This document shows, in pieces, positions 1 through 64,000 of a stretch of DNA of 64,000 nucleotides. The stretch spans positions 1 to 64,000 of the forward strand of contig JACZJC010000049.1 of NCBI GenBank assembly GCA_014860745.1, read 5' to 3'. The position numbers were made by a program, and so were the translations under genes. How positions within the stretch are numbered: the stretch's first letter is position 1; each line of letters opens with the position of its first letter. A model generated the notes under the pieces. It was not told the DNA's origin and searched no databases. It saw nothing but the letters and a program-made list of their open reading frames with translations. The DNA comes from Anaerolineales bacterium (GTDB lineage: Bacteria > Chloroflexota > Anaerolineae > Anaerolineales > Villigracilaceae).

Positions 1-480
1 CGCGCGGCGTGGGAGAAGAAGACGAATGAGTTCCGCACGCACGGCAAGGCGGAGCCGAAGCCGTTGATCATTGTGGTGGAGGAGGCGCATAAACTGCTCA
101 ACCGCGAAATGGCGGCGCAGACGACCTTTGCAACCATCGCGCGCGAGTTACGCAAATATTATGTGACGCTGTTGATCGTGGACCAGCGTCCGTCGCAAAT
201 TTATGATGAGGTGATGAGTCAGTTGGGCACGCGCATCAGCGGCTGGCTGGGAGATGACCTGGATATTCAGGCGGTGCTTTCGGGTCTTTCAGGGCGCGAC
301 TCCCTGCGCGGGATGCTGGCGCGTTTACAGCCAAAGGAAGAGGTGCTGCTGCTCGGTTGGGGCGTACCGATGCCGTTACCTGTGCGGTCACGAAGGTATG
401 ATGAGGCGTTTTGGAAGGAGATGAGCGGGGGAAAGAAAAGCCGCGAGGAGAGTTTGAAGGAGATGGGGTTTGGCGGGTAG
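1..480 (+). CDS. HerA/DUF87-type ATPase, C-terminal part (5' end outside window)
   Basis: The reading frame is open from base 1, so the TTG at 64 in the ORF track is not a real start; the gene enters the window from the left. The visible 159 residues contain a Walker B-like strand IIVVEEAHKLL (window residues 23-33) followed by a DQRPSQI segment. This is the arrangement seen in the C-terminal half of HerA/VirB4-type hexameric ATPases that pump or translocate DNA. The tail RYDEAFWKEM...SGGKKSREE is repeated in decayed form at 1229-1361, after the toxin-antitoxin pair. Whether this is a stand-alone HerA helicase or a defence-system ATPase cannot be told from the fragment, because Walker A and any partner gene lie upstream. 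The family call is fairly safe; the role is open. Confidence 0.75.
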   Translation, partial: RAAWEKKTNEFRTHGKAEPKPLIIVVEEAHKLLNREMAAQTTFATIARELRKYYVTLLIVDQRPSQIYDEVMSQLGTRISGWLGDDLDIQAVLSGLSGRDSLRGMLARLQPKEEVLLLGWGVPMPLPVRSRRYDEAFWKEMSGGKKSREESLKEMGFGG

Positions 481-488
481 GTAGGTGT

Positions 489-506
489 TATAATCTTACT
501 GGTAAG
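489..506 (+). promoter_or_regulatory. -10-like box and palindromic operator candidate before the AbrB/PIN pair
   Basis: A TATAAT hexamer (489-494) is followed directly by the inverted repeat CTTAC-TG-GTAAG (495-506) and then the ribosome site AGGAGAG. AbrB/MazE-fold antitoxins commonly repress their own operon by binding such short palindromes over the promoter, so autoregulation here is a reasonable inference. No good -35 box was found at the right distance. Confidence 0.4.
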
Positions 507-519
507 AAAAGGAGAGATT

Positions 520-783
520 ATGGAAACCCTAGCCACCACCCGCATGTCATCGAAGGGACAGGTTGTCATCCCTGAAACGATTCGCAAACAACTCAAACTG
601 GAGGAAGGCGCGCAGTTTATTGTTGTCGGGAATGACGATGTCATTATCCTGAAAGCAATTGCCGTGCCAGACCTTGGTGAATTCGATGCGCTAATTCAAA
701 AAGCGCGCAAACAGGCGAAGGAATCAGGTTTGAAGCAGAAGGATATTAAGGCTGCCATTGCCAGGGTGCGGGGACGTAAATGA
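520..783 (+). CDS. AbrB/MazE-family antitoxin (SpoVT-AbrB fold)
   Basis: 87 aa. The N-terminal 45 residues carry the swapped-hairpin AbrB signature (TTRMSSKGQVVIPETIRKQL followed by LEEGAQF), which binds DNA as a dimer. The C-terminal 40 residues are helical and charged, as expected for the part that wraps the cognate toxin. A strong ribosome site (AGGAGAG) precedes the ATG. The stop overlaps the start of the PIN gene (ATGA), so the two are translationally coupled. Its likely job is to neutralise the PIN RNase and repress the operon. Confidence 0.88.
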   Translation: METLATTRMSSKGQVVIPETIRKQLKLEEGAQFIVVGNDDVIILKAIAVPDLGEFDALIQKARKQAKESGLKQKDIKAAIARVRGRK

Positions 784-1202
784 AGATCGTTCTGGATTTG
801 AAGGTGGTGATGGATACCAATGTGTTTGTCTCTGGTATCTTCTTTAGCGGGGCGCCGTATCAAGTCCTCAGGGCGTGGCAGTCGGGGGAATTTGAATTGG
901 TCGTTTCGCAGGAAATTTTGGAAGAATACAAGCGAGTGGGCGAAGCACTTGGGGAAGACCGCCCTGCCATAGACTGGAAACCAGTCTATGAATTTGTTTT
1001 GAAACATTCAAAAGTTTATAAACCTGTGAAGTTGAAGGAACCCGTTTGCGAAGACCCAGATGATGACAAGTTCTTTGCCTGCGCTCTGGCAAGTGGATGT
1101 GATGTCATTATCAGCGGAGACAAGCATTTGTTGAAGGTCTCTGGCTATCAGGGGATTGAGGTCTTGAAGCCAAGAGAGTTTTTGGATAGGTATTTGAAAT
1201 GA
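780..1202 (+). CDS. PIN-domain toxin (COG1569-type RNase)
   Basis: 140 aa. PIN-fold acidic residues are visible: the first Asp in VVMDTNVFVSG (near residue 12), a Glu in the SQEILEEY helix (near 45), and the DPDDDKFFACAL and IISGDKHLL motifs (near 90-115). PIN toxins are Mg-dependent RNases that cut tRNA, rRNA or mRNA. The start codon overlaps the antitoxin stop. Three MKIVLDLK-like residues precede the usual start of the fold, so the internal start is not needed. The pair is a type II toxin-antitoxin system; the target RNA cannot be read from sequence. Confidence 0.85.
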   Translation: MKIVLDLKVVMDTNVFVSGIFFSGAPYQVLRAWQSGEFELVVSQEILEEYKRVGEALGEDRPAIDWKPVYEFVLKHSKVYKPVKLKEPVCEDPDDDKFFACALASGCDVIISGDKHLLKVSGYQGIEVLKPREFLDRYLK

Positions 1203-1228
1203 ACGACACATCGAAACGAAATGATGTT

Positions 1229-1361
1229 TATCGGTATGACGAGTCGTTTTGGAAGGAGACCCCGCTAACGGGGGCAAGTGTGAGCGGGGGGAAGAAGTCT
1301 CGTGAGGAGAATTTGCCTGTCCCGTCGTAAGACGGGGAAGGAGTTGGGGTTTGGTGGGTAG
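1229..1361 (+). pseudogene. Decayed duplicate of the herA 3' end, carrying two 21-bp hairpin insertions
   Basis: This untranslated stretch matches the last ~87 bases of the upstream ATPase gene (about 394-480). In order it shows GGTATGACGAGTCGTTTTGG, GAAGGAGA, TGAGCGGGGG, AAGTCTCGTGAGGAGAATTTG, and GGGTTTGGTGGGTAG with the stop. Two extra blocks interrupt the match. One is 1260-1280, with hairpin CCCCG-CTAA-CGGGG. The other is 1316-1336, with hairpin CCCGTC-GTAA-GACGGG. Each is 21 bp long. The toxin-antitoxin pair therefore sits between an intact and a relic copy of the same gene end. Confidence 0.75.
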
Positions 1362-1414
1362 GGGTTAGTATAAAATTTTGCTGACACCTTCAACAGATCG
1401 TATTCCTTTTGACA

Positions 1415-1441
1415 TATAATAGGAGAAACTATCTCTGGGAG
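1415..1441 (+). promoter_or_regulatory. Probable -10 box and ribosome site for the DGQHR module
   Basis: TATAAT at 1415-1420 lies 30 bases before the ATG at 1450, and GGGAG (1437-1441) is the likely ribosome site. No convincing -35 element was found; TTCAAC at 1389 would leave a 20-base spacer. Confidence 0.35.
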
Positions 1442-1449
1442 TAAAAGAT

Positions 1450-2961
1450 ATGGCAAAGAAAGCATCTCGGAAAGAAATTACTGCAATTAAGGTGACTCAA
1501 TGGCTTAGCGATTGGAAAAAAATCGAATTTTCAGAAGAGTCTTTTAGGCGCGAACCGCTCCCATATTTTTTTATATTTAAGATGGCTGCTAGTGATTTAA
1601 AAGCACTGTCAGGCATTCAAAAGCGGACTACTGATGGCGGTTTGCCTCGTTCCAGTGATTTTGGTATTCAAAGATTACATGATAAAAAACGTTCAGCTCT
1701 AATCAATGAATTTGTCAAATACGGTTATCCATGGTCCGAATTAAGTGAGAGTAAACGTGCTTCAGGAGATTTTGAAGATCTTCGAAAGCCTGGGTGGTTG
1801 CCGACTTCAATTGTGGTTAACATATTAGACCCAGAAGTAATGCGCCCTGGTCAAACTGTTTCTGAGAATGATCGATTATTGATAAAAAATGAAACCGAAG
1901 ATTTTGTAAAAATCTTGCTTCCAGAAGGATTTTCTGGGCGAAAATGGAAGCCCAGTGCTGAGTATCCTATAGAAGTTATTGATGGGCAACATCGTCTTTG
2001 GGCTTTTGAGAATGAAGATTACTCAGGAAATTTTGAACTTCCTGTTGTGGCGTTTTTTGGTTTGGATATCAGCTGGCAAGCTTATCTTTTTTGGACAATT
2101 AATATTAAACCAGTTCGGATTAATGCCAGCTTGGCATTTGATCTTTATCCATTACTTCGCACAGAAGATTGGCTTGAGAAATTTGAAGGTCCATCAATAT
2201 ATCGCGAGACAAGAGCTCAAGAATTAGTTGAGGCACTCTGGACATACTCAGAAAATCCTTGGTTTCAGAGAATCAATATGCTTGGCGAGACTGGAAAACC
2301 TTATGTGTCACAAGCTGCTTGGGTTAGGTCTTTAGTTGCTACATATATCAAGCCTTGGGAAAGCCGTAGATCTAGTGTTGGAGGTCTTTTTGGGGCGAAA
2401 TTAGGTAAAAATCAAACAGTGTTGCCATGGAACAGAACCCAACAAGCTGCATTCTTAATAATAATGTGGAGATCGATTGAGCAAGCGGTTGCTGCAAGTA
2501 AGGCTGATTGGGCGAAAAATTTGCGGAATGGTGCTCAAGAGTCTTACCTGCTATCTGTTGATGCTGCCTTTGGGAGTACAAATTCATTACTTAATACAGA
2601 TCAAGGTGTTCGTACGATTTTAAATATTACAAACGACTTGTTTTATATTAATTCTGATTTTTTGAAGCTGTCTCAATGGCAGATTGATAGTGATAACGAC
2701 ATCACTGTAGCTGTTGAGTCCCTTGAAAAAAATAAAACGATTGTGGGGTTTATGGAAAAATTAGCAACTGCTTTGAGCAAATATGATTGGCGGACTTCAA
2801 ACGCGCCGGGACTTTCTGAGGATCAAAGAACATTGAAATTAGCATTTAGAGGTAGTGGAGGCTACAAAGAATTAAGAAGGCAATTATTAAAACTTTTAGT
2901 GTCGGAAGCTGAACCAATTGGTAGGTCTGCGAAAGAGGTTATGAAAGCTTTGGGGTATTAA
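1450..2961 (+). CDS. DGQHR-domain protein (DndB-like/ParB-like fold suspected)
   Basis: 503 aa, soluble. The diagnostic motif IDGQHRLWAF sits at about residues 177-186, followed by a LPVVAFFGLD strand and an FWTINIKPVRI segment. This is the DGQHR core known from DndB, the regulator of DNA phosphorothioation, and from other DGQHR proteins in defence islands. The C-terminal 250 residues are helical and I do not recognise them. The gene is AT-rich compared with the downstream chromosome. It is followed after three bases by an unrecognised gene and then a DNA adenine methylase, so the three form an operon. No dndCDE-like genes are near, so a phosphorothioation role is not supported. Regulation or specificity of the methylase is one possible role. 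Confidence 0.72.
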   Translation: MAKKASRKEITAIKVTQWLSDWKKIEFSEESFRREPLPYFFIFKMAASDLKALSGIQKRTTDGGLPRSSDFGIQRLHDKKRSALINEFVKYGYPWSELSESKRASGDFEDLRKPGWLPTSIVVNILDPEVMRPGQTVSENDRLLIKNETEDFVKILLPEGFSGRKWKPSAEYPIEVIDGQHRLWAFENEDYSGNFELPVVAFFGLDISWQAYLFWTINIKPVRINASLAFDLYPLLRTEDWLEKFEGPSIYRETRAQELVEALWTYSENPWFQRINMLGETGKPYVSQAAWVRSLVATYIKPWESRRSSVGGLFGAKLGKNQTVLPWNRTQQAAFLIIMWRSIEQAVAASKADWAKNLRNGAQESYLLSVDAAFGSTNSLLNTDQGVRTILNITNDLFYINSDFLKLSQWQIDSDNDITVAVESLEKNKTIVGFMEKLATALSKYDWRTSNAPGLSEDQRTLKLAFRGSGGYKELRRQLLKLLVSEAEPIGRSAKEVMKALGY

Positions 2962-2964
2962 TAG

Positions 2965-4287
2965 ATGCTGACATTAAGTAACAATCAAACAAGCTATCTT
3001 AACAGGGCTTCTAGGAAGGCTGTGTCAGATATTTTTCAAAGAAAAAATGATCTTCGGAATGGTCGTTGGTTGGAACTGAATAATTCTTATTTAGTTAATA
3101 CAACAAGGAAGATCCATCAGGATTTCAATAGTAGCACATTAAATAATGCTGATTTAGGAGCATATATCAGCGTTTCTGCCCCGTTGCATTGTGTGGATGG
3201 ATGGGCATACCTTAGTCGTGCAGTCAGCGCTCTGTTGCACGGCGATATTAATGCTGCCCGGCACCTTGGTTATTACGCGGAACTGCGAGGAGCAATATCT
3301 ATTCTAGCGACCGAGGGAATAGCAATTTTAGAAAGAGATCATTTTGTTATAGATATTAATGAAAGATGTTCCAGAATACCTTGTAGCAATGGAACTCACG
3401 CAATTGTCTGGCCGGTATTTAAGCATTGGGCAAAGCAGGTAAATGCGGCAAATCTTATTGGGAAAATAATCGCACCATATGGCGTGAATCTTGTTGATTG
3501 GCACACAGTTTTTGCTTCAGGGACAACCTTTCCCGCAATTGCTGAAAACTGGCTGCTGAGCTGGGGATTAGATTTATCTCAATTGGATCTAGATCATGAT
3601 GCAAGAAACGAAGTTAGTTACAGACCATCCAGAATTTCTACATTTCTGCCCGTAGTCCCTCTCGAAATTTCATCTTTTATACTAGAGTTTTGGAATTTAT
3701 TCTCGCCATCTGGTATTTCACGATTTGGTGAGATAGATAGGTTTTTACTCAATAAAAGCTTGCAATTGGCATATAGTGCTTTGCCTGGCAACAAGACATA
3801 TGAAGATCGGGTCAGTGCAGCAACTTCAAATTTGTTTAATGACAAAGAACAAGCTGTAATTCAATCTATTTACCAATTTCTATCAGTAGATCAAGATGCA
3901 CTTGTATTAAGAGAAGCCAATACTCAAGATCCGTCAAGCCATCCGCGTCATGTATATCAATTACTTTCTCGCGCTGGGTTGTTACTTCGACTTGCCATTG
4001 GCGCAAATGCAGAGCTGATATTGTCCGCAGGTGTATCTAATTCTGATTTTGGCTTTTGGTGGAAGCAATTTGGACTCGATGCTGGTTTTTGGGGGTTAGG
4101 AGATGACCCAGCGAATCCTGATGAGATGTGGTTGGACGTTGAAAGTTCTATCACTGAGATTGGTGCATGGATGACACAAGCCGCAAACCCAACAATCAAT
4201 AAGATGTACATAGAAAACCATAATTCAAAACATTACTGGGTACTTAGCGGAACTGAACGCATTGCTATGTGGGGATTGTTCAAATGA
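2965..4287 (+). CDS. Unrecognised protein, middle gene of the DGQHR-methylase module
   Basis: 440 aa, soluble, no signal peptide or membrane segment. I do not recognise the family. A helical N-terminal region contains a strongly conserved-looking patch, WAYLSRAVSALL, then HLGYYAELRGAISIL (about residues 75-120), which resembles an all-helical enzyme or HEPN-like core without a clear RxxxxH motif. The C-terminal half alternates helices and Trp/Gly-rich loops (FGFWWKQFGLDAGFWGLG). It starts three bases after the DGQHR stop, and its stop overlaps the methylase ATG (ATGA), so expression is coupled on both sides. In a modification-restriction arrangement this would be the position of the effector, but that is inference from context only. 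Confidence 0.6.
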   Translation: MLTLSNNQTSYLNRASRKAVSDIFQRKNDLRNGRWLELNNSYLVNTTRKIHQDFNSSTLNNADLGAYISVSAPLHCVDGWAYLSRAVSALLHGDINAARHLGYYAELRGAISILATEGIAILERDHFVIDINERCSRIPCSNGTHAIVWPVFKHWAKQVNAANLIGKIIAPYGVNLVDWHTVFASGTTFPAIAENWLLSWGLDLSQLDLDHDARNEVSYRPSRISTFLPVVPLEISSFILEFWNLFSPSGISRFGEIDRFLLNKSLQLAYSALPGNKTYEDRVSAATSNLFNDKEQAVIQSIYQFLSVDQDALVLREANTQDPSSHPRHVYQLLSRAGLLLRLAIGANAELILSAGVSNSDFGFWWKQFGLDAGFWGLGDDPANPDEMWLDVESSITEIGAWMTQAANPTINKMYIENHNSKHYWVLSGTERIAMWGLFK

Positions 4288-5423
4288 AATATATGGGCTC
4301 TAAGCGATCCATGCTCAAAAATGGGCTTGGTAAGCTTTTGCTAAGTGAAAGCAAGAAGCATGATCGTTTTGTTGACCTGTTTACAGGAGCGGCATTTGTA
4401 GCTCGATATGTTGCTGAGAATACAGATCGTCCAGTTTTGGCAGTTGATTTACAGAAGTACTCAACAGTTTTGGCGCAGGCTGTTATTGGGCGCACAGAAC
4501 AGATTGATTCGATTAGTTTGAAAGAAAATTGGATTGATGTTGCTGTTGCTCATCGTGACAAAGACTCATTGTGGCAAAAAGCTAACTTACATGACCAGAA
4601 CTTGAAAAAAACAAAAAAATGGGTCTTGGAAGCGCGTGAATTATGCGAGACGAAATCAAAGGTGGGTCCACTTTGGAATGCTTATGGTGGATATTACTTC
4701 AGCCCAACACAGGCTTTAACTTTTGATTATTTGTTAGCAAATTTGCCTGAAAAGAAGCAAGAAAGAGAACTCTGTTTAGCTGCTTGTATTACTGCTGCTA
4801 GTGAATGTGTCGCTGCGCCTGGGCATACTGCTCAACCGTTTCAGCCTACTGAAACAGCAAAGCCGTTTATTTTTGACGCTTGGAGACGTGATGCTGTTGA
4901 TTATGCAAAGAAAAATTTAGTTGAGTTATCTACTCATCATGCGCAAGTCAAAGGTAAGGCAATTACTAGTGACGCAGTTATGCAGATTAAGTATTTAAAT
5001 TCAAGCGACCTTGTGTTTATTGACCCGCCGTACTCTGGAGTGCAATACAGCCGCTTTTATCATGTGCTTGAAATTATGGCGCGTGGCGAAAAGAAAGTAA
5101 AGGTCGAGGGTGTTGGACGTTATCCTTCGATAGAGCAACGTCCTCAATCTAAGTTTAGTAATAACGGACAGGCAAAAGAAGCTCTTAAAACCTTACTCGA
5201 AAATTTAGCAGAGAAAAAGTGTACAGTTATTTTTACCTTTCCAAGTGGACAGGCAAGTAATGGATTGTCTGGTAATTATATAAAGGAAGTTGCTAGTGAG
5301 AATTTCAAAGTAAAAGATCATTCAACTGTAAGTGGCAGATTCAGTACGCTTGGCGGAAATAATACAGGTAGAGAAGCTAGGCAAGACTCTAGTGAATTGA
5401 TATTGTTGATGAAACCGAAATAA
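4284..5423 (+). CDS. DNA N6-adenine methyltransferase, D12/Dam class
   Basis: 379 aa from the ATG that overlaps the previous stop; the GTG at 4269 in the ORF track is less likely. The N-terminal KYMGSKRSML (residues 2-11) and FVDLFTGAAFVA (from residue 29) form the SAM-binding start typical of D12-class methylases. The catalytic motif IV DPPYSGVQYSRFYHV is at about residues 247-260. A target-recognition insert lies between residues 75 and 220. These enzymes transfer a methyl group from SAM to adenine N6. No restriction endonuclease is recognisable beside it, so it is either solitary or works with the two upstream genes. A shared terminator follows at once. Confidence 0.85.
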   Translation: MKYMGSKRSMLKNGLGKLLLSESKKHDRFVDLFTGAAFVARYVAENTDRPVLAVDLQKYSTVLAQAVIGRTEQIDSISLKENWIDVAVAHRDKDSLWQKANLHDQNLKKTKKWVLEARELCETKSKVGPLWNAYGGYYFSPTQALTFDYLLANLPEKKQERELCLAACITAASECVAAPGHTAQPFQPTETAKPFIFDAWRRDAVDYAKKNLVELSTHHAQVKGKAITSDAVMQIKYLNSSDLVFIDPPYSGVQYSRFYHVLEIMARGEKKVKVEGVGRYPSIEQRPQSKFSNNGQAKEALKTLLENLAEKKCTVIFTFPSGQASNGLSGNYIKEVASENFKVKDHSTVSGRFSTLGGNNTGREARQDSSELILLMKPK

Positions 5424-5454
5424 AAAAGATGCTGGCAAATCCAGCGTCTTTTTT
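5422..5454. terminator. Bidirectional intrinsic terminator
   Basis: AAAAAAGATGCTGG - CAAAT - CCAGCGTCTTTTTT (one G:T-type mismatch) separates the converging methylase operon and the minus-strand phosphoribosyltransferase operon. It is A/T-flanked on both sides and can serve both strands. Confidence 0.8.
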
Positions 5455-5455
5455 A

Positions 5456-5638
5456 TTATTCTTCCAGCATGTCAGCAATAAATTCAATAACTTCTGGGCG
5501 GTCTTTGTAATCTCGTAGAAGTTTGACAATTGCATTTCCGAGGTAATAACCTTCTTCAATCCCATATTCGTTTTCGGGAATGAAGGTTTGAAATCTCATC
5601 ATTAAGACTTCTTGGGTGTCGGATTCTTGATTATCCAT
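5456..5638 (-). CDS. Small acidic protein, last gene of the phosphoribosyltransferase operon
   Basis: 60 aa, acidic, no membrane segment, family not recognised. Sequence features are a Phe-rich start (MMRFQTFIP) and a C-terminal amphipathic helix (NAIVKLLRDYKDRPEVIEFIADML). It starts 13 bases after the stop of the phosphoribosyltransferase-like gene, with an AGAGG ribosome site, and ends at the shared terminator. It is therefore probably the fifth gene of the same transcript. Its size and charge would fit an immunity or adaptor protein, but nothing proves that. Confidence 0.55.
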   Translation of the reverse strand: MDNQESDTQEVLMMRFQTFIPENEYGIEEGYYLGNAIVKLLRDYKDRPEVIEFIADMLEE

Positions 5639-5651
5639 TTGTGCCTCTTAA

Positions 5652-6344
5652 TTAGTAAACCCCATCCGCCTTTACCACTTCTGCTGATACTAATTCTTTT
5701 TCAGTTACACCCTGAACTATTCGCACATTATCCACAAAATCTTTGTGTACAGGTTGGCGATCTAACAATGTACATATCCCGACTACTCTAGCCCCAAAAT
5801 TATTTACGGTTTCCATTGTATCTTTTACAGTTCTAGTAGTTGTAATTGCATCTGTAATAATTAAGACTTTAGAACCTTTAGATAATTTTTCAAGCACCTC
5901 TGGACTTCCACTAATTTTTGCGTGAGATGCTCTTTTTCTTAACCTTGCAATTACTGCTGGTAAACCAGTTTGTGAAATGATTCCGCCCATAAGAGATATT
6001 GCTCCAATAGGTCCTGAATCTTTTTCGATAAAAATTAACCCATCTATGTCATCTGAAGACTTAAAGTCGTTCACAACTTCAACATACCAATTTGTTATTG
6101 ACGCAACCTCTTCGGGCACAGTTGTTAAATAGTCTAAGTTGAAATAGTATTTGCTAATTCCGCCTTTGTGAGTCAGCGTATGAGTACTTGATGTTATTGC
6201 TGGCTTTATCCAATTTAAATCAAAAAGCAGTCTCGCCTGTTGTAAGACAAATTGCCTTTTTTCAAACAAGACTAATATGCTTGCTATAGTTATTGCAGTT
6301 CCCCAAATGAAAGGGTTAAAGAATGTGCTAAATATGTCCATCAT
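5652..6344 (-). CDS. Membrane-anchored orotate-PRTase-like protein with altered PRPP loop
   Basis: 230 aa. One N-terminal membrane helix (about residues 10-27) is followed by a cytoplasmic type I phosphoribosyltransferase domain. The core resembles orotate PRTase: HKGGISKYYFNL (59-70), IEKDSGPIGAISLMGGI (106-122), TGLPAVIARLRKRA (126-139) and GSKVLIITDAITTTRTV (157-173). In normal orotate PRTases the last segment reads DDxxTTGGS; here one Asp is replaced (TD) and TGGS is TTRT, so PRPP binding may be changed. The start follows an AAGGAGGT ribosome site. A housekeeping pyrE role is unlikely because of the anchor, the loop and the unrelated neighbours. It lies in a five-gene AT-rich operon. Signalling or defence is the working idea. 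Confidence 0.68.
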   Translation of the reverse strand: MMDIFSTFFNPFIWGTAITIASILVLFEKRQFVLQQARLLFDLNWIKPAITSSTHTLTHKGGISKYYFNLDYLTTVPEEVASITNWYVEVVNDFKSSDDIDGLIFIEKDSGPIGAISLMGGIISQTGLPAVIARLRKRASHAKISGSPEVLEKLSKGSKVLIITDAITTTRTVKDTMETVNNFGARVVGICTLLDRQPVHKDFVDNVRIVQGVTEKELVSAEVVKADGVY

Positions 6345-6357
6345 ATATTACCTCCTT

Positions 6358-6453
6358 CTATTCTACGCCACTTTTTATTTCGAAAAATAATAAGAGCGTT
6401 GCTAATAATATTGCAATTACCCAAACTGCAGGATTTAGAAAAAAAGATAACAT
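6358..6453 (-). CDS. 31-aa single-pass membrane peptide (not in the ORF track)
   Basis: This frame reads MLSFFLNPAVWVIAILLATL then LLFFEIKSGVE and stops with TAG at 6358. It is almost entirely one hydrophobic helix. It aligns with the N-terminal anchor of the next gene: FFLNPAVWVIAILLATLLLFFE against FSTFFNPFIWGTAITIASILVLFE, sharing the F-NP-W start and the FE end. The gene begins 9 bases after the stop of the four-helix membrane protein, with a weak GGTGA ribosome site, and ends just before the ribosome site of the phosphoribosyltransferase. Position and homology argue that it is real. It may be a partner that pairs with or competes for the anchor helix in the membrane. Confidence 0.62.
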   Translation of the reverse strand: MLSFFLNPAVWVIAILLATLLLFFEIKSGVE

Positions 6454-6462
6454 AATTATCAC

Positions 6463-6876
6463 CTATATCATAGAGACGCCAATACCTAGCGTTGCAATAC
6501 CAAGAACGTAACTTACCCATAGTCTCCAGCGTTGATTGCCGCGTTGTCTCTTATTTTGTTCGTAAGTCTTATAAAGAAATATGGCTAATATGTCAAAGAA
6601 GAACAAAGTGCTAAAGCTAAACAGACTTATTCCAACTATTGCTTGGATTGACTGGTCAGAAGAGTGTATTTTTAGCGCCGAATAAAACCTGGATGAATCG
6701 TCAAGTAATGCTGAAACAAAAAAAGAGATTCCGATAAACGCGAACTCAGCTCCAAACCTTCTAATATCTTCCCAAACTTTATTTTTATCGTGCTTGTAAA
6801 TCAACCAGCTCAATAAAATATGCCCAGCAGAGAGCAAAAAAGTTCCAACTAATATCTCTGACTTAATTTGCGACAT
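6463..6876 (-). CDS. Four-helix integral membrane protein of unknown family
   Basis: 137 aa from the ATG at 6876, which is preceded by AGGGGAGG; the ORF-track start six codons upstream lacks a ribosome site. Four hydrophobic segments are visible: ILVGTFLLSAGHILLSWLI, AEFAFIGISFFVSALL, AIVGISLFSFSTLFFFDILAIFL and WVSYVLGIATLGIGVSMI. A basic cytoplasmic loop (KTYEQNKRQRGNQRWR) lies between the last two. I do not recognise the family. It overlaps the end of the upstream gene by about 14 bases, so it is coupled to it, and precedes the 31-aa membrane peptide. The layout suggests a membrane complex with the anchored phosphoribosyltransferase. Confidence 0.6.
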   Translation of the reverse strand: MSQIKSEILVGTFLLSAGHILLSWLIYKHDKNKVWEDIRRFGAEFAFIGISFFVSALLDDSSRFYSALKIHSSDQSIQAIVGISLFSFSTLFFFDILAIFLYKTYEQNKRQRGNQRWRLWVSYVLGIATLGIGVSMI

Positions 6877-7330
6877 GTTCCCTCCCCTTATCAAACGCCA
6901 AATTGATATTCTTCAATTCCAGAGTGTATACATTTATTAGTTCACAAAGGGAATTATGTACATTCAGTTCATTTGGAACAATTACTGCTTCTCCAATTTC
7001 AATAAGAGTCTTGCCAATTTGTCGAAAAATATTATCTCGAGTATCGTACATAGTATTGTTATACCCGTTATCACCTGAGATGTTAAAAAAAATATCATCA
7101 ACTATTAAGTTCAGCATGAAAATTAGGCATCGTAGAGATTCGTCCTCAACATTTTTAAGTTTTTCTTGCAAGCTCCTTATTTCACCGCTTACAACTTGTG
7201 GATGTTTTTCTGAAATTAACAACAATCCTGTAGTAACTAATAATTCCCTAACAGCTTGGTTTTTCATTAGCGGCTTCGACCTCCCTTTTGGAGTGTTATT
7301 TATAGATCCAGCCCGATATTCATTGCCCAT
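6863..7330 (-). CDS. Unrecognised soluble helical protein, first gene of the PRTase operon
   Basis: 155 aa from the first ATG, or 134 aa from the internal ATG at 7267; neither has a strong ribosome site at ideal spacing (GGGAGG lies 13 bases before the second). The protein is mostly helical. Its central part reads LRCLIFMLNLIVDDIFFNISGD, and the tail is LELKNINLAFDKGREHVAN. No catalytic motif is visible and the family is not recognised. Its end overlaps the next membrane-protein gene. It opens a compact minus-strand operon whose base composition is as AT-rich as the neighbouring DGQHR module. Confidence 0.5.
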   Translation of the reverse strand: MGNEYRAGSINNTPKGRSKPLMKNQAVRELLVTTGLLLISEKHPQVVSGEIRSLQEKLKNVEDESLRCLIFMLNLIVDDIFFNISGDNGYNNTMYDTRDNIFRQIGKTLIEIGEAVIVPNELNVHNSLCELINVYTLELKNINLAFDKGREHVAN

Positions 7331-7508
7331 ATATGGGGGGGCAGTTTAAGTCAGACCCTAAATATGGTAATTGTTGCTTTATATTATAGCACTCAAATGT
7401 TCGAATTCAAGAGGCTAAGGGGTAATGGGTAATAGGGAAAAGATCGTGGATAGCGCATAACCTCACCGTACTTAGGAAGGGTTTCAACCCGCACGACGCG
7501 AAGAACAA
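7331..7508. other. Intergenic stretch upstream of the PRTase operon
   Basis: No gene seen. It holds a G8 tract (7336-7341 region), the 16-base motif AAGTCAGACCCTAAAT (7348-7363) whose reverse complement recurs at 35033-35048, and a heptamer repeat GGTAATG-GGTAATA at 7421-7434. The minus-strand promoter of the PRTase operon should lie here, but I cannot pick it out with confidence. Confidence 0.5.
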
Positions 7509-7545
7509 GAGAACGCTGGGATGAATGTCCCAGTATTTTTGGTTT
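7509..7545 (+). repeat. REP-type hairpin, copy 1
   Basis: GAGAACGCTGGGATGAATGTCCCAGTATTTTTGGTTT: stem CTGGGA...TCCCAG around a fixed ATGAATG-type loop and followed by T5. Copies 2 and 3 (8539-8576, 9351-9388) bracket the transposase pseudogene, so this is a dispersed member of the same family lying in front of the MNT/HEPN operon. It can also work as a terminator. Confidence 0.75.
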
Positions 7546-7586
7546 GTGTGGGAATAGAGAGTTGGGAAAACAGGTAAAATAAGGGT

Positions 7587-7925
7587 ATGAAAGCAAAAGT
7601 CCCTGCCAAGATACGCAGACTCATGAAAGAGTTCAAGGAAGGGCTTGTCCGCATTTATGGGGATAAGCTTAAAGCCGTCTATTTATACGGCTCCTATGCG
7701 CGTGGGGATTACCGCGAGGGCTCGGATGTGGATGTGATGATTTTGCTGAAAAACTACAGGAATTATTGGAAAGAGCAAAGCAAGATCAGCCAGTTGGCAA
7801 GTGACATCTCTTTGGAGTATGAAGTTACTGTAAGTTGTATCTTCGTCAAAGAAATCCAATGGGAAACCACCAGCAATGAAAGACCTCTCATTTATAACAT
7901 CCGCAAAGAAGGGCTCCCTGCATGA
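7587..7925 (+). CDS. MNT-type nucleotidyltransferase antitoxin
   Basis: 112 aa, the usual size for a minimal nucleotidyltransferase. The active-site signature GSYARGDYREGSDVDVMI (about residues 36-53) has the GS, Arg and two Asp residues that bind metal and nucleotide. In MNT/HEPN pairs this enzyme silences the HEPN RNase, in studied cases by AMPylating it. The stop overlaps the HEPN start (ATGA). Together with the next two genes it forms a compact operon. Family assignment is firm; the AMPylation mechanism is taken from related systems. Confidence 0.88.
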   Translation: MKAKVPAKIRRLMKEFKEGLVRIYGDKLKAVYLYGSYARGDYREGSDVDVMILLKNYRNYWKEQSKISQLASDISLEYEVTVSCIFVKEIQWETTSNERPLIYNIRKEGLPA

Positions 7926-8308
7926 AGGATTATTCCAGCAAGCTATTCAGCAAAGCGCAGGATGCCATTGAAGCGGCTGAAGCCTTATTGAATATCAATA
8001 AAGCAGAGTTTGCCGCAGGTCGCGCCTATTATGCGATGTTTTATGTTGCTGAGGCGTTGCTGTATAACGAATTCGATTTGAAATTCAGTCAGCATGGTCA
8101 AGTCATTGCGGCATATGGAAAGAACTTTGCCAAGACCAAAGCACTTGACCCAAAATTCCACCGTTGGATGCGTGATGGATTCGACAAGAGAATTACAGGC
8201 GATTATGGCGTGGATACGGGGATTGAGGATGAAATCGTATCTACGATGATAAATCAAGCGCGGGAGTTTATGTTGGTGGCGCAGAAGTATCTGAAAGACA
8301 AGGAATGA
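7922..8308 (+). CDS. HEPN-domain protein (UPF0332-like), likely toxin partner of MNT
   Basis: 128 aa, all helical. The start KLFSKAQDAIEAAEALL and the core AAGRAYYAMFYVAEALL (about residues 37-53) are typical of the UPF0332 branch of HEPN proteins. The later segment KFHRWMRDGFDKRITGDYG is also characteristic. The canonical RxxxxH nuclease motif is not obvious, so RNase activity is uncertain in this branch. It overlaps the MNT stop upstream and its own stop overlaps the DUF2283 start (ATGA). This is most likely a toxin-antitoxin or defence-related pair. Confidence 0.82.
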   Translation: MKDYSSKLFSKAQDAIEAAEALLNINKAEFAAGRAYYAMFYVAEALLYNEFDLKFSQHGQVIAAYGKNFAKTKALDPKFHRWMRDGFDKRITGDYGVDTGIEDEIVSTMINQAREFMLVAQKYLKDKE

Positions 8309-8517
8309 TAGACATTAAAGTCTATTATGACCGTGAAGGCAATACGCTCACGGTTTGGTTCGGCAATCCCGCTGATGAATATGTCGCCGAAGAAACAGGC
8401 GAAGAGATTGTGCTGATGAAAGACCGCGAGGGGAAGGTCATTGGGTTTGAGAAGTTGAATTTCACGGGACAGGTTGGCGATGCAATAAAGGTTGCATTTG
8501 AAACGGTTGCGGTCTAA
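8305..8517 (+). CDS. DUF2283 small protein
   Basis: 70 aa. The pattern VYYDREGNTLTVWFG, then EETGEEIVLMKDREGKVIGFEKLNF, is that of the DUF2283 family, a small beta-rich protein of unknown function often found beside toxin-antitoxin genes. It is translationally coupled to the HEPN gene by an ATGA overlap. It could be an accessory antitoxin or a regulator of the operon; nothing in the sequence decides. Confidence 0.82.
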   Translation: MIDIKVYYDREGNTLTVWFGNPADEYVAEETGEEIVLMKDREGKVIGFEKLNFTGQVGDAIKVAFETVAV

Positions 8518-8538
8518 AACAGAAATTTAGCAAAATGA

Positions 8539-8576
8539 GAGAACACTGGGATGAATGTCCCAGTGTTTTTGATTTG
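8539..8576 (+). repeat. REP-type hairpin, copy 2 (left flank of transposase)
   Basis: GAGAACACTGGGATGAATGTCCCAGTGTTTTTGATTT: stem ACACTGGGA...TCCCAGTGT with T5. It lies directly after the DUF2283 gene and about 165 bases before the transposase start. The ORF-track start at 8551 falls inside this hairpin and is not a real start. Confidence 0.8.
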
Positions 8577-9069
8577 GGTGGAATGTCCGCGTGATGGGGG
8601 AAGGGGCGATATCATACCCTTTGGGTACCCGTCAGGGCAGATGGATGAATTGTCGGGGAAACCGTCTATGCAAGAGGGGATGGTGGATGGCGATGGGTGG
8701 GTCCGCCCTTACGGTGACCACGTCATTTATAATTTCGTCATGACGAAATTCGACCCGCAAAATACCCCTTCGGGGCACTTGCATCATCGTCGCTCCATTC
8801 GATTGAAAGGATATGATTACGCACAAGCAGGCGCGTATTATGTCACCATTGTGGCGTGGCGAAGAGATTTCTTGTTTGGGGAGGTTGTGAACGGGGAAAT
8901 GATATTGAACGAGCACGGTCTAATTGCAGATGGGTGTTGGCGCGAAATTCCAAAGCATTTTCCACATGTGGAATTGGGGGCGTATGTCGTTATGCCCAAT
9001 CATGTGCATGCAATTATCGTTATTAATCCTATGGGTGAAAATCGGATTGCGACAAATACATCGCAATCC

Positions 9070-9097
9070 GTAGGGGCGAGGCATGCCTCGCCCCTAC
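9070..9097. repeat. Perfect palindrome inserted in the transposase gene
   Basis: GTAGGGGCGAG-GCATGC-CTCGCCCCTAC is a 28-base perfect palindrome. It keeps the reading frame only together with adjoining bases. Related GTAAGGGCG...CGCCCCTAC elements occur near 30230-30376 and 61653-61718. Confidence 0.7.
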
Positions 9098-9216
9098 GCC
9101 CACGCGGGGCATCATCAGGTTCATTGGGTGCAATCGTCGGGTCTTTTAAATCCGCTGTGACAAAACGAATCGGACGCGAATTGAACGAAACAGGTATCTG
9201 GCAGCGCAATTATGGA

Positions 9217-9240
9217 GCCTGCCCTGAGCCTGTCGAAGGG
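9217..9240. repeat. CCTGCCCTGAGC..GTCGAAGGG micro-element
   Basis: GCCTGCCCTGAGCCTGTCGAAGGG disrupts the transposase at its predicted catalytic tyrosine. A second copy with two changes (GCCTGCCCTGAGCTTGCCGAAGGG) lies at 45072-45095 inside a different repeat. In translation it gives the peptide CPEPVEG, which I have seen as a recurring artefact in many bacterial proteins. Confidence 0.7.
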
Positions 9241-9350
9241 AACACATCATCCGCGATGAGAAGGATTTGCAGAATAAAACGGATTACATTGAGGCGAATC
9301 CGCTTTTGTGGGATGAAGATGACGAGAATCCAGCCAATATAAAATAACCC

Positions 9351-9388
9351 GAGAACACTGGGATGAATATCCCAGTGTTTTTGATTTA
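9351..9388 (+). repeat. REP-type hairpin, copy 3 (right flank of transposase)
   Basis: GAGAACACTGGGATGAATATCCCAGTGTTTTTGATTT lies four bases after the true stop of the transposase pseudogene. It is identical to copy 2 except for one loop base (ATAT for ATGT). Confidence 0.8.
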
Positions 9389-9457
9389 AACCTGTCAGTT
9401 CTGCAAAAGGCGGCTAACAATTCTGTAAATCATAAACCTTGCCAAATCCAATAGGCA

Positions 9458-9475
9458 TTGTGATAATAATCACAA
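9458..9475. promoter_or_regulatory. CRP/FNR-type operator candidate
   Basis: TTGTGAT-AATA-ATCACAA is a perfect 7-4-7 inverted repeat containing TGTGA-N6-TCACA, the CRP consensus spacing. It lies 170 bases before the 101-aa gene in a gene-free stretch (9389-9644). A CRP-family regulator is a reasonable guess for the binding protein; no such regulator is encoded in the window. Confidence 0.45.
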
Positions 9476-9547
9476 AACGGGGCAATCCGCACCAGAAAAC
9501 GATCTTACACATGCTCCCCAAACATATCCACACAAAAAACCGCAGGC

Positions 9548-9600
9548 AGTACAGGATTAGTACAGGAACAGTACAGGATTCAAAATAGAATCGTATAGGA
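9548..9600 (+). repeat. Helically phased 11-bp repeats before the 101-aa gene
   Basis: AGTACAGGA occurs at 9548, 9559 and 9570, exactly 11 bases apart. A weaker unit CGTATAGGA is at 9592, again on the 11-base grid. Such phasing puts every copy on the same face of the helix, as in operators for cooperatively bound regulators or in iterons. It ends 45 bases before the start codon at 9645. Confidence 0.6.
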
Positions 9601-9644
9601 TACAGCTAGCAATAGCATCCCCGATACAGACAGGAGTTTATGAC

Positions 9645-9950
9645 ATGAAAGTGACCTTCAATCAATCCATTCAGGCAATGTGGGGCAGGATGGGCGGTCT
9701 GGTCTTCCGCCGTTCACACAACGGCAGGGTGGTGGTGGCAGCCGCGCCTGATATGTCCCGCGTAAAATGGAGCGATGCCCAGCAGGCACACCGTCAACGC
9801 TTTAAGGAGGCGGTCGCCTATGCCCGCGCCGCCATGGCAGATGAAACCGCCCGCGGGAAGTATATGGAGATCGCCGCCAAACAAGGCAAACGTCCCTTCG
9901 ACATGGCGGTCTCGGATTATTTCAAAGGCAGGAATTTACTGGAGGGGTAG
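9645..9950 (+). CDS. Conserved hypothetical small basic protein
   Basis: 101 aa, basic, no membrane segment. The first third (GRMGGLVFRRSHNGRVVV) looks like a beta-hairpin. The rest is helical (SDAQQAHRQRFKEAVAYARAAM...KQGKRPFDMAVSDYF). I have an impression of similar proteins in other Chloroflexota and in some prophages but cannot name a family. The ribosome site is CAGGAG. It is preceded by phased 11-bp repeats and a CRP-like palindrome, so its expression may be tightly controlled. Function unknown. Confidence 0.65.
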   Translation: MKVTFNQSIQAMWGRMGGLVFRRSHNGRVVVAAAPDMSRVKWSDAQQAHRQRFKEAVAYARAAMADETARGKYMEIAAKQGKRPFDMAVSDYFKGRNLLEG

Positions 9951-10045
9951 AACAGACACGGTCATGATATCCGCAATCGTTGGTTCCCTCCCATTCCCAC
10001 CACGGGGGGATTGTCCGCCCTGCCAGCGTGGATAAAATCTGGTGC

Positions 10046-10876
10046 ATGAAAATCAAAACTTATTTTCCCGCCATTGTCACTTCTTTGCTTTCGCTGCTTG
10101 TTCTTATCGGCATACCCGCCTGGTTCCTCATCAACGCCTTCACCTCCAAATATCCCGAAGACGTCTCCACCAAGATCTCCCTCTCCCTCAAACAGGCGCT
10201 TCCGCTTGTTGCCCTGATCATTGTCTTTCTCTGGCTTGGCGCAGGCGTGGATTTTGGACTGACCCGCATCAAAGACAAAGCAAGACGCAAAGCCGCTTCG
10301 CTGATCGTCTATCTCGCCTCTTTCTTCGTTTGTCTTGTCCTGCCCCTCCTCAGTCTGGTATTCGTCTATGGCATTTTCTCCGCTGGCGAAGGCTGGAAGA
10401 AACTCCCCGCTCCGCCAGAAACACCCGTTGCCGTGGCAGCAGGCGGGGGCAGTTCCCTCACCATCGAAACCGAAAATGGAAATTATTACTACTGCTGGGT
10501 CAAGAACCTCGCAGGGTGCTGGCAGCCCGATGACAAACCCAGCTCCCCCGTGATCGGAAGCGAAAATAACACTACCGAGGTAACAGGCAACATGCCCCAG
10601 ATCGCCCCGCCTGATGGAGTGGTCAGCATGCTTGGCATCTCCCACCGCAACGGTCCCGAACTGTTTGAATTCCATTACGCGGTACTCGAAGACGGTACGG
10701 TCTGGTATCTTGAGCGCGAGGTCAATAGCTATGGAGCATGGTTCATCACAGGCTTGCTTGCCATGCTTGTCGTCCCGATTTTATTTTGCTCCCTCGTTTT
10801 CTTCGCAGGGGTAGGCGTCAGTTCTCTTGCCCGTTGGCTGGCGGGGCGTATCTGGCGCGAGTTCGAAACCGCGTAA
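10046..10876 (+). CDS. Membrane protein of unknown function with extracytoplasmic central domain
   Basis: 276 aa from ATG 10046; the ORF-track extension upstream reads through repeat-like GC-rich DNA. Three N-terminal hydrophobic segments (IVTSLLSLLVLIGIPAWFLI, ALPLVALIIVFLWLGAGV, ASLIVYLASFFVCLVLPLLSLVFVYGIF) come first. They are followed by a polar domain of about 110 residues with two Cys (YYYCWVKNLAGCW), probably outside the membrane. A last pair of helices (FITGLLAMLVVPILFCSLVFF) and a basic tail complete the protein. No enzyme motif is visible and the family is not recognised. It ends at a bidirectional terminator shared with the OsmC-like gene. Confidence 0.65.
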   Translation: MKIKTYFPAIVTSLLSLLVLIGIPAWFLINAFTSKYPEDVSTKISLSLKQALPLVALIIVFLWLGAGVDFGLTRIKDKARRKAASLIVYLASFFVCLVLPLLSLVFVYGIFSAGEGWKKLPAPPETPVAVAAGGGSSLTIETENGNYYYCWVKNLAGCWQPDDKPSSPVIGSENNTTEVTGNMPQIAPPDGVVSMLGISHRNGPELFEFHYAVLEDGTVWYLEREVNSYGAWFITGLLAMLVVPILFCSLVFFAGVGVSSLARWLAGRIWREFETA

Positions 10877-10877
10877 C

Positions 10878-10911
10878 AAAAATATCCTTCTCAAACGAGA
10901 AGGATATTTTT
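10878..10911. terminator. Bidirectional intrinsic terminator
   Basis: AAAAATATCCTTCTC-AAAC-GAGAAGGATATTTTT, a perfect 15-base stem, lies between the converging membrane-protein and OsmC genes. Confidence 0.88.
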
Positions 10912-10913
10912 CT

Positions 10914-11318
10914 CTATACTTCGACCACTTCCGCCTCATGCGTGATCTCCAGCGCGTCCTTCAACGTGGCATACACCGAGCAATATTTTTCCTCGCTGAT
11001 TCGAATCGCCTGCTTTAACTTCTCGATATCAATGCCCCTGCCAATTGCCTGATAACGGATGTGGATCTTGCGAAACCGCCACGGCGGAGTTTCATCCTGC
11101 AGCGCCTCTGCCGTCACGTTGAGCTGCTCCACTCCCTGGCGCTGTTTCTTTAAGATTTCCACTACGTCATACGATGTGCATCCGATCAACGCCATTGGCA
11201 GCAAATCCGAAGGACTGACTCCCTTTGGCTTGTTCAGGATGATCTGATGGTTTTCGTTGTCCTGAAGAATGAATTGCTGTTCAGGGTTCCATGTGAGGTG
11301 AACTTGTTTGGTCGCCAT
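10914..11318 (-). CDS. OsmC/Ohr-family protein
   Basis: 134 aa. The two redox cysteines of the family are present: GCTSYDVVEIL (near residue 47) and EEKYCSVYATL (near residue 112). The Arg/Glu environment (NKPKGVSPSDLLPMALIGC) is also typical. OsmC proteins reduce organic hydroperoxides using these thiols. The short length and the KPKGVSPSDLL start place it with the YhfA/OsmC-like branch rather than Ohr proper. It is a single gene ending at the shared terminator, with its start divergent from the YhhN gene. Confidence 0.87.
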   Translation of the reverse strand: MATKQVHLTWNPEQQFILQDNENHQIILNKPKGVSPSDLLPMALIGCTSYDVVEILKKQRQGVEQLNVTAEALQDETPPWRFRKIHIRYQAIGRGIDIEKLKQAIRISEEKYCSVYATLKDALEITHEAEVVEV

Positions 11319-11400
11319 GTCCGCAGTATAGCACCTCCCAAGTCATCGGCGGAGTGATCTCCTCATTGATTATGGTACGATAACGGCGGGAGGCTCGTTT

Positions 11401-12066
11401 ATGCTTATCTTTTTGATACTCGCGTTCGTTTTTGCCGCGCTCGAAGCGCTGGCATTGCACAAAAACTGGTTCAAGCTCGAAGTCATTGCCAAGCCGGGTG
11501 TGATGGTTTTTCTCTTTCTCTGGCTCTGGCTGTCCGCTGGGCTGGATGGCGCACTGCTGTGGTTCGGGCTTGGGATTCTTCTATCCGTCACAGGGGATGT
11601 GCTGCTGATGATCTCGCTGGATAAATTTTTCCTCGCGGGGCTGGTTGCATTCCTGCTCGCGCACATCGCCTACATTGTCGGATTCAATATCCCCATCCCG
11701 CAGATGAACTTCTTCGGGGTCGTCTTTGCCGTGATGATCGGCATTGGCGGGGCGCGGGTCATCCGCCGCATTCTGGACCGTCTGCCTGGCAGTGGAAACG
11801 AGCGGATGCGCCTCCCGATCATTGTCTACAGCACCGTCATTTCCGTGATGCTGCTCTCCGCGATGTTGAAACTCGTGGATATTTCATGGGATGCCAGCGC
11901 CGCCCTCCTCGTCAGCCTTGGCGCGTTCCTGTTCTATCTCTCAGATATTATCCTCGCCTGGAACAAGTTCGTCGCGCCCATCCAGGGCGGGCGAATCTAC
12001 AACATCGCCGCCTATCACCTCGGACAGATCGCCTTGATCGCAGGGGTGATCGCTCAATTCGGCTGA
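11401..12066 (+). CDS. YhhN-family membrane protein (lysoplasmalogenase-like)
   Basis: 221 aa with about eight hydrophobic segments. The motif ILLSVTGDVLLMI (about residues 59-71) and the later LSDIILAWNKFV and YHLGQIALIAG are hallmarks of the YhhN/TMEM86 family. Its studied members hydrolyse the vinyl-ether bond of lysoplasmalogen. Whether this bacterium makes plasmalogens is unknown, so the family is firm but the substrate is inference. It appears to be transcribed alone; the start at 11401 is the first in-frame ATG. Confidence 0.82.
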   Translation: MLIFLILAFVFAALEALALHKNWFKLEVIAKPGVMVFLFLWLWLSAGLDGALLWFGLGILLSVTGDVLLMISLDKFFLAGLVAFLLAHIAYIVGFNIPIPQMNFFGVVFAVMIGIGGARVIRRILDRLPGSGNERMRLPIIVYSTVISVMLLSAMLKLVDISWDASAALLVSLGAFLFYLSDIILAWNKFVAPIQGGRIYNIAAYHLGQIALIAGVIAQFG

Positions 12067-12161
12067 TAAGCTGCGCCGTCCATTGCTTGTGAACAATCTG
12101 TAATCTTTCCAGCGCGTTAACTCAGGTATCATCCACGAAATCTAAAAACAAAGGAAGAAGA

Positions 12162-12596
12162 ATGCAGCCTGTTTTCTTTATTATTTTGGTCGGTTTGATG
12201 GGTGGGATGGCAATCGGGGTGCAAAGCCCCATGTCCAGCATTATCAGTCAGCGTTTGGGGATGATCGAAAGCTCGTTCATCATCCACGCCAGCGGAGCGA
12301 TTGCAGCCTTGATTCCGCTTTTAGTTTTTGGCAACAAGCTCGGCGAATGGCGAAGCGTCCCGTGGTATGTGTTGGGGGCGGGCGCGTTTGGTCTCGTGGT
12401 CATTTCGTCCATGGGATATATGATTCCCCGCATCGGCGTTTCAGGCGCATTGATCACCCTGCTGGCGGGTCAATTGCTGGTTGGTTCATTCCTCGATCAT
12501 TTTGGTCTCTTGGGCGTTGCCCAGCGAACTGTGGACCTTCAGCGCATTATCGGTCTGGGTGTGGTCATGCTGGGTGTCTGGCTGACGGTGAAATGA
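12162..12596 (+). CDS. DMT-superfamily transporter, YdcZ/DUF606 type
   Basis: 144 aa with five hydrophobic segments, the half-size unit of the drug/metabolite transporter superfamily. Typical YdcZ features are the start VGLMGGMAIGVQSPMSSII, the central WYVLGAGAFGLVVISS and the end GLGVVMLGVWLTVK. Such proteins usually act as homodimers or as pairs of half-units, and substrates are mostly unknown. It has the ribosome site AAAGGAAGAAG and ends at a strong palindromic terminator. Confidence 0.82.
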   Translation: MQPVFFIILVGLMGGMAIGVQSPMSSIISQRLGMIESSFIIHASGAIAALIPLLVFGNKLGEWRSVPWYVLGAGAFGLVVISSMGYMIPRIGVSGALITLLAGQLLVGSFLDHFGLLGVAQRTVDLQRIIGLGVVMLGVWLTVK

Positions 12597-12604
12597 AATC
12601 TTTC

Positions 12605-12642
12605 AAACAAAAAGGACACGCATATGCGTGTCCTTTTTGTTT
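12605..12642. terminator. Bidirectional intrinsic terminator
   Basis: AAACAAAAAGGACACGCA-TATGCGTGTCCTTTTTGTTT is an almost perfect palindrome between the converging YdcZ and GHKL ATPase genes. Confidence 0.88.
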
Positions 12643-12653
12643 GGTAGTCGTTG

Positions 12654-14615
12654 CTACAACGTCACAATGTATTGATGGATCAGATGCGCGTATCGATTCT
12701 GCAAACGGATGAAGTGGTTCTGGATCGCGTCCGCTTCGGAGCCTTCGAGCACGAGGAACTTTCCGCGTTCCACACCGTTTCGCGCGATCTCGCGGCAGAC
12801 CGCCTCAGTGACCAGCTCTGCCAATAGCACCTGACCCTGCACGGTGGTATCGAGGCGGTTGTTTTCATCCAGATAGATCTTTACCGAAGGCGCGCCTGTC
12901 GCAATGACGATGCTTGAGTTTACGCGGTCAAAATAAACACGCTGGCGTGAATCGGTGCGGTCATCAAAACGGATGTCAGTGAAGAGCGCGTTGTTGCTGC
13001 GGGTGGGCGGGGGAGCCAGCGCCTCCTTCTTGGAATGCACCTGCACCATCGCTTCGGCGCGCAGCCTGCCGACGTACGCCGTAACCATGCCTTCGCTGCC
13101 CACCTGCCTGCCTTCCACGCGGATGCGCGCTTCTCCGATGGTCGGGTCATTTTTGTGCGGTTGAATCACCACCTGCGGGGTGGAGATAATGATTTCAGGG
13201 TTATTCGAGATGACGGTGACTGTTGCGCCAGCGCGCGCTTTCTCTGCAATGTCCACGCGCAAGACCAAATTAAGGTGCTGACCTGTTTGCACAAAAGCGC
13301 GTTCGGGGAAGAAGCCAATTCCAGAAGGCGGCAGTTCGATCACCTTTTGCGTGCCGTCAGTTCTTCTATCGCTCAACTCACTTAATGCGATCGTGTTCAA
13401 CTCATGCAAGGCATGGTCTATTTTTTGGCGCAGTTGTTTATCCAGCTTGGTTTGTTCATCATGCACGGCATGTTTGCGCTCGGCTTCGATCAGCGGCTCG
13501 AGTTTGCTCTCCACAGCCAGCTTCAACGCCTTTGCAAATGGATGCGTCCAGTTGATGCCGTCGCGGGTCGCGGTCAACACGGGTTCATCGTTCTTCAACA
13601 GGTCGTGCAAATAATCGCATTGCATCGAGCCGTAAAAATATGCGGCGTAGGGGTCATTCTCGAACTTGAGCATGGTCAGCGAGATCACGGTCGCCTTGCT
13701 GATGACCAGCAGCCCGCCGTCTGCGTAATCGCCTTCCTCGCTGCGGGTGGAAAGTTGAATCCCCGACCGAAAGACATCCAGTTTCACTGTGGCAGGAAAG
13801 CCCTCCACTTTGATCCTCTCGCTCAGGACTTTTTCGCCTCGCGGTGACTTGTAGCTGAGAACATGTTCCTGACGCAGTTTCCCATCTGGGGCAATATCCC
13901 GCAAAATGATCTTGCGGCGCGGGTTGCTCATGATCGGGCGCAATTCAAAATGTCTCTGCAAATAGTTGCGGAAGTTGTCGAACTGCGGCACTTTCACATC
14001 GCCGCGCGAGATGTGAATCTCAAGGATCGTCCCATTGCCTTCTGGAACTTCATACTGCTGGCGCAGCGGAACGGTAGCCCGCACGGGTTCGTCAAGGTCA
14101 AAGGTGGGAATGCCTTTTTTGATGAGCAGGGAGCAGGTGTAGAAATTTCCGCCTTTGAAGGAGCGCACATAGCCATGCCCGAGCCCGAAGATGGAATCTT
14201 TCAGCCCGCGCCCCCACATCCCGCGGACATGTTTATCTTCCTTCAAGCCGCTGGTCGCTTCGCCGTAGGTGCCGACGACTTTGTCCATGCGAATATCGGT
14301 CATACCTTCGGCGTGGTCCCGCACGCGGATGATGGAATTCTTGTGCTTCCTTTGCACGTCAATAATGATCTCGCCGCCCACCGACCAACCCGCCTGTTCA
14401 AGGCGGGAATAACTGTCATTGCAATTGGTAATGACCTCCACCAGCGCGCGGAACACATCCTTGCGAATCGCCTGGTCTGCCTGCTGCAGGGCAACACGGT
14501 CTGCATACTGTAACTTTCTACTGCTCACAATAAAAGTACCTTTCCTGTTGATGTAAGGGCGACCCTCCAATTCCGTTAAGTTATCTTGCTTTCTCCAGGC
14601 GGGCCGCCCCTGCAT
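12654..14615 (-). CDS. GHKL-fold ATPase with beta-sandwich and C-terminal domains
   Basis: 653 aa. The N-terminal Bergerat-fold ATPase shows the N box ALVEVITNCNDSYSRL (about residues 57-72), the G1 box VRDHAEGMT (near 97) and the glycine lid GRGLKDSIFGLGHG (near 135). This puts it with Hsp90/MutL/MORC-type ATPases rather than histidine kinases, because no kinase dimerisation domain is present. Residues 430-540 look like an Ig-like beta-sandwich (PERAFVQTGQHLNLVLRVDI), and the last 90 residues form an unrecognised domain. It starts 13 bases after a Lys/Ala/Pro-rich gene, so the two are probably partners. A nucleic-acid or defence role is possible but unproven. Confidence 0.72.
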   Translation of the reverse strand: MQGRPAWRKQDNLTELEGRPYINRKGTFIVSSRKLQYADRVALQQADQAIRKDVFRALVEVITNCNDSYSRLEQAGWSVGGEIIIDVQRKHKNSIIRVRDHAEGMTDIRMDKVVGTYGEATSGLKEDKHVRGMWGRGLKDSIFGLGHGYVRSFKGGNFYTCSLLIKKGIPTFDLDEPVRATVPLRQQYEVPEGNGTILEIHISRGDVKVPQFDNFRNYLQRHFELRPIMSNPRRKIILRDIAPDGKLRQEHVLSYKSPRGEKVLSERIKVEGFPATVKLDVFRSGIQLSTRSEEGDYADGGLLVISKATVISLTMLKFENDPYAAYFYGSMQCDYLHDLLKNDEPVLTATRDGINWTHPFAKALKLAVESKLEPLIEAERKHAVHDEQTKLDKQLRQKIDHALHELNTIALSELSDRRTDGTQKVIELPPSGIGFFPERAFVQTGQHLNLVLRVDIAEKARAGATVTVISNNPEIIISTPQVVIQPHKNDPTIGEARIRVEGRQVGSEGMVTAYVGRLRAEAMVQVHSKKEALAPPPTRSNNALFTDIRFDDRTDSRQRVYFDRVNSSIVIATGAPSVKIYLDENNRLDTTVQGQVLLAELVTEAVCREIARNGVERGKFLVLEGSEADAIQNHFIRLQNRYAHLIHQYIVTL

Positions 14616-14628
14616 ATATCGATGTCAA

Positions 14629-15777
14629 TTACTTCTTCTTGGCCAATTTCTTTCCAGATGAATGCAATAAAGTTGAAAAACTGTTCTCGACAAAATTCAA
14701 AAAGGCGACCAGGTCTTGCCGGTTTTGAGTGGTTGCATATCCTTTGAACGTATTGACATTCCTTGCCAGCGTCTCAGGCGATGACTCCATGGTGCAAAGC
14801 AGCAGGCTTCGAAAATCAAACTCGCTGATCTTTGATTTCTCGCCGCTCTTTTTATACTGACGATATGCATCCGAAGTCTCCATCACGCGGACAAATTTCC
14901 CAGCCTTCACCTTTTCTTCCTTCGATACTTTAGCCGCCGCAACTGGCGCCGCCGCCGCTTCTTTTTTAACTGGCTTTGGTTCTACCTTTTTTACGGCAGG
15001 CGGAAGAGACATGGTCAACTGCGCCGGGTGTGCGTTTTTGACAGAACCCTGCTTCTTCGGCTTATCCTTTTTAGGCGCGGGCGCTTTCCTGATAGGCGAA
15101 GAAGCAGCAGGTTTTGCTCCTTCTTTTTTCTTCGTCTCCACTTTGAGCTTTGGGAGAAGCGTCTGTTTAACTGGGACGGGCTTTGCGGCCATCTTTACTG
15201 CCGACTGCTTTGGGGTGGTTTTCTTCGCGGGTTTCTTTCCAACGCTGGACGCGGTTAACTTTTTCTTTTGAACCGCTGTCTTTTGCCTGGCGGTATTCTT
15301 TTTCACAGCAGGTTCGGCAGGCTTCACAACTGCCTTTTTCTTTCCCTTTGCTTTGGCAGGCAAGGCTTTCTTTTCCTGCGCAGGTGCAGGCTTCTTTATC
15401 TTTTTTTGAGGCGCAGGCAAAGTGATCCCCAATATCTTTGCCACTTGCTTCACCGTCTGCCTGCCCTGCACCTTTACCGCAAAGCCGTCTGTTGGATTTC
15501 CCTTCAAATCTCCATGTGCTTTTGCCTCGTTCAACGATGACATCACCAGCGCGGAATCAGGCCAGTAGAAATAATTCTTCAACGAAAAGCGGTGGGGGAA
15601 CAGTTTAAAGCAGGTGGATACGATCTCTTCCGTGGCGGCGTACAGACCGTCCTTCTGAACTGCATACACAGCAAAGACAACCAGTTCGCTGGCGGCGGCG
15701 TTGGTATACATATCCAGCTTGAATTCCGGAAGTGAGTTGAGGATGGCTTTGATCTCAGGAAATGCTTTAAACGTCAT
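14629..15777 (-). CDS. Protein with long Lys/Ala/Pro-rich linker, probable partner of the GHKL ATPase
   Basis: 382 aa in three parts. Residues 1-125 are a folded domain with helices and aromatic positions (LFPHRFSLKNYFYWPDSALV), winged-helix-like by eye. Residues 126-300 are a disordered, histone H1-like tail rich in Lys, Ala and Pro (KKIKKPAPAQEKKALPAKAK). Residues 300-382 are a second helical domain (VMETSDAYRQYKKSG...FVENSFSTLLHSSGKK). The basic linker should bind nucleic acid. It lies immediately upstream of the GHKL ATPase gene in the same direction. No named family is recognised. Confidence 0.65.
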   Translation of the reverse strand: MTFKAFPEIKAILNSLPEFKLDMYTNAAASELVVFAVYAVQKDGLYAATEEIVSTCFKLFPHRFSLKNYFYWPDSALVMSSLNEAKAHGDLKGNPTDGFAVKVQGRQTVKQVAKILGITLPAPQKKIKKPAPAQEKKALPAKAKGKKKAVVKPAEPAVKKNTARQKTAVQKKKLTASSVGKKPAKKTTPKQSAVKMAAKPVPVKQTLLPKLKVETKKKEGAKPAASSPIRKAPAPKKDKPKKQGSVKNAHPAQLTMSLPPAVKKVEPKPVKKEAAAAPVAAAKVSKEEKVKAGKFVRVMETSDAYRQYKKSGEKSKISEFDFRSLLLCTMESSPETLARNVNTFKGYATTQNRQDLVAFLNFVENSFSTLLHSSGKKLAKKK

Positions 15778-15831
15778 GGGTTCGGCACCTTTGCTGCGGG
15801 GTTAATGCTGATATTCTAACTGATGTTGGTT

Positions 15832-17358
15832 TTATGGCTGATATTGAAAAACGGTCACATTGTAATCCGGGTTCGTGTACACCACCAAAAACTTTTCAGG
15901 CGCGGCGTTAAGAATGGGCAGAACATCATTTTCAACAAAGCCATCCAATGTAAAGTTGCGCGGCGATTGGAGTTTTGGCGCCACTATGATGTAATCAATT
16001 CCCTGATTGTCCAAATACCTTTCCAGGTCCTGTCCTGCTTTGGGGTAGCCAATGGTCTTTCTCTTCACCTGCACATACGCAGGCACAGGCTCGTTCACCA
16101 TTACGAGTGCATCAAGCGGTGCATTCTCCGCGACCCAACTCGCTCCAATGGATAGATCGGTCATTTGATTCATGACTGGGGTTTGCCAGTCCTGCACATT
16201 TCGGATTAACAATGCCAGGGTGATCAATCCAACCAGTACCGCCTCGGTCCGCCTGCCGGAGTTGGCGATATTCCGAGTCGCTTTTTCCCTCACCCAGACA
16301 ATTCCCTGCATCAAATAGAAATATAGAAATGGAAGGATCGGAATCAAAAAGCGCGCCTTCACACTCCCAACATTTGGATTCCAAAACGCCAGAATTCCAA
16401 AAAGATAGATCACAAAATAAATATCCATGCCCTTGAGCTTCTTAATTGACAAAGCCAGCCCAAAAACAACCGCTAAAAGTATGAGGACGTTTGCAAGTGA
16501 AGGCACAACCTTAAGCCCGTAATTTCCCCAAAAGTCTGTAACTTTCGAGCCGAAGATCGGGATCAGCGAGCCTGCAAATATCTCATTGAAATATCCGAGC
16601 GCATTCGACCCCATCTGTCCGATCTTCTCGGTCACGGAACTGCTAAAAACCTGTGACTGATAGCCTGATGAAACCAGCGAGCCGCCATTGCGCAAGTTGA
16701 ACCAGGTCTGTAAAAGCCCGCCTGCAATAAAAATACCCATTGAAATTCCAGCCTCGCGCCAGCGGCGGTTGAACAGGTAATAAATCACCAGCGCTATCGC
16801 CAGCGAGATTCCGATGGTTCTAATCAATTGGGTATAGAAGGCAAGGACAGCGACCAAAATGACAAGCCAGTCCCTTTTGCCTTCTCTCTTTTCATTCCAT
16901 CTATCCAAAACATTCAGCGCCAGCAGGGAGAAGAACAAATACGCCGATTCAGACATCACCGTTACAGATGTCCCGACCAGCAGCGGATTCAGCGCCGTCA
17001 GCCCAGTGACAATCTCACGATATGGAGATTCAATCTGTTTTGAAAAAATTTCGTAGACCAACAAAATGGAAGCCAGCCACAGCCCAAACGACAGTAATTT
17101 CAGGACGGTGTAATTGCCTGGGAAGAGAAAAGTCAACGGCGCAAGCAAAATGGGCCAGCCCGGCGGAAACGCCCGCTCGATCTGCGGACGCGGAAAATTG
17201 ATAAGCTCATATCCCTGTCCGCTCGAAAGACTTTCGGCAAGAATGATGTAATGCGCGTCATCGTAGGATGTGCCCAGTTGAAGCGAGTTGAAACGTAGCA
17301 TTCCCAGCAGCGCGCTGACAATGACTACGGCGGCAGGAATATATTTTGTGCGAAGCAT
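15832..17358 (-). CDS. GT39/ArnT-like membrane glycosyltransferase
   Basis: 508 aa from the internal ATG at 17358; the ORF-track extension overlaps the upstream methyltransferase gene and has no protein character. The protein has about eleven membrane helices. The first extracytoplasmic loop has the acidic DDAHYIILAESLSSG motif, followed by ERAFPPGWPILLAPL, the layout of GT39/PMT/ArnT-type enzymes that use polyprenyl-phosphate sugars. The C-terminal 110 residues are a soluble periplasmic-side domain. It starts 16 bases after the methyltransferase stop, so the two are likely cotranscribed. Donor and acceptor are unknown. Confidence 0.72.
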   Translation of the reverse strand: MLRTKYIPAAVVIVSALLGMLRFNSLQLGTSYDDAHYIILAESLSSGQGYELINFPRPQIERAFPPGWPILLAPLTFLFPGNYTVLKLLSFGLWLASILLVYEIFSKQIESPYREIVTGLTALNPLLVGTSVTVMSESAYLFFSLLALNVLDRWNEKREGKRDWLVILVAVLAFYTQLIRTIGISLAIALVIYYLFNRRWREAGISMGIFIAGGLLQTWFNLRNGGSLVSSGYQSQVFSSSVTEKIGQMGSNALGYFNEIFAGSLIPIFGSKVTDFWGNYGLKVVPSLANVLILLAVVFGLALSIKKLKGMDIYFVIYLFGILAFWNPNVGSVKARFLIPILPFLYFYLMQGIVWVREKATRNIANSGRRTEAVLVGLITLALLIRNVQDWQTPVMNQMTDLSIGASWVAENAPLDALVMVNEPVPAYVQVKRKTIGYPKAGQDLERYLDNQGIDYIIVAPKLQSPRNFTLDGFVENDVLPILNAAPEKFLVVYTNPDYNVTVFQYQP

Positions 17359-17374
17359 GATGAGCTTAATCTTA

Positions 17375-17950
17375 TCAGGTTTGATTTTGGGTTGATGCTG
17401 AATAAAACTCGCGCAGAAAGCTGGAAGGATGCTTTGCCAGCAGGCGCGGTTTGCCAAAGCCAGCTTGTATTGCGAGCTTTTTGAAGGTCTCAAATGAGAA
17501 TGGGTATGGCACCCATAGATTGCCAGTGTCCACGTTGTATTCCACAACCAATAAAATACCATTCGGATTCAGAAGCGAGCGCACATGTTCAAGTATTTTC
17601 ACTCTGTCCTTGAAGTAATGCAGGGAGTTTGCCATCACGATCCCGTCTAATGGCGGAAGGGGAGCAGCCAGCGGACGCGAAAAATCCCCGACGACAATTT
17701 TCAGGTTCTCTGTATTCCCAAAACGAACCTCGTAATCCTTCTTCAGGCGATTGAGATCATTTCGGTCTTTGTCTACTGCGTGGAGGACTGCGCTCGCGCC
17801 AATCAACTCACGCAGGGCAAATGTAAAAGCTCCCGAACCAGCTCCCAGGTCCGCCCATGAGCCGCCTTGTTGCAAATCCGCAGGTCTTAATAGATTGACA
17901 TGGTCATTGTGATCCATGTGCCGAATCGTATCATATAAAAATCCGCTCAT
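17375..17950 (-). CDS. Class I SAM-dependent methyltransferase
   Basis: 191 aa. Rossmann-fold motif I is WADLGAGSGAFTFAL (about residues 32-46); motif II is the acidic end of AVLHAVDKD (near 60). Motif IV is LDGIVMANSLHYFKD, followed by LLNPNGILLVVEYN. The closest by eye are small-molecule methyltransferases of the Methyltransf_11/25 type. An alternative start at Met12 (17917) is possible; neither start has a strong ribosome site. It heads a minus-strand run with the GT39-like gene and is divergent from polX. The substrate is unknown. Confidence 0.78.
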   Translation of the reverse strand: MSGFLYDTIRHMDHNDHVNLLRPADLQQGGSWADLGAGSGAFTFALRELIGASAVLHAVDKDRNDLNRLKKDYEVRFGNTENLKIVVGDFSRPLAAPLPPLDGIVMANSLHYFKDRVKILEHVRSLLNPNGILLVVEYNVDTGNLWVPYPFSFETFKKLAIQAGFGKPRLLAKHPSSFLREFYSASTQNQT

Positions 17951-18035
17951 AAGAAAATGCCATCAGGTTTTTTGCGTACATGTATATAATGCCCACACTG
18001 GGTATAATCCGCCTATTCGCGAAAGGATTATTGTT

Positions 18036-19763
18036 ATGATGAACAACCGCCAACTTGCTGATACGTTTACTCTTATTGCAAATTTGTGTGAGATCAAAGG
18101 CGAGGTCATTTATGTCATCCTCGCCTATCGCAAAGCCGCTGAGAATTTAATGACCCTCAGCCGCGAAGCCAGCGAATATTGGAAAGAGGGCAAGCTGCGC
18201 GAGATCCCCGGCGTGGGCAAAGCCATTGCCGAAAAGATCGATGAGCTGCTTCAAACAGGCAAGCTTGGGTTTTTGGAAAATCTAAAAAAAGAAGTTCCTG
18301 AAAGTCTGGCAGATTGGCTGCAAGTCCCTGGCTTGGGCCCGAAGAAGATCGCGCTTATCTGGAAGACGTTAAACATCACACTTCTTTCTGAACTGGAAGC
18401 TGCTGCCAAAGCAGGAAAATTGCGCGACCTCCCAGGCATGGGCGTCAAGTCTGAGACAGCTATTTTGGAAGGCATCGCATCTCTCGCCCGCAGGTCCGGG
18501 AGATTGCCGTTGGGGCGCGCGTATCCGTTGGCGCAGGAGATCATCGGTCAGCTCAAAAAGGTGAAGGGAGTCGTCGCAGCAGAACCAGCCGGCAGTTTAA
18601 GAAGGATGCGCTCCACGGTTGGCGATCTCGACATTTTAGTGGCGGCAAAAGATTCAGCCGCGGTCATGGAAGCCTTTGTCAATCTAAAAGGGATCAGCCG
18701 CGTTTTAGGAAAGGGCGAAACAAAAGCCAGCATCGAATTTATGGACGGCGTGCGCGCACAGTTGTGGGTGCATGCGCCTGAAAAGTTTGGCACCGCGCTG
18801 CAATATGCAACGGGCTCAAAAGACCATAATGTTGCCTTGCGTCAAATTGCATTGGATAAAGGTTTATCTTTATCGGAACATTCGCTTTCCAAAGTTAAAG
18901 GTAAAGGTGAAATTCTTTGCGCGACGGAAGAGGAAGTTTACAAAACGCTTGGGTTGCCGTGGATACCACCTGAACTACGCGAAGACCGCGGTGAGGTAGT
19001 TGCGGCGAAGGCGAACAAACTCCCGAAGTTGATTCAAGTGAAAGATATAAAAACGAACTTGCACGCGCACTCCACGCACAGTGACGGAAAATTAAGTATG
19101 CTCGATATGGCGCGCGCTTCCGCAAAGCGCGGACTCAAAGTAATTGCCTTCACCGATCACTCGGTTGGGCTGGGTGTTGCAAATGGTATGTCGATGGAAA
19201 GACATAAAGCGCAGGCTTCTGAAATCAGGAAAATTCAAAAACAGCTTGGTGATGAGATCCTTGTCCTTCACGCAACGGAAGTTGAGATCAAAGCAGATGG
19301 CTCATTGGATTATCCCGATGATTTTCTCGCATCGCTCGACCTTGTGGTGGCTTCCCTGCATTCCAGTTTGCGTCAGCCGCGCGAGAAAGTAACGGAGCGA
19401 TTGTTGAAAGCGGTACATAACCCGCATGTCGATATCATCGGCCATCCGACGGGGCGTGAAATTCCAGACCGCGAAGGCGCGGATTTGGATATGGAGGTGA
19501 TCTTAAAAGCCGCCGCGGAATCAGGCGTGGCAATGGAGATCAGCGCCCAACCCTCGCGCCTCGATCTTGACGATATGTATGCCCGCCGCGCCAAGGAATT
19601 GGGTGTCCTCCTCAGCATCAACACAGACGCGCATTCCGAAGGCGATCTTGACTTGCTTCATTATGGTGTTGCAATTGCGCGGCGCGCCTGGCTGGAGCCG
19701 AAGGATGTCATCAATACGTGGACGGCGAAGAAGCTTACGGATTGGTTGAAGAAACGCAGATAA
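18036..19763 (+). CDS. polX: DNA polymerase X family protein with PHP domain (PolX)
   Basis: 575 aa, standard size for bacterial PolX. The N-terminal helical and helix-hairpin-helix parts (REIPGVGKAIAEKIDELL; LQVPGLGPKKIALIWK; RDLPGMGVKSETAILEG) bind DNA. The polymerase palm has GSLRRMRSTVGDLDILV with the metal-binding Asp pair (near residue 196). The C-terminal PHP domain starts at NLHAHSTHSDGKLS (near 342), with FTDHS and the later INTDAHSEGDL; it gives 3'-5' exonuclease and AP-endonuclease activity. The role is gap filling in base-excision repair. The ATG at 18036 follows GAAAGGA and a TATAAT at 18003. The upstream part of the ORF-track frame overlaps the divergent methyltransferase and is not coding. 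Confidence 0.93.
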   Translation: MMNNRQLADTFTLIANLCEIKGEVIYVILAYRKAAENLMTLSREASEYWKEGKLREIPGVGKAIAEKIDELLQTGKLGFLENLKKEVPESLADWLQVPGLGPKKIALIWKTLNITLLSELEAAAKAGKLRDLPGMGVKSETAILEGIASLARRSGRLPLGRAYPLAQEIIGQLKKVKGVVAAEPAGSLRRMRSTVGDLDILVAAKDSAAVMEAFVNLKGISRVLGKGETKASIEFMDGVRAQLWVHAPEKFGTALQYATGSKDHNVALRQIALDKGLSLSEHSLSKVKGKGEILCATEEEVYKTLGLPWIPPELREDRGEVVAAKANKLPKLIQVKDIKTNLHAHSTHSDGKLSMLDMARASAKRGLKVIAFTDHSVGLGVANGMSMERHKAQASEIRKIQKQLGDEILVLHATEVEIKADGSLDYPDDFLASLDLVVASLHSSLRQPREKVTERLLKAVHNPHVDIIGHPTGREIPDREGADLDMEVILKAAAESGVAMEISAQPSRLDLDDMYARRAKELGVLLSINTDAHSEGDLDLLHYGVAIARRAWLEPKDVINTWTAKKLTDWLKKRR

Positions 19764-19894
19764 TCAGCTATCAGGAATGCAATCGATATGGCTGGTTGTT
19801 GAAGTGATTTTCTGGTATCTTATGAGCGCTCTTCTTTCGGCTGTTCTGGAGATCAACCGCCTGAATGTGGGCGAAAAAATATTACGGAGTCAAT

Positions 19895-20869
19895 ATGGAA
19901 AATTCATCGATACCCGCTGATGAGGTCCGTTTTTTCAGCGGAAGTTCAAACCCCAGGCTGGCTGAAAATATCGCCGCTAAACTGGGCGTGCCTTTGGACA
20001 CGACACATATCTCTCGCTTCAGCAATGACAATATGTATATCCAATTGGGCGCCAGCGTGCGTTACCGCCGCGTGTACATTGTGCAGTCGCTATCGCAGCC
20101 AGTAAATGATCATTTAATGGAATTGTTAATGATGATCGATATTGCGCGCGGTGCGGCAGCCTCGGAAGTCCATGCAATTATTCCTTATTACTCATTTGGC
20201 CGTTCGGACAAAAAAGATGCGCCGCGTATTTCGATTACTGCCCGCCTCGTTGCAGACTTGCTGAAAACAGCCGGCGCCACGCATGTGATGAGCATGATGT
20301 TCCATTCCCCGCAGGTGCATGGATTTTTTGCCGTTCCCACGGATCCGCTAAGCAGCCGATTGGTCTTCAAAGAATATCTTGATACGTGCGACTTGAGCGG
20401 CACCATTGTCGTTGCCCCGGATATGGGACAGGCGAAATCCGCGGCTCGTTTTGCGCGGACGCTTGGTCTGCCGGTTGCGGCAGGAAACAAGGAAAGGATT
20501 TCAGATACGGAAGTCATCATCGGCGGGCTGGTCGGGAATCAGGTAAAGGGGCATAGGCGGGCGCTGATCTATGACGATGAGATCGCGACGGGCGGTTCCA
20601 TTTTGGAGTTGAGCCGCGTGCTTGTTAATGAAGGGATTGAAGATATTATGGTAATGTGCACGCATGGGGTCTTCAGCCGCAATGGGCTGGACAGGCTGGT
20701 GGTTGTCCCTCAGATCAGCCAGATCGTCACAACAGATACGGTCAATATCCCTGCTGAGAAGGCGCACCCGAAGCTGAAAGTGTTGTCTGTGGCGACGGTC
20801 TTTGCAGATGCAATTCGCCATAACTTTAATCACGAGTCGATCAGCGATCTTTTTGTTTTTGGGGAATAA
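19895..20869 (+). CDS. prs: Ribose-phosphate pyrophosphokinase (PRPP synthetase), divergent
   Basis: 324 aa from the ATG preceded by ACGGAGT. The family skeleton is intact: [15 protein letters not shown] at the N-terminus, then [28 protein letters not shown], the PRPP-type loop [15 protein letters not shown] (near residue 225) and the C-terminal [17 protein letters not shown] synthetase makes PRPP from ribose 5-phosphate and ATP for nucleotide, His and Trp synthesis. Divergence is notable at the ATP/metal site: the usual DLHxxQIQGFF reads [11 protein letters not shown] and the usual KRR segment reads NKERIS. It could be a second, specialised copy. The stop is followed at once by the ferritin promoter. 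Confidence 0.85.
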
Positions 20870-20888
20870 CGGATTTCGTAAACGAAAG

Positions 20889-20910
20889 TATAATCTTAAG
20901 AAAGGAGGCA
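20889..20910 (+). promoter_or_regulatory. -10 box and strong ribosome site for ferritin
   Basis: TATAAT at 20889-20894 lies 20 bases after the prs stop, followed by AAAGGAGG (20901-20908) six bases before the ferritin ATG. A matching -35 would lie inside the end of prs and is not obvious. Confidence 0.45.
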
Positions 20911-20913
20911 CGT

Positions 20914-21408
20914 ATGATAAGCAAAACAATGCAAGATGCAATGAACGATCAAATTAATAAGGAGTTGTACTCCTCTTATTTGTACCTTTCCATGGCTGCC
21001 TATTTTGAAGATAAGAACCTGCCCGGCTTCGCACATTGGATGCGCATGCAGGAGGCTGAAGAACGCGAGCATGCCATGAAGTTCTATGATTTTCTTCTGG
21101 AGCGCGGCGGGAAGGTGACTCTCAAAGCCATCGATGCGCCAAAATCCGAGTGGAAATCCACCTTGGAGGTGGCTGAAGAGGTGGCGGCACATGAGGCCAA
21201 GGTCACGGCTTCGATTTACGCATTGTACGAAACAGCGCTCAAAGAAAAGGATTATCCCTCGCAGGTAATGCTGCAGTGGTTTATTTCCGAGCAGGTGGAA
21301 GAAGAAAAGAACGCTGCTGAAATCGTCGCAAATTTGAAGTTGATCGAGGAGCGCGGTACAGCCGTATTGATGCTTGATCATCGCCTTGCAAAACGGGGCG
21401 GGGAATAG
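20914..21408 (+). CDS. ftnA: Non-haem bacterial ferritin
   Basis: 164 aa, full length for FtnA. The ferroxidase-centre ligands are visible: Glu in [18 protein letters not shown] (near residue 17), [19 protein letters not shown] (Glu-x-x-His near 50-53), and Glu/Gln in [17 protein letters not shown] (near 127-133). It forms a 24-subunit shell that oxidises Fe(II) and stores iron. It has a very good AAAGGAGG ribosome site and a clear terminator after the gene, so it is probably a single-gene transcript. Confidence 0.93.
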
Positions 21409-21418
21409 ACTTAGTTTG

Positions 21419-21453
21419 GTTCCCAAAGGCTAAAAACCTTTGGGAACTTTTTT
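21419..21453 (+). terminator. Intrinsic terminator after ferritin
   Basis: GTTCCCAAAGG-CTAAAAA-CCTTTGGGAAC followed by T6; 11-base perfect stem ten bases after the ferritin stop. Confidence 0.88.
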
Positions 21454-21465
21454 ATCTGGAGGACC

Positions 21466-21906
21466 ATGGAAATTGTAATTCGCCGCGCCACGCTAGACGA
21501 TAACCCTGAGTGGTTTAATATGCGAAAGGGGATTTGGCCCGAAGCGCCGGATGAATATATGGATTTTGATATGGATGATATCCTTGCAAGCGAGAACGAT
21601 GCAGTCTTTTTTGCGTGGGTGGACGGCAAGCCTGTTGGTATGATCGAGGCGCGTTTGCGAGATTATGGAGAAGGGTGTGAAACCAGCCCGGTAGGTTATG
21701 TTGAAGGGTGGTTCGTGTATCCAGAAATGCGGGGCAAGGGAATTGCAGGGGCGCTGACTCAGGCGGCGGAAGATTGGGCCCGCGGCAAGGGTTGTAGCGA
21801 AATGGCTTCAGATACATGGCTGGATAATGAAGCCAGCATCCGCGCCCATTTGAAAATGGGGTATTTTGAAGTGGAGAGGCTGGTCCATTTTGTGAAACAG
21901 TTATGA
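21466..21906 (+). CDS. GNAT acetyltransferase of the AAC(6')-like group
   Basis: 146 aa, full GNAT domain. The acetyl-CoA loop is in VEGWFVYPEMRGKGIAGALTQ (about residues 84-104), followed by WARGKGCSEMASDTWLDNEASIRAHLKMGYFEVER. That long C-terminal string is the hallmark of aminoglycoside 6'-N-acetyltransferases of class I and their chromosomal relatives. The native substrate in an environmental anaerobe may be something else. The ribosome site is TGGAGGACC. It stands alone behind the ferritin terminator. Confidence 0.8.
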   Translation: MEIVIRRATLDDNPEWFNMRKGIWPEAPDEYMDFDMDDILASENDAVFFAWVDGKPVGMIEARLRDYGEGCETSPVGYVEGWFVYPEMRGKGIAGALTQAAEDWARGKGCSEMASDTWLDNEASIRAHLKMGYFEVERLVHFVKQL

Positions 21907-22032
21907 AGGGGGAAGAAGCTGCTTTGGGAAACTGAGGCAGGCCGAGGGTCGGGCTTGAGGCGAAACTTGTCAATAAGTCGGTAAAATTTTGCTATTTCTA
22001 CCATTATAATTGCCTTACATTTCATGACTGGG

Positions 22033-22062
22033 TTGGATTATTAGCTTTAAAGTTTGTATAAT
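22033..22062 (+). promoter_or_regulatory. Sigma70-type promoter for the histidine kinase
   Basis: TTGGAT (22033-22038) and TATAAT (22057-22062) are separated by 18 bases. The histidine-kinase ATG is 40 bases downstream. Confidence 0.55.
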
Positions 22063-22101
22063 GGTCTTATCCACGTTTGTGCCTTGTGGCACAGGATTGT
22101 T

Positions 22102-23985
22102 ATGAGCATTCGCCTTAAGGTTATCCTTCCGTTTTTGATTCTGACCGTGGTTGTAGCCATGATCGGGATCTATGTAGTCACGCGCCTGGTGGCGAATAGT
22201 TTGAGCGACCGTCTGACGAATCAATTGCTGGAAGCGGGGCGTGTTGTGTCTGATAGTTTCATCAGGCAGGAATCCAGTCATGTAGAAACAGCGCGTTCCA
22301 TCGTTTTTCTTGAAGGGCTTCCACAGGCGGTTTCCGGGGAGGATGGAGAAAAAGCGTTTAACCTGGCTGCGCCAGTTTTTGTGGGGGTGGGCGCAGCGGA
22401 TAGTTTGATCTTGATCTCACCGCGCGGAACGGAACTGGTTCATTTTTATATGGATTCGGAGGGGAAGCTGCAGCAGGTGCATCAGGATACCGGTGCAAGC
22501 AAGTCTCAAATTGTTGCACCATTCCTTGCGAACCGCAATGTGGATGAAGCGCCTCATCGGGCGCTGGGTGTGAATCTGGCCAATGATGAGGTTTATTATT
22601 ACACGGGTCTTCCAATTTCGAATGATGGCAAGTTTGCGGGGGTTGTTGTCATCGGTACGTCCATCAAGAGTATTTTGCCGTATCTGAAAAGCATAGTCCT
22701 CGCAGATGTCATTATTTATGGCGGGAACGGACGTGCAATTGCAACCACCATGGGGGCGGGGAATGAAACCACGTTAGGCGAGCTTTCCATATCCGAATAT
22801 GAATATCAACAGGTTCTTGGCGCAAAAGAATTTGTTGTAGGCAATAACTTTAAGTTGGATGGACGCGATTACAGGCTTTTGCGCGGTCCGCTGCAAGTAG
22901 GCAATGACCGTATAGGCGTATTTGCCGTTGTACTGCCCTCGGAATTTGTTCTGCAACAAGGAGCGGAAAGCAGGGGCGCCTATACTCAATTGTTTGCGAT
23001 AGTGATGCTCGTAGTAGTTGTCATTGGCTTTTTTATTTCGCGGTTGATCACGAGTCCGCTTTATTCGCTGGTAAACACATCTCAGGCAATTGCGAGCGGT
23101 GATCTTGAGCAACGAACAGGCATTCGGTCACGAGATGAGATCGGGGAGTTGGCTACTACGTTCGATGATATGACTGCAAAGCTTCAAGAGCGGACCGAAG
23201 AACTGGAACAGATCAACGAGCGTTTGCGGAAAATAGATAGAACCAAAACCAACTTTATTCAGATCTCGGCCCATGAGTTGCGGACACCTTTAACCCTCAT
23301 TATGGGATATTCACAAATGCTGGAACAGGACACCCAGGAAAACCCTGAACTGCAAAAACTTGCACAGGGTATTTTGGAAGGTTCCGAACGCATGACCGAC
23401 ATAGTAGATAGCATGCTGGATGTCTCCCGGATTGACAGCAAGGCTCTTGTCCTGCGGAAAGTTTCCGTGGAGATGGACATGGTGATAAAGAAGGTTCGCA
23501 AGGGCTTTAATGAGGCCCTTTTTGAGAGGAACATCAAACTTGATACGGATGAGATAAATAAATTGCCGCCGGTATATGCCGACCCGGAATTGATTCAAAA
23601 AGTTTTTTATCACATTATCATGAATGCCATAAAATTCACCCCGGACGGCGGTTCCATAAAAGTTAGTGGAAGATATTTTAACGGTGATGTTCCTCCGCAG
23701 GTGGAAGTCACCGTTTCTGATACGGGCATTGGCATTGACCCTGCTACCATCCCATTAATTTTTGAGAAATTCGGTCAGACGGGGGAGGTCCTCTTACATT
23801 CCTCCGGGAAAACAAAGTTTAAAGGCGGGGGGCCAGGGCTTGGGCTTGCCATTGCACGGGGAATCGTGAACGCTCATGGAGGGGAAATCAGGGCTGAGAG
23901 CCCGGGGTATAATGAGCAAACCTTTCCGGGCAGCAAATTTGTTGTAACCCTGCCTGTCGAAAAGCAAACGGAGACAGAACCATGA
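22102..23985 (+). CDS. Membrane sensor histidine kinase with extracytoplasmic sensor and HAMP
   Basis: 627 aa from ATG 22102, 40 bases after a good promoter. Order of parts: membrane helix 1 (VILPFLILTVVVAMIGIYVV), then an extracytoplasmic sensor of about 270 residues, probably a Cache-type fold. Helix 2 (LFAIVMLVVVVIGFFISRLI) and a HAMP linker (SGDLEQRTGIRSRDEIGELATTFDDM) follow. The dimerisation helix has the phospho-acceptor His in SAHELRTPLTLIMGYSQML (near 392). The ATPase has N box IIMNAIKFTPDGG, DTGIGIDP and GGGPGLGLAIARG. No response-regulator gene is adjacent. Instead its stop overlaps a repeat-containing membrane protein gene (ATGA). Confidence 0.9.
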   Translation: MSIRLKVILPFLILTVVVAMIGIYVVTRLVANSLSDRLTNQLLEAGRVVSDSFIRQESSHVETARSIVFLEGLPQAVSGEDGEKAFNLAAPVFVGVGAADSLILISPRGTELVHFYMDSEGKLQQVHQDTGASKSQIVAPFLANRNVDEAPHRALGVNLANDEVYYYTGLPISNDGKFAGVVVIGTSIKSILPYLKSIVLADVIIYGGNGRAIATTMGAGNETTLGELSISEYEYQQVLGAKEFVVGNNFKLDGRDYRLLRGPLQVGNDRIGVFAVVLPSEFVLQQGAESRGAYTQLFAIVMLVVVVIGFFISRLITSPLYSLVNTSQAIASGDLEQRTGIRSRDEIGELATTFDDMTAKLQERTEELEQINERLRKIDRTKTNFIQISAHELRTPLTLIMGYSQMLEQDTQENPELQKLAQGILEGSERMTDIVDSMLDVSRIDSKALVLRKVSVEMDMVIKKVRKGFNEALFERNIKLDTDEINKLPPVYADPELIQKVFYHIIMNAIKFTPDGGSIKVSGRYFNGDVPPQVEVTVSDTGIGIDPATIPLIFEKFGQTGEVLLHSSGKTKFKGGGPGLGLAIARGIVNAHGGEIRAESPGYNEQTFPGSKFVVTLPVEKQTETEP

Positions 23986-25187
23986 AAATGTCAGAGCGCG
24001 ACCGACGGGATTGGAGTCTGCTCATTTTTATTGTGCCGTTCGGCATTCTGTTAATGCTGATCACAGGACAATTTGCCATGCGCATCATCCCTCAGTGGAT
24101 TTTGAATGCGGGGATGGGGTCTAACTTAAAAGTTGAAACGGCTGGCGGGCAACAAACTGTTTTGCACCCCTTATTTAATATCCAGATATTAACTCCATTT
24201 TCCTGGCAAAACACCTATCTTACACCTAATGCGGATAGCGGATTCGTCTTCCCTCCATTTGTTGTGCTGGAGCCAAGCGCCACTCCTACACCTACTGAAG
24301 CACGGCCTACAGAAACTGCCACACCACCGCCGGCCACGGTTTCACCATCGGCGACAACACCTGTTTCAACTGTCACACCTCCTCCCACAGAAGTTGTGAC
24401 AACGCCGCCTGTCACATCACCGGCAACATGCCAAGATTCCAATGCTTCAAACTTTGGCGGACCGCTGCCATGTACCTATCCACCCACAACCTGTCAGGAC
24501 CCTGCTGCAACGAACTTTGGCGGACCCTTGCCATGTACGTATCCACCTACAACCTGTCAGGACTCCGCTGCTACGAACTTTGGCGGCCCCCTGCCATGCA
24601 CGTATCCACCTACGTCAGGCGGAGTGACATCCACACCAGACCCATCTTACACACTTGTTACTCCTGCTCCTGCTGATTTAGGAGTTGGAACTCCACCTGA
24701 CGACAATATCGGTAATATTACAGATGGACAATATGTGGTGATTGGATTGAGCATTGTTGTTGGGCCCACCCCGGATAATAACTATGATCTGGTGCTTTAT
24801 GAATACAACAATGGCGGGTCTATTTACCTGGACTGGATTATCGTTGGCATTTCGAATTCACCTACTGGAAGCGAGTATTATGAAGTATTTAACTGGGGAA
24901 ACAACATTCCCGATGCAAATACAAATGTCGACACAAATGAGTTGGTAGCAGATCCCAATTGCCCGTCTGGTGAAGAGTGTGATGATCGCGAAATTCCCGA
25001 GTCGGATTTGTATCCGAACCCTGGTGCAGGTATTCTGATTGATGTGGATACCGCGACAAGCGCTCCGCCCGCCGGTACCTATGATTACATCGTGGTCATT
25101 TCCCCCAATGGCGGACCGGCAAATGGCGATGCACAGGTCGATTCAATCGAAGTTACTGAAGTGCCAATCCCAACTCCCCCGCCATAG
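23982..25187 (+). CDS. Membrane-anchored extracytoplasmic protein with three 21-aa Cys repeats
   Basis: 401 aa. One N-terminal membrane helix (LLIFIVPFGILLMLITGQFAM) is followed by a Thr/Pro/Ser-rich stalk (about residues 100-148). Then come three tandem 21-residue repeats of the form TCQDxxAxNFGGPLPCTYPPT (24426-24614). A C-terminal beta-rich domain of about 180 residues follows, with acidic Asp/Asn loops (DTNELVADPNCPSGEECDD). Each repeat has two Cys and resembles short disulphide repeats in surface proteins. The gene overlaps the histidine-kinase stop, so the two are coexpressed; it may be an accessory sensor or a surface protein. No enzyme motif seen. Confidence 0.68.
   Translation: MKMSERDRRDWSLLIFIVPFGILLMLITGQFAMRIIPQWILNAGMGSNLKVETAGGQQTVLHPLFNIQILTPFSWQNTYLTPNADSGFVFPPFVVLEPSATPTPTEARPTETATPPPATVSPSATTPVSTVTPPPTEVVTTPPVTSPATCQDSNASNFGGPLPCTYPPTTCQDPAATNFGGPLPCTYPPTTCQDSAATNFGGPLPCTYPPTSGGVTSTPDPSYTLVTPAPADLGVGTPPDDNIGNITDGQYVVIGLSIVVGPTPDNNYDLVLYEYNNGGSIYLDWIIVGISNSPTGSEYYEVFNWGNNIPDANTNVDTNELVADPNCPSGEECDDREIPESDLYPNPGAGILIDVDTATSAPPAGTYDYIVVISPNGGPANGDAQVDSIEVTEVPIPTPPP
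24426..24614 (+). repeat. Three tandem 63-bp coding repeats
   Basis: Three in-frame 63-base units encode TCQDSNASNFGGPLPCTYPPT and two close variants. The DNA of units 2 and 3 is nearly identical, which suggests recent duplication. Confidence 0.88.
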
Positions 25188-25214
25188 CTCAAAAAGACTG
25201 TATTCCCTTTGTAA

Positions 25215-25246
25215 AAAAGCTGACGTCAATTTTGCCGTCAGCTTTT
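25215..25246. terminator. Bidirectional intrinsic terminator
   Basis: AAAAGCTGACG...CGTCAGCTTTT between the converging repeat-protein and membrane-protein genes. Confidence 0.82.
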
Positions 25247-25247
25247 C

Positions 25248-26927
25248 TTATTCCTGCAAAGTGAAAAACGAACTTAGCCTTTCCATCAGCATGGGATTTA
25301 ATTTTTCCATGCGGCTGTTTTCGCTGGAGAAGGCTAATAATATGCTGACGACAACGGTGAATAGAACAAGCATATTTATCAGGCGCGGATATGTTTTTGA
25401 CGGGCTTGATTTTCGCATCAAGAGCCAGCCGCCGATGATTGCAAGTAATGTAACTTGAGATATCAAATCCACCATGAAGCGCATTTGGCCGTAAAAATAA
25501 AAGAGGATGGCGGCAAAGCTGATCAGGAATGACCCTCCAAGCAGTTGGATGATGAGTTGCTGCAGTTCAGGATTATTTTGTGAAGTGATCTTATTTTTGG
25601 ACTTTGAGGAAAAAGGAAGAACTGCAAGCAATAGAATGGGGGCGTAGAAAAGGATTCCCGTTACCCTTCCGCCCGCATACAGTTTTGGGGCAGTGATGTT
25701 CAGGTTTTGCAGCATGGATGAAAACCCAACGGGCCGCATAAATGGAAATTTTGGAATAAATTCAAACGGCTGAAGAATGTAAGCCTGAACATTGTAGGGG
25801 AAATAATCGGGCTGGAAGGTGAGCGGCATATCCCTGTTTAGGTTGTAGATGGTGATCTGGTAGCGCAAACCAAATTCCAGCGGAGAGTCGAAGCGCGCCC
25901 AGTTGTACCAGCCAATAAGCAGCGCGCCAAGCGCAAGCGGCGTCAATAACGAGGCGGCAAGTCGTGCTGCTCCATTCCAGTCAATCGGCTTCGGTTGATT
26001 CTTCCAAATCCACAGGAGAGACAGCGCGGTCAGGAAGAGGATCGGCAGCACGTTGATGGCGCGCGACCCAACCGAGCAAGCCCAGAAAAGCCCCGCAAGG
26101 AATAAAAATCTTTTTCGGATGTCTTTTTCAAAAGCAAGGATGACGAAATAGATGCCACCGATCAAAAAGAATTGACCGCCGCCGATAGCCGCTTCATAGA
26201 CATCGGGGATGTTGAGCGACCAGAGAATGGGCAGGATCAACCCGATCAGGAAGATGGAGATGACCACGCTCCATGCGGGGATGTCTGGAAAGAAGAGCCG
26301 CCATACCTTTAAGATGATAAGTGAATTGAAGATCAGCAACCCGCTCAAAAAGAAATACACAAGATAGATATCAGCCATGCTTGTATGCAGGGCCAACTGA
26401 ATGGGCATGAGCAGCAAGGCAGGGACGGGTCCCCAGTATAAATAAAGTTTTCCTTTGTAAAGGGATAGATCCCAGACATCGTCTTCAAAAGGAGGGCGCC
26501 CTTCAGAGCTGTACGGGTCTTCCGCCGCGAGAAGGGCTGCGCCGGGTTCCACATCCACGTGCAATTGACCTTTGCTGAAGGCTTCTGCAAGCTGCGTGTA
26601 ATAGCGGGTGGATGCCTTCCAGGTGGTGAACGTTCCGAAGGTGATGAAGAAAGCATAGATCACGAAAATGATCGACCAAATGTGACCGAACAGAAAGATC
26701 ATCTTTGCTTTCTCTGATGTTGAAACTTCAGTTTTTTGTTTGAACAGAAAAACAGAGGCGGCGATCAGCACGAATCCCACTGAGAATAAAATAATCCGTG
26801 AACGCCCCCAATCCGGGTTTGGGTCGAGTCCAAGCGAGTAGGCGAAAAGGGCGAAAAAAACGCTGACCAGACCATCTGTCAACAAGAGGGCTGGAATGAT
26901 GCGGTCTGAAAGTCTGGTTTGAGGCAT
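25248..26927 (-). CDS. Large polytopic membrane protein, GT39-like
   Basis: 559 aa with about twelve hydrophobic segments. After the first few helices comes a loop with TRYYTQLAEAFSKGQLHVDV and a WDLSLYKGKLYLYWGPVPALLL segment. That is the arrangement of GT39/PMT-like glycosyltransferases and of related uncharacterised Chloroflexota proteins. The canonical early Asp-Asp pair is not obvious, so catalytic activity is uncertain. It is transcribed alone, divergent from radC, and ends at a shared terminator. An alternative description is simply a polytopic protein of unknown function. Confidence 0.6.
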   Translation of the reverse strand: MPQTRLSDRIIPALLLTDGLVSVFFALFAYSLGLDPNPDWGRSRIILFSVGFVLIAASVFLFKQKTEVSTSEKAKMIFLFGHIWSIIFVIYAFFITFGTFTTWKASTRYYTQLAEAFSKGQLHVDVEPGAALLAAEDPYSSEGRPPFEDDVWDLSLYKGKLYLYWGPVPALLLMPIQLALHTSMADIYLVYFFLSGLLIFNSLIILKVWRLFFPDIPAWSVVISIFLIGLILPILWSLNIPDVYEAAIGGGQFFLIGGIYFVILAFEKDIRKRFLFLAGLFWACSVGSRAINVLPILFLTALSLLWIWKNQPKPIDWNGAARLAASLLTPLALGALLIGWYNWARFDSPLEFGLRYQITIYNLNRDMPLTFQPDYFPYNVQAYILQPFEFIPKFPFMRPVGFSSMLQNLNITAPKLYAGGRVTGILFYAPILLLAVLPFSSKSKNKITSQNNPELQQLIIQLLGGSFLISFAAILFYFYGQMRFMVDLISQVTLLAIIGGWLLMRKSSPSKTYPRLINMLVLFTVVVSILLAFSSENSRMEKLNPMLMERLSSFFTLQE

Positions 26928-27013
26928 GCGATGATTCTAAAGCAGAAATCCTTGTTTGTAGAAAATTGGTTGTAAAATAGGAAAAAAACCAGACTATACA
27001 TCAGGGAGGCAAC

Positions 27014-27721
27014 ATGGCCGAACCCGCCCCAAAACCAACCTATCGAATTTCCGATCTTCACGAATCAGACCGCCCGCGCGAACGGCTGGCTGCACTTGGC
27101 CCACAGGCATTGACGAACGCTGAGTTGATCGCCATCTTGCTGCGTGTCGGTGTTGCGGGAGAAAACGCCGTCGAGGTGGGTCAACGACTGCTGCAAAAGT
27201 TTGGCGGATTGATCGGTTTGCATCGCGCGCCGATCAAGGAACTCATGGAGCAGCACGCCATCGGCGAAGCGAAGGCTGCCCAGATCAAGGCTGCGATAGA
27301 GCTGGGCAGAAGATTAACCCTGGAATCTCCCGAAGAGAAGCTTGCCATCAACAGCCCGGGGGATGCGGCGGCATTGGTGCAATATGACATGTCCGCTTTG
27401 GAGCAGGAACATTTGCGCGTGATCCTTTTGGACCGGCGGAATCGCGTGTTGGAAATTGTGGAAGTATATAAAGGCTCGGTAAATTCTTCGCAGGTGCGGG
27501 TGGGGGAGTTGTTCAAGGAGGCGATCCGCGCGAACGCTTCAGCGCTGATCGTGACCCATAACCACCCGAGCGGCGACCCAACTCCCAGCCCCGATGACGT
27601 GGCTGTGACGCGCGCCATTGTGCAGGCGGGAAAATTATTGGATATCGATGTGCTTGATCATTTGGTGATCGGGCAGGGGAAGTGGGTTTCTTTGAAGGAA
27701 AGAGGATTGGGGTTTTCGTAA
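27014..27721 (+). CDS. radC: RadC-type JAB-domain protein
   Basis: 235 aa, full length. An N-terminal UPF0758 helical part ([31 protein letters not shown]) is followed by a JAB/MPN metalloprotease-like fold. Its zinc site [14 protein letters not shown] is near residues 182-195, with the partner Glu in [18 protein letters not shown]. RadC proteins are linked to DNA repair or natural transformation, though the biochemical role is still unsettled. The ribosome site is AGGGAGG. It ends at a strong terminator. Confidence 0.93.
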
Positions 27722-27730
27722 TTATGATCT

Positions 27731-27764
27731 GGTGAAGCGCGGCATGTGCCGCGCTTCACTTTTT
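27731..27764. terminator. Bidirectional intrinsic terminator
   Basis: GTGAAGCGCGGC-ATGT-GCCGCGCTTCAC followed by T5, between converging radC and acylphosphatase genes. Confidence 0.88.
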
Positions 27765-27765
27765 A

Positions 27766-28065
27766 TTACATGCTTCTTTTTACCGTAAAGCCTTCCAACA
27801 TGCCGGTCGGCTGTTCATACTCCACTTTTGCCTCGTCTATGCGCGAAACACGCGGACCTTGTTTTACGACCTGAATGAATTCGTCAATCTGGAATTTCGT
27901 GCCTTCGGCCACCGCTTCCACGGTGTCGCTGCCGATGTTGCGCACCCAGCCGAAGACGCCGATCTGCAGGGCGTTGTATTCCACATGAGAACGAAACCCC
28001 ACGCCCTGCACACGTCCCTTAACCCAAATGTGAACCCTGAGCTTTTCATGTTGAGTTGTTCCCAT
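27766..28065 (-). CDS. acyP: Acylphosphatase
   Basis: 99 aa. The catalytic loop WVKGRVQGVGFRSHVEYNA (about residues 13-31) holds the Arg that binds the phosphate. The catalytic Asn-containing segment GVFGWVRNIGSDTVEAVAEG follows, and the protein ends with GFTVKRSM. It hydrolyses acyl phosphates such as carbamoyl phosphate and 1,3-bisphosphoglycerate. Its start overlaps the end of the upstream peptidase gene by about 20 bases, so the pair is cotranscribed. It ends at the shared terminator. Confidence 0.92.
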   Translation of the reverse strand: MGTTQHEKLRVHIWVKGRVQGVGFRSHVEYNALQIGVFGWVRNIGSDTVEAVAEGTKFQIDEFIQVVKQGPRVSRIDEAKVEYEQPTGMLEGFTVKRSM

Positions 28066-29275
28066 TTTTTCTCCTTTGGCGCAGCATGTCTATTGTGCCC
28101 CAGAGCGGGACCATCAATACCAATGCAAGCAGCAATAAGAATGGCAGCAGGTTACGCAGGGCAACGCCTGCCGTGTTTTGCCCTAAAACATTTTCCCGCC
28201 AGCGCGCATCCAGTTGACTGAGCGGTGTGCCGAGTGCGTTCGTTGCGCCCAGTTCACAGCCAAAGCCTTCACTGTAGGAATTGGTCAACCTGGTCAGCCC
28301 GGAAGAACCAAATGAATCGCGGATATAGGAGACGAATGACTGGGATTGGGCATATGCCAGAAAGGCGTTGCCTGCGTCAGCGGGGAAGGAGGCGCACAGG
28401 TTTTCGAATGCGATCAATGAATCGTCGCCGCTTGCGATCTCCAGCGCGCGGGCATAGTCGGGGTTGGGATACAGCTCGACCATGGAGGCAATGCCTTCCA
28501 AAAGCCAGATGGGCTGGTTTGCATACGTGTCGCCAAGCGAACGGTAGAGCATCACATGCGCGAGTTCGTGCGGGATTTTTGTTTGCATCTCAATGCCCTG
28601 ACTTGCCCCCGGTGCAATGGCAACGAGCACTACTCCAATTTCAGGGTTGGCGTGCCCTCCCGCCCAGTCCACGCCGCCCAGCATCAATGTGTTTTGCAGG
28701 TCGGTGGTGTTTGAATAAATATAAATATCGATCGGGTCGTTGAGCGAGATGGGGACGAGTTCGTTGATGGCGAGCATGCCTGAGCCAGCCGCATCCAGCG
28801 CGGCGGCGCCAAAGGCATCATCCCCTGCATACCAATGGATGTTGACATTTGCGCGGCTTGTGTCGCGCCAGGGAAAGCGGTCATCCTTGTATTGAAAACG
28901 GATCGGGTCGCTGGTGTAGGTCTGGTTGTCGTTGAGGGTGGCTTGAAACCAGAAGACGATCCAGCTGAACGGAGGAATTAAATTCAACGAAGCATCATAC
29001 GTGAAACTTACAAAACCATCCGCGCCTACGGTCAGCGTTTCAACCCGCGTGGTTTCTTCGTTGATCTCACGAAAGAGAAGGGATATCTGTTGGATGGGGA
29101 TCGGGGAAGTGACCTTCGCTTGAAATGTTATCGACTGCCCAAAGTTGACCGCCACCTGCGGCTGCTCGACCACGATTCCGCCCTGACCTTTTGCCTGCTT
29201 CACGTTAAATGGCAGGACCGCCGCGATAAGCAGAATTGCCATTAATTTCAAAACGAATTTGCGCGGATTGAGCAT
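28046..29275 (-). CDS. Secreted, membrane-anchored peptidase of the MA type (HExxH)
   Basis: 409 aa. An N-terminal signal helix (KLMAILLIAAVLPFNVKQ) precedes an extracytoplasmic beta-rich region (residues 35-155). A zinc metalloprotease domain with KIPHELAHVMLYR (near residue 233) and a downstream Glu in LLEGIASMVEL follows; this is the gluzincin arrangement (HExxH plus GIxxxxE). A C-terminal membrane helix (LLPFLLLLALVLMVPLWGTI) and a basic tail anchor it with the active site outside. It is known from related proteins as a peptidase MA-family metallohydrolase; no substrate is known. It overlaps acyP downstream. Confidence 0.82.
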   Translation of the reverse strand: MLNPRKFVLKLMAILLIAAVLPFNVKQAKGQGGIVVEQPQVAVNFGQSITFQAKVTSPIPIQQISLLFREINEETTRVETLTVGADGFVSFTYDASLNLIPPFSWIVFWFQATLNDNQTYTSDPIRFQYKDDRFPWRDTSRANVNIHWYAGDDAFGAAALDAAGSGMLAINELVPISLNDPIDIYIYSNTTDLQNTLMLGGVDWAGGHANPEIGVVLVAIAPGASQGIEMQTKIPHELAHVMLYRSLGDTYANQPIWLLEGIASMVELYPNPDYARALEIASGDDSLIAFENLCASFPADAGNAFLAYAQSQSFVSYIRDSFGSSGLTRLTNSYSEGFGCELGATNALGTPLSQLDARWRENVLGQNTAGVALRNLLPFLLLLALVLMVPLWGTIDMLRQRRKNGNNST

Positions 29276-29279
29276 TTCA

Positions 29280-30197
29280 TCACCTCGATAAGAACACGAT
29301 CAGCGGCGTCAGTGTGAGCGGACTTAAAATCGTACCGAGAAAAACAATGGCTGTGACGAGAGAGGGTTCCAGACGATATTCGGTTGCGACGACCGTGGTC
29401 GCCACCGCCGCAGGCATGGCAGCTTCGATGACGCTGCCTTGATGAGCGTGCCCCTGCAGGCCAAACAAACTGGCGAGCAAGAGCCCAACCACGGGACCGA
29501 GAAGGAGCTTTGTGAGTACGCCCACACCCAAAGCGCGGAAACTGTGCGACCATTCGATCTTTGTCAACTCGAGACCAAGCAGGACGATCATGGCGGGGAT
29601 CGCTCCGCTGGCGGCGATCTCTATCGTGCGTGAAAGTGATATGGGGATAACAAATCCCGTTGCTTTTACCAGCAGTGCCAGCACCACGCCGTAGACGATG
29701 GGCAGTTTGAATATACCCAGTATAGCGGATTTCAAGTCGGTATGCCCAAGCGAGGCGATGATCACGCCGATGGTGTTGAAGAGGATGGTGGTGGTCACAT
29801 AAAAGATCGATGCGACCGCCAGCGCTTCATCCCCAAATGCGAATTTGACCAGAGGCAGGCCATAGTTGCCTGTGTTGCCGAACGCCACGGTGAGGATGAC
29901 CGCCAGCAAAAGCGGACGGTCGAGCCGAAGGATCTTCCCAAAGATGAAAGCAAGCAGCCCCATGACGGCGATGACTGCGACCGTGTATTCCACGGTAGTG
30001 ACGGCTTGCTGTACGTTCAACTGGCTTGTGACCATGAGGTTGAAGACCAACAGCGGGCTGAAAATATAGAAGACGATGCGCCCGATGGTGCGCGAATCGA
30101 CGGTGAGGAATTTGCCGAGGATGTAGCCTGCTGCGGCGATGAGTAAAATGGGGAGCAGGTTGTTTGCGAAGGTGCTGAAGAGTTCGTTGAGGGACAT
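29280..30197 (-). CDS. AEC-family transporter (auxin efflux carrier-like)
   Basis: 305 aa from ATG 30197 (MSLNELFSTFANNLLPILLI); the 36-residue ORF-track extension runs through palindromic intergenic DNA. Ten hydrophobic segments form two five-helix halves. Typical AEC features are FGNTGNYGLPLVKFAFG in the first half (Asn-Gly crossover) and GAIPAMIVLLGLELTKI plus AAMPAAVATTVVATEY in the second. AEC carriers export organic acids or amino-acid-like anions. It lies four bases upstream of the peptidase gene, so the two share a transcript. Confidence 0.86.
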   Translation of the reverse strand: MSLNELFSTFANNLLPILLIAAAGYILGKFLTVDSRTIGRIVFYIFSPLLVFNLMVTSQLNVQQAVTTVEYTVAVIAVMGLLAFIFGKILRLDRPLLLAVILTVAFGNTGNYGLPLVKFAFGDEALAVASIFYVTTTILFNTIGVIIASLGHTDLKSAILGIFKLPIVYGVVLALLVKATGFVIPISLSRTIEIAASGAIPAMIVLLGLELTKIEWSHSFRALGVGVLTKLLLGPVVGLLLASLFGLQGHAHQGSVIEAAMPAAVATTVVATEYRLEPSLVTAIVFLGTILSPLTLTPLIVFLSR

Positions 30198-30229
30198 AGG
30201 ATGTGATGAAATTATAAACCCCGTTGTGT

Positions 30230-30377
30230 AAGGGCGCGGTGTGGGAGCGTGCTGCGCCATGTCCTTCGACTTTGCTCCTCGACTTGCACTTGGAGCTCCG
30301 CTCACATCGTCCCGATGTCCTTCGGGAGGACGAAGCCCAAATGAAATAAAAAGGGCGCGAGAACCGCGCCCCTACAG
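30230..30377. repeat. Palindrome-rich intergenic element (GTAAGGGCG family)
   Basis: The stretch starts GTGTAAGGGCGCGGT and ends ACCGCGCCCCTACA in inverted orientation, with smaller hairpins inside (for example CCGATGTCCTTCGGGAGG). The last part, AAAAAGGGCGCG-AGAAC-CGCGCCC, may also terminate miaB on the minus strand. Related ends occur at 61653-61718 and inside the transposase pseudogene. Confidence 0.55.
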
Positions 30378-30380
30378 GAA

Positions 30381-31718
30381 TTACAGGGAAATCAGATCAG
30401 GTTGTTTGTGTAACTGTGCCTGCATGGACCACGGTCCCGTCCAGGTGACGGTGACGGGGAGGACTTTGCCGCGCAGGTCTTCTTCTGATTCGACGAAGAC
30501 GATCTTGTTGGTGGGGGTGCGTCCGCGCCAGCGCCCTTTGACCTTGTCTTCAAAGAGGACTTCCACTTTTTCGCCGAGATGTCTTTTGTTGATGTCTGCG
30601 AGGATGCCTTCCTGGAGGTCGTCGAGCATGTGCAGGCGGCGGAGTTTGTCTTCTTCGGGGACATTGTCTTCCATGCGGCGGGTGGCGACGGTTCCCTCTC
30701 TCAGCGAGTAACGTGCCAGATGAGCCACATCCAGTTTCAGGTCGGAGAGGACGCGGTAGGTTTCCATGAATTGTTCTTCCGTCTCGCCGGGGAAGCCGAC
30801 GATGATATCCGTGGCGATGGAACAGCCTGGAATGCGTTGGCGGATCTTTGCGACGAGGTCACGGTATTGCTGCTGGGTGTATCCGCGCTTCATGTTTTTG
30901 AGGACTTCGTCATCGCCCGCCTGGATGGGGAGTTCGATGTGCGGCATGACGCGGGGGAGTTCGGCGATGGCCTGGATGAGGTCATCTTCAAAGTAGTTGG
31001 GGTGTGAGGTGAGGAAGCGGATGCGTTCGATGCCTTCGACTTCGTGCAGGAGGCGCAGGAGAGCGGCGAGGTTGGGACCGTCTGGAATGTCTTTGCCGTA
31101 ACGGTCTACAATTTGTCCGAGCAAGGTGACTTCTTTGACGCCCTGCCTTGCCAGGGAGCGAACTTCGGAGACAATATCGCCAACGGGACGGGAACGCTCG
31201 CCGCCGCGCTTGGAGGGGATGATGCAAAATGTGCAGGCATGGGAGCAGCCGTAGACAATGGGGACATGCGCGCTGACGAGTTTGCCCTGTTCCGCTACGG
31301 GCAGGATGAGTTCTTCATCCATCATCAGGAAGCGGCGGGTCGTTTCGGAGTTTTCGAGGGATTGAACTTCGCCCTGGGTGAGGTGGGAGATCAATGGGCC
31401 AGGGTCAGAGGGCGGGGAGAAGACATCCACAAAGGGGAGTTTTTCGCGCAGTTTTTCTGCGCCGCGCACGCCGACCATGCAGCCCATGAGGTTGATGACG
31501 AGGTTTGGGTTTTTCTTTTTGAGCGGCGCCAGTGAAGTGACGCGCCCGTAGGCTTTGTCTTCGGCGGATTGGCGCACGACACAGGTGTTTAAGACGATAA
31601 CGTCTGCTTCTTCGATGGTTTCGGTAAGGGTGTAGCCAAGGTGCTCAAGGGAAGAGCCGACGCGCTGTGAGTCGGCGACGTTCATTTGGCAGCCTTCGGT
31701 CCAGATGTGGTATTTCAT
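30381..31718 (-). CDS. miaB: tRNA-2-methylthio-N6-dimethylallyladenosine synthase
   Basis: 445 aa, full length. The UPF0004 domain has three Cys for the auxiliary cluster (WTEGCQMN near residue 10, LNTCVVRQ near 46, LMGCMVG near 80). The radical-SAM domain has VYGCSHACTFCIIPSKRGGERSR (near residue 155). The C-terminal TRAM domain ends with VTVTWTGPWSM. It adds the methylthio group to i6A37 of tRNAs reading U-starting codons. MiaB is favoured over the related RimO and MtaB by the N-terminal HIWTEGCQMNVADS. It is a single gene. Confidence 0.93.
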   Translation of the reverse strand: MKYHIWTEGCQMNVADSQRVGSSLEHLGYTLTETIEEADVIVLNTCVVRQSAEDKAYGRVTSLAPLKKKNPNLVINLMGCMVGVRGAEKLREKLPFVDVFSPPSDPGPLISHLTQGEVQSLENSETTRRFLMMDEELILPVAEQGKLVSAHVPIVYGCSHACTFCIIPSKRGGERSRPVGDIVSEVRSLARQGVKEVTLLGQIVDRYGKDIPDGPNLAALLRLLHEVEGIERIRFLTSHPNYFEDDLIQAIAELPRVMPHIELPIQAGDDEVLKNMKRGYTQQQYRDLVAKIRQRIPGCSIATDIIVGFPGETEEQFMETYRVLSDLKLDVAHLARYSLREGTVATRRMEDNVPEEDKLRRLHMLDDLQEGILADINKRHLGEKVEVLFEDKVKGRWRGRTPTNKIVFVESEEDLRGKVLPVTVTWTGPWSMQAQLHKQPDLISL

Positions 31719-31780
31719 AGTGGGCGAAATTATACCAAGAGTGGTCAGGATTCAAGCTTTCAGCCTTTGGACAATAAAAT

Positions 31781-31800
31781 AACCGCCATATCCGGCGGTT
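31781..31800 (-). terminator. Intrinsic terminator of the pilin-like gene
   Basis: On the minus strand AACCGCC-GGATAT-GGCGGTT is followed by a T-rich run (ATTTTATTG). It lies about 120 bases after the stop of the pilin-like gene. Confidence 0.65.
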
Positions 31801-31922
31801 TGAGTGATTATTGAAAATTTGATTCTGTGGCGTCATAATTTTACCTGTACCTAATATGAAACGTCCCGAGGGTTCTCTCAGTTTGGGCTTATTTTTCACC
31901 CAAACCTGATGCGTACCATTGG

Positions 31923-32402
31923 TTAATACCATGAGCATGTGTCTTTTTTACTGCTGTAATTGAAATCGTCACAATTGTTAATATCACGCAAATCTTTGCA
32001 TGCGCTCTTACTTCTCACATGTATGGCATTCCCTGGAGTACACGCGAGCTGAGTTGGAGTTGATGAGGCAATGAGGGTTGGTGTGTTGGTTGGGGTTGAT
32101 GATGCAATAAGAGTTGGTGTGTTGGTTGGAATAGCAGATGCAACAGGAGTTGACGCATCGGTTGGAATTGCTGACGTAACAGGAGTGAGTGATGGGCTTA
32201 ACCCTGGGATGTTTAGCACTCCGTCATTCACACTATACCCGCCAGATACTCTTTCTGTAAGATCGGCTGAAAGGGCTTTAATTTCTGGACCGAAAGCCAT
32301 CCAAACACCGGCTCCTATTAATCCGGCCAGAATAGCGGTAAGTATATATTCCACGAGCCCTTGTCCCCTCTCGCTTTTTTTAGTTAAAATCCTTCGATTC
32401 AT
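31923..32402 (-). CDS. Flp-like type IVb pilin with Thr/Pro repeat stalk
   Basis: 159 aa. The start KKSERGQGLVEYILTAILAGLIGAGVWMAF is a class III/IVb prepilin sequence. A basic leader ends in Gly, Glu is at +5 (G|QGLVE), and a hydrophobic helix follows. Unlike ordinary Flp pilins, it continues with about 60 residues of near-repeats (SAIPTNTPTLIAS, STPTNTPTLIAS). A four-Cys tail follows (LACTPGN...KSACKDLRDINNCDD...DTCSW). No tad genes are near, so assembly would depend on machinery elsewhere. It could be a pseudopilin or a surface-displayed Cys-rich domain. Confidence 0.72.
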   Translation of the reverse strand: MNRRILTKKSERGQGLVEYILTAILAGLIGAGVWMAFGPEIKALSADLTERVSGGYSVNDGVLNIPGLSPSLTPVTSAIPTDASTPVASAIPTNTPTLIASSTPTNTPTLIASSTPTQLACTPGNAIHVRSKSACKDLRDINNCDDFNYSSKKDTCSWY

Positions 32403-32520
32403 TTTTTACCTGTTGAAAACTTAATAGAATGGGTAATGAATGGGTGCCTCGCCTGTTTGTAGTGGGAAAATAATACCGGAAGAGCTTGTTTAACGCATCC
32501 ATGAGGTGATGAATTCCTGT

Positions 32521-32535
32521 GTAAACTTTGTTTAC
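32521..32535. promoter_or_regulatory. Palindromic operator candidate upstream of the pilin-like gene
   Basis: GTAAAC-TTT-GTTTAC is a perfect 6-3-6 palindrome 119 bases upstream of the pilin-like start, between it and the NarL-type regulator gene. The binding protein is unknown. Confidence 0.35.
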
Positions 32536-32547
32536 GCGGGAATTAAA

Positions 32548-32575
32548 CAAAAAAGCCCCATGTACAGGGCTTTTT
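32548..32575 (-). terminator. Intrinsic terminator of the two-component operon
   Basis: AAAAAGCCC-TGTACATG-GGGCTTTTTT on the minus strand, 27 bases after the response-regulator stop. Confidence 0.82.
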
Positions 32576-32601
32576 ATCGATTGATCGATTTCTGGGTCTG
32601 G

Positions 32602-33252
32602 TTAGTCGGTTTTCAGGTGCTGGTGAGCATAAACTACTGCTTGAGTGCGGTTTTTTAACCCCAACCGCTGCAATATATGATGCAGATGTGTTCGTACGGT
32701 AGACTCTTCCAAATGCAGAAGGTTGGCGATCTCGCCATCCGAATTTCCTTCGGACAACAGGAATAGGATTTCCTGCTGCCTGGGAGTGAGAGAAGCCTGC
32801 GTATCGTTTGCAGGTTGTACTATTTTTGACCTGCGTAACCCCTGGAATAACTTCAAGGTAATGCCAGCCGGCATATATGGGACGCCGTCCGCGACTTTCC
32901 GAATGGCTTCCAGCAGATAAGTCCGCGGCGCTGTTTTGGGAAAATACCCCAGTGCGCCAGCTTGAATGGCGGCTACTACTCGTTCCTCATCTTCCATACT
33001 GGAAAGGACCAGAATCTTCGCCTGTGGGTCATTGGCAATGATCTTTTCAATGGCTTCCAGCCCGCTCATTTCAGGTAAAAGCATGTCCATCATAATAACA
33101 TCCGGTTTGAGGGTTTCCAGCAATTTGAGCGCTTTGATTGCGTCCGGCGCTTCGCCGATCATCTCGAGGTCATCTTCGCCCTCGAAAGCCGTCTGTAAGG
33201 CTTCACGCATCATGGGGTGATCATCTACGATCAGGATTTTTATTGTATTCAT
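32602..33252 (-). CDS. NarL/LuxR-family response regulator
   Basis: 216 aa. The receiver domain has the acidic pair LIVDDHPMMRE (near residue 10), the phospho-acceptor Asp in DVIMMDMLLPEMSG (near 57) and the Lys in GYFPKTAPR (near 107). The LuxR-type helix-turn-helix is LTPRQQEILFLLSEGNSDGEIANLLHLEESTVRTHLHHIL (about 150-190). It starts one base after the stop of the sensor kinase, so it is the cognate partner. Targets are unknown; the adjacent pilin-like gene is a plausible one. Confidence 0.93.
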   Translation of the reverse strand: MNTIKILIVDDHPMMREALQTAFEGEDDLEMIGEAPDAIKALKLLETLKPDVIMMDMLLPEMSGLEAIEKIIANDPQAKILVLSSMEDEERVVAAIQAGALGYFPKTAPRTYLLEAIRKVADGVPYMPAGITLKLFQGLRRSKIVQPANDTQASLTPRQQEILFLLSEGNSDGEIANLLHLEESTVRTHLHHILQRLGLKNRTQAVVYAHQHLKTD

Positions 33253-33253
33253 T

Positions 33254-35002
33254 CTATCCCTTTATTTCGGCGCTGAATAACACACTTGTTCCGTATCCAG
33301 GTGCCGATGTAACAGATAATTTTCCGCTAAGTAATTCTGCGCGTTCCTGCATCGTGCGCATACCCATTCCCCCGCCATTCGAATGGTCGGGATCAAAACC
33401 TGCTCCCTTATCGACAATTTCCATTTCAAGGCGCCTGTCCCTGTAGCGGAAAAAAACTTTGATCTTATTTGTCTGAGCATACTTGAGGGCATTATTCAAT
33501 GCCTCAATCGTAATCCAAAATAGGTTTTCATTCCACTCTGACGGAATGTAAGGCAGTGTACTATCAAGTACGATTTCCGTCTGTACCCCAACACGGTCCT
33601 CTACGAAACTAAAACGTTCGCGCAAGGCGGCAAGAAGATCCGTGATCTCACCCGATTCTTGTGATTGGGTCTCGAACACCAACATGCGAATTTCCTTGAG
33701 CGCCTGCCGGCCGCTTTCCTTTAATCGTTCCGCCACAGATAGCGCTTTATTGATTTGATCCTTCATGAGCAGCGAGATCAGCGTTTCGGAGAACAACATT
33801 AAACTGTGAATGGACTGGTTGACTGAGTCGTGCATATCGCGCGCCAGGCGTTTGCGCTCTTCCATTTTTGCCAGTCTGCGCTGTTGCGCTATGACTTGCC
33901 TCTGGGCAGCTTGAAGATTTTTATTTAATCTTTGAATTTCTACCAGACGTTGTTCCAGAGCCTGTTCCGCTTGATGATGTTTTGTAACATCGCTGCACAT
34001 AAGCAGCTTGCCATATGGTTTCCCGGCACTGTCAATGAATAAAGTCAAGTGTGTATCAAATACTCTTGTCTTGCCTTCGTGTATGATTGTTAATTGGGAT
34101 GATTTATTCGTGTCAGGTAAAAAAAGATCGACAACTTCGGGCCAGTTTGCCATGATTGCTTTGATTTGTTTTCCCATGTGATTCTGACCGATCTTAAAAA
34201 TTTCCTGTGCGGCTGGGTTGAAATCCACCATGCGATTATTCTCATCCAACACCAAAACACAATCGCTCATCTGTTCGATCATTGTGAAACGGGCAATTGG
34301 GACAAGGTCCAGGAGACGCGTGCCATATAAAACCAATATGAATAGGATGCCCAAGACACAGCAGATAATAGGCGCCCAATCCACCCCTTTAAGTCTCTGA
34401 CTCCCCAGTAGATAGATCAGAGCGCTCACTACAGAAAGCATGCTTGTAATAAAAAGCAGGCGGGCTTGCCGTCGTGACAATTCTGTACCTTTACGCGACG
34501 CCGCCCATAAGGGTAGGATAATAATCAAAATTATCGGGAATATAGTGATGGCGGCCCAGTAGTATCCCGCTCCATGCTCGAAGATGACGGCATTATTGCC
34601 AAATTCGCTTCTCGTGAAACTCTTCCAAAGCAATCCATGCCAGTCATTGGTCCACGCCAGCAGGATATTGGATATTGGGATGACCCAAAAAAATACTTTC
34701 GCCGACTTTTTTTTCGCCCAATCCGCAAAACCCGCATACGTCAACGAAAACATTGCAAGGAAAGCGAAGGTAATGTTGTAAAAAGTGTATTCCCATTTCG
34801 CAAGAAAAACTTTTAATGGAATTGGGATAGTAGCATAATTCACTCCGGCAGAAAGCGTCCAAAAAGCGATTCCCCACATTGCCAATGCTATATACAGCCC
34901 TCCCTTGGCATTTCTCCTCTTCCAGCTGACATAAATGTTGAAGGAGTTTATTAAGATGGTTATAAGTAAAATTGTACTGACGTTATTAGTTAGATTGAAC
35001 AT
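33254..35002 (-). CDS. Sensor histidine kinase, 7TM N-terminus, PAS, HisKA_3
   Basis: 582 aa. Seven N-terminal membrane helices (first: NVSTILLITILINSFNIYV) make a bacterial histidine-kinase 7TM sensor. It is followed by a PAS domain (MIEQMSDCVLVLDENNRMVDFNPAAQEIFKI, near 240). A coiled coil (EQALEQRLVEIQRLNKNLQAAQRQ) comes next, then the HisKA_3 helix with the His in LARDMHDSVNQSIHSLML (near 397). The ATPase has LNNALKYAQ and GGGMGMRTM. It is the kinase for the response regulator one base downstream. TTTAGGGTCT lies about 30 bases before the start, as it does before the kinase at 45390. Confidence 0.9.
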   Translation of the reverse strand: MFNLTNNVSTILLITILINSFNIYVSWKRRNAKGGLYIALAMWGIAFWTLSAGVNYATIPIPLKVFLAKWEYTFYNITFAFLAMFSLTYAGFADWAKKKSAKVFFWVIPISNILLAWTNDWHGLLWKSFTRSEFGNNAVIFEHGAGYYWAAITIFPIILIIILPLWAASRKGTELSRRQARLLFITSMLSVVSALIYLLGSQRLKGVDWAPIICCVLGILFILVLYGTRLLDLVPIARFTMIEQMSDCVLVLDENNRMVDFNPAAQEIFKIGQNHMGKQIKAIMANWPEVVDLFLPDTNKSSQLTIIHEGKTRVFDTHLTLFIDSAGKPYGKLLMCSDVTKHHQAEQALEQRLVEIQRLNKNLQAAQRQVIAQQRRLAKMEERKRLARDMHDSVNQSIHSLMLFSETLISLLMKDQINKALSVAERLKESGRQALKEIRMLVFETQSQESGEITDLLAALRERFSFVEDRVGVQTEIVLDSTLPYIPSEWNENLFWITIEALNNALKYAQTNKIKVFFRYRDRRLEMEIVDKGAGFDPDHSNGGGMGMRTMQERAELLSGKLSVTSAPGYGTSVLFSAEIKG

Positions 35003-35058
35003 GGAGACTCGGTGTTATGAATAATCTACTTGATTTAGGGTCTGACTTCAATGACAAT

Positions 35059-35087
35059 GAAAAAAACCTGTGCTAACAGTTTTTTTT
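35059..35087 (-). terminator. Intrinsic terminator of the 671-aa gene
   Basis: AAAACTGT-TAGC-ACAGGTTTTTTT on the minus strand, about 30 bases after the stop of the large membrane protein and before the kinase start. Confidence 0.7.
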
Positions 35088-35118
35088 GAAATGTCAATTT
35101 ATTCCTTCCCCGCAGGAT

Positions 35119-37134
35119 TTATGGTTTGCACTCAGCCTGAAGGAGGGCATTGGCATCCGCAGAAGGCCCTTGTGTTTGTGAAACACGCTCCCAAAGAGTT
35201 TCAAGCGCGGGACATAAGATCTCCTGCGCTTTGATCGTGCGCTCGGTGAGTTTTATCGCCATGTCCGTATCGCCGGTCAAGGCAAAGGCTTCGATGAAGG
35301 GCAGGTATTCCACAGGCAGGCCGGGATTCAATTCCGCTTTTTGGGCTTCACGATACAGCCTGGCAACTTTCTCCCAATCTCCCTTTTGACGCGCGATCTC
35401 CGCTTTAGCATAGGTGAAGCACCATCCATGAGATGGTTCATTTCCGAATAAGACTTCATCCATCACTGGCGGCGGCGCGTCTGTCAGTATCAAGCCTGGG
35501 TCGGAAAGCGGAATGGCTTCGATCAGATAAAAACTTGCGCCGGGAACGGTCTCTGCAGTTCCATAAACCGGGTCGAGCACGCGCAGGCATCCATCCGCTT
35601 CCTTGTAAATGACAACGCTGTTGGATGTGTTTCCGCTGAATTTCACAGTGCGATATGTGAGAGCAAGGGGTTTGTCCGCGCGAAGTTCAGAGGGTGAGAA
35701 TCTTGTCTTGAGATACATCAACACATGAGGCAGGTCGCGGTCTTTCAAATCGGGTGCATACATCCAATTCAGCGGAGCGGTGAGCTGAAAATCGGATACA
35801 TATTTCAGCGGCAGTTCATAGGTCAGCAGGACGGTATCCTCTTTCAGCGCGGGCAACCGCCAGGATAACTGCCAGAAGAAATCACGTTGATTTGCCCAAT
35901 CGCGGCGGAAGGTATTTGCCACCGAAAACTGATAGGCCGTGGACATGCCGATCAAAACGCTCAAAAGGATGAGCTTCGCGCGCCCCTCTCTTAACGTCAA
36001 ATCTGCCAGCCCAACGATGAATAGACTCGCCCCCAGCATGATCGAGATGAAGAAGCGGTCATAATCGAATTCGATTTTGAGCGGAAGTCCCGCCGCCCAC
36101 GAAGGGAGCCTGCCTGCAAAAATGGCAATCAGGCCGATGATGACGGTCCATTTGCCGAAGGATGATTCGGGATTCGTAATTGGCATATCGTAATTTGCAT
36201 GCATTACAAAATAAACGAGCAATGCAGTGACGAGAAAAATTCCCAATGCAGCCGCTTGTGTTGCCGACCCGTCCACTGAGGCAAAAAAATTGAACGTTCC
36301 AAGCCAGGAGGTAAAGCCCGAAAGCGAAAGGGTGTTGATGAATTCGTTGATCAGCGCAAGCGGTGAGAGTGTGGAACTTGAAAAGATGCTGATATCGTAC
36401 GAATTATAGGCTGTGGAGTGATAATAGGCGTACGTCCATATGGCATTGAGAATCCAAACGGTTAAATAGGGGAGCCATCGCAGAAGAGATTTTTTCAACA
36501 GTTCTTTTTTGTCCGCGCCGGTTTCAGCGAAAATGACGATGATGAAGAAGAAACGCAGGATTTCCAGGCCGAAAAAATATTCGGTTGAGAACAAACCCAA
36601 AGCCTGCAAGAGAATGGCGAGCGCGGTGAAATATTTTGGTGCGTTTGTGTGACGAAGGATTTTAACAGTGAAGATGAATGAGGAAAGTAGGAAGAGAAGC
36701 GGGATTAATTCCTGATTGACGTGGGTCAACGCGACCCATTGTTGTCCGTAGGCTGGATAGACGGTGAAAAGCAGAACCACCCATAGCGCGGAACTCTGTC
36801 GGGTGGGCCATACTTTTCGTAACAGCCACCAGACTTCCAGTGCGAGCAGGAAGCGCATGACGAGGCCGAGAATCTGCCAGACGAGCGGATGTCCGCCAAA
36901 GATGGAAGTCGTCGCCATGAAGATAGGTCCCAATAACGGGCGGAATGGGCGGAAGGCTTCGATGAATTCGGAGGGTCCGAAAAATTTCAGGAACCAGGCG
37001 AAAGGCCAGTCGTCCCAATAAAAACCCATCCACGGGATGAGCAGGCCGTATGCCAGAAGCACCAGCAGCAAGAGCAAGCCGGGGATGGTGATATTTTCGT
37101 TGCGAAGAATTTTGATGAGCTTGTCTTTCATCAC
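35119..37134 (-). CDS. Large polytopic membrane protein, GT39-like, with C-terminal helical repeat region
   Basis: 671 aa. About twelve hydrophobic segments occupy residues 15-420. The first extracytoplasmic loop reads MGFYWDDWPFAWFLKFFG with the Asp-Asp pair expected for GT39/PMT-type catalysis. The last 250 residues are soluble. After a beta-rich stretch (VVIYKEADGCLRVLDPVYG) come TPR-like helices (AEIARQKGDWEKVARLYREAQKA; LTGDTDMAIKLTERTIKA). It is divergent from the two tandem GT39-like genes at 37227, which suggests a common surface-glycosylation theme. Substrate unknown. Confidence 0.65.
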   Translation of the reverse strand: MMKDKLIKILRNENITIPGLLLLLVLLAYGLLIPWMGFYWDDWPFAWFLKFFGPSEFIEAFRPFRPLLGPIFMATTSIFGGHPLVWQILGLVMRFLLALEVWWLLRKVWPTRQSSALWVVLLFTVYPAYGQQWVALTHVNQELIPLLFLLSSFIFTVKILRHTNAPKYFTALAILLQALGLFSTEYFFGLEILRFFFIIVIFAETGADKKELLKKSLLRWLPYLTVWILNAIWTYAYYHSTAYNSYDISIFSSSTLSPLALINEFINTLSLSGFTSWLGTFNFFASVDGSATQAAALGIFLVTALLVYFVMHANYDMPITNPESSFGKWTVIIGLIAIFAGRLPSWAAGLPLKIEFDYDRFFISIMLGASLFIVGLADLTLREGRAKLILLSVLIGMSTAYQFSVANTFRRDWANQRDFFWQLSWRLPALKEDTVLLTYELPLKYVSDFQLTAPLNWMYAPDLKDRDLPHVLMYLKTRFSPSELRADKPLALTYRTVKFSGNTSNSVVIYKEADGCLRVLDPVYGTAETVPGASFYLIEAIPLSDPGLILTDAPPPVMDEVLFGNEPSHGWCFTYAKAEIARQKGDWEKVARLYREAQKAELNPGLPVEYLPFIEAFALTGDTDMAIKLTERTIKAQEILCPALETLWERVSQTQGPSADANALLQAECKP

Positions 37135-37213
37135 AGTGGCTTCCCTTTGAAAATTAAATTGATTTTACCACCAAGGGTAAATTGCCCGCCGCAAAGCCTG
37201 ACCATGCCTTTGG

Positions 37214-37219
37214 TATAAT
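37214..37219 (+). promoter_or_regulatory. -10 box seven bases before a start codon
   Basis: GGTATAATTTTTGGCATGG: TATAAT ends seven bases before ATG 37227, so the transcript would begin at or next to the start codon and be leaderless. No clear -35 element is present. Confidence 0.4.
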
Positions 37220-37226
37220 TTTTGGC

Positions 37227-38945
37227 ATGGATCGTAAAAAGATATTTCCCGTTGCGGTTTACCTTGTTTTGACCCTGGCATTTTTAATCCCGCGTTTGCC
37301 CGCCCTTGATTCATTCGTCACCCTCGACGAACCATCCTGGCTGAGCCAGGGTGCGAATTTTTATTACGCGCTTGGGCAAAGGGAATTTCAAAATACGGTG
37401 TATGAATACCAGCCCGCCGTCACCACCATGTGGATCATCAGCATAGCCATGCTGATTTATTTCCCGGAATACCGCGGCTTCGGTCAGGGATATCTCGATT
37501 ATGAAAAAGGCAGGCTCGATCCATTTATGGTTGAACATGGATATGATCCGCTCGTCCTGCTGCAAATCGCACGTTTGATTCAGGTCGTAATTATCGTTGC
37601 TTTATTTCTTGTTATTTTTACCTTGCTGCAAAGGATCATTCCAAAACTTCCCGCCGCGTTCGCGGTGCTCATCGCCTCGTTCGATCCGTTCTTTCTTGGC
37701 CAGTCGCGCCTGCTCGACCATGAAGCCATGGTCTCGTTGTTTGTTGTGGCATCCCTGCTGGCTTTTCTCATTTATCTTTCGTACGACCGCAAATTCATAT
37801 TTTTATTGACCTCTGCCGTGTCAGCGGGGCTCGCTCAACTCACCAAATCCTCCGCCGTCGCCATGCTTGCGCCGATCGGCGTTTTTCTACTCATTCAAAT
37901 TTTTCAGGAACGGCAGAACGGTTTGCTGAAACCGTTTTGGAACAATGCAAAGATTTTCATTCTCTGGTTTGCCCTGCTAGCCATCGCATATTTTGTGTTC
38001 TGGCCGGGCATGTGGGTGGCACCGGGCAAAATGCTATATGAAGTCTACGGCAACGCCTTCAGCTATGCCTTTCAGGGCGCGCGCCTAAAGATCACCGAAG
38101 AACTGGAAGTGTCTCAATTCAGTCTTAACACAAATCTGGGTGGGATATGGGAAGTGACGAAGGTCTTGATCTCGCGAACGACTCCGTTGACATGGCTCGG
38201 CGTCCTGCTCGGATTTGCACTGCCGTTCCTTCCCAGCCGCGAACTGGTTCGGCCAAACAGGCAGTTATTCACCCTGCTGCTGACCACTTCAATTGCCTTC
38301 ATCCTACTGATCGGCATTGCGCAGGGACGGAATTCCCCCCATTACATTCTCTCGAGTTATCTCGCATTGAATCTGCTTGCGGGGCTGGGATGGTTTTATT
38401 TGCTCGGCTGGCTTCAAGAACGGTTTGCCTTTACTGATAAATTGCACTTTGCCGCTTTGTTTCTCCTATTGGCTTTTCAAATATCAAGCGCGGTTTCCTA
38501 TTATCCTTACTTTTTTACCTATCGCAACCCCGTCTCATACAGCCTGGGGGTGAATAAGGACTTTCCACAATTTCCCTACGGCGAGGGACTGGAATTTGCC
38601 GCACAATATCTTGCCCAGCTGCCGGATGCAAAAGACTCCACAGCCCTGGTCTATTACAGCCGCGGGTGTTTCTCCTACTTTTATCCCGGTACCACCACCA
38701 GCTTCCGGCCTTATTACGTGGACGGGGAACATGCCATAGACTTGTTGAATTTTGTCCGCGATGCGGATTATCTGGTGGTGTATTACGCCAACCAGGGTCA
38801 ACTGGAAAAATATGGCCCCTATCTCGATATTCTTTCCACGGTGGAGCCCATCCATGAGATTTGGATGGATGGCTATCGATACGTTCAGATCTACCGGGTG
38901 GATTCCTTTCCGCCGGAACTCTTCGATGCGCTTGCCGATCTGTGA
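37227..38945 (+). CDS. GT39-like membrane glycosyltransferase, tandem copy A
   Basis: 572 aa from ATG 37227, which fits the TATAAT just upstream better than the ORF-track start. About eleven membrane helices. The first loop has FVTLDEPSWLSQGANFYYAL (near residue 32), with the Asp-Glu pair typical of GT39 family glycosyltransferases acting on lipid-linked sugars. Other landmarks are YEYQPAVTTMW, GQSRLLDHEAMVSLF and WPGMWVAPGKMLYEVYGNAFSYAFQGARL. All of these recur in the next gene, so the two are tandem duplicates that have diverged. The C-terminus is a soluble domain. Sugar and acceptor are unknown. Confidence 0.76.
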   Translation: MDRKKIFPVAVYLVLTLAFLIPRLPALDSFVTLDEPSWLSQGANFYYALGQREFQNTVYEYQPAVTTMWIISIAMLIYFPEYRGFGQGYLDYEKGRLDPFMVEHGYDPLVLLQIARLIQVVIIVALFLVIFTLLQRIIPKLPAAFAVLIASFDPFFLGQSRLLDHEAMVSLFVVASLLAFLIYLSYDRKFIFLLTSAVSAGLAQLTKSSAVAMLAPIGVFLLIQIFQERQNGLLKPFWNNAKIFILWFALLAIAYFVFWPGMWVAPGKMLYEVYGNAFSYAFQGARLKITEELEVSQFSLNTNLGGIWEVTKVLISRTTPLTWLGVLLGFALPFLPSRELVRPNRQLFTLLLTTSIAFILLIGIAQGRNSPHYILSSYLALNLLAGLGWFYLLGWLQERFAFTDKLHFAALFLLLAFQISSAVSYYPYFFTYRNPVSYSLGVNKDFPQFPYGEGLEFAAQYLAQLPDAKDSTALVYYSRGCFSYFYPGTTTSFRPYYVDGEHAIDLLNFVRDADYLVVYYANQGQLEKYGPYLDILSTVEPIHEIWMDGYRYVQIYRVDSFPPELFDALADL

Positions 38946-38953
38946 GAACCGAC

Positions 38954-40660
38954 ATGAATAAAACCAAATGGAATTTAATCCTGACGATCCTTGTCCTGCT
39001 GATATTGATCGTCCCTTCCCACGTCATTGGCAATGACCAGGTCGTCACCGTGGATGAGCCCTGGTGGGTGATCTCCGGGTCAAATTATTACTACGCGCTT
39101 ACACACAGGGATTTTGCGAACACGATCTACGATTATCACCCCGCGGTTACCACCACCTGGGTCGTCACAGCGGGGATGCTGAGTTATTTCCCTGAATATC
39201 GTGGATTTGGGCAGGGATATTTCGACGTCCGCAAGCCAAAATTCGAAGAGTTCATGCGCGAGAACGGGAAGGAGGCGATTGAGCTCGTCCGCAACAGCAG
39301 GTTGATTCAAACCGCCTTGCTATTGGCGCTCGCGTTATTGAGTCTCTACCTCCTGCAATTGCTGGTTGACCGAAATTCGGCCCTTCTCGCAATTGCGCTG
39401 GCAATGACAGGTCCGTTTTTCCTCGGTCATTCACGCCTGCTCAACCACGAAGGCATGCTTGCCATGTTCGTGCTCGCCTCATTTTTTGGGATGCAGGTTT
39501 ACCTCAACAAAAACCGAAAGCTGGTTTACCTGCTTATTTCCGGCGCAGCGTTTGGTCTCGCGCAATTGACCAAGTCATCTTCCATTGTAGTCGTCGGAGT
39601 GCTTGGCCTGATTCTATTAATCGGGTTATTCAAACGCGACGAAAAGGCAGTCGGTGGAAAACTTTGGGATGCGGTTAAAACATTTGTAATCTGGTTTGGG
39701 GCGGCGGCGCTCGTCTACATCATCCTCTGGCCGGGGATGTGGGTTGCCCCGGACAAAATGCTTTCAGGGGTATATGGAAATGCATTTAGTTATGCGTTTC
39801 AAGGCGCTCGTTTGGATGTGACGGAGGAATTACAACCTTCCAGCTTTAGCCTCGTCAGCGGATTGGATGGAATTTTCCAGTACGTGCGAAGTTGGGTGGC
39901 TTCATCCACTTTCATCACGTGGCTTGGGTTGGTTTTTGCCGTTCTCTTACTTGCTTCAAAAAAGATGGATAGAACCCCCGCGCCATTAAAGTCCACGCTT
40001 GTATATCTGGCTGTACTTGCCGGGCTTTTTATTCTTATGTTTGGCGTCGCGCAGGGACGCAACGCCGCGCACTACATTACCAGCTCTTACGTCGCCTTCG
40101 ATGTGATCGCAGGCATTGGCTGGGGAAACTTTTTGCTGTGGGCGCAAAAAAGATGGGCTGTATTGGATCGGGTCTACGTAAATATTTTGGCGGTTGTGGT
40201 TCTTACGCTTGTTCAGATCGGGGTTGGGCTTCCGTATTATCCATATTATTTCACCTACAAGAATCCCTTCGCAAATACGGCTTCCACGCTGGGTTATGGG
40301 GAAGGACTGGCTCAAGCAGCTGAATACCTGGCAGCGAAACCAAATTCAAAGGACATTCAAGCTTATGTTTATAGCGGCATGGGAACATTTTCCTTCTTTT
40401 TTCCCGGCGAAACTGTTGTGTTGAAAAGAGTATTCCTGGTAGACGACGATATGCTTACCATTACAACTGAAATGCGCAGCGCGGATTATTTGGTCTTATA
40501 TCCAATCGCGCAAAGCAGGCTGGCTGAGTCCCACAACCTTTTGGAGGCCTTTGAGGGGGTTGTTCCCGAAAAGATGATTGTCATTAATGAGATGGAGTAT
40601 ATAACCATCTATCGAGTTGCGGATATTCCCGACGCTGTATATAAAAAACTCGATAAATAA
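38954..40660 (+). CDS. GT39-like membrane glycosyltransferase, tandem copy B
   Basis: 568 aa from ATG 38954, eight bases after the stop of copy A; the ORF-track start lies inside copy A and is out of place. It shares the plan and long motifs of copy A: VTVDEPWWVISGSNYYYAL, YDYHPAVTTTW, GHSRLLNHEGMLAMF and WPGMWVAPDKMLSGVYGNAFSYAFQGARL. It is clearly a paralogue formed by tandem duplication. It should be cotranscribed with copy A and ends at a strong terminator. Confidence 0.76.
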   Translation: MNKTKWNLILTILVLLILIVPSHVIGNDQVVTVDEPWWVISGSNYYYALTHRDFANTIYDYHPAVTTTWVVTAGMLSYFPEYRGFGQGYFDVRKPKFEEFMRENGKEAIELVRNSRLIQTALLLALALLSLYLLQLLVDRNSALLAIALAMTGPFFLGHSRLLNHEGMLAMFVLASFFGMQVYLNKNRKLVYLLISGAAFGLAQLTKSSSIVVVGVLGLILLIGLFKRDEKAVGGKLWDAVKTFVIWFGAAALVYIILWPGMWVAPDKMLSGVYGNAFSYAFQGARLDVTEELQPSSFSLVSGLDGIFQYVRSWVASSTFITWLGLVFAVLLLASKKMDRTPAPLKSTLVYLAVLAGLFILMFGVAQGRNAAHYITSSYVAFDVIAGIGWGNFLLWAQKRWAVLDRVYVNILAVVVLTLVQIGVGLPYYPYYFTYKNPFANTASTLGYGEGLAQAAEYLAAKPNSKDIQAYVYSGMGTFSFFFPGETVVLKRVFLVDDDMLTITTEMRSADYLVLYPIAQSRLAESHNLLEAFEGVVPEKMIVINEMEYITIYRVADIPDAVYKKLDK

Positions 40661-40668
40661 TACGTATC

Positions 40669-40702
40669 AAAGGCGGGGCTTGCATGCAAGCCCCGCCTTT
40701 TC
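40669..40702. terminator. Bidirectional intrinsic terminator
   Basis: AAAGGCGGGGCTTGCA-TGCAAGCCCCGCCTTTT is a near-perfect palindrome between the converging GT39 copy B and YHYH genes. Confidence 0.85.
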
Positions 40703-40728
40703 AATTGATTACGGGGGATGTTGAGTTT

Positions 40729-41961
40729 TTATGGACTTGGCGGCCCGCCCGCAGGCATACACGCCAGTTGACTTGAGTTGGGCGGCGTGCCACAGGTTCC
40801 GCTTACTGTGCCATTGGGTGTGTTGATACTGCAAGCCGCACCCTGGGTCAGACCAACACAAGCAGTGATCGCTTCTTGCGGAGGCTGTTGCCCATTAGCT
40901 GGTCCCCCGCCTTGGGTGGGTTGACCACCGGCGGGCGGCTGACCCTGCTGACCTTGTCCTTCGCCTGCTGAAAGTGCGCGCACAGCAGGCTCGCCATGGA
41001 AACAACCGACCACGTACGGGAATTCATGCGTGGCATGGTAGTGGTACATTTCCACCATCTGACCATCCCATTCGATCATATGAGTGTGACCGTGGCACTG
41101 ATCGAGATCTTCATTCTCCATTTCCGCGCCGTCTTCGCCGTAGTAGCCGTAGATGCCATAACCGTCAAAGGCGTAGCCGACCAATGAGGAATGTCCGCTT
41201 GTTGCGGTATCCACGATGCAATCGCTCAGGCTGTGATAATGATAGAAACCGGAAACTTGCGGGTGGCCATCGCAGTTATCCTGCACTTCATGAGCAACGG
41301 CATCGCGGCCTTCCGCATCGAACGCGCTGAAGATGACCACGCCTGAGAGCATAATGCCCACTTCTCCACCGACACAATTCGGCTGGGCTGAAGCGATGGG
41401 GTTGACAGGCAGGCTCAATGTTATGGTCTGTTCCTGAATGGTGTTGGGATTGCGGTCCACTGCATAAGCATCGTCGCTTGGGGCAACTGGAAAATTGCCG
41501 GTAGGGTGGTTCGGCAGGTCGTTGCCGGTGAAAATGCGCTGGTCACCTTGAACGGAAATTGAGAAACTGCCTGGCCATATGACGGAGCCGTCCACGACAG
41601 CTTTCTTGGTTGCGTCCCATGTGCTGTCGCCGTTCATCCAATTGCCCGTGCCGGAAGCGCCGCCGCCGTTGAAGGCGGTCATGCAGGAATATACATACCC
41701 AGCCTGTGGACTGGCGGAGTACTTTCCGTCGCCGACTTCGAGGCGGGTCAAATCCACATCGGAATGATGTTCTGCATCAGTGTGACCTTGAGAATTTTCG
41801 GTTGAAGTGGCGGCAGGTTGAACGGAATCCTGAACGGGCGCAGCCTGACCGCTTCCTTGTCCCTGTGAATTGGATGCGTTTTCCTGCGCGGGAGTGCCCA
41901 AACAGGCTGACAAAACAATCGAGCTGATGACGAGCAGGGCGAATATTTTACTTTTAAACAT
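40729..41961 (-). CDS. YHYH-domain lipoprotein with C-terminal Cys module
   Basis: 410 aa from ATG 41961, which has AGGAGAG before it. A signal peptide ends in the lipobox LSAC (near residue 20), so it is a lipoprotein. A Gly/Gln/Ser linker leads to the YHYH domain with HPQVSGFYHYHSL and MVEMYHYHATHEFPYVVGCF plus CHGHTHMIEW. The His-rich strands suggest metal binding. After a Pro/Gly/Gln spacer the C-terminus carries AITACVGLTQGAACS...PNGTVSGTCGTPPNSSQLAC. A homologous module sits inside an extracytoplasmic loop of the neighbouring GT39-like protein. Function is unknown; cell-envelope location is clear. Confidence 0.82.
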   Translation of the reverse strand: MFKSKIFALLVISSIVLSACLGTPAQENASNSQGQGSGQAAPVQDSVQPAATSTENSQGHTDAEHHSDVDLTRLEVGDGKYSASPQAGYVYSCMTAFNGGGASGTGNWMNGDSTWDATKKAVVDGSVIWPGSFSISVQGDQRIFTGNDLPNHPTGNFPVAPSDDAYAVDRNPNTIQEQTITLSLPVNPIASAQPNCVGGEVGIMLSGVVIFSAFDAEGRDAVAHEVQDNCDGHPQVSGFYHYHSLSDCIVDTATSGHSSLVGYAFDGYGIYGYYGEDGAEMENEDLDQCHGHTHMIEWDGQMVEMYHYHATHEFPYVVGCFHGEPAVRALSAGEGQGQQGQPPAGGQPTQGGGPANGQQPPQEAITACVGLTQGAACSINTPNGTVSGTCGTPPNSSQLACMPAGGPPSP

Positions 41962-42072
41962 TTTTCTCTCCTTTTGTAATGATGGTTTCATTGTACCGAT
42001 GTAAAAAGAATGTAAAGAGTGTGTGAAATCATTGAATTCGCACAGACCCCATGCAATCGTTCACAAGATGTC

Positions 42073-42086
42073 ATGACAGGTGTCAT
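42073..42086. promoter_or_regulatory. Palindrome ATGACA-GG-TGTCAT, copy 1
   Basis: Perfect 6-2-6 inverted repeat about 110 bases upstream of the YHYH gene. The surrounding 18 bases CATGACAGGTGTCATGGG recur exactly at 45222-45239, upstream of gtrA and the histidine kinase. Confidence 0.55.
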
Positions 42087-42097
42087 GGGTTTAAATG

Positions 42098-42131
42098 AAC
42101 AACTCCCGCAGTTCAAACTGCGGGAGTTGTT
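42098..42131 (-). terminator. Terminator-like hairpin after the 723-aa gene
   Basis: AACAACTCCCGCAGTT-TG-AACTGCGGGAGTTGTT, a 16-base stem 23 bases after the GT39-like stop on the minus strand. The U-run is weak, so it could also act as an mRNA-stabilising hairpin. Confidence 0.6.
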
Positions 42132-42153
42132 ATCGCCCCTGCATTGCAGATAT

Positions 42154-44325
42154 TTACTTGCACATATAAAGTGTCATCGCCTGGTCTCGCTGGTTTTGTT
42201 GATTCCCCATGTTTGTCTGGCTGTAATCTAACACTGCAACACAAGATGACTTCAGCCAGTTGGCAATGTCCGCTTTGTTGCCGCGCTCGCCGCCGTACAA
42301 CACATAACGCAGTTCTCCGTTCGCAACCATCTTCGCCAGATCATCCGCATTAACAACTTCATCCTGCCCGCCGAAGCCGCCCATGTATAGAACGGGACGT
42401 CCCGTTGCCAGCACAAACTGCGCGCCTTGCTGCGACGATGGAACTGCCACGAGGTATTCCATCCCTTGCGTGTTTGCTTCAAGATAGGCAAGCATTTCTG
42501 TGTTGACATTCGAGCCTGGCTGTTGGCGCGCGCGATCCACACCATCCTGTGCTTGATTGTTACCAGTGTATGCAGTGGGCAGGTTGATATCCGAATTCGA
42601 TACCACAGTCATTATTGTCCAATACAGTGGGATGACCATCATCGCCGCCAGAATCGTGACGTACGCCAAACGCCTCTGGACGACCATAAAAATGATTCCC
42701 AGCCCAAGCAGGATGCCACTTCCAAGCATCCACCATGATGTCTCGTTATATTGGGTTGTGGCAAAATATTGGAAGCCAATTGTCAACGCCGCAGAAACAG
42801 CCAGCAGAATGCCGACCCATTTTTTATCCACGCTCCATGACCATACCTGGGTAAAGCCAATGCCAACCATCGCACCAAGCGACGGAGCGAGCATGATGGC
42901 GTAATAAGCGTGGAAAATACCGGAGACCATGCTGAAGAAGACCACACAAATCAATAGCCACCCGCCCCACAGGATGAGCGCCTTGTGCGCGCCAGATTCA
43001 ATGGGTAATTGAATACGTGAAGCGAAAAGCGCGAGCAGGACACTGATCAACGCAAAGGGCAGCAGCCACGACATTTGCCTGGACAACGGCTGTGTAAAGA
43101 AGCGCAAGACTCCAGGCACACCAGTCTCTTGACTGAACGGAGTTCCGCCGCCTTGACCAGCAGGACCCTGAGCAACGGGGCCGCCAGCAGGATTGCCTTG
43201 TTCCTGCGGAATCATACCTTGCGGGGCGCAAGCCAATTCGCTTGAGTTGGGAGGCGTAATGCAGGAGCCGTCAATTGAATTACCATTTGGCAGCGTGAAA
43301 GAACAGGATGCGCCCTGCGTGGAATTTGCACATGCAGCCAACGCTTCCTGCGGCGGACCTTGACGGGGATTCTGCTGAGGCTGAGTCGCTTGATTGGGAT
43401 TTGTACCAGCAATCGGCGCGGAGGGCGATGCGTTGAGTTCATCGAAACGAGGCGGTTGTCCATTTTGTGGGCCGCCTCCTGGTCCGCCGCCATTACTTTC
43501 GAGTCGTGAAATTCCGTTATGCCCGAAGATCAATCCCATCACGGTGTTGTCACCGCTTGAACCAATGTACGGACGCGAGTCCGCGGGAACCAGATCGACG
43601 ACGACTGCCCACGAAAGCGAAACGGCAGCGAGCAAAATGGTTGCAATGCCAAGGTTGATGATCTTGCGCAGCCAGCCTTCTTTGGAGCCGAAGAAATATA
43701 GTGCGTAAAATGCGGGCAGCGGCAAAAAGGCTTGCAGCATTTTGATGTTGAAGCCAAGACCGACGATGAACGCGCCGAGCAGAAGCCATGTGAGCTTGCC
43801 CGACTCGGTGGCTTTGATAAATGCCCACGCCGCGAGAAGCAGGAAGAAAACCAGCAGGCCGTCCATGGTGTTGTTGCGGTTGGTGGCCACGAAGACGGGG
43901 GTGATCGCCATAACGAAAGCGGCGACGAGACCCGCAAGTTCGCCCATGTATTTTTTGACCATTGCATACAAAAGCGGAATTCCGAACACGCCCGCGAGAA
44001 TATTTGGCAATGAAACGCTGAAGCCGCTCACGCCGAGAAAGTAGGCGAAGACCGCTTCGATCCATAATCCCAGCGGAGGTTTATCTACGCTGACCGAGCC
44101 GCCTGGTTCGGCCGCGACGAAGAAGAAGTTGCTCCACGATTTGAGCATGGATTCCACTGCCGCTGTGTAATACGCATTCGCATCACCGATGGACTCGATG
44201 TTGTACATGTGAATGGCAAACGAGAAGACCATGATAGCGATGACGAGAAAGGTTGAGATCGTCACGCCGAAGAAAAGGTTCTTCTTCAAAAAAGAAGGTT
44301 GGGTTTGAAGTGTCGCTGTTGTCAT
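42154..44325 (-). CDS. GT39-family glycosyltransferase with Gly/Gln/Pro-rich insert and Cys module
   Basis: 723 aa. N-terminal helices are followed by IGDANAYYTAAVESML (acidic residue near 46), GGSVSVDKPPLGLWIEAVFAYFLG and TPVFVATNRNNTMDGLLVF. These mark the YkcB/ArnT-like GT39 group that transfers sugars from polyprenyl phosphates on the outside of the membrane. Residues 260-395 are an extracytoplasmic insert with low-complexity Pro/Gln/Gly. It includes ALAACANSTQGASCS...PNGNSIDGSCITPPNSSELAC, matching the YHYH protein tail. A soluble C-terminal domain (PVLYMGGFGGQDEVVNADDLAKM) follows. It lies upstream of the YHYH gene and downstream of gtrA on the same strand. Confidence 0.82.
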   Translation of the reverse strand: MTTATLQTQPSFLKKNLFFGVTISTFLVIAIMVFSFAIHMYNIESIGDANAYYTAAVESMLKSWSNFFFVAAEPGGSVSVDKPPLGLWIEAVFAYFLGVSGFSVSLPNILAGVFGIPLLYAMVKKYMGELAGLVAAFVMAITPVFVATNRNNTMDGLLVFFLLLAAWAFIKATESGKLTWLLLGAFIVGLGFNIKMLQAFLPLPAFYALYFFGSKEGWLRKIINLGIATILLAAVSLSWAVVVDLVPADSRPYIGSSGDNTVMGLIFGHNGISRLESNGGGPGGGPQNGQPPRFDELNASPSAPIAGTNPNQATQPQQNPRQGPPQEALAACANSTQGASCSFTLPNGNSIDGSCITPPNSSELACAPQGMIPQEQGNPAGGPVAQGPAGQGGGTPFSQETGVPGVLRFFTQPLSRQMSWLLPFALISVLLALFASRIQLPIESGAHKALILWGGWLLICVVFFSMVSGIFHAYYAIMLAPSLGAMVGIGFTQVWSWSVDKKWVGILLAVSAALTIGFQYFATTQYNETSWWMLGSGILLGLGIIFMVVQRRLAYVTILAAMMVIPLYWTIMTVVSNSDINLPTAYTGNNQAQDGVDRARQQPGSNVNTEMLAYLEANTQGMEYLVAVPSSQQGAQFVLATGRPVLYMGGFGGQDEVVNADDLAKMVANGELRYVLYGGERGNKADIANWLKSSCVAVLDYSQTNMGNQQNQRDQAMTLYMCK

Positions 44326-44351
44326 TTTGATTATTCCTTTTTTGCTGATGC

Positions 44352-44399
44352 TGGTGGTCGAGTAGAGTGGGTGTTCGTCCCGCTCATGCCGAGACCACG
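44352..44399 (+). repeat. GGTGGTCGAGTAG palindromic repeat, unit 1a
   Basis: TGGTGGTCGAGTAG...CTCATGCCGAGACCACG: inverted ends around a variable centre. It pairs with unit 1b in opposite orientation, 40 bases further on. Confidence 0.68.
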
Positions 44400-44439
44400 T
44401 ATTGCGAGTATATTTTTAATTTCTTGTTTACTTGTCATT

Positions 44440-44490
44440 GGTGGTCTCGATACGCCTTTGGCTGTCGCCTCAGGTTACTCGACCACCAGT
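44440..44490 (-). repeat. GGTGGTCGAGTAG palindromic repeat, unit 1b
   Basis: GGTGGTCTCGATACGCC...GGTTACTCGACCACC, the opposite orientation of unit 1a. The pair fills the space between gtrA and the GT39-like gene. Confidence 0.7.
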
Positions 44491-44530
44491 GTTTTTTTTC
44501 TTTCCTTCGTGCTCTTTGTGCCCTTCGTGG

Positions 44531-44959
44531 TTAAGCTTTAAATGTCCAGATCCGATTTGCGAAATAATTCCAAAACACAACTACGCCTGTGGCGATGACT
44601 TTTGCAGGCAGGTATCCCCATTCGGGTTGCCCGAAAATAATTCCAAAAACATTTTCCAGCGAAAGCACAATGATGTTGTTCAAAATCAGCCCCACCAAAC
44701 TGACTGCCGTGAACTGCACCAGTTGCTTTTTCCAGTTCGACTGAGCCACATCGTTGAATGTCCACAGGCGATTGAAGGTGAAATTGTTGATCAATCCCGC
44801 AGTGAACGAAATACTGTTGGCAATCAATGTAGGCAGGCCTGCCAGTTTCAGCAGGGTGAGCAGGCAAAAATCCAAAACCGTGCCGACGGCTCCCACGGTT
44901 AGGAAGCGTGTAAAGCGTTCGCTCTCTTTGTTTGAGGATGAGTTTGAAAAAGCGGCCAT
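44531..44959 (-). CDS. GtrA-family membrane protein
   Basis: 142 aa from ATG 44959, preceded by AAGGAG; the ORF-track extension runs into a repeat. Four membrane helices with the GtrA pattern: RFLTVGAVGTVLDFCLLTLL, NSISFTAGLINNFTFNRLWTF, LVQFTAVSLVGLILNNIIVL and a final VVVFWNYFANRIWTF. GtrA proteins help move polyprenyl-linked sugars across the membrane for glycosyltransferases outside. That fits the GT39-like gene 200 bases downstream on the same strand. Confidence 0.88.
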   Translation of the reverse strand: MAAFSNSSSNKESERFTRFLTVGAVGTVLDFCLLTLLKLAGLPTLIANSISFTAGLINNFTFNRLWTFNDVAQSNWKKQLVQFTAVSLVGLILNNIIVLSLENVFGIIFGQPEWGYLPAKVIATGVVVFWNYFANRIWTFKA

Positions 44960-44977
44960 AGATTCTCCTTTTATATA

Positions 44978-45029
44978 CTGGTGGTCGAGTAGGGCGAGTA
45001 CTCTTCTCGCCTGTATTGAGACCACCAGT
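44978..45029 (+). repeat. GGTGGTCGAGTAG palindromic repeat, unit 2a
   Basis: ACTGGTGGTCGAGTAGGGCGAGTACTC...TTGAGACCACCAGT, upstream of gtrA. It includes the smaller hairpin GGCGAGTACTCTTCTCGCC. Confidence 0.7.
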
Positions 45030-45049
45030 CTTAGGTTTACTTTTCATCT

Positions 45050-45120
45050 GTGGTTTCGATACGCTCCTCAAAGCCTGCCCTGAGCTTGCCGAAGGGAGCA
45101 TTCGGAGCTACTCAACCACC
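45050..45120 (-). repeat. GGTGGTCGAGTAG palindromic repeat, unit 2b, with nested micro-element
   Basis: GTGGTTTCGATACGCTCC...GGAGCTACTCAACCACC, opposite to unit 2a. The variable centre contains GCCTGCCCTGAGCTTGCCGAAGGG (45072-45095), a copy of the element that broke the transposase gene. Confidence 0.7.
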
Positions 45121-45222
45121 AATCTTTTCAATGACATAGAGTTTATATTCCCCCGCAAAAACCAGAGAGTGAAGGCAGTCACCACTTGCCGCCAATGCCC
45201 ATGAATCCCCGCATCTGCATCC

Positions 45223-45236
45223 ATGACAGGTGTCAT
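45223..45236. promoter_or_regulatory. Palindrome ATGACA-GG-TGTCAT, copy 2
   Basis: Perfect inverted repeat 154 bases before the histidine-kinase gene and 264 bases before gtrA on the other strand. The 18-base context is identical to copy 1 at 42072-42089. Confidence 0.55.
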
Positions 45237-45307
45237 GGGATAGTTGGGGGAAACGTGACGGCGCGCACAGGGCAGGCAAGACCCTTCGTGATAAGATATT
45301 GATAAAT

Positions 45308-45368
45308 AGACCCTAAAGGTTTTCTGATAAATCAGGACGAACAATCAGCAAGGAAACCTTTAGGGTCT
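45308..45368. repeat. 15-bp perfect inverted repeat upstream of the kinase
   Basis: AGACCCTAAAGGTTT (45308-45322) and AAACCTTTAGGGTCT (45354-45368) bracket a 31-base loop with a smaller hairpin CTGAT-AA-ATCAG. The right arm ends 21 bases before the kinase ATG. It is either a regulatory hairpin or a mobile micro-element. Confidence 0.6.
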
Positions 45369-45389
45369 TAATCTCAGGATAAGATTTTT

Positions 45390-46715
45390 ATGTCATCATC
45401 TCACGACTCAACCCGCTTTCTCCGCATCGCCGCCTTGATCTGGATCGGTTACCTCATCGCCATGGCCGTGATGGATTTTGCGCTTTACACGCCGCAGGTT
45501 CAGCGCATGTTCGCCGAAAATTCCCAGCCGTTAATACCGAATCAACCGCTCTTTCCGAACAGCCAGCCCAATCTTCCCCAAACATTCAACCCACCGCCCA
45601 ACCAGCTTGCGCCGGTCTTTTTGTATTATGCCGCGAACGGCCTGGTTGCATTGATGTTCCTGCTTTTCACGCATTGGGGCTGGATACAAAACAAACTGGG
45701 CGGCCTGTATTATCCTCTTTTAGTGCTTGCCATATCCACCGCGCCGATCTTTATCAACGTGGTGGTTGTCCCGCGTTTCCCGCAGGGGCCGCTTGCCAAT
45801 GCAGAAGGCATGGCGCTTCGTCAATTGCCAGTTTTGTTTGTTGCACTGGCGTTAGTGGCATGGGAGTATCAACTTCCGCATATCATCTTCTTCAGTATTT
45901 CCACCACTGTGCTCGAACTGGGACTCATCCTCTTTGCCTCGGTCCAGTCGCGCAGTATTTTTGTCTTTCTTTTCATCGCCATCATCCGCACCATCAGTTT
46001 TATCGCGCTCGGCATTTTCATCAACCTGCTCGTCAACCGTCTGCGCGGGCAAAGCGAATCGCTGCGCGAAGCGAATGCCAATCTTTCGCACTATGCGTCC
46101 ACGCTGGAACAGCTTGCAGTGAGTCGCGAGCGTAACCGTCTCGCGCGCGAACTGCACGACACGCTCGCTCATTCCCTCACCGCCATTTCCGTCTCACTTG
46201 AAACCGCCAAAGCCTATTTCGATATTGATATCAACAAAACCCTCGAATTTATAGACAAGTCCCTCGACGCCACCCGCAAAGGAGCCGATGAAACCCGCCG
46301 CGCCTTGAAAGCCCTGCGTTCATCTTCATTGGAAGATATGGGACTTGGACTCGCCATTCAACGGGCGGCTGAATCCGCCGCTGCGCGATTCCATCTTAAT
46401 CTGACGCTTGATCTTAAAAATCCCATGCCCACTCTCAGCCCGGACGTTGAGCAGACCATCTTCCGCGTGGCGCAGGAAGCGATTGAAAATATTGCCAACC
46501 ATTCGCAGGCGAAAAATTTCAGCGTGCATCTTGAAAGCAATGGTCATACCAAGCTCACTATTCAAGATGACGGCATCGGCTTTGACTCAAAGTCCAAAGA
46601 ACCCACGGGACATTTCGGTCTCGTCGGCATGTACGAACGCGCCGAACTCGCGGGTGGCAGGTTGAAGATAGAGAGCGAAAAGGGCAAAGGCACGCAGGTT
46701 GTGCTGACGATATAA
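45390..46715 (+). CDS. Sensor histidine kinase, HisKA_3 type
   Basis: 441 aa. The N-terminal half has about six membrane helices and a Pro/Asn/Gln-rich first loop (NSQPLIPNQPLFPNSQPNLP). A short coiled coil (RLRGQSESLREANANLSHYASTLEQL) leads to the HisKA_3 helix with the His in RNRLARELHDTLAHSLTAISVSL (near residue 255). The ATPase has VAQEAIENIANHSQA and GHFGLVGMYERAELAGG. It is the kinase of a NarL-type system with the response regulator downstream. It has no large extracellular domain, so it probably senses a membrane or envelope signal. Confidence 0.9.
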   Translation: MSSSHDSTRFLRIAALIWIGYLIAMAVMDFALYTPQVQRMFAENSQPLIPNQPLFPNSQPNLPQTFNPPPNQLAPVFLYYAANGLVALMFLLFTHWGWIQNKLGGLYYPLLVLAISTAPIFINVVVVPRFPQGPLANAEGMALRQLPVLFVALALVAWEYQLPHIIFFSISTTVLELGLILFASVQSRSIFVFLFIAIIRTISFIALGIFINLLVNRLRGQSESLREANANLSHYASTLEQLAVSRERNRLARELHDTLAHSLTAISVSLETAKAYFDIDINKTLEFIDKSLDATRKGADETRRALKALRSSSLEDMGLGLAIQRAAESAAARFHLNLTLDLKNPMPTLSPDVEQTIFRVAQEAIENIANHSQAKNFSVHLESNGHTKLTIQDDGIGFDSKSKEPTGHFGLVGMYERAELAGGRLKIESEKGKGTQVVLTI

Positions 46716-46728
46716 TCTTACAAAAAAA

Positions 46729-46811
46729 CCTGACAGGTCTCATCCGCGCCGCATCTCTGCATGGATATGATTCACTGTTAACCAGGTTCCCGCTAAGACC
46801 TGTCAGGTTTG
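46729..46811. repeat. ACCTGACAGGT inverted pair between kinase and regulator genes
   Basis: AAACCTGACAGGTCT-like sequence at 46729 and AGACCTGTCAGGTTT at 46797 are inverted copies separated by about 55 bases. A third copy (AAACCTGACAGGTCT) follows the esterase gene at 60504. This looks like another dispersed palindromic family. Confidence 0.55.
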
Positions 46812-46823
46812 GGAAAGCCAACC

Positions 46824-47456
46824 ATGAAAATCCTCCTCTGTGACGACCAGGCCGTGATCCGTGATGGACTTGAAATGCTTCTCAATCTCGAGAAGGATTT
46901 CCAAGTGATTGGCGTAGCGCAAGACGGCGCCGAAGCCGTTGAACTCGCCGCCCAAAAGCAGCCCGATTTAATTTTGATGGATCTGAAAATGCCGATCATG
47001 AACGGCATCGAAGCCACGCGCGAGATCCGCACGAAATTCCCCAACATAAAAATCCTTGTCCTCACCACCTACGACGATGACGAATGGGTCTTCGACGCCA
47101 TCCGCGCGGGCGCGTCAGGCTACCTGCTCAAAGACACCCCGCGCCAGAAAATAGTCGAAGCCATCCGCGGGACAATAGACGGCAAGTCCTTCGTCGACCC
47201 TGCCATTGCAGGCAAACTGCTCAACCAGGTCGCCAGCAAACAAACCCAACCAACCTCCATCCTCACCGACAAACTCACCGAGCGTGAACTGGATGTGTTG
47301 CGTTTAATTGCAAAGGGAATCAACAACGGCGAGATCGCAAATCAATTGCACCTGTCCGAAGGCACAGTGCGGAATCATGTCAGCGCTATTTTGGAAAAAC
47401 TGGGAGTTTCAGATAGAACACAAGCGGCGGTGATTGCAATTCAGCACGGGTTGTGA
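46824..47456 (+). CDS. NarL/LuxR-family response regulator
   Basis: 210 aa from ATG 46824 (MKILLCDDQAVIRDGLEML); the TTG of the ORF track lies inside a repeat. Receiver residues are the Asp pair in LLCDDQ, the phospho-acceptor in LILMDLKMPIMNG (near 54) and the Lys in GYLLKDTPR (near 104). The DNA-binding part is LTERELDVLRLIAKGINNGEIANQLHLSEGTVRNHVSAIL. It is the cognate partner of the upstream kinase. The two ATGACAGGTGTCAT palindromes near gtrA/kinase and YHYH are candidate targets, by inference only. Confidence 0.92.
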   Translation: MKILLCDDQAVIRDGLEMLLNLEKDFQVIGVAQDGAEAVELAAQKQPDLILMDLKMPIMNGIEATREIRTKFPNIKILVLTTYDDDEWVFDAIRAGASGYLLKDTPRQKIVEAIRGTIDGKSFVDPAIAGKLLNQVASKQTQPTSILTDKLTERELDVLRLIAKGINNGEIANQLHLSEGTVRNHVSAILEKLGVSDRTQAAVIAIQHGL

Positions 47457-47458
47457 TT

Positions 47459-48169
47459 CTACAACGGCGTCTTCGCCGCCATCCCCGCATTGCGTGGATA
47501 CTTCGGCGGTGTGGCAGCGACCTTGTCCACGAGCACGAGGAAACGGTCATCGGCGACGCCGGGCAAATTGACGGGGATCAACTGGCGTAATTTCCCGCCC
47601 AACAATTTCATCGCCTTTTCAGCGGACTGTGCTTCGGCGGGTCCGCTTTCACCTTTTTGGGCGAGCATCAATCCGCCAATTTTTACAAAGGGGAGCAGGT
47701 ATTCGCTTAGTATATTAAGTTGCGCCACGGCACGCGCCACGGCGCAATCAAAGGTTTCGCGGAACTCGGGTTTCTGCCCCAAGTCCTCAGCGCGGGCATG
47801 GACCACTTCTACATTCTCCAAGCCCAGCTTGCTGATGATGTGCTGGCAGAACATGGCTTTCTTGCCGACCGATTCCACGAGCGTCACATGCATGGTAGGG
47901 TAGATTATTTTCAGGGGAATGCCCGGGAAACCGGCGCCAGTTCCAACGTCCACGAGGCGAAGCGGGGGCATTCCCTTCCATGCCAGCACACAGGAATATG
48001 AATCCAAAAAATGCTTGGTGCGGATCGATTCCACATCCCGAATGGCAGTCAGGTTGAATTTCTGATTCCATTCGAGCAGTTCTTTTTCATAATTTATGAG
48101 CGCCATCACCTGCCGCGCCGTCAGGTGGACATTGAAGAGAGTGCGCGCATCGTTGATTAATGATTCCAT
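47459..48169 (-). CDS. rsmG: 16S rRNA (guanine-527-N7)-methyltransferase
   Basis: 236 aa. The SAM site is RLVDVGTGAGFPGIPLKII (near residue 75), followed by the family motif LVESVGKKAMFCQHIISKLGL and VARAVAQLNILSEYLLPFV. The N-terminal YEKELLEWNQKFNLTAIRD is diagnostic for RsmG (GidB). It methylates G527 in the decoding region of 16S rRNA; loss in other bacteria gives low-level streptomycin resistance. It converges on the response-regulator gene with only two bases between stops. Confidence 0.93.
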   Translation of the reverse strand: MESLINDARTLFNVHLTARQVMALINYEKELLEWNQKFNLTAIRDVESIRTKHFLDSYSCVLAWKGMPPLRLVDVGTGAGFPGIPLKIIYPTMHVTLVESVGKKAMFCQHIISKLGLENVEVVHARAEDLGQKPEFRETFDCAVARAVAQLNILSEYLLPFVKIGGLMLAQKGESGPAEAQSAEKAMKLLGGKLRQLIPVNLPGVADDRFLVLVDKVAATPPKYPRNAGMAAKTPL

Positions 48170-48200
48170 GTAAGGTGATTATAAAGCAAATGTGTCCCAT

Positions 48201-48297
48201 GTCATTGCGAGGAGGGTGTACTTCCCGACGAAGCAATCTCAAAACCGAGTTTAAGATTGTTTCGTCGCACAAACCAAGAGCGCTCCTCGCAATGACA
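48201..48297. repeat. Inverted-repeat element with GTCATTGCGAGGAG ends
   Basis: TGTCATTGCGAGGAG at the left and CTCCTCGCAATGACA at the right enclose CGACGAAGCAATCT...AGATTGTTTCGTCG, so the whole 97-base block can fold into one long stem. It lies between rsmG and the DUF4349 gene. I know this sequence style from many bacterial genomes as a MITE-like repeat. Confidence 0.7.
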
Positions 48298-48305
48298 TAA
48301 TAAAA

Positions 48306-48329
48306 GAGGACGGCGGCGACGCCGTCCTC
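48306..48329 (-). terminator. GC-rich hairpin after the DUF4349 gene
   Basis: GAGGACGGCG-GCGA-CGCCGTCCTC, 20 bases downstream of the DUF4349 stop on the minus strand. The U-run is weak (CTTTTATTA follows), but the position fits termination. Confidence 0.55.
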
Positions 48330-48349
48330 AACTCAATACTCGTTACTTG

Positions 48350-49309
48350 TTACTTCTTCTCTTCCTCAACCTCAACCTTCGTTTCCACCTTCTTCTTGTT
48401 CCCGCGCAATTTTCTAAACACGGCGCGGACACCGATGAAGATCAAGTACAGCGGAATACCGACGGTGACCCACACAGGCAGGGTGTAGATGACGAAACGG
48501 ATGACGAAGTTCACGAAATCCTGGTAGAAGTAGATCAAATCCTGCACGGCATCCTTTGCAACACCCTGCGGTTCCCATCCGCCGATCTCGATGGGTTGTT
48601 CTTTTTCCTCGGCAATAATGCGGACGGTGATCGCGGAAAGAGCGGCCGCCTCTTCATAATATTTCATCTGGCCTTTGACGATCTCGATCTGCTCGCGATA
48701 ATACACAAGCTGGTTGAAGATATTCACCACATCCTCTGTCTCGGTGGCGGTTTCCATGATGCGGCTCAATTGTTCTTCTGCGGCTTCATAGTTGGCGAGA
48801 CGTGATTTCAGGTCCACATATTCGGCGGTGACATCCTGTCCGGAGCGATTCTCGTTCTGGATTTCGACCACATCCTTCTTGATCTGTTCCAGCGCTTCAT
48901 CCAGTTTTTCGGCTGGCACGCGGATGACCACCTGCGCCTCGGGTACTTCGACATAATTGTTGTTGAAGCTTTGGTAAAGGTTCGACGAAACCACAAACCC
49001 GCCCATCTGCTCTGCCATGATCTGGATATTCTTCATGCGGCCTTCCACATCAGCGACCACGATGGAAATATCCGCGTTCTGGATGACGATGCGTTCAACA
49101 GCCGACGCTTCTCCGCCGCCCCCGGAGCTGGCTGGAGCTTCCTGGGCAGTCATAAACCCGGCGGTGGGCGCCGGCGCGGCGGCGTATAACTCCGGCTGGA
49201 TTCCGTCCGCAACATAGACTTCAGTGGCTTGCGATGCACGGGAACTGCCGCATGCGGCGAGGAACAATGCGGCGATGACAATCAAACTGAATGGCAATAT
49301 CTTTTTCAT
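48350..49309 (-). CDS. DUF4349 lipoprotein
   Basis: 319 aa. The signal peptide ends in the lipobox LAAC (near residue 20), followed by a low-complexity linker with a short Gly run. The DUF4349 domain has IVIQNADISIVVADVEGRMKNIQIMAEQMGGFVVSS (from about residue 72) and the coiled coil DVTAEYVDLKSRLANYEAAEEQL. A membrane helix (FVIYTLPVWVTVGIPLYLIFIGV) and a basic/acidic tail follow. The function of DUF4349 is unknown; the layout is an extracytoplasmic coiled-coil protein held at both ends. Confidence 0.88.
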   Translation of the reverse strand: MKKILPFSLIVIAALFLAACGSSRASQATEVYVADGIQPELYAAAPAPTAGFMTAQEAPASSGGGGEASAVERIVIQNADISIVVADVEGRMKNIQIMAEQMGGFVVSSNLYQSFNNNYVEVPEAQVVIRVPAEKLDEALEQIKKDVVEIQNENRSGQDVTAEYVDLKSRLANYEAAEEQLSRIMETATETEDVVNIFNQLVYYREQIEIVKGQMKYYEEAAALSAITVRIIAEEKEQPIEIGGWEPQGVAKDAVQDLIYFYQDFVNFVIRFVIYTLPVWVTVGIPLYLIFIGVRAVFRKLRGNKKKVETKVEVEEEKK

Positions 49310-49448
49310 GATTTCTTCTCCTTATTTCTCTTTGGCGAATTCTCCACCCGTTTGACGAAGGTGCTCAATAAATAGTTCCCAATTTAGACGATTGACGGTG
49401 GACCGTAAGCAATTTCCACGGTCTATCGTCCGCGGTCTACCGTCTCTT

Positions 49449-50180
49449 TTACCATCCCTCCGCAATGCGGACAGCATGTTTTTCGGGCAGTCCCGCCGCG
49501 CGGATGCGCTCCTGCACTTCGGCAAAATTGTATGCCGCGCGGCGCGGAGTCCACGTGCGGGCATCGGAGTCGTAAATGGCATAGGCCGCGCGCGGGTCGC
49601 GGTCGCGCGGCTGGCCGACTGAGCCCGGGTTCAGAATCAGCTTCGGATGGATGGAGACCACCTCATTCGGTCTCACATGTTCGAGGGTCACACGGTCCTT
49701 TTCCACATCGAGCGCGAACATGCACTGAATGTGCGAATGTCCCACAAAACAGGCCGGCGTATCGAAATGGTCGAAGTTGAGCCGCGCCGAAAGGGTGTTC
49801 AAAATATATTCCCACAACGGGTCGCGCGGACTGCCATGCGCCAGCGTCACCTCGCCGCGCACTTTTGTTTTCGTCGGCAGCGAACGCATGAAATCCATAT
49901 TACTGGCGGATATAACTTTTTCGTGATGCATCAGGGATTTTCGCGCGTCGCCATTGAAAGTTTCGAGCGGCATCCTGCCGATGACAGCCACATCATGGTT
50001 GCCCAGCAGGCAGATGAGGTTTTTTATATCGCGCACCTCCTCCACCACGGCGTTGGGGTCGGGGCCGTAGCCCACCAGGTCGCCGAGGCACCAGGTCTCA
50101 TCCACATTTCCGGCATCCTTCAAAACCGCTTCGAGCGCGGTGTAATTAGCATGAATATCCGACATAACTAAAATACGCAT
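49449..50180 (-). CDS. Calcineurin-like metallophosphoesterase (YfcE/MJ0936-like)
   Basis: 243 aa from ATG 50180, directly after the coaBC stop. Metal ligands are visible in order: MSDIHANYTAL (Asp, His), CLGDLVGYGPDP (GDxxxxG), LLGNHDVAV (GNHD), LAHGSPRDPLWEY (GH-type) and FVGHSHIQC (GHSH). The end ILNPGSVGQPRDRDPRAAYAIYD is typical of the YfcE-like phosphodiesterase branch. It probably hydrolyses a phosphodiester in a small molecule. It is cotranscribed with coaBC. Confidence 0.86.
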   Translation of the reverse strand: MRILVMSDIHANYTALEAVLKDAGNVDETWCLGDLVGYGPDPNAVVEEVRDIKNLICLLGNHDVAVIGRMPLETFNGDARKSLMHHEKVISASNMDFMRSLPTKTKVRGEVTLAHGSPRDPLWEYILNTLSARLNFDHFDTPACFVGHSHIQCMFALDVEKDRVTLEHVRPNEVVSIHPKLILNPGSVGQPRDRDPRAAYAIYDSDARTWTPRRAAYNFAEVQERIRAAGLPEKHAVRIAEGW

Positions 50181-50181
50181 A

Positions 50182-51387
50182 TCACTCCAACAGCCTTGCA
50201 ATGTGTTCGATGATTTTTTCAGCCGCTTCGGTCTTGCTCATCAACGACAGGGTTTCCTTCGAACCGTCTGCAAACAACAACGTGATTCGATTCGTATCCG
50301 TTCCAAAGCCCGCATCGCTTGCGGAGATGTCATTGGCGGCGATGAAATCCAATCCCTTGGATTTTAACTTCTCTTCCGCGTTTTCAAGCAGAGATTGACT
50401 CTCCGCCGCAAATCCCGCGGTCACTTTGAAACGCCTCTTTTTTCCGCCGAGGGTTGACAGGGTTCCAAGGACATCGGGCGCCGCTTCGAGTTCGATCTGC
50501 GGAATGCCGTCCCGTTTTTTCATTTTTTCCCTGGCAACCTGCGTTGGGCGGAAATCCGCTGCCGCAGCCGCCATTACCAATGCATCTGCGGATTCGCTTA
50601 TCAGGACATCGAGCATTTCCTGCACGCTCTTCACATCGACGACTTTTGCGCCGACAGGCGGAGTCAACGCGGTGGGGGTGGTGACCAGTAAAACTTCCGC
50701 GCCTGCATCGAGTGCGGCTTGCGCGAGGGCATAACCCTGTTTTCCTGATGATCGGTTCGTAATCACGCGGACGGGGTCAATGGCTTCCTGAGTTCCGCCC
50801 GCTGTGACGATGATTTTTTTGCCAGCCAGTTTTCCCTTTTTCCCAAGTGCCAGGCGGATGTGACCCAGCACTTCCATTGGCTCGATCATGCGGCCTTTGC
50901 CGGAAAGACCCGAAGCGAGGTGTCCGCTTGCAGGACCGGCAACCAGCGCGCCGCGGGAAAGAAGCGTGGATAAATTTTGCTGCGTGGCGGAGTGGTCGAA
51001 CATCCCGCCGTCCATCGCAGGCGCGATCAAAATCGGGCAGGTCGCTGCAAGGGCAGTGACAGTCAATAAGTTATCCGCGATGCCGTGTGCGAGTTTTGCC
51101 ATTGTGTCGGCGGTGCAGGGCGCAATGACAAGCAGATCCGCGGTTTTGCCAAAACTGATATGCAGAATATGGGCTTCATCACCCCAGAGGTCTTTGTCGG
51201 TGTACGCGCGTCGCCCGGTGACCGATTGAAAAGTAAGCGGTGAAACGAATTTCTCCCCCGCGCCCGTCAGGATCACATCTACTTGCGCGCCGGCCTGTGC
51301 CAGCTTGGAGGCCAGGTCAGCTGCTTTGTAAGCCGCAATAGACCCTGTGACGCCAAGAAGGATGTGCTTACTTGAAAGGATGGACAT
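50182..51387 (-). CDS. coaBC: Bifunctional phosphopantothenoylcysteine decarboxylase/synthetase
   Basis: 401 aa from ATG 51387 (MSILSSKHILLGVTGSIAAYKAADL). The N-terminal CoaC flavoprotein domain has the active-site His in AHILHISFGKTADLLVIAPCTADTMAKLAHGIADNLL and the APAMDGGMF substrate loop. The C-terminal CoaB domain starts near residue 185 with IIVTAGGTQEAIDPVRVITNRSSGKQGYALA, then AAAADFRP. It makes 4'-phosphopantetheine from 4'-phosphopantothenate and cysteine for coenzyme A. It is divergent from the aro operon leader. Confidence 0.94.
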   Translation of the reverse strand: MSILSSKHILLGVTGSIAAYKAADLASKLAQAGAQVDVILTGAGEKFVSPLTFQSVTGRRAYTDKDLWGDEAHILHISFGKTADLLVIAPCTADTMAKLAHGIADNLLTVTALAATCPILIAPAMDGGMFDHSATQQNLSTLLSRGALVAGPASGHLASGLSGKGRMIEPMEVLGHIRLALGKKGKLAGKKIIVTAGGTQEAIDPVRVITNRSSGKQGYALAQAALDAGAEVLLVTTPTALTPPVGAKVVDVKSVQEMLDVLISESADALVMAAAAADFRPTQVAREKMKKRDGIPQIELEAAPDVLGTLSTLGGKKRRFKVTAGFAAESQSLLENAEEKLKSKGLDFIAANDISASDAGFGTDTNRITLLFADGSKETLSLMSKTEAAEKIIEHIARLLE

Positions 51388-51485
51388 ATCAAGTTGATTA
51401 TACTTCCAACGCAAAACAAAACCATGAGCGAAATTCCGTTTTTTGTCCATAAATCCGTATAGAGTCTGTTTACAAATTTTCCCCC

Positions 51486-51514
51486 TTGACGCATCTGCAT
51501 GACGGGCATAGAAT
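51486..51514 (+). promoter_or_regulatory. Sigma70-type promoter of the aro operon
   Basis: TTGACG (51486-51491), a 17-base spacer and TAGAAT (51509-51514) make the best promoter in the window. Transcription should start around 51520-51523, only a few bases before the leader-peptide ATG at 51525. Confidence 0.78.
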
Positions 51515-51524
51515 AGCGCCCAAC

Positions 51525-51602
51525 ATGCTTAAGTCTGCCCGTTGGTTTGCGTTTTATTTTTATTACGGTTTCCGAGGTTCGGTTGCCGTTGGTGGCGCTT
51601 AA
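51525..51602 (+). CDS. Aromatic-rich leader peptide of the aro operon (not in the ORF track)
   Basis: 25 codons plus TAA: MLKSARWFAFYFYYGFRGSV and AVGGA. Residues 7-16 contain one Trp, four Phe and three Tyr, eight aromatics in ten residues. This is the hallmark of attenuation leader peptides such as PheL or TrpL, in which ribosome stalling on scarce aminoacyl-tRNA controls a downstream hairpin. The ATG lies 11 bases after the -10 box, so the mRNA is nearly leaderless and has no ribosome site. The peptide ends 29 bases before a strong terminator hairpin and 107 bases before aroH. The mixture of Trp, Phe and Tyr would report on all three end products at once. Confidence 0.82.
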   Translation: MLKSARWFAFYFYYGFRGSVAVGGA

Positions 51603-51630
51603 GTAAACAGAGAATCAAACCTGTTCACGT

Positions 51631-51667
51631 AAAAGAGCGAGACCACGCGGTCTCGCTCTTTTTTATT
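51631..51667 (+). terminator. Attenuator terminator of the aro operon
   Basis: AAAAGAGCGAGACC-ACGC-GGTCTCGCTCTTTTTT, a 14-base stem with T6, lies between the leader peptide and aroH. A preceding weak pair AACAG...CTGTT (51605-51624 region) might belong to the competing structure. Its place between promoter and first gene makes it an attenuator rather than an operon end. Confidence 0.8.
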
Positions 51668-51709
51668 ATCTCGCAGGGGCGACCCTGCAACAATGAGGAG
51701 AATTTATTT

Positions 51710-52081
51710 ATGCCAATCCGAGGAATCCGCGGCGCGACCACTGTCCCCGCAGATGAGCAAGACCTGATCCTGGAAGCCACGCGCGAACTGCTCGAGGCTA
51801 TTCTTGCCGAAAACGACGATATGCGTCCCGAAGACATCGCCAGCGCGGTCTTCACCGTTACCGACGATCTCGCCGCCACCTTTCCCGCGCAAGCGGCAAG
51901 ACAAATGGGCTGGGGACTCGTCCCCATGCTGTGCGCGCGCGAGATCCCCGTGCCGGACAGTCTGCCGCGCGTCGTTCGCGTGCTGGTGCATTGGAACACG
52001 GAAATACCGCAGGACGAGATCACCCACGTCTATTTGCGGGACGCAGTCAGGTTGAGACCCGATCTGGTCTCGGCGCAGTAA
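51710..52081 (+). CDS. aroH: Monofunctional chorismate mutase, AroH type
   Basis: 123 aa from ATG 51710, which has GAGGAG before it; the ORF-track extension runs through the attenuator. It matches the small trimeric AroH fold: IRGIRGATTVPADEQDLILEATRELLEAIL at the N-terminus with the active-site Arg, then SAVFTVTDDLAATFPAQAARQMGW. CAREIPVPDSLPRVVRVLVHWNT contains the second catalytic Arg. It rearranges chorismate to prephenate, the branch to Tyr and Phe. It is the first gene of the aro operon. Confidence 0.92.
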   Translation: MPIRGIRGATTVPADEQDLILEATRELLEAILAENDDMRPEDIASAVFTVTDDLAATFPAQAARQMGWGLVPMLCAREIPVPDSLPRVVRVLVHWNTEIPQDEITHVYLRDAVRLRPDLVSAQ

Positions 52082-52092
52082 AATCCATGTAC

Positions 52093-52132
52093 CGGTGGTT
52101 GAGTGCGCCGAAGGCGCGTATCGAAACCACCA
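52093..52132 (+). repeat. GGTGGTCGAGTAG palindromic repeat, unit 3a
   Basis: GGTGGTTGAGTGCGCC-GAA-GGCGCGTATCGAAACCACC between aroH and aroF; pairs with unit 3b. Confidence 0.7.
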
Positions 52133-52165
52133 AGTAACAGGTAAACATAAAATATCTTATAAACA

Positions 52166-52213
52166 TGTGGTCTCGATATGACACTCGCTACGCTCGTGTC
52201 TACTCGACCACCG
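52166..52213 (-). repeat. GGTGGTCGAGTAG palindromic repeat, unit 3b
   Basis: TGTGGTCTCGATATGACACTCGCTACGCTCGTGTCTACTCGACCACC, opposite orientation to unit 3a. It ends 16 bases before the aroF start. Confidence 0.7.
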
Positions 52214-52229
52214 AAAATAGGAGAACAGA

Positions 52230-53276
52230 ATGATCATCGTAATGAAACCCAACTACACCCCCCAGCAGCTGGAGGGGGTCATCTCTTCAGTCAAGGCGCA
52301 CGGACTGACTCCCCACATCACCTATGGGGTGGAGACCGCCATCATCGCCGCGGTCGGCGAGTTCCATGTCACATCGCTGGACCCGTTTGAAGTCCTGGAA
52401 GGAGTCGAAAGCGTGAAACGAATATCACAGCCGTTCAAACTTGGCTCGCGCCAGGCGCATCCTGAAAATTCCATCTTCCCCATCGACGGTTTCACCATCG
52501 GCGGGAACGACATCGCCATCATCGCGGGACCTTGTTCGGTCGAGTCACGAAGCCAGATCCTCGAAACAGCCCATGCGGTGAGAGAAGCGGGTGCAAATGC
52601 GCTGCGCGGCGGAGTCTTCAAACCGCGCACGTCGCCCTATTCCTTCCAGGGGCTTGGAGAAGAAGGTCTCGAATATCTTGCCGAAGCCCGCGAACAGACG
52701 GGCATGCCCATCGTGGTCGAGATCATGTCGCAGACGCAGCTCGACGTTATGTTGAAATATGTGGATGTCTTCCAGGTGGGCGCGCGCAACATGCAGAACT
52801 TCAACCTTCTGCGCGCGCTTGGTGAAACGCGCAAAACGATTTTGCTCAAGCGCGGTTTGAGCGCGACCATCGAAGAATTGCTCATGTCCGCCGAATATCT
52901 TCTGGCGGGCGGCAACAAGCAGGTCGTTTTGTGCGAGCGCGGCATCCGCACCTTTGAAACCACCACGCGCAACACCACCGACATCAACGCCATTCCCGTG
53001 CTGAAAAAACTCACACACTTGCCTGTCATTCTCGACCCGTCCCACTCCACAGGTCACGCCGATTACGTAGCCGCTATCGCGCGCGCTGCCATTGCTGCAG
53101 GCGCCGACGGCCTCATCGTCGAAGTCCACCCTGAACCATCCAAAGCTGTTTCCGATGGCAAGCAATCGCTCAAGCCCGAAGCCTTTGCCGAGATGGTAAA
53201 ACAGATCAAAGCGATTGCCAAGATCATGGATCGCCGCGTCGCGCCCATCAAAAAGCCCGTCACTGCCGGCTGGTAA
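52230..53276 (+). CDS. aroF: 3-deoxy-7-phosphoheptulonate synthase (DAHP synthase, AroF/AroA-beta type)
   Basis: 348 aa. The N-terminal 70 residues are a ferredoxin-like regulatory domain (MIIVMKPNYTPQQLEGVISSVKAHG). The barrel carries IAIIAGPCSVESRSQILE (near residue 95, with the metal Cys), LRGGVFKPRTSPYSFQGLG (the KPRTSP signature) and LKRGLSATIEELLMSAEYLLAGG. VILDPSHSTGH is also present. It condenses PEP and erythrose 4-phosphate, the first step of the shikimate pathway. The N-terminal domain suggests feedback control by Tyr or Phe. The ribosome site is TAGGAGAA. Confidence 0.94.
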   Translation: MIIVMKPNYTPQQLEGVISSVKAHGLTPHITYGVETAIIAAVGEFHVTSLDPFEVLEGVESVKRISQPFKLGSRQAHPENSIFPIDGFTIGGNDIAIIAGPCSVESRSQILETAHAVREAGANALRGGVFKPRTSPYSFQGLGEEGLEYLAEAREQTGMPIVVEIMSQTQLDVMLKYVDVFQVGARNMQNFNLLRALGETRKTILLKRGLSATIEELLMSAEYLLAGGNKQVVLCERGIRTFETTTRNTTDINAIPVLKKLTHLPVILDPSHSTGHADYVAAIARAAIAAGADGLIVEVHPEPSKAVSDGKQSLKPEAFAEMVKQIKAIAKIMDRRVAPIKKPVTAGW

Positions 53277-53278
53277 TC

Positions 53279-54163
53279 ATGGAGGATGGCTTTTCGTTGA
53301 AGGATTCTTGCATTGGAATTATCGGACTGGGACTCATGGGCGGCTCGCTTGCCATGCGTCTCAAGGGAAAATGCGCCCGCCTGATCGGATTCGACTCGCA
53401 TCCTCCCACGCTCGAAATTGCTCTTTCCAAGGGAATCATTGACCACGCCGAAAGTGATTCTGCCAACTTCCCCGCCCAAGTCGACATCTTGATTCTCGCC
53501 ACCCCCGTCCCTTCCATCCTCGAAACCCTTCACCAAATTTCAATTACCAATCACCAATTACCAAAACACCCCTGCATCGTCATGGACATCGGCTCGACCA
53601 AAAGGGACATCCTGCAAGCCATGATTGCCCTGCCCGTAAACTTCGACCCCATTGGCGGGCATCCCATTTGCGGAAAAGAAAAACTCGGCCTGGAAAACGC
53701 CGATGTGAATTTGTATCAGAACGCCCCGTTCATCGTCACCCCGTTGGAACGAACGACGGAACGGGCAAAATCGGCTGTGGGACAAATCATCTCTGCCATC
53801 GCTGCGGACCTCGTTGAAATGTCCGCCAATGAACATGACCATATCCTCGCATCCACGAGCCACCTTCCGTTTTTGCTCTCCTCCGCTCTCGCCCATACCA
53901 CCCCGCAGGAATTCGCTCCCTTTATTGGGCCAGGCTTCCGCTCGACATCCCGTCTTGCAGGCACACCCGCCCACATGATGCTTGGAATTCTGAAATCGAA
54001 TCGGGACAATGTTCTGAATGCAATTCAATCCTTTCGTAATTCGCTCGATGAAATTGAAATCGTTCTTCGAGATGAAAAATATGCTGAATTGGAAAACCTG
54101 CTGAATCAGGCTTGCTCAAACTATTACTCCATCACAGACAATCCTCCGATACCCAGTCACTAA
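53279..54163 (+). CDS. tyrA: Prephenate dehydrogenase
   Basis: 294 aa. An N-terminal Rossmann fold with IGIIGLGLMGGSLAMRL (near residue 12) binds NAD(P). The family landmarks ILATPVPSILETL, VMDIGSTKRDI and IGGHPICGKEKLG follow, then the helical substrate part with STSHLPFLLSSALAH and GPGFRSTSRLAGT. It turns prephenate into 4-hydroxyphenylpyruvate for tyrosine. Between QI and KHPC the segment SITNHQLP comes from a three-unit heptamer repeat (53541-53561) that keeps the frame. It starts two bases after aroF. Confidence 0.92.
   Translation: MEDGFSLKDSCIGIIGLGLMGGSLAMRLKGKCARLIGFDSHPPTLEIALSKGIIDHAESDSANFPAQVDILILATPVPSILETLHQISITNHQLPKHPCIVMDIGSTKRDILQAMIALPVNFDPIGGHPICGKEKLGLENADVNLYQNAPFIVTPLERTTERAKSAVGQIISAIAADLVEMSANEHDHILASTSHLPFLLSSALAHTTPQEFAPFIGPGFRSTSRLAGTPAHMMLGILKSNRDNVLNAIQSFRNSLDEIEIVLRDEKYAELENLLNQACSNYYSITDNPPIPSH
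53541..53561 (+). repeat. Heptamer repeat inside tyrA
   Basis: CAATTAC-CAATCAC-CAATTAC: three 7-base units (21 bases, frame kept) in the coding sequence, the same unit as in aroE. Confidence 0.82.
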
Positions 54164-54180
54164 TTCTCTTTTGCACCCTC

Positions 54181-55461
54181 ATGCGAATCCTTCCGATCCA
54201 TCACCCTCTCAACGCCACTGTGCGCGTTCCTGGCTCCAAGTCGCTGACCAACCGTGCCTTGCTCATCGCCGCGCTCGCGGATGGAACCACGCACCTGACC
54301 AACGCCCTGTTCTCCGATGACTCGTGCTACTTCGCCAAAGCATTACATATTTTGGGGTTTGATGTTCAACTCGACGAGGCCAATCAAGAAATGACGGTCA
54401 CAGGCTTGGGCGGAAGAATCCCTGCGAAGAAAGCCGAACTCTTCATTGGCAATGCAGGTACGGCGGCGCGTTTTCTTTCTGCGTTCCTCACTCTTGGCAA
54501 TGGGGAATATCTTTTGGACGGCGATCCGCGCATGCGCGAACGTCCCATCGGCGATTTGGCTGCTTCACTCACTCAACTCGGCGCGAAATTGGAAACGACC
54601 AACAATTGTCCACCTGTGAAGGTTACGGCATCTGGCTTACGCGGCGGTAAAACAACAATGGCAGGTGACATTTCATCTCAATTCCTGTCCGCCCTTTTGA
54701 TGGTCGCTCCATACGCGCAAAGCCCAATTGAATTCGTCCTTTCCACTGAACTCAATTCCAAACCTTACGTGGACATGACCATCGCCATCATGAAAGACTT
54801 TGGCGTGGAAATTGAACGTCGCGGTAACGAACACTTCACTATCCGTCCCTCTTTCTTCTTTCCTCTTTCTTCTTATTCAATCGAATCTGACGCATCCGCC
54901 GCCGCCTACTTCTTCGCCGCGCCTGCCATTTGCGGCGGGACGGTAAAAGTGGAAAATATCTCGCGTAACTCCGTGCAAGGCGATATCCGCTTTTTGGATG
55001 TGCTTCAAAAAATGGGCTGTGTTGTTACAGAATCTGGCAACTCGATCACGGTCCATCGCCCGCAGGGATCGTCCATCGTCGGAATTGATGTGGACATGCG
55101 CGACATCCCCGACACCGCCCAAACCCTCGCCGCCATCGCCCCCTTTGCTGGTTCATCGACCCGCATTCGCGGCATCGCCTCTGCGCGTGTGAAGGAGACC
55201 GACCGAATCCACGCTACCTGCACAGAATTGGCGCGGCTCGGCGTCCGTGTGGAAGAAGCTGATGATGGAATGACCATCCATCCCGTAGAAAAGATGCGTC
55301 CTGCCGCCATCCAGACCTATAACGATCATCGCATGGCAATGGCATTCTCCCTCATCGGTCTGCGCTTCGACGGCGTCACCATCGAAAACCCAGCCTGTGT
55401 TTCCAAGACCTTTCCAAATTTCTTTGAAGTCCTTGACCAATTGAGCAAGCACCCTGCATGA
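54181..55461 (+). CDS. aroA: 3-phosphoshikimate 1-carboxyvinyltransferase (EPSP synthase)
   Basis: 426 aa from ATG 54181. The signature VRVPGSKSLTNRALLIAALADGTT (near residue 15) has the Lys and Arg that bind shikimate 3-phosphate. LFIGNAGTAARFLSAFLTLG (near 88) is the PEP-binding segment. DPRMRERPIGDL, YNDHRMAMAFSLIGL and the catalytic Asp/Lys positions in the second half are present. It transfers enolpyruvate to shikimate 3-phosphate. The stretch PSFFFPLSSYS near residue 225 is encoded by a four-unit heptamer repeat (54849-54876). Its stop overlaps the aroE start (ATGA). Confidence 0.93.
   Translation: MRILPIHHPLNATVRVPGSKSLTNRALLIAALADGTTHLTNALFSDDSCYFAKALHILGFDVQLDEANQEMTVTGLGGRIPAKKAELFIGNAGTAARFLSAFLTLGNGEYLLDGDPRMRERPIGDLAASLTQLGAKLETTNNCPPVKVTASGLRGGKTTMAGDISSQFLSALLMVAPYAQSPIEFVLSTELNSKPYVDMTIAIMKDFGVEIERRGNEHFTIRPSFFFPLSSYSIESDASAAAYFFAAPAICGGTVKVENISRNSVQGDIRFLDVLQKMGCVVTESGNSITVHRPQGSSIVGIDVDMRDIPDTAQTLAAIAPFAGSSTRIRGIASARVKETDRIHATCTELARLGVRVEEADDGMTIHPVEKMRPAAIQTYNDHRMAMAFSLIGLRFDGVTIENPACVSKTFPNFFEVLDQLSKHPA
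54849..54876 (+). repeat. Heptamer repeat inside aroA
   Basis: CTCTTTC-TTCTTTC-CTCTTTC-TTCTTAT: four pyrimidine-rich 7-base units giving the peptide SFFFPLSSYS. Confidence 0.75.
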
Positions 55462-56363
55462 ACTCAACCAATTACCAATTGCCAATTACCAATTACCAAC
55501 TGGGCTTGATCGGCCACTCCCTCGGCCACTCCCTCTCGCCCAAGATCCACACTGCTGCCCTCAACGCCTGCAACTTGCAAGGAACCTATTCCCTATTCCC
55601 CGTTCACCCCGGCGACAAACAGGGATTGAAGGATTTGCTTGCTCGTGTCCGCGCTGGTGAGTTGCACGGACTCAACGTCACCATTCCGCACAAACAGAAT
55701 GTCATTGAGTTAATGGACGGACTCACGCCCACCGCCCAAGCCATCGGAGCAGTCAACACGATCTATTTGCGTGAAGATAAATTGATCGGTGGCAATACCG
55801 ACGCGCCAGGTTTTTTATCGGACTTGAAGAGGTATATGGCAGAGTCCCCCTCTCCCCAAATGGGAGAGGGGCTAGGGGTGAGGGGGAAATCAGCATTGGT
55901 GTTGGGAGCAGGCGGTTCAGCACGGGCGGTTGTCTACGCCCTTCTCAACGACGGTTGGAATGTAACAATCTCATCCCGCCGACTTGAACAAGCCCAAGAA
56001 CTTGCTAAATCCTTCCCCGATTACCAACCTGCCCTAAGCATAGCCGAAGAGGTACCAATTACCAATTTCACCAACTTTCCACTTTCCACTTTCCACTTGA
56101 TCGTCAACACCACACCTCTCGGCATGGCACCCAATACAGATCAATCGCCCCTGCCCGAAAATCTGTCACTACCTTCCAATGCTTTTGTGTATGATCTTGT
56201 TTACAATCCAAGAGAAACGAAACTTGTCAAATTAGCCCGCGCGCAGGGACTGTCCGCAACCACTGGACTTGGCATGTTGATCGAACAAGCCGCCCTCGCC
56301 TTCGAAATCTGGACAGGTCACAACCCGCCGCGCGAAACTATGTTTCAAAGCGTTGATCAATAA
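55458..56363 (+). CDS. aroE: Shikimate dehydrogenase (NADP)
   Basis: 301 aa, a little longer than the usual ~275. LGLIGHSLGHSLSPKIHTAAL holds the shikimate-binding Ser pair (normally near residue 14; here 25-28). LNVTIPHKQNVI has the catalytic Lys, GAVNTIY and GNTDAPGF the Asp, and LVLGAGGSARAVVYAL the NADP loop. The extra length is explained by three repeat-derived segments: NYQLPITNYQLG at the N-terminus (heptamers), SPSPQMGEGLGVRGK before the NADP loop (palindromic element) and PITNFTNFPLSTFH (heptamers). It reduces 3-dehydroshikimate to shikimate. Confidence 0.93.
   Translation: MNSTNYQLPITNYQLGLIGHSLGHSLSPKIHTAALNACNLQGTYSLFPVHPGDKQGLKDLLARVRAGELHGLNVTIPHKQNVIELMDGLTPTAQAIGAVNTIYLREDKLIGGNTDAPGFLSDLKRYMAESPSPQMGEGLGVRGKSALVLGAGGSARAVVYALLNDGWNVTISSRRLEQAQELAKSFPDYQPALSIAEEVPITNFTNFPLSTFHLIVNTTPLGMAPNTDQSPLPENLSLPSNAFVYDLVYNPRETKLVKLARAQGLSATTGLGMLIEQAALAFEIWTGHNPPRETMFQSVDQ
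55469..55496 (+). repeat. Heptamer repeat at the aroE N-terminus
   Basis: CAATTAC-CAATTGC-CAATTAC-CAATTAC, four units directly after the start codon region. Confidence 0.85.
55845..55886. repeat. Palindromic micro-element inside aroE
   Basis: CCCCCTCTCCC...GGGAGAGGGGCTAGGGGTGAGGGGG, in frame, encoding SPSPQMGEGLGVRG. A related element is inside aroKB at 57968-58015. Confidence 0.75.
56056..56097 (+). repeat. Second heptamer repeat inside aroE
   Basis: CAATTAC-CAATTTC-ACCAACT-TTCCACT-TTCCACT-TTCCACT: six 7-base units (42 bases) changing from one unit sequence to another, frame kept. Confidence 0.82.
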
Positions 56364-56404
56364 TTATTTCTTCTTTCATCTTTCCTTCACACGGATAAAT
56401 TTTT

Positions 56405-56432
56405 CACTTACTACTTATCACTTTCCACTTGG
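56405..56432 (+). repeat. Heptamer repeat carrying up to the aroC ribosome site
   Basis: CACTTAC-TACTTAT-CACTTTC-CACTTGG: four units. The last bases run into GGAG (56431-56434), the aroC ribosome site. Confidence 0.68.
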
Positions 56433-56440
56433 AGACCCAC

Positions 56441-57652
56441 ATGCCCTTACGCTTCCTCACTGCTGGCGAATCCCACGGACCATCGCTCACCACCATCCTC
56501 GATGGCATTCCCGCAGGACTTCCCCTCACGACCGAGATCATCAACAAGGAACTCGCCCGCCGTCAGCACGGATACGGCTCAGGTGGACGGATGAAGATCG
56601 AAAAGGACACTGTTCAGATTCTTGGCGGCGTGATAGGCGGCGAAACGACAGGCGCGCCGATTTCCTTGCTCGTGCAAAACGCAGACCATGTCAAGTGGAA
56701 GGGCAAAACCATCGAGCCAATGACAACCCCGCGCCCAGGTCATGCGGATTTAACAGGCGCGGTCAAATATGGCTATAAAGATTTGCGCCCCGCCCTCGAA
56801 CGCGCGTCTGCCCGCGAGACCGCCATGCGCGTCGCCGCTGGTGCAGTGTGCAAGCATTTCTTGAATCAATTTGGAATCATCGTCGGCGGATACGTTTCAT
56901 CCATTGGCGAAATCCAAACAGATTTTGGCGACATGCCCTACGAAGAACGCTTCATCCGCGCTGAAGAGTCCGATGTGCGCTGTCCCATCGAAACATATGC
57001 AAATCAAATGCGAGCTGAAATCGAAAAGACCATTCATGGCAAAAATACATTGGGCGGCGTGCTTGAAATTGTCGCGCTCAATCTTCCAGTGGGCCTCGGC
57101 AGTTTTGTCCAATGGGATCGCCGTCTCGAAGCCAAACTTGCCCACGCCGTCATGTCCGTGCAAGCCATCAAAGGCGTGGAAGTCGGCGATGCGTTCGAGA
57201 ATGCAAAACGGATTGGAACGGAGGCCCACGACCCGATCCAATTGCAGAATGCAGAAGGCGGAATGCAGAATACGAACTCACGACCTTCGACCTTTGACCT
57301 TCGACGTTCAACGAACCGTGCAGGCGGAATTGAAGGCGGAATCAGCAACGGACAGCCGATCATCATCCGTGCCGCGATGAAACCGATTGCCACCACGCTT
57401 CTCCCCCAGCCGACAGTTGATCTTGCTTCGGGAACAGAATCTCCCACTAAATATGAACGCTCCGACTTTTGCCCCGTCCCCCGCGCCGTTCCCATCCTCG
57501 AAGCGATGGTCGTCTTCGTCCTTGCCGACGTCTTGCTCGAAAAACTTGGCGGCGACTCCATGGACGAAATCAAACCGCGCTTTGAATCGTTACGCAAAGC
57601 CACGCTCGAAGACCTGCCAATGGACAACATCCCGCACGTATTTTGGGAATAA
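56441..57652 (+). CDS. aroC: Chorismate synthase
   Basis: 403 aa from ATG 56441, seven bases after GGAG. The three family signatures are present: GESHGPSLTTILDGIPAGLPL (residues 9-29), HGYGSGGRMKIEKD with GGVIGGETTGAPISL, and RPALERASARETAMRVAAGAVCKHFL. The C-terminal SDFCPVPRAVPILEAMVVFVLAD closes the fold. It needs reduced FMN and removes phosphate from EPSP to give chorismate. An insert of about 23 residues (QNAEGGMQN...STFDLRRST, near 268) comes from two heptamer repeats and lies just before NRAGGIEGGISNGQP. Confidence 0.93.
   Translation: MPLRFLTAGESHGPSLTTILDGIPAGLPLTTEIINKELARRQHGYGSGGRMKIEKDTVQILGGVIGGETTGAPISLLVQNADHVKWKGKTIEPMTTPRPGHADLTGAVKYGYKDLRPALERASARETAMRVAAGAVCKHFLNQFGIIVGGYVSSIGEIQTDFGDMPYEERFIRAEESDVRCPIETYANQMRAEIEKTIHGKNTLGGVLEIVALNLPVGLGSFVQWDRRLEAKLAHAVMSVQAIKGVEVGDAFENAKRIGTEAHDPIQLQNAEGGMQNTNSRPSTFDLRRSTNRAGGIEGGISNGQPIIIRAAMKPIATTLLPQPTVDLASGTESPTKYERSDFCPVPRAVPILEAMVVFVLADVLLEKLGGDSMDEIKPRFESLRKATLEDLPMDNIPHVFWE
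57244..57312 (+). repeat. Heptamer repeats inside aroC
   Basis: GCAGAAT-GCAGAAG-GCGGAAT-GCAGAAT, then ACGAACT-CACGAC and CTTCGAC-CTTTGAC-CTTCGAC-GTTCAAC. Two different heptamer families are joined in one coding insert. Confidence 0.82.
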
Positions 57653-57656
57653 TCTG

Positions 57657-57692
57657 TTGGTCGAGTAGCCGAAGGCGTATCGAGACCAACAA
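57657..57692 (+). repeat. GGTGGTCGAGTAG palindromic repeat, unit 4a
   Basis: TTGGTCGAGTAGCC-GAA-GGCGTATCGAGACCAA between aroC and aroKB. Confidence 0.7.
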
Positions 57693-57724
57693 GTTGTAGA
57701 ATAACGCGATATAACTTGAAACAA

Positions 57725-57754
57725 GGTGGTTTCGACTGCTTGCGCTCAACCACC
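57725..57754 (-). repeat. GGTGGTCGAGTAG palindromic repeat, unit 4b
   Basis: GGTGGTTTCGACTGCTTGCGCTCAACCACC, a shortened unit in the opposite orientation to 4a. Confidence 0.65.
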
Positions 57755-57771
57755 GAAGCCTATATGAACCT

Positions 57772-59301
57772 ATGACCCATATCTTCCTTTACGGTCCCCC
57801 AGGGACAGGCAAATCCACCATCGGCAAATTGCTGGCGCAGAATTTACGCCTGCCATTCATTGACCTTGACCGCGTCATCGAAACAAACGCGGGCATGTCC
57901 ATTTCGCAGATCATGGAAGGACAGAGCGAATCCGCTTTCCGTGAGATGGAAACATCCGCGCTGAAATCCCTCACCCCGTCCCCTCTTCCTGAGGGAGAGG
58001 GGCAAGGGGTGAGGGATAGCGTCATCGCCCTCGGTGGCGGTGCATTGCTCCGTGACGAAAACCGCGCATTCGCAGAATCCAACGGAAGCGTCCTTCTGCT
58101 CATGGCGGAGCTGCCCACCTTGCTGGAACGCATGAAAAAAGAATCGGGAAAACGTCCGTTGCTGGCTGGTGATCTGAGAACAAAACTCACCGTCCTGTTG
58201 GAAAAACGCAGCGAACATTACAACTCCTTCCCGCTAAAACATCATGTAGATGGAAAACCTGCCGAGCAAAATGCGTATCTCGCGCAAGTTGCGCTGGGCA
58301 GGCATCACCTCTCCGCAATGGGCGAATATGATGTCATCGTAGGGCAAGTTTCTAACGTGCCAACCCTACCGAATCCCATCATCGTCACCGATGAGAACGT
58401 GGCGAAATTTCACCTTGAAAAAATCCAAACCCTCTTCAACGCCAAATCTGTTATCGTGCCTGCTGGGGAAAAGCACAAAAGACTCGAAACAGTTTCCCAT
58501 CTGTGGAAAACTTTCCTTGAAAACGGATTGGACCGCAAGAGCACAGTCATTGCTCTCGGCGGCGGCGTGATCGGCGACATGGCGGGCTTTGCCGCCTCCA
58601 CCTACATGCGCGGCGTCGATTGGATCGGCATCCCGACAACCCTGCTTTCGATGGTGGACGCTTCGCTCGGCGGGAAGACTGGATTCGATCTACCTGAGGG
58701 GAAAAATCTCATCGGCTCGTTTTACCCGCCGAAACTTGTTCTGGCTGATCCGCAATTCCTTGAAACATTACCCGAACGCGAAATGCGCTCAGGCATGGCG
58801 GAAGTGGTCAAGCATGGCATCATCTCCGACCCTGATTTATTCGCCATGTGCCAGCGCGGCATGGACTGGGTAAAAGCCAATCTCGAAGAAGTGATCAAGC
58901 GCGCGATGGCGGTGAAGATTCAAGTCATCGAGGAAGATCCATACGAAAAGGGAATTCGCGCGAAATTGAATCTCGGTCACACGGTTGGTCATGCAGTGGA
59001 ACTTGTCAGTAAATATAAATTGCGGCATGGAGAGGCGATCTCCATTGGCATGGCGGCTGAGGCGAGGTACTCTGCTCGGGTGGGGCTGGCAGCCGCCGGC
59101 TTGGTTGAAGCGATCGAGGCGACGTTGTCGGCATTAGGTTTGCCCATCCAAATTCCCGAAGGAATGCCGCGGGAAGAAATCATCCGCGCAATGAGGGTGG
59201 ATAAAAAGAAGAATGCGAAATCCATCCGTTTTGCGCTGTCGATTGAAATTGGTAAAGCGGAATTGATGGATGTCGATAATCTGGAGTCGGTTTTGGAGTG
59301 A
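57772..59301 (+). CDS. aroKB: Fused shikimate kinase / 3-dehydroquinate synthase
   Basis: 509 aa. Residues 1-170 are shikimate kinase: P-loop IFLYGPPGTGKSTIGKLLA (residues 4-22), IDLDRVIE with the shikimate-binding Asp, and ALGGGALLRDE. Residues 180-509 are dehydroquinate synthase: VIVPAGEKHKRLETV, ALGGGVIGDMAGFAASTYMRGVDWIGIPTTLLSMVDASLGGKTGFD, and the metal-binding GMAEVVKHGI and NLGHTVGHAVEL. Fusing step 2 and step 5 enzymes is known from some other bacteria (Thermotoga-type AroKB). Two palindromic micro-elements are inserted in frame (LTPSPLPEGEGQGVR near 67; VGQVSNVPTLPN near 190). Confidence 0.92.
   Translation: MTHIFLYGPPGTGKSTIGKLLAQNLRLPFIDLDRVIETNAGMSISQIMEGQSESAFREMETSALKSLTPSPLPEGEGQGVRDSVIALGGGALLRDENRAFAESNGSVLLLMAELPTLLERMKKESGKRPLLAGDLRTKLTVLLEKRSEHYNSFPLKHHVDGKPAEQNAYLAQVALGRHHLSAMGEYDVIVGQVSNVPTLPNPIIVTDENVAKFHLEKIQTLFNAKSVIVPAGEKHKRLETVSHLWKTFLENGLDRKSTVIALGGGVIGDMAGFAASTYMRGVDWIGIPTTLLSMVDASLGGKTGFDLPEGKNLIGSFYPPKLVLADPQFLETLPEREMRSGMAEVVKHGIISDPDLFAMCQRGMDWVKANLEEVIKRAMAVKIQVIEEDPYEKGIRAKLNLGHTVGHAVELVSKYKLRHGEAISIGMAAEARYSARVGLAAAGLVEAIEATLSALGLPIQIPEGMPREEIIRAMRVDKKKNAKSIRFALSIEIGKAELMDVDNLESVLE
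57968..58015. repeat. Palindromic micro-element inside aroKB (kinase part)
   Basis: CCCTCACCCCGTCCCCTCTTCC-TGAGGGAGAGGGGCAAGGGGTGAGGG, in frame, encoding LTPSPLPEGEGQGVR just before the kinase ALGGGA motif. Same family as the aroE element. Confidence 0.78.
58339..58369. repeat. Palindromic micro-element in the aroKB linker
   Basis: GTAGGGCAAGTTTCTAACGTGCCAACCCTAC has inverted ends (GTAGGG/CCCTAC) and an inner GGCA...TGCC pair. It encodes VGQVSNVPTLP between kinase and synthase domains. Confidence 0.55.
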
Positions 59302-59303
59302 CG

Positions 59304-59738
59304 ATGAAAATATTGATTTTGCACGGACCGAATTTAAATTTGCTGGGAACCCGCGAGCCTGAGGTTTATGGCTCGATGACGATGGATGACATCAATAAAA
59401 AGATGATTGCATTGGGAAAAGAATTAGGTGCAGACGTGACCTGCCTGCAATCGAATCATGAAGGCGCATTGATTGATGCGCTGCACGATGCGCGGACGTG
59501 GGCTGCGGGTGTGGTGTTCAACCCGGGCGGGTATACGCATACTTCGATTGCGTTACGGGATGCAATCTCTGCGATTCAAATCCCTGTCGTCGAGGTGCAT
59601 CTTTCGAACGTGTATGCGCGCGAAGAGTTTCGGCATACGTCGCTGGTGTCGGCGGTGTGCAAGGGCAGGGTGACGGGGTTTGGCTGGAGATCGTATGAAT
59701 TGGGTTTGCGCGGGCTCGTTGATATAATCAGAATGTGA
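59304..59738 (+). CDS. aroQ: Type II 3-dehydroquinate dehydratase
   Basis: 144 aa from ATG 59304; a GTG at 59298 that overlaps the aroKB stop is the alternative. ILILHGPNLNLLGTREPEVYG (residues 2-22) has the active-site Asn, Arg and Tyr. LQSNHEGALIDALHDA has the Asn-His-Glu group, FNPGGYTHTSIALRDAI the substrate loop and EVHLSNVYAREEFRH the catalytic His. It dehydrates 3-dehydroquinate to 3-dehydroshikimate. Last aro gene of the operon; its stop overlaps the esterase start. Confidence 0.94.
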   Translation: MKILILHGPNLNLLGTREPEVYGSMTMDDINKKMIALGKELGADVTCLQSNHEGALIDALHDARTWAAGVVFNPGGYTHTSIALRDAISAIQIPVVEVHLSNVYAREEFRHTSLVSAVCKGRVTGFGWRSYELGLRGLVDIIRM

Positions 59739-60502
59739 ACACTCAAATCATTCCGACAACGGAACCTTTTTTTCTTCCTGGCGGGCGCACAGGCGTTTTG
59801 CTGACGCACGGCTTCACGGGTGCGCCCAAGGAAATGCGCTGGATGGGAGATTATCTCAATGAACAGGGATATACCTGTCTGGGGATTCGCCTGGCGGGAC
59901 ATGCCACCGACCCAGAAGATATGATCCGCTCCCACTGGACCGATTGGGCTGCTTCTGTTGAAGACGGCTTTCATCTGCTCTCTGGCAGTGTCGACCGAAT
60001 CTTCCTTGCGGGGCTTTCGATGGGCGGTGTGCTGTCGTTGTTGATGTCCACACGGTTGGACGCGGCAGGAGTGGTGGCGATGTCTACGCCGTACAAGCTG
60101 CCTGATGATCCCCGCCTGCGGCACATCGAATGGATCAGCAGGATTGTTTCCTACATGCCCAAGAGCGATGAAGAACCCGGCGCAAGTTGGTTCGACAAGG
60201 AATCTTTCAAAGATCACGTGTCGTATCCGCAGAATCCCGTGCGCTCAATCGGGGAGTTGAACAAATTGCTCGGGGAGATGCGCGCTGCGCTGCCGAACCT
60301 GCACGTGCCAGTACTATTAATCCATTCAAGGGATGATAAATATGTGCTCCCTGAAAATATGGAAATGATCTTTGCTGATCTGAAAAATACGTCAGACAAG
60401 ACGAAGGTTTATATAACAGGGTCAGGCCACGTCGTCACGCGCGATGCGGCTCGTCAGCAGGTGTTCGATTTGGTGCGGGATTTTATCAAACGCGTGGAAT
60501 GA
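59735..60502 (+). CDS. Alpha/beta hydrolase, carboxylesterase (Est30-like)
   Basis: 255 aa starting with GTG, which overlaps the aroQ stop (GTGA). The fold markers are the oxyanion segment VLLTHGFTGAPKEMRWMGDYL (near residue 21), the nucleophile elbow LAGLSMGGVLSLLMST (Ser near 93), the acid in LLIHSRDDKYVLP (near 195) and the catalytic His in GSGHVVTRD (near 227). It resembles Geobacillus Est30 carboxylesterase and monoacylglycerol lipases. It is translationally coupled to the aro operon, but no link to aromatic metabolism is evident. Confidence 0.87.
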   Translation: MNTQIIPTTEPFFLPGGRTGVLLTHGFTGAPKEMRWMGDYLNEQGYTCLGIRLAGHATDPEDMIRSHWTDWAASVEDGFHLLSGSVDRIFLAGLSMGGVLSLLMSTRLDAAGVVAMSTPYKLPDDPRLRHIEWISRIVSYMPKSDEEPGASWFDKESFKDHVSYPQNPVRSIGELNKLLGEMRAALPNLHVPVLLIHSRDDKYVLPENMEMIFADLKNTSDKTKVYITGSGHVVTRDAARQQVFDLVRDFIKRVE

Positions 60503-60533
60503 AACCTGACAGGTCTTTTTCAGAAAGGAAACC

Positions 60534-61652
60534 TTGAATCGAAATCTTTTTTTCATTGCTGCCGCCCTTTTGCTGTGGGGGCTTGGTGAGGGGATGTTTT
60601 TTAATTTTGTGCCGATCCGTCTTGAAAACGAATTCTTGTTGAATAAACAACAAGTGGGTTTTGCTTTAGGCGCGTTCGGGTTTTTCATGGCCATCACGCA
60701 CATCCCTGGCGGCCATCTCGCGGACCATATTGGCAGGCGCCCGTTGTTGATCACCGCCTGGCTGTTTGGCGTCGTCTCAACCTTGATGATGGGCGTTGCA
60801 AAATCGCTGCCCATTTATCTGGTGGGGCTCTTTGCGTATGGATTGACTGCCTTCGTAGCTTCGCCGCTTGGAAGTTATGTAACGGCCGCGCGCGGAAAAT
60901 GGGAGGTGGGCACCGCGCTCTCCCTCACAACAGCAACGTTCAGCCTGGGCATGTCGCTTGGACCTGTGACGGGCGGCTGGATTGCCGAACATTATGGAAT
61001 GAATTCAAGTTATCTCGTAGCGTTTGGGACCTTTGTGATTTCCACCTTGTTCGTGATCTTCATCCACCCGCAGCCGATCGATGGCCACGACCCCGCTTCT
61101 CCGCCGATAAATCTGTGGAGGAATACACGCCTCATCAATTTTGTGATGATCTATGCCTTTGCGGTTTTTGCATTGTACCTTGCCCAGCCACTCACGCCGA
61201 ATTTTCTCAAAGGGGTGCGCGGACTCACCTTGAGCGAAACAGGCTGGGTCTTTTCCGCGGGCGCGCTGGGGAATTCCCTGCTGGCGATCTTCTTCAGTCG
61301 TTTCAACCCGCGCCGTGGATTTTTATTTGCTCAAATGCTGGTTGCCGTGTTTGCCCTGCTGATCTGGCGGGGAGCGGGTCTGCCGGTTTTCATGCTCGGT
61401 TATTTTCTGCTGGGCGGATTCCGCGCGGCGCGCCCGATGGCATTGGCGCAGGCTCGCGGTCTGGTGCACGACTCGCAGATGGGCATCACCTATGGCACGA
61501 TGGAAACGGTCAGCGCAATTATTTTCATCGTTGCCCCGCCGATTGCCGGATTTATCTTTGAGCGCGATCCTTTCTTTGTGTATCCGTTATCGGTCGGGTT
61601 GATTGCTGTTTCAGTTATCATCGGTTACTTTTTCTCCCCGCAAAAGACATAA
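60534..61652 (+). CDS. MFS transporter
   Basis: 372 aa from a TTG start with AGAAAGGAAACC upstream. Twelve membrane helices, with the MFS loop 2-3 motif GGHLADHIGRRPLLI (about residues 59-73) and the proline-Gly motif LSLTTATFSLGMSLGPVTGGWIAEHYGM on helix 5. It is likely a drug or metabolite exporter. It lies 31 bases downstream of the esterase gene, with an AAACCTGACAGGTCT repeat in the gap, so it may still be on the aro transcript. Confidence 0.85.
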   Translation: MNRNLFFIAAALLLWGLGEGMFFNFVPIRLENEFLLNKQQVGFALGAFGFFMAITHIPGGHLADHIGRRPLLITAWLFGVVSTLMMGVAKSLPIYLVGLFAYGLTAFVASPLGSYVTAARGKWEVGTALSLTTATFSLGMSLGPVTGGWIAEHYGMNSSYLVAFGTFVISTLFVIFIHPQPIDGHDPASPPINLWRNTRLINFVMIYAFAVFALYLAQPLTPNFLKGVRGLTLSETGWVFSAGALGNSLLAIFFSRFNPRRGFLFAQMLVAVFALLIWRGAGLPVFMLGYFLLGGFRAARPMALAQARGLVHDSQMGITYGTMETVSAIIFIVAPPIAGFIFERDPFFVYPLSVGLIAVSVIIGYFFSPQKT

Positions 61653-61718
61653 ACCGTAAGGGCGACCCGCCTAGCGGGAGCAGGTTGTCCCGAAGATATT
61701 GATGGGTCGCCCCTACTG
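61653..61718. repeat. Palindromic element of the GTAAGGGCG family with nested hairpin
   Basis: CGTAAGGGCGACCC at the left and GGGTCGCCCCTAC at the right enclose the smaller hairpin CCCGC-CTA-GCGGG. The nested hairpin resembles the 21-bp insertions at 1260-1280. It fills the gap between the MFS and MBL genes. Confidence 0.7.
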
Positions 61719-61734
61719 ATGAAAGGTAAACCCC

Positions 61735-62373
61735 ATGCTCGAAATCGTTCCCTTCACTCTTGGACCTGCACAAACGAACGCTTATCTTGTTGCCGACCCC
61801 GAAACTACGGAGGCCATCGTCATAGACCCTTCCTGGGATGGACATCTCATTTTAAAAGCCGCGCAGGATCGCGGCTGGCGCATCGGTCATCTTTGGTATA
61901 CGCATGCGCACTTCGATCACATCGGCGGAGCTGCGGCGATCGCGGATGCTTTGAATCCACTGCCGCATGTGGCCTTGCATCCCGATGACCATATTCTCTG
62001 GCGGGCGGGTGGTGGTGGCGCGAAATTCGGATTTGATATCGATCCCGGCCCCGAGCCGACGATTGATTTTGTGCACGGCATGAAGCTCAAACTTGGTTCG
62101 AATGAATTTGAAGTCCGTTACACGCCGGGGCATACCAAAGGTCACTGCGTCTTATACGTTGAAAAGGAAAGCATTTGTTTTTGCGGCGATCTCATTTTCA
62201 ATGGCAGTGTGGGCCGCACCGACCTGCCCGGAGGCGATTGGGATACTTTGGAGAACAGCATCCGCACGCAAATTTTTACCATGCCCGATGATACGCGGTT
62301 GCTGTCGGGCCATGGCCCCGAAACAACCGTGGGATATGAAAAACAATTCAATCCCTTTGTAGGTACATCATGA
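61735..62373 (+). CDS. MBL-fold metallohydrolase, glyoxalase II-like
   Basis: 212 aa. The metallo-beta-lactamase motif YTHAHFDHIGGAAAIA is near residue 58. Further metal ligands lie in YTPGHTKGHCVLYV (near 127), FCGDLIFNGSVGRTDLPGGD (near 147) and LLSGHGPETTVGYEK (near 190). The layout and size match hydroxyacylglutathione hydrolase-like proteins (YcbL type). The probable reaction is hydrolysis of a thioester such as S-lactoylglutathione or an analogue. It overlaps the next gene by four bases. Confidence 0.9.
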   Translation: MLEIVPFTLGPAQTNAYLVADPETTEAIVIDPSWDGHLILKAAQDRGWRIGHLWYTHAHFDHIGGAAAIADALNPLPHVALHPDDHILWRAGGGGAKFGFDIDPGPEPTIDFVHGMKLKLGSNEFEVRYTPGHTKGHCVLYVEKESICFCGDLIFNGSVGRTDLPGGDWDTLENSIRTQIFTMPDDTRLLSGHGPETTVGYEKQFNPFVGTS

Positions 62374-63260
62374 AACATGCTGTGGGAATCAGCCTCGGCA
62401 GTTCGAAGCGCGATAAAAGCGTGAAGGTTAATCTCAAAGGTGTAGAGATTCTTGTCGAACGCATTGGCACGGATGGCGATATTGAGAAGGCGCGCCAGAT
62501 GTATCTGGATTTGGATGGCAAAGTGGATGCCTTCGGCGTCGGCGGTGTGGATCTTTATTTACGTCTGGATGAAAAGGAGTATCCGCTTCATGCCGCGCTC
62601 AAGCTTGTCTCCGGTGTCAAGCAGACTCCACTCTGTGACGGGCGTGGACTCAAGCACACTCTCGAGCGGCGCGTGTTTCAACTGGCAAAGCCTCAACTGG
62701 GAGATATTCGATTTAACCAGGCGTTCGTCCCTGTCGCGGCTGATCGGATCGGGTTGGCTGAAGCAGTTGCCGAGGTCGCAGAAAGAACCGTGTTCGGTGA
62801 TTTGATGGTTGCCCTGGGAGTCCCGCTCCCCATTTATGGAATCCCCGCATTTAAACGAGTCGCAAGAGTCATGCTGCCTTTTGTCAGTCATTTCCCCATG
62901 AGCATGATCTTCTACGGCAGCGACGGCGCGGAACATGAGCCGAAGTATGTGAAATATTTTGAAGAATCAGATTTGATCGCAGGCGATTTTTTGTTCATGC
63001 GAAAATACATGCCGAAGAATCTGACTGGCAAGACCATCGTGACCAACACAACCACGGAAGATAATATCGCCCTGCTCAAAGAGCGCGGGGTGAAACGGGT
63101 CATCACCACCACGCCGCGCTACGAGGGCCGTTCATTTGGCACAAACACCACTGAAGCCATGCTCACCGCCTACGCGGGCAAAGGACGAAGACTGACGGAT
63201 GATGAATTGAATGAATTAATTGACGAATTGGGGTTGAGACCAACGGTTATCGAATTTTAG
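62370..63260 (+). CDS. Protein annotated in relatives as quinate 5-dehydrogenase-like
   Basis: 296 aa. The start MKHAVGISLGSSKRDKSVKVNLKG, the segment VEILVERIGTDGDIEKARQMYLDLDGKVDAFGVGGVDLYL and the C-terminal RVITTTPRYEGRSFGTNTTEAMLTA match my memory of a conserved family. Its members are often labelled quinate 5-dehydrogenase. I do not see a classical NAD-binding Gly-rich loop, so the enzymatic label should be treated with caution. It is coupled to the MBL hydrolase (ATGA overlap) and lies near the aro genes. A strong terminator follows. Confidence 0.6.
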   Translation: MKHAVGISLGSSKRDKSVKVNLKGVEILVERIGTDGDIEKARQMYLDLDGKVDAFGVGGVDLYLRLDEKEYPLHAALKLVSGVKQTPLCDGRGLKHTLERRVFQLAKPQLGDIRFNQAFVPVAADRIGLAEAVAEVAERTVFGDLMVALGVPLPIYGIPAFKRVARVMLPFVSHFPMSMIFYGSDGAEHEPKYVKYFEESDLIAGDFLFMRKYMPKNLTGKTIVTNTTTEDNIALLKERGVKRVITTTPRYEGRSFGTNTTEAMLTAYAGKGRRLTDDELNELIDELGLRPTVIEF

Positions 63261-63274
63261 GCGAGGATGGAATC

Positions 63275-63307
63275 AAAAAAAGGATGACCAAGATCATCCT
63301 TTTTTTT
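63275..63307. terminator. Bidirectional intrinsic terminator
   Basis: AAAAAAAGGATGA-CCAAGA-TCATCCTTTTTTT between the converging quinate-dehydrogenase-like and threonine synthase genes. Confidence 0.88.
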
Positions 63308-63309
63308 AT

Positions 63310-64000
63310 TTACTGAACAACCTGGTCCAGATATTTCAAACCAGAACCCGTATTGAATATAACGATCTTTTCGTCCGGTTTTACCCACTTCTGTTTTACC
63401 AATTCTTCGAGCGCGGCGAGGCAGGCGGCGCCTTCGGGGGCGGCGAAGATGCCTTCCATGGCGGCCAGTTTTTTCTGGGCCTGCATCAATGCCTCATCGC
63501 TGACGGCTACCGCTGTGCCGTTGCTTTCGCGGATGTTGGAGAGAATGATCCGGTCGGCGAAGCTCTTCGGTACTCGCAAGCCGGATGCCACAGTTTGGGC
63601 GCCCGGCCAAAAGTCACAGAATGAGGCGCCTGCATGGAAGGCTTTCGGAATTGGAGCACATCCTTCTGCTTGCACAGAAATTATGCGCGGACGTTTTGTA
63701 TCTGCAAGCCAGCCGAGGGTTTCCATCTCGGCAAAGGCTTTCCACATGCCGACGAGTCCAGTCCCGCCGCCGGTGGGGTAGAGGATCACATCGGGCAAGG
63801 TCCAATCGAAGGCTTCCGCGAGTTCGTAGCCCATGATTTTTTTGCCTTCAACGCGGTAGGGTTCCTTGAAGGTGGAGACATCGAACCAGCCTTCTTCGCG
63901 CGCCTTGATGCCTGCCATCTTCGCCGCATCGCTGATGAGGCCGTCCACAAGGATCACTTCTGCGCCTGCAATGCGGCTTTCCTGAATGTTTGCGTTGGGC
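63310..64000 (-). CDS. thrC: Threonine synthase, C-terminal part (5' end outside window)
   Basis: The frame stays open to the right edge (PNANIQESRIAGAEVILVDG before the GTG used in the ORF track), so the gene is truncated by the window. About 229 residues are visible. The PLP-fold type II phosphate-binding loop is LYPTGGGTGLVGMWKAF. APEGAACLAALEELV and the final IFNTGSGLKYLD are typical of threonine synthase. It converts O-phosphohomoserine to threonine with PLP; the Schiff-base Lys lies outside the window. Threonine dehydratase and similar enzymes are less likely because of the tail motif. Confidence 0.88.
   Translation of the reverse strand, partial: PNANIQESRIAGAEVILVDGLISDAAKMAGIKAREEGWFDVSTFKEPYRVEGKKIMGYELAEAFDWTLPDVILYPTGGGTGLVGMWKAFAEMETLGWLADTKRPRIISVQAEGCAPIPKAFHAGASFCDFWPGAQTVASGLRVPKSFADRIILSNIRESNGTAVAVSDEALMQAQKKLAAMEGIFAAPEGAACLAALEELVKQKWVKPDEKIVIFNTGSGLKYLDQVVQ

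Follow-up and report, generated by a model that had tools for sequence, protein, structure and literature searches.

Short tandem arrays of seven-nucleotide units are read in frame within four consecutive genes, tyrA, aroA, aroE and aroC, of an aro operon from an uncultured Anaerolineales bacterium (Chloroflexota). The arrays are of the known heptameric-repeat kind; their intragenic, slot-conserved form, in which the unit is swapped between species, is new, no description of it, or of heptamer repeats of this type in Anaerolineae, having been found in the literature searched. The DNA analysed, here called the window, is a stretch of 64,000 nucleotides, contig C74 of a MAG of 4.32 Mb in 82 contigs. 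The order of the operon is aroF, tyrA, aroA, aroE, aroC, aroKB, and the DAHP synthase is 80–91% identical to its counterparts in many Anaerolineales MAGs.

Two methods found period-7 arrays where an earlier note on this DNA had placed them, in tyrA, aroA, aroE (two slots) and aroC and once before aroC, and the open frames of the array-bearing genes are intact. In the window, the arrays of the operon, their host genes and the palindromic repeats lie on the forward strand. In tyrA (prephenate dehydrogenase; 53279–54163; PF02153, PF20463), CAATTAC in 3.4 copies (53541–53564; residues 88–96) occupies the loop between the nucleotide-binding strand and CIVMDIGS, a slot also filled in five other genomes. 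The aroA gene (EPSP synthase; 54181–55461; PF00275) carries CTCTTTC/TTCTTTC at 54848–54874 (residues 223–232), where it adds no residues; this slot is filled in about 20 of 47 genomes. In aroE (shikimate dehydrogenase; 55458–56363; PF08501), CAATTAC in 4.7 copies (55467–55499; residues 4–14) separates the start codon from LGLIG, where conservation begins, at a slot that 14 of 51 genomes have filled, with different heptamers. Further along this gene, adjoining arrays of ACCAATT (56053–56067) and then ACTTTCC (56074–56098) form residues 199–214 and precede the strand LIVNTTP; a match at 55585–55600 (CCTATTC) codes the conserved YSLFP strand and is probably not an inserted array. An intergenic mixed array of CACTTAC/TACTTAT/CACTTTC (56404–56430) lies upstream of aroC (chorismate synthase; 56441–57652; PF01264), which itself contains GCAGAAT (57243–57271; residues 268–277) and CGACCTT (57281–57313; residues 281–291), the latter coding the second strand of a surface hairpin.

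At a stricter lag-7 score of at least 10, the six in-gene arrays stand alone in the whole 64-kb window. Repeats that had also been listed at 7421 (exactly two copies) and 48339 (2.7 copies) proved marginal, the window having several two-copy 7-mer matches of that size. Genome-wide counts were made on stretches of 819 kb from the source genome (G000) and 200–358 kb from three others. At a score of at least 14, the 819 kb gave eight arrays of period 7 against none in third-order Markov random sequence and 0–3 for each other period from 4 to 21, period 7 exceeding all of them. Tandem copies of a 7-nt unit, more than chance would give, are a trait that the arrays share with bacterial heptameric STRRs and SSRs. 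The longest heptamer array in the source-genome sample, a perfect AATCGTC array of 13 copies (L098:1543–1633), lies outside long ORFs. Tandem repeats of longer period also occur in the window: one of 63 bp at 24450–24613, which codes the motif CQDxAATNFGGPLPCTYPPT in a Pro/Thr-rich protein of 401 aa whose N-terminal segment is hydrophobic, and one of 36 bp at 32053–32152 in a reverse-strand ORF of 159 aa whose N-terminus (GQGLVEYILTAILAGLIG) is pilin-like.

The operon was then compared among 51 genomes placed in one genus, with one genome per species. At least one array is present in the fetched aro stretch of 46 of them and none in the remaining five, counts that are not independent owing to the kinship of the species. 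Mapped on protein alignments, on which the slot assignments rest, the arrays of the 51 genomes fall at 9–10 common slots: residues 83–101 of tyrA; 139–142, 216–233, 287–300 and 368–376 of aroA; 3–15, 123–147 and 185–215 of aroE; 266–291 of aroC; and the C-termini. The unit at a given slot is another matter. The aroA slot 216–233 holds CTCTTTC in the genome of the window and CAATTAC, CACTTTC, AATCTCC or ACCTTCG in other species, and each of ten slots has accumulated 5–42 unit classes. Between species pairs at least 88% identical in aroC, a unit is shared in only one of ten same-slot comparisons, and a slot filled in one sister is frequently empty or different in the other. In the pair G016 and G051 (aroC 94% identical), one aroE slot has very similar flanks in both species; a palindromic repeat fills it in one of them and an array of AAATCGA in the other. 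Internal stops are absent from all 52 aroE orthologues found. The heptamer content of the slots is thus rewritten even between close relatives while the protein stays readable. What had been described as repeated fixation inside essential enzymes is not an event of one genome: the slots are genus-wide and the heptamer itself turns over. At the end of aroKB in the aro locus of G061, a heptamer array of ~170 nt passes from GAGAGTA units to CCAATTA units at one end.

The array-making process acts on DNA, since the period is lost when synonymous codons are shuffled: of 173 in-gene arrays, 170 no longer had it (p<0.01), and the mean score fell from 15.3 to 3.6. A DNA-level origin, as opposed to a repeated protein motif, is again a property of heptameric STRRs and SSRs. 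Selection for a repeated peptide is ruled out by the same shuffling; furthermore, since 3 does not divide 7, a peptide could recur only after 21 nt, and as many arrays have roughly this length, a single peptide period, no peptide is repeated. Stop codons reveal how the products are sieved. Among in-gene units, 17 of 173 (10%) contain a stop in the sense cycle against 98 of 173 (57%) in the antisense, and units with stops make up 12 of 32 between genes and 15 of 18 in arrays overlapping gene ends. Thus frame selection filters a process that itself ignores frames. Of 241 arrays in the aro stretches 173 are intragenic, and 14 of 24 sampled arrays of G028 lie in long ORFs; the arrays depart here from a usual, though not strictly defining, trait of heptameric STRRs and SSRs, that of being mainly intergenic and rare in coding sequence.

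Each array had been thought to give an extra peptide. Relative to the array-free median this holds for aroC (+14 aa), the middle of aroE (about +8) and tyrA (+4) and fails for aroA (0 aa). Across the genus, added residues accompany arrays in the aroA 139 slot, in aroC and at the aroE N-terminus. The aroA region 280–306 has 25 aa in 16 of 17 array-bearing genomes, the aroA region that carries the array in the window has 36 aa with or without one, and in sister pairs with one array-free member the commonest length difference is zero. In several slots, then, arrays overwrite existing codons and leave length unchanged, so any expansion has to be balanced by loss, or the copying has to replace what was there, which weighs against the slippage reading set out below. 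AlphaFold models of array-bearing and array-free orthologues place the array segments in low-confidence parts of AroE and AroC. The AroE model is of low confidence at residues 1–11, 130–139 (the palindromic insert) and ~191–210 (pLDDT about 62–76), against a core above 90. In AroC, pLDDT drops below 50 at 274–282, the hairpin tip; stretches 47–52 and 99–122 are also of low confidence and have no arrays, and this property is therefore not array-specific in AroC. The comparative data lend good support to the suggestion that a 7-base process is very active and that surface loops tolerate it.

The arrays are probably heptameric repeats of the STRR/SSR kind, produced by active, sequence-biased 7-nt slippage or template switching and filtered by reading frame and loop tolerance. 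A DNA-level process would copy the adjoining seven nucleotides, by replication slippage or short-range template switching, would prefer certain heptamers and would operate genome-wide in the Anaerolineales lineage. In genes, selection would retain in-frame, stop-free arrays in flexible surface loops; and as the aro enzymes would offer several such loops, the same slots would be struck repeatedly and their content rewritten faster than species diverge. In arrays of at least 35 nt, identity between units falls from 0.836 at lag 7 to 0.773, 0.716 and 0.653 at lags 14, 21 and 28. Adjacent units are more alike than distant ones, as predicted for serial slippage, and it is from this pattern that we infer slippage or template switching as the mode of copying. 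Copying from a fixed, telomerase-like template was rejected; a single template would give flat identity, and similarity decays with distance.

The choice of units is not predicted by plain slippage. The vocabulary is narrow, with 119 unit classes in 415 arrays against 349 expected, a narrowness inflated by the relatedness of the species; each class has on average 4.6 one-substitution neighbours within the set, compared with 2.2 in random sets, and arrays at unrelated places of one genome coincide in unit about 18 to 150 times above random. Nor is growth from a local seed directly seen. The slot of an array-free sister shares at least 7 nt with the array unit in 12% of pairs (3% by chance), and in most pairs the unit has no copy there, which leaves room for a rival reading: pre-existing arrays at other places in the genome would serve as donors, and short stretches would be pasted over the slot content by ectopic conversion or by microhomology-driven template switching. 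Such dispersal would account for units that are mostly not local, for a vocabulary common to unrelated sites about 30 times above random, for block replacement without change of length and for inverted partners (at least 10 nt, within 60 nt), which accompany about 8% of arrays against 0.15% expected. Within-genome sharing of units, however, is 3.8% compared with 2.9% after permutation, and 50 of 500 permutations were as high, a weak and non-significant excess; we regard dispersal as possible, and rather unlikely. A machinery specific to the family, either a repair polymerase or a template-switch pathway, which would turn short blocks into sequence-biased heptamer arrays, sometimes with an inverted twin, is more doubtful. 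If such a machinery did operate, protein loops would evolve through repeated overwriting and not by point mutation. Loss of mutS (mismatch repair) or of sbcD (hairpin nuclease) was rejected as a cause, and the presence of a Y1 transposase seems an unlikely one. Each of the three genes occurs in nearly every genome of the genus, with no difference between array-rich and array-free genomes, and most misses are incomplete genomes. In G051 (C73:83704–87597), the mutS match is split at residues 603–606 within one 1312-aa open frame by an insert, in frame and several hundred residues long, that may be an intein.

Arrays are concentrated in the aro genes. Over 18 loci, tyrA–aroC carries 1.15 arrays per kb and its flanks 0.12, and genome-wide density is 0.06–0.07 per kb in G028 and G016. 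This density, at least 10 times that of the surroundings or the genome, together with the fixed positions, would suit a selected function, in which arrays or hairpins regulate the operon as RNA-binding sites or through translation rate; a regulatory role has been proposed for TAACTGA repeats in Beggiatoaceae (PMC4679880). We consider it improbable here, since sisters differ in the unit and in whether an array is there at all, five genomes manage with no array in the aro stretch, and aroF and aroKB of the same operon are almost array-free. The last point makes gene tolerance a likelier source of the hotspot than operon position, and loop tolerance would explain it under the slippage reading preferred above. 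Unrelated genes also bear arrays, which again speaks against a regulatory role, namely the interdomain linkers of E2, glyQS (where slots recur), menE and folC. In glyQS (a glycyl-tRNA synthetase fusion; L211:4297–7356, L244–L273), slots lie near residues 295, 310, 626, 720, 930 and 951; at 295 and 310, about ten residues apart, several species have an array and its reverse complement, an inverted heptamer hairpin. Arrays of three CCAATTA units were found in 6 of the 12 genomes sampled from the source family and in none of 139 other genomes in the phylum.

A G-rich palindromic dispersed repeat is also read in frame in aroE (55846–55884; SPSPQMGEGLGVRG), with a second copy, again in frame, in aroKB (57970–58015). 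Its pattern (GGGAGAGGGGCTAGGGGTGAGGG) has 17 matches in the source genome, two of them 2.1 kb apart in the window. Because its 3′ arm has a period of ~7 nt, the repeat may itself be a heptamer hairpin. Its aroE slot carries heptamer arrays in sisters, and this common occupancy, with the frequency of Y1 transposases in the genus, could point to a dedicated mobile element or REP/RAYT-like system as the writer of the arrays. That is very unlikely: a Y1 transposase is found in 55 of 57 genomes, including the array-free G049, G050 and G063 as well as array-bearing ones, and the arrays have no constant ends. Slot positions are conserved, as old loops common to all orthologues would be; this reading, which deserves hardly any credence, is contradicted by close sisters that lack the inserts or have different ones and vary in unit sequence and length. 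Most of the genomes are MAGs, and still an assembly, binning or chimerism artefact can be dismissed, as separate assemblies, one of them a near-complete contig of 4.74 Mb (G014), carry arrays at the same slots, in frame and without stops.

The reason for the predominance of 7-nt units among the longer repeats of bacteria can be approached here as a comparative experiment, with some 50 genomes, about ten slots and known frames and folds. Where repeats are copied at the DNA level, the loops of essential enzymes prove to be replaceable over and over; protein variation of this origin is usually treated in connection with eukaryotic slippage or with Rickettsia elements. For annotation there is a warning: loop divergence in these genomes reflects repeat turnover and need not be adaptation.

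Like the aro arrays, the palindromic elements of Rickettsia lie within essential genes, at surface sites that tolerate them, and are translated in frame. They are, however, longer palindromes that form defined families, whereas the aro arrays are variable heptamer arrays of 15–60 nt. A constant family with inverted ends, as in these elements or in MITEs, is not what is seen, since unrelated units occur in one slot and only about 8% of arrays have an inverted partner.

Other heptamer repeats have been described with a single unit. In the same phylum, the heptamer-based GATAGRA satellites of Chloroflexus aurantiacus are of one unit type and, unlike the aro arrays, are not described as slots in enzyme genes (PMC6749651). 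TAACTGA repeats of Beggiatoaceae, cyanobacteria and Bacteroidetes are of a single unit that usually lies directly ahead of a start codon, related heptamers being rarely or never repeated (PMC4679880). Some Anaerolineales genomes have arrays of ACTGATA, a rotated TAACTGA, at gene ends; as a whole the arrays have dozens of units and are mostly intragenic. The GGGAATC/GGGGAYT repeats of Xanthomonas and Nostoc, for which a G-quadruplex role has been proposed, are intergenic, under-represented in coding regions and of one unit type (Rehm et al., 2015; PMC4692102). GGGAATC is also found in the aroE slot 123–147 of the Anaerolineales set, and both systems show sites conserved among relatives with extensive variation, and inverted arrangements; the Anaerolineales arrays, in contrast, are intragenic with dozens of unit types.

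The aro arrays belong with the heptameric SSRs described in bacteria (Mrazek, 2007; cited in PMC4679880 and PMC4692102) and the STRRs of cyanobacteria. Those repeats are mainly intergenic, and polymerase slippage has been proposed for them. The 7-nt unit, the few copies, the degenerate units and the several families per genome are common to all. What sets the aro arrays apart from these mainly intergenic repeats is that they recur at set positions within genes for essential enzymes and that the unit there changes from species to species.
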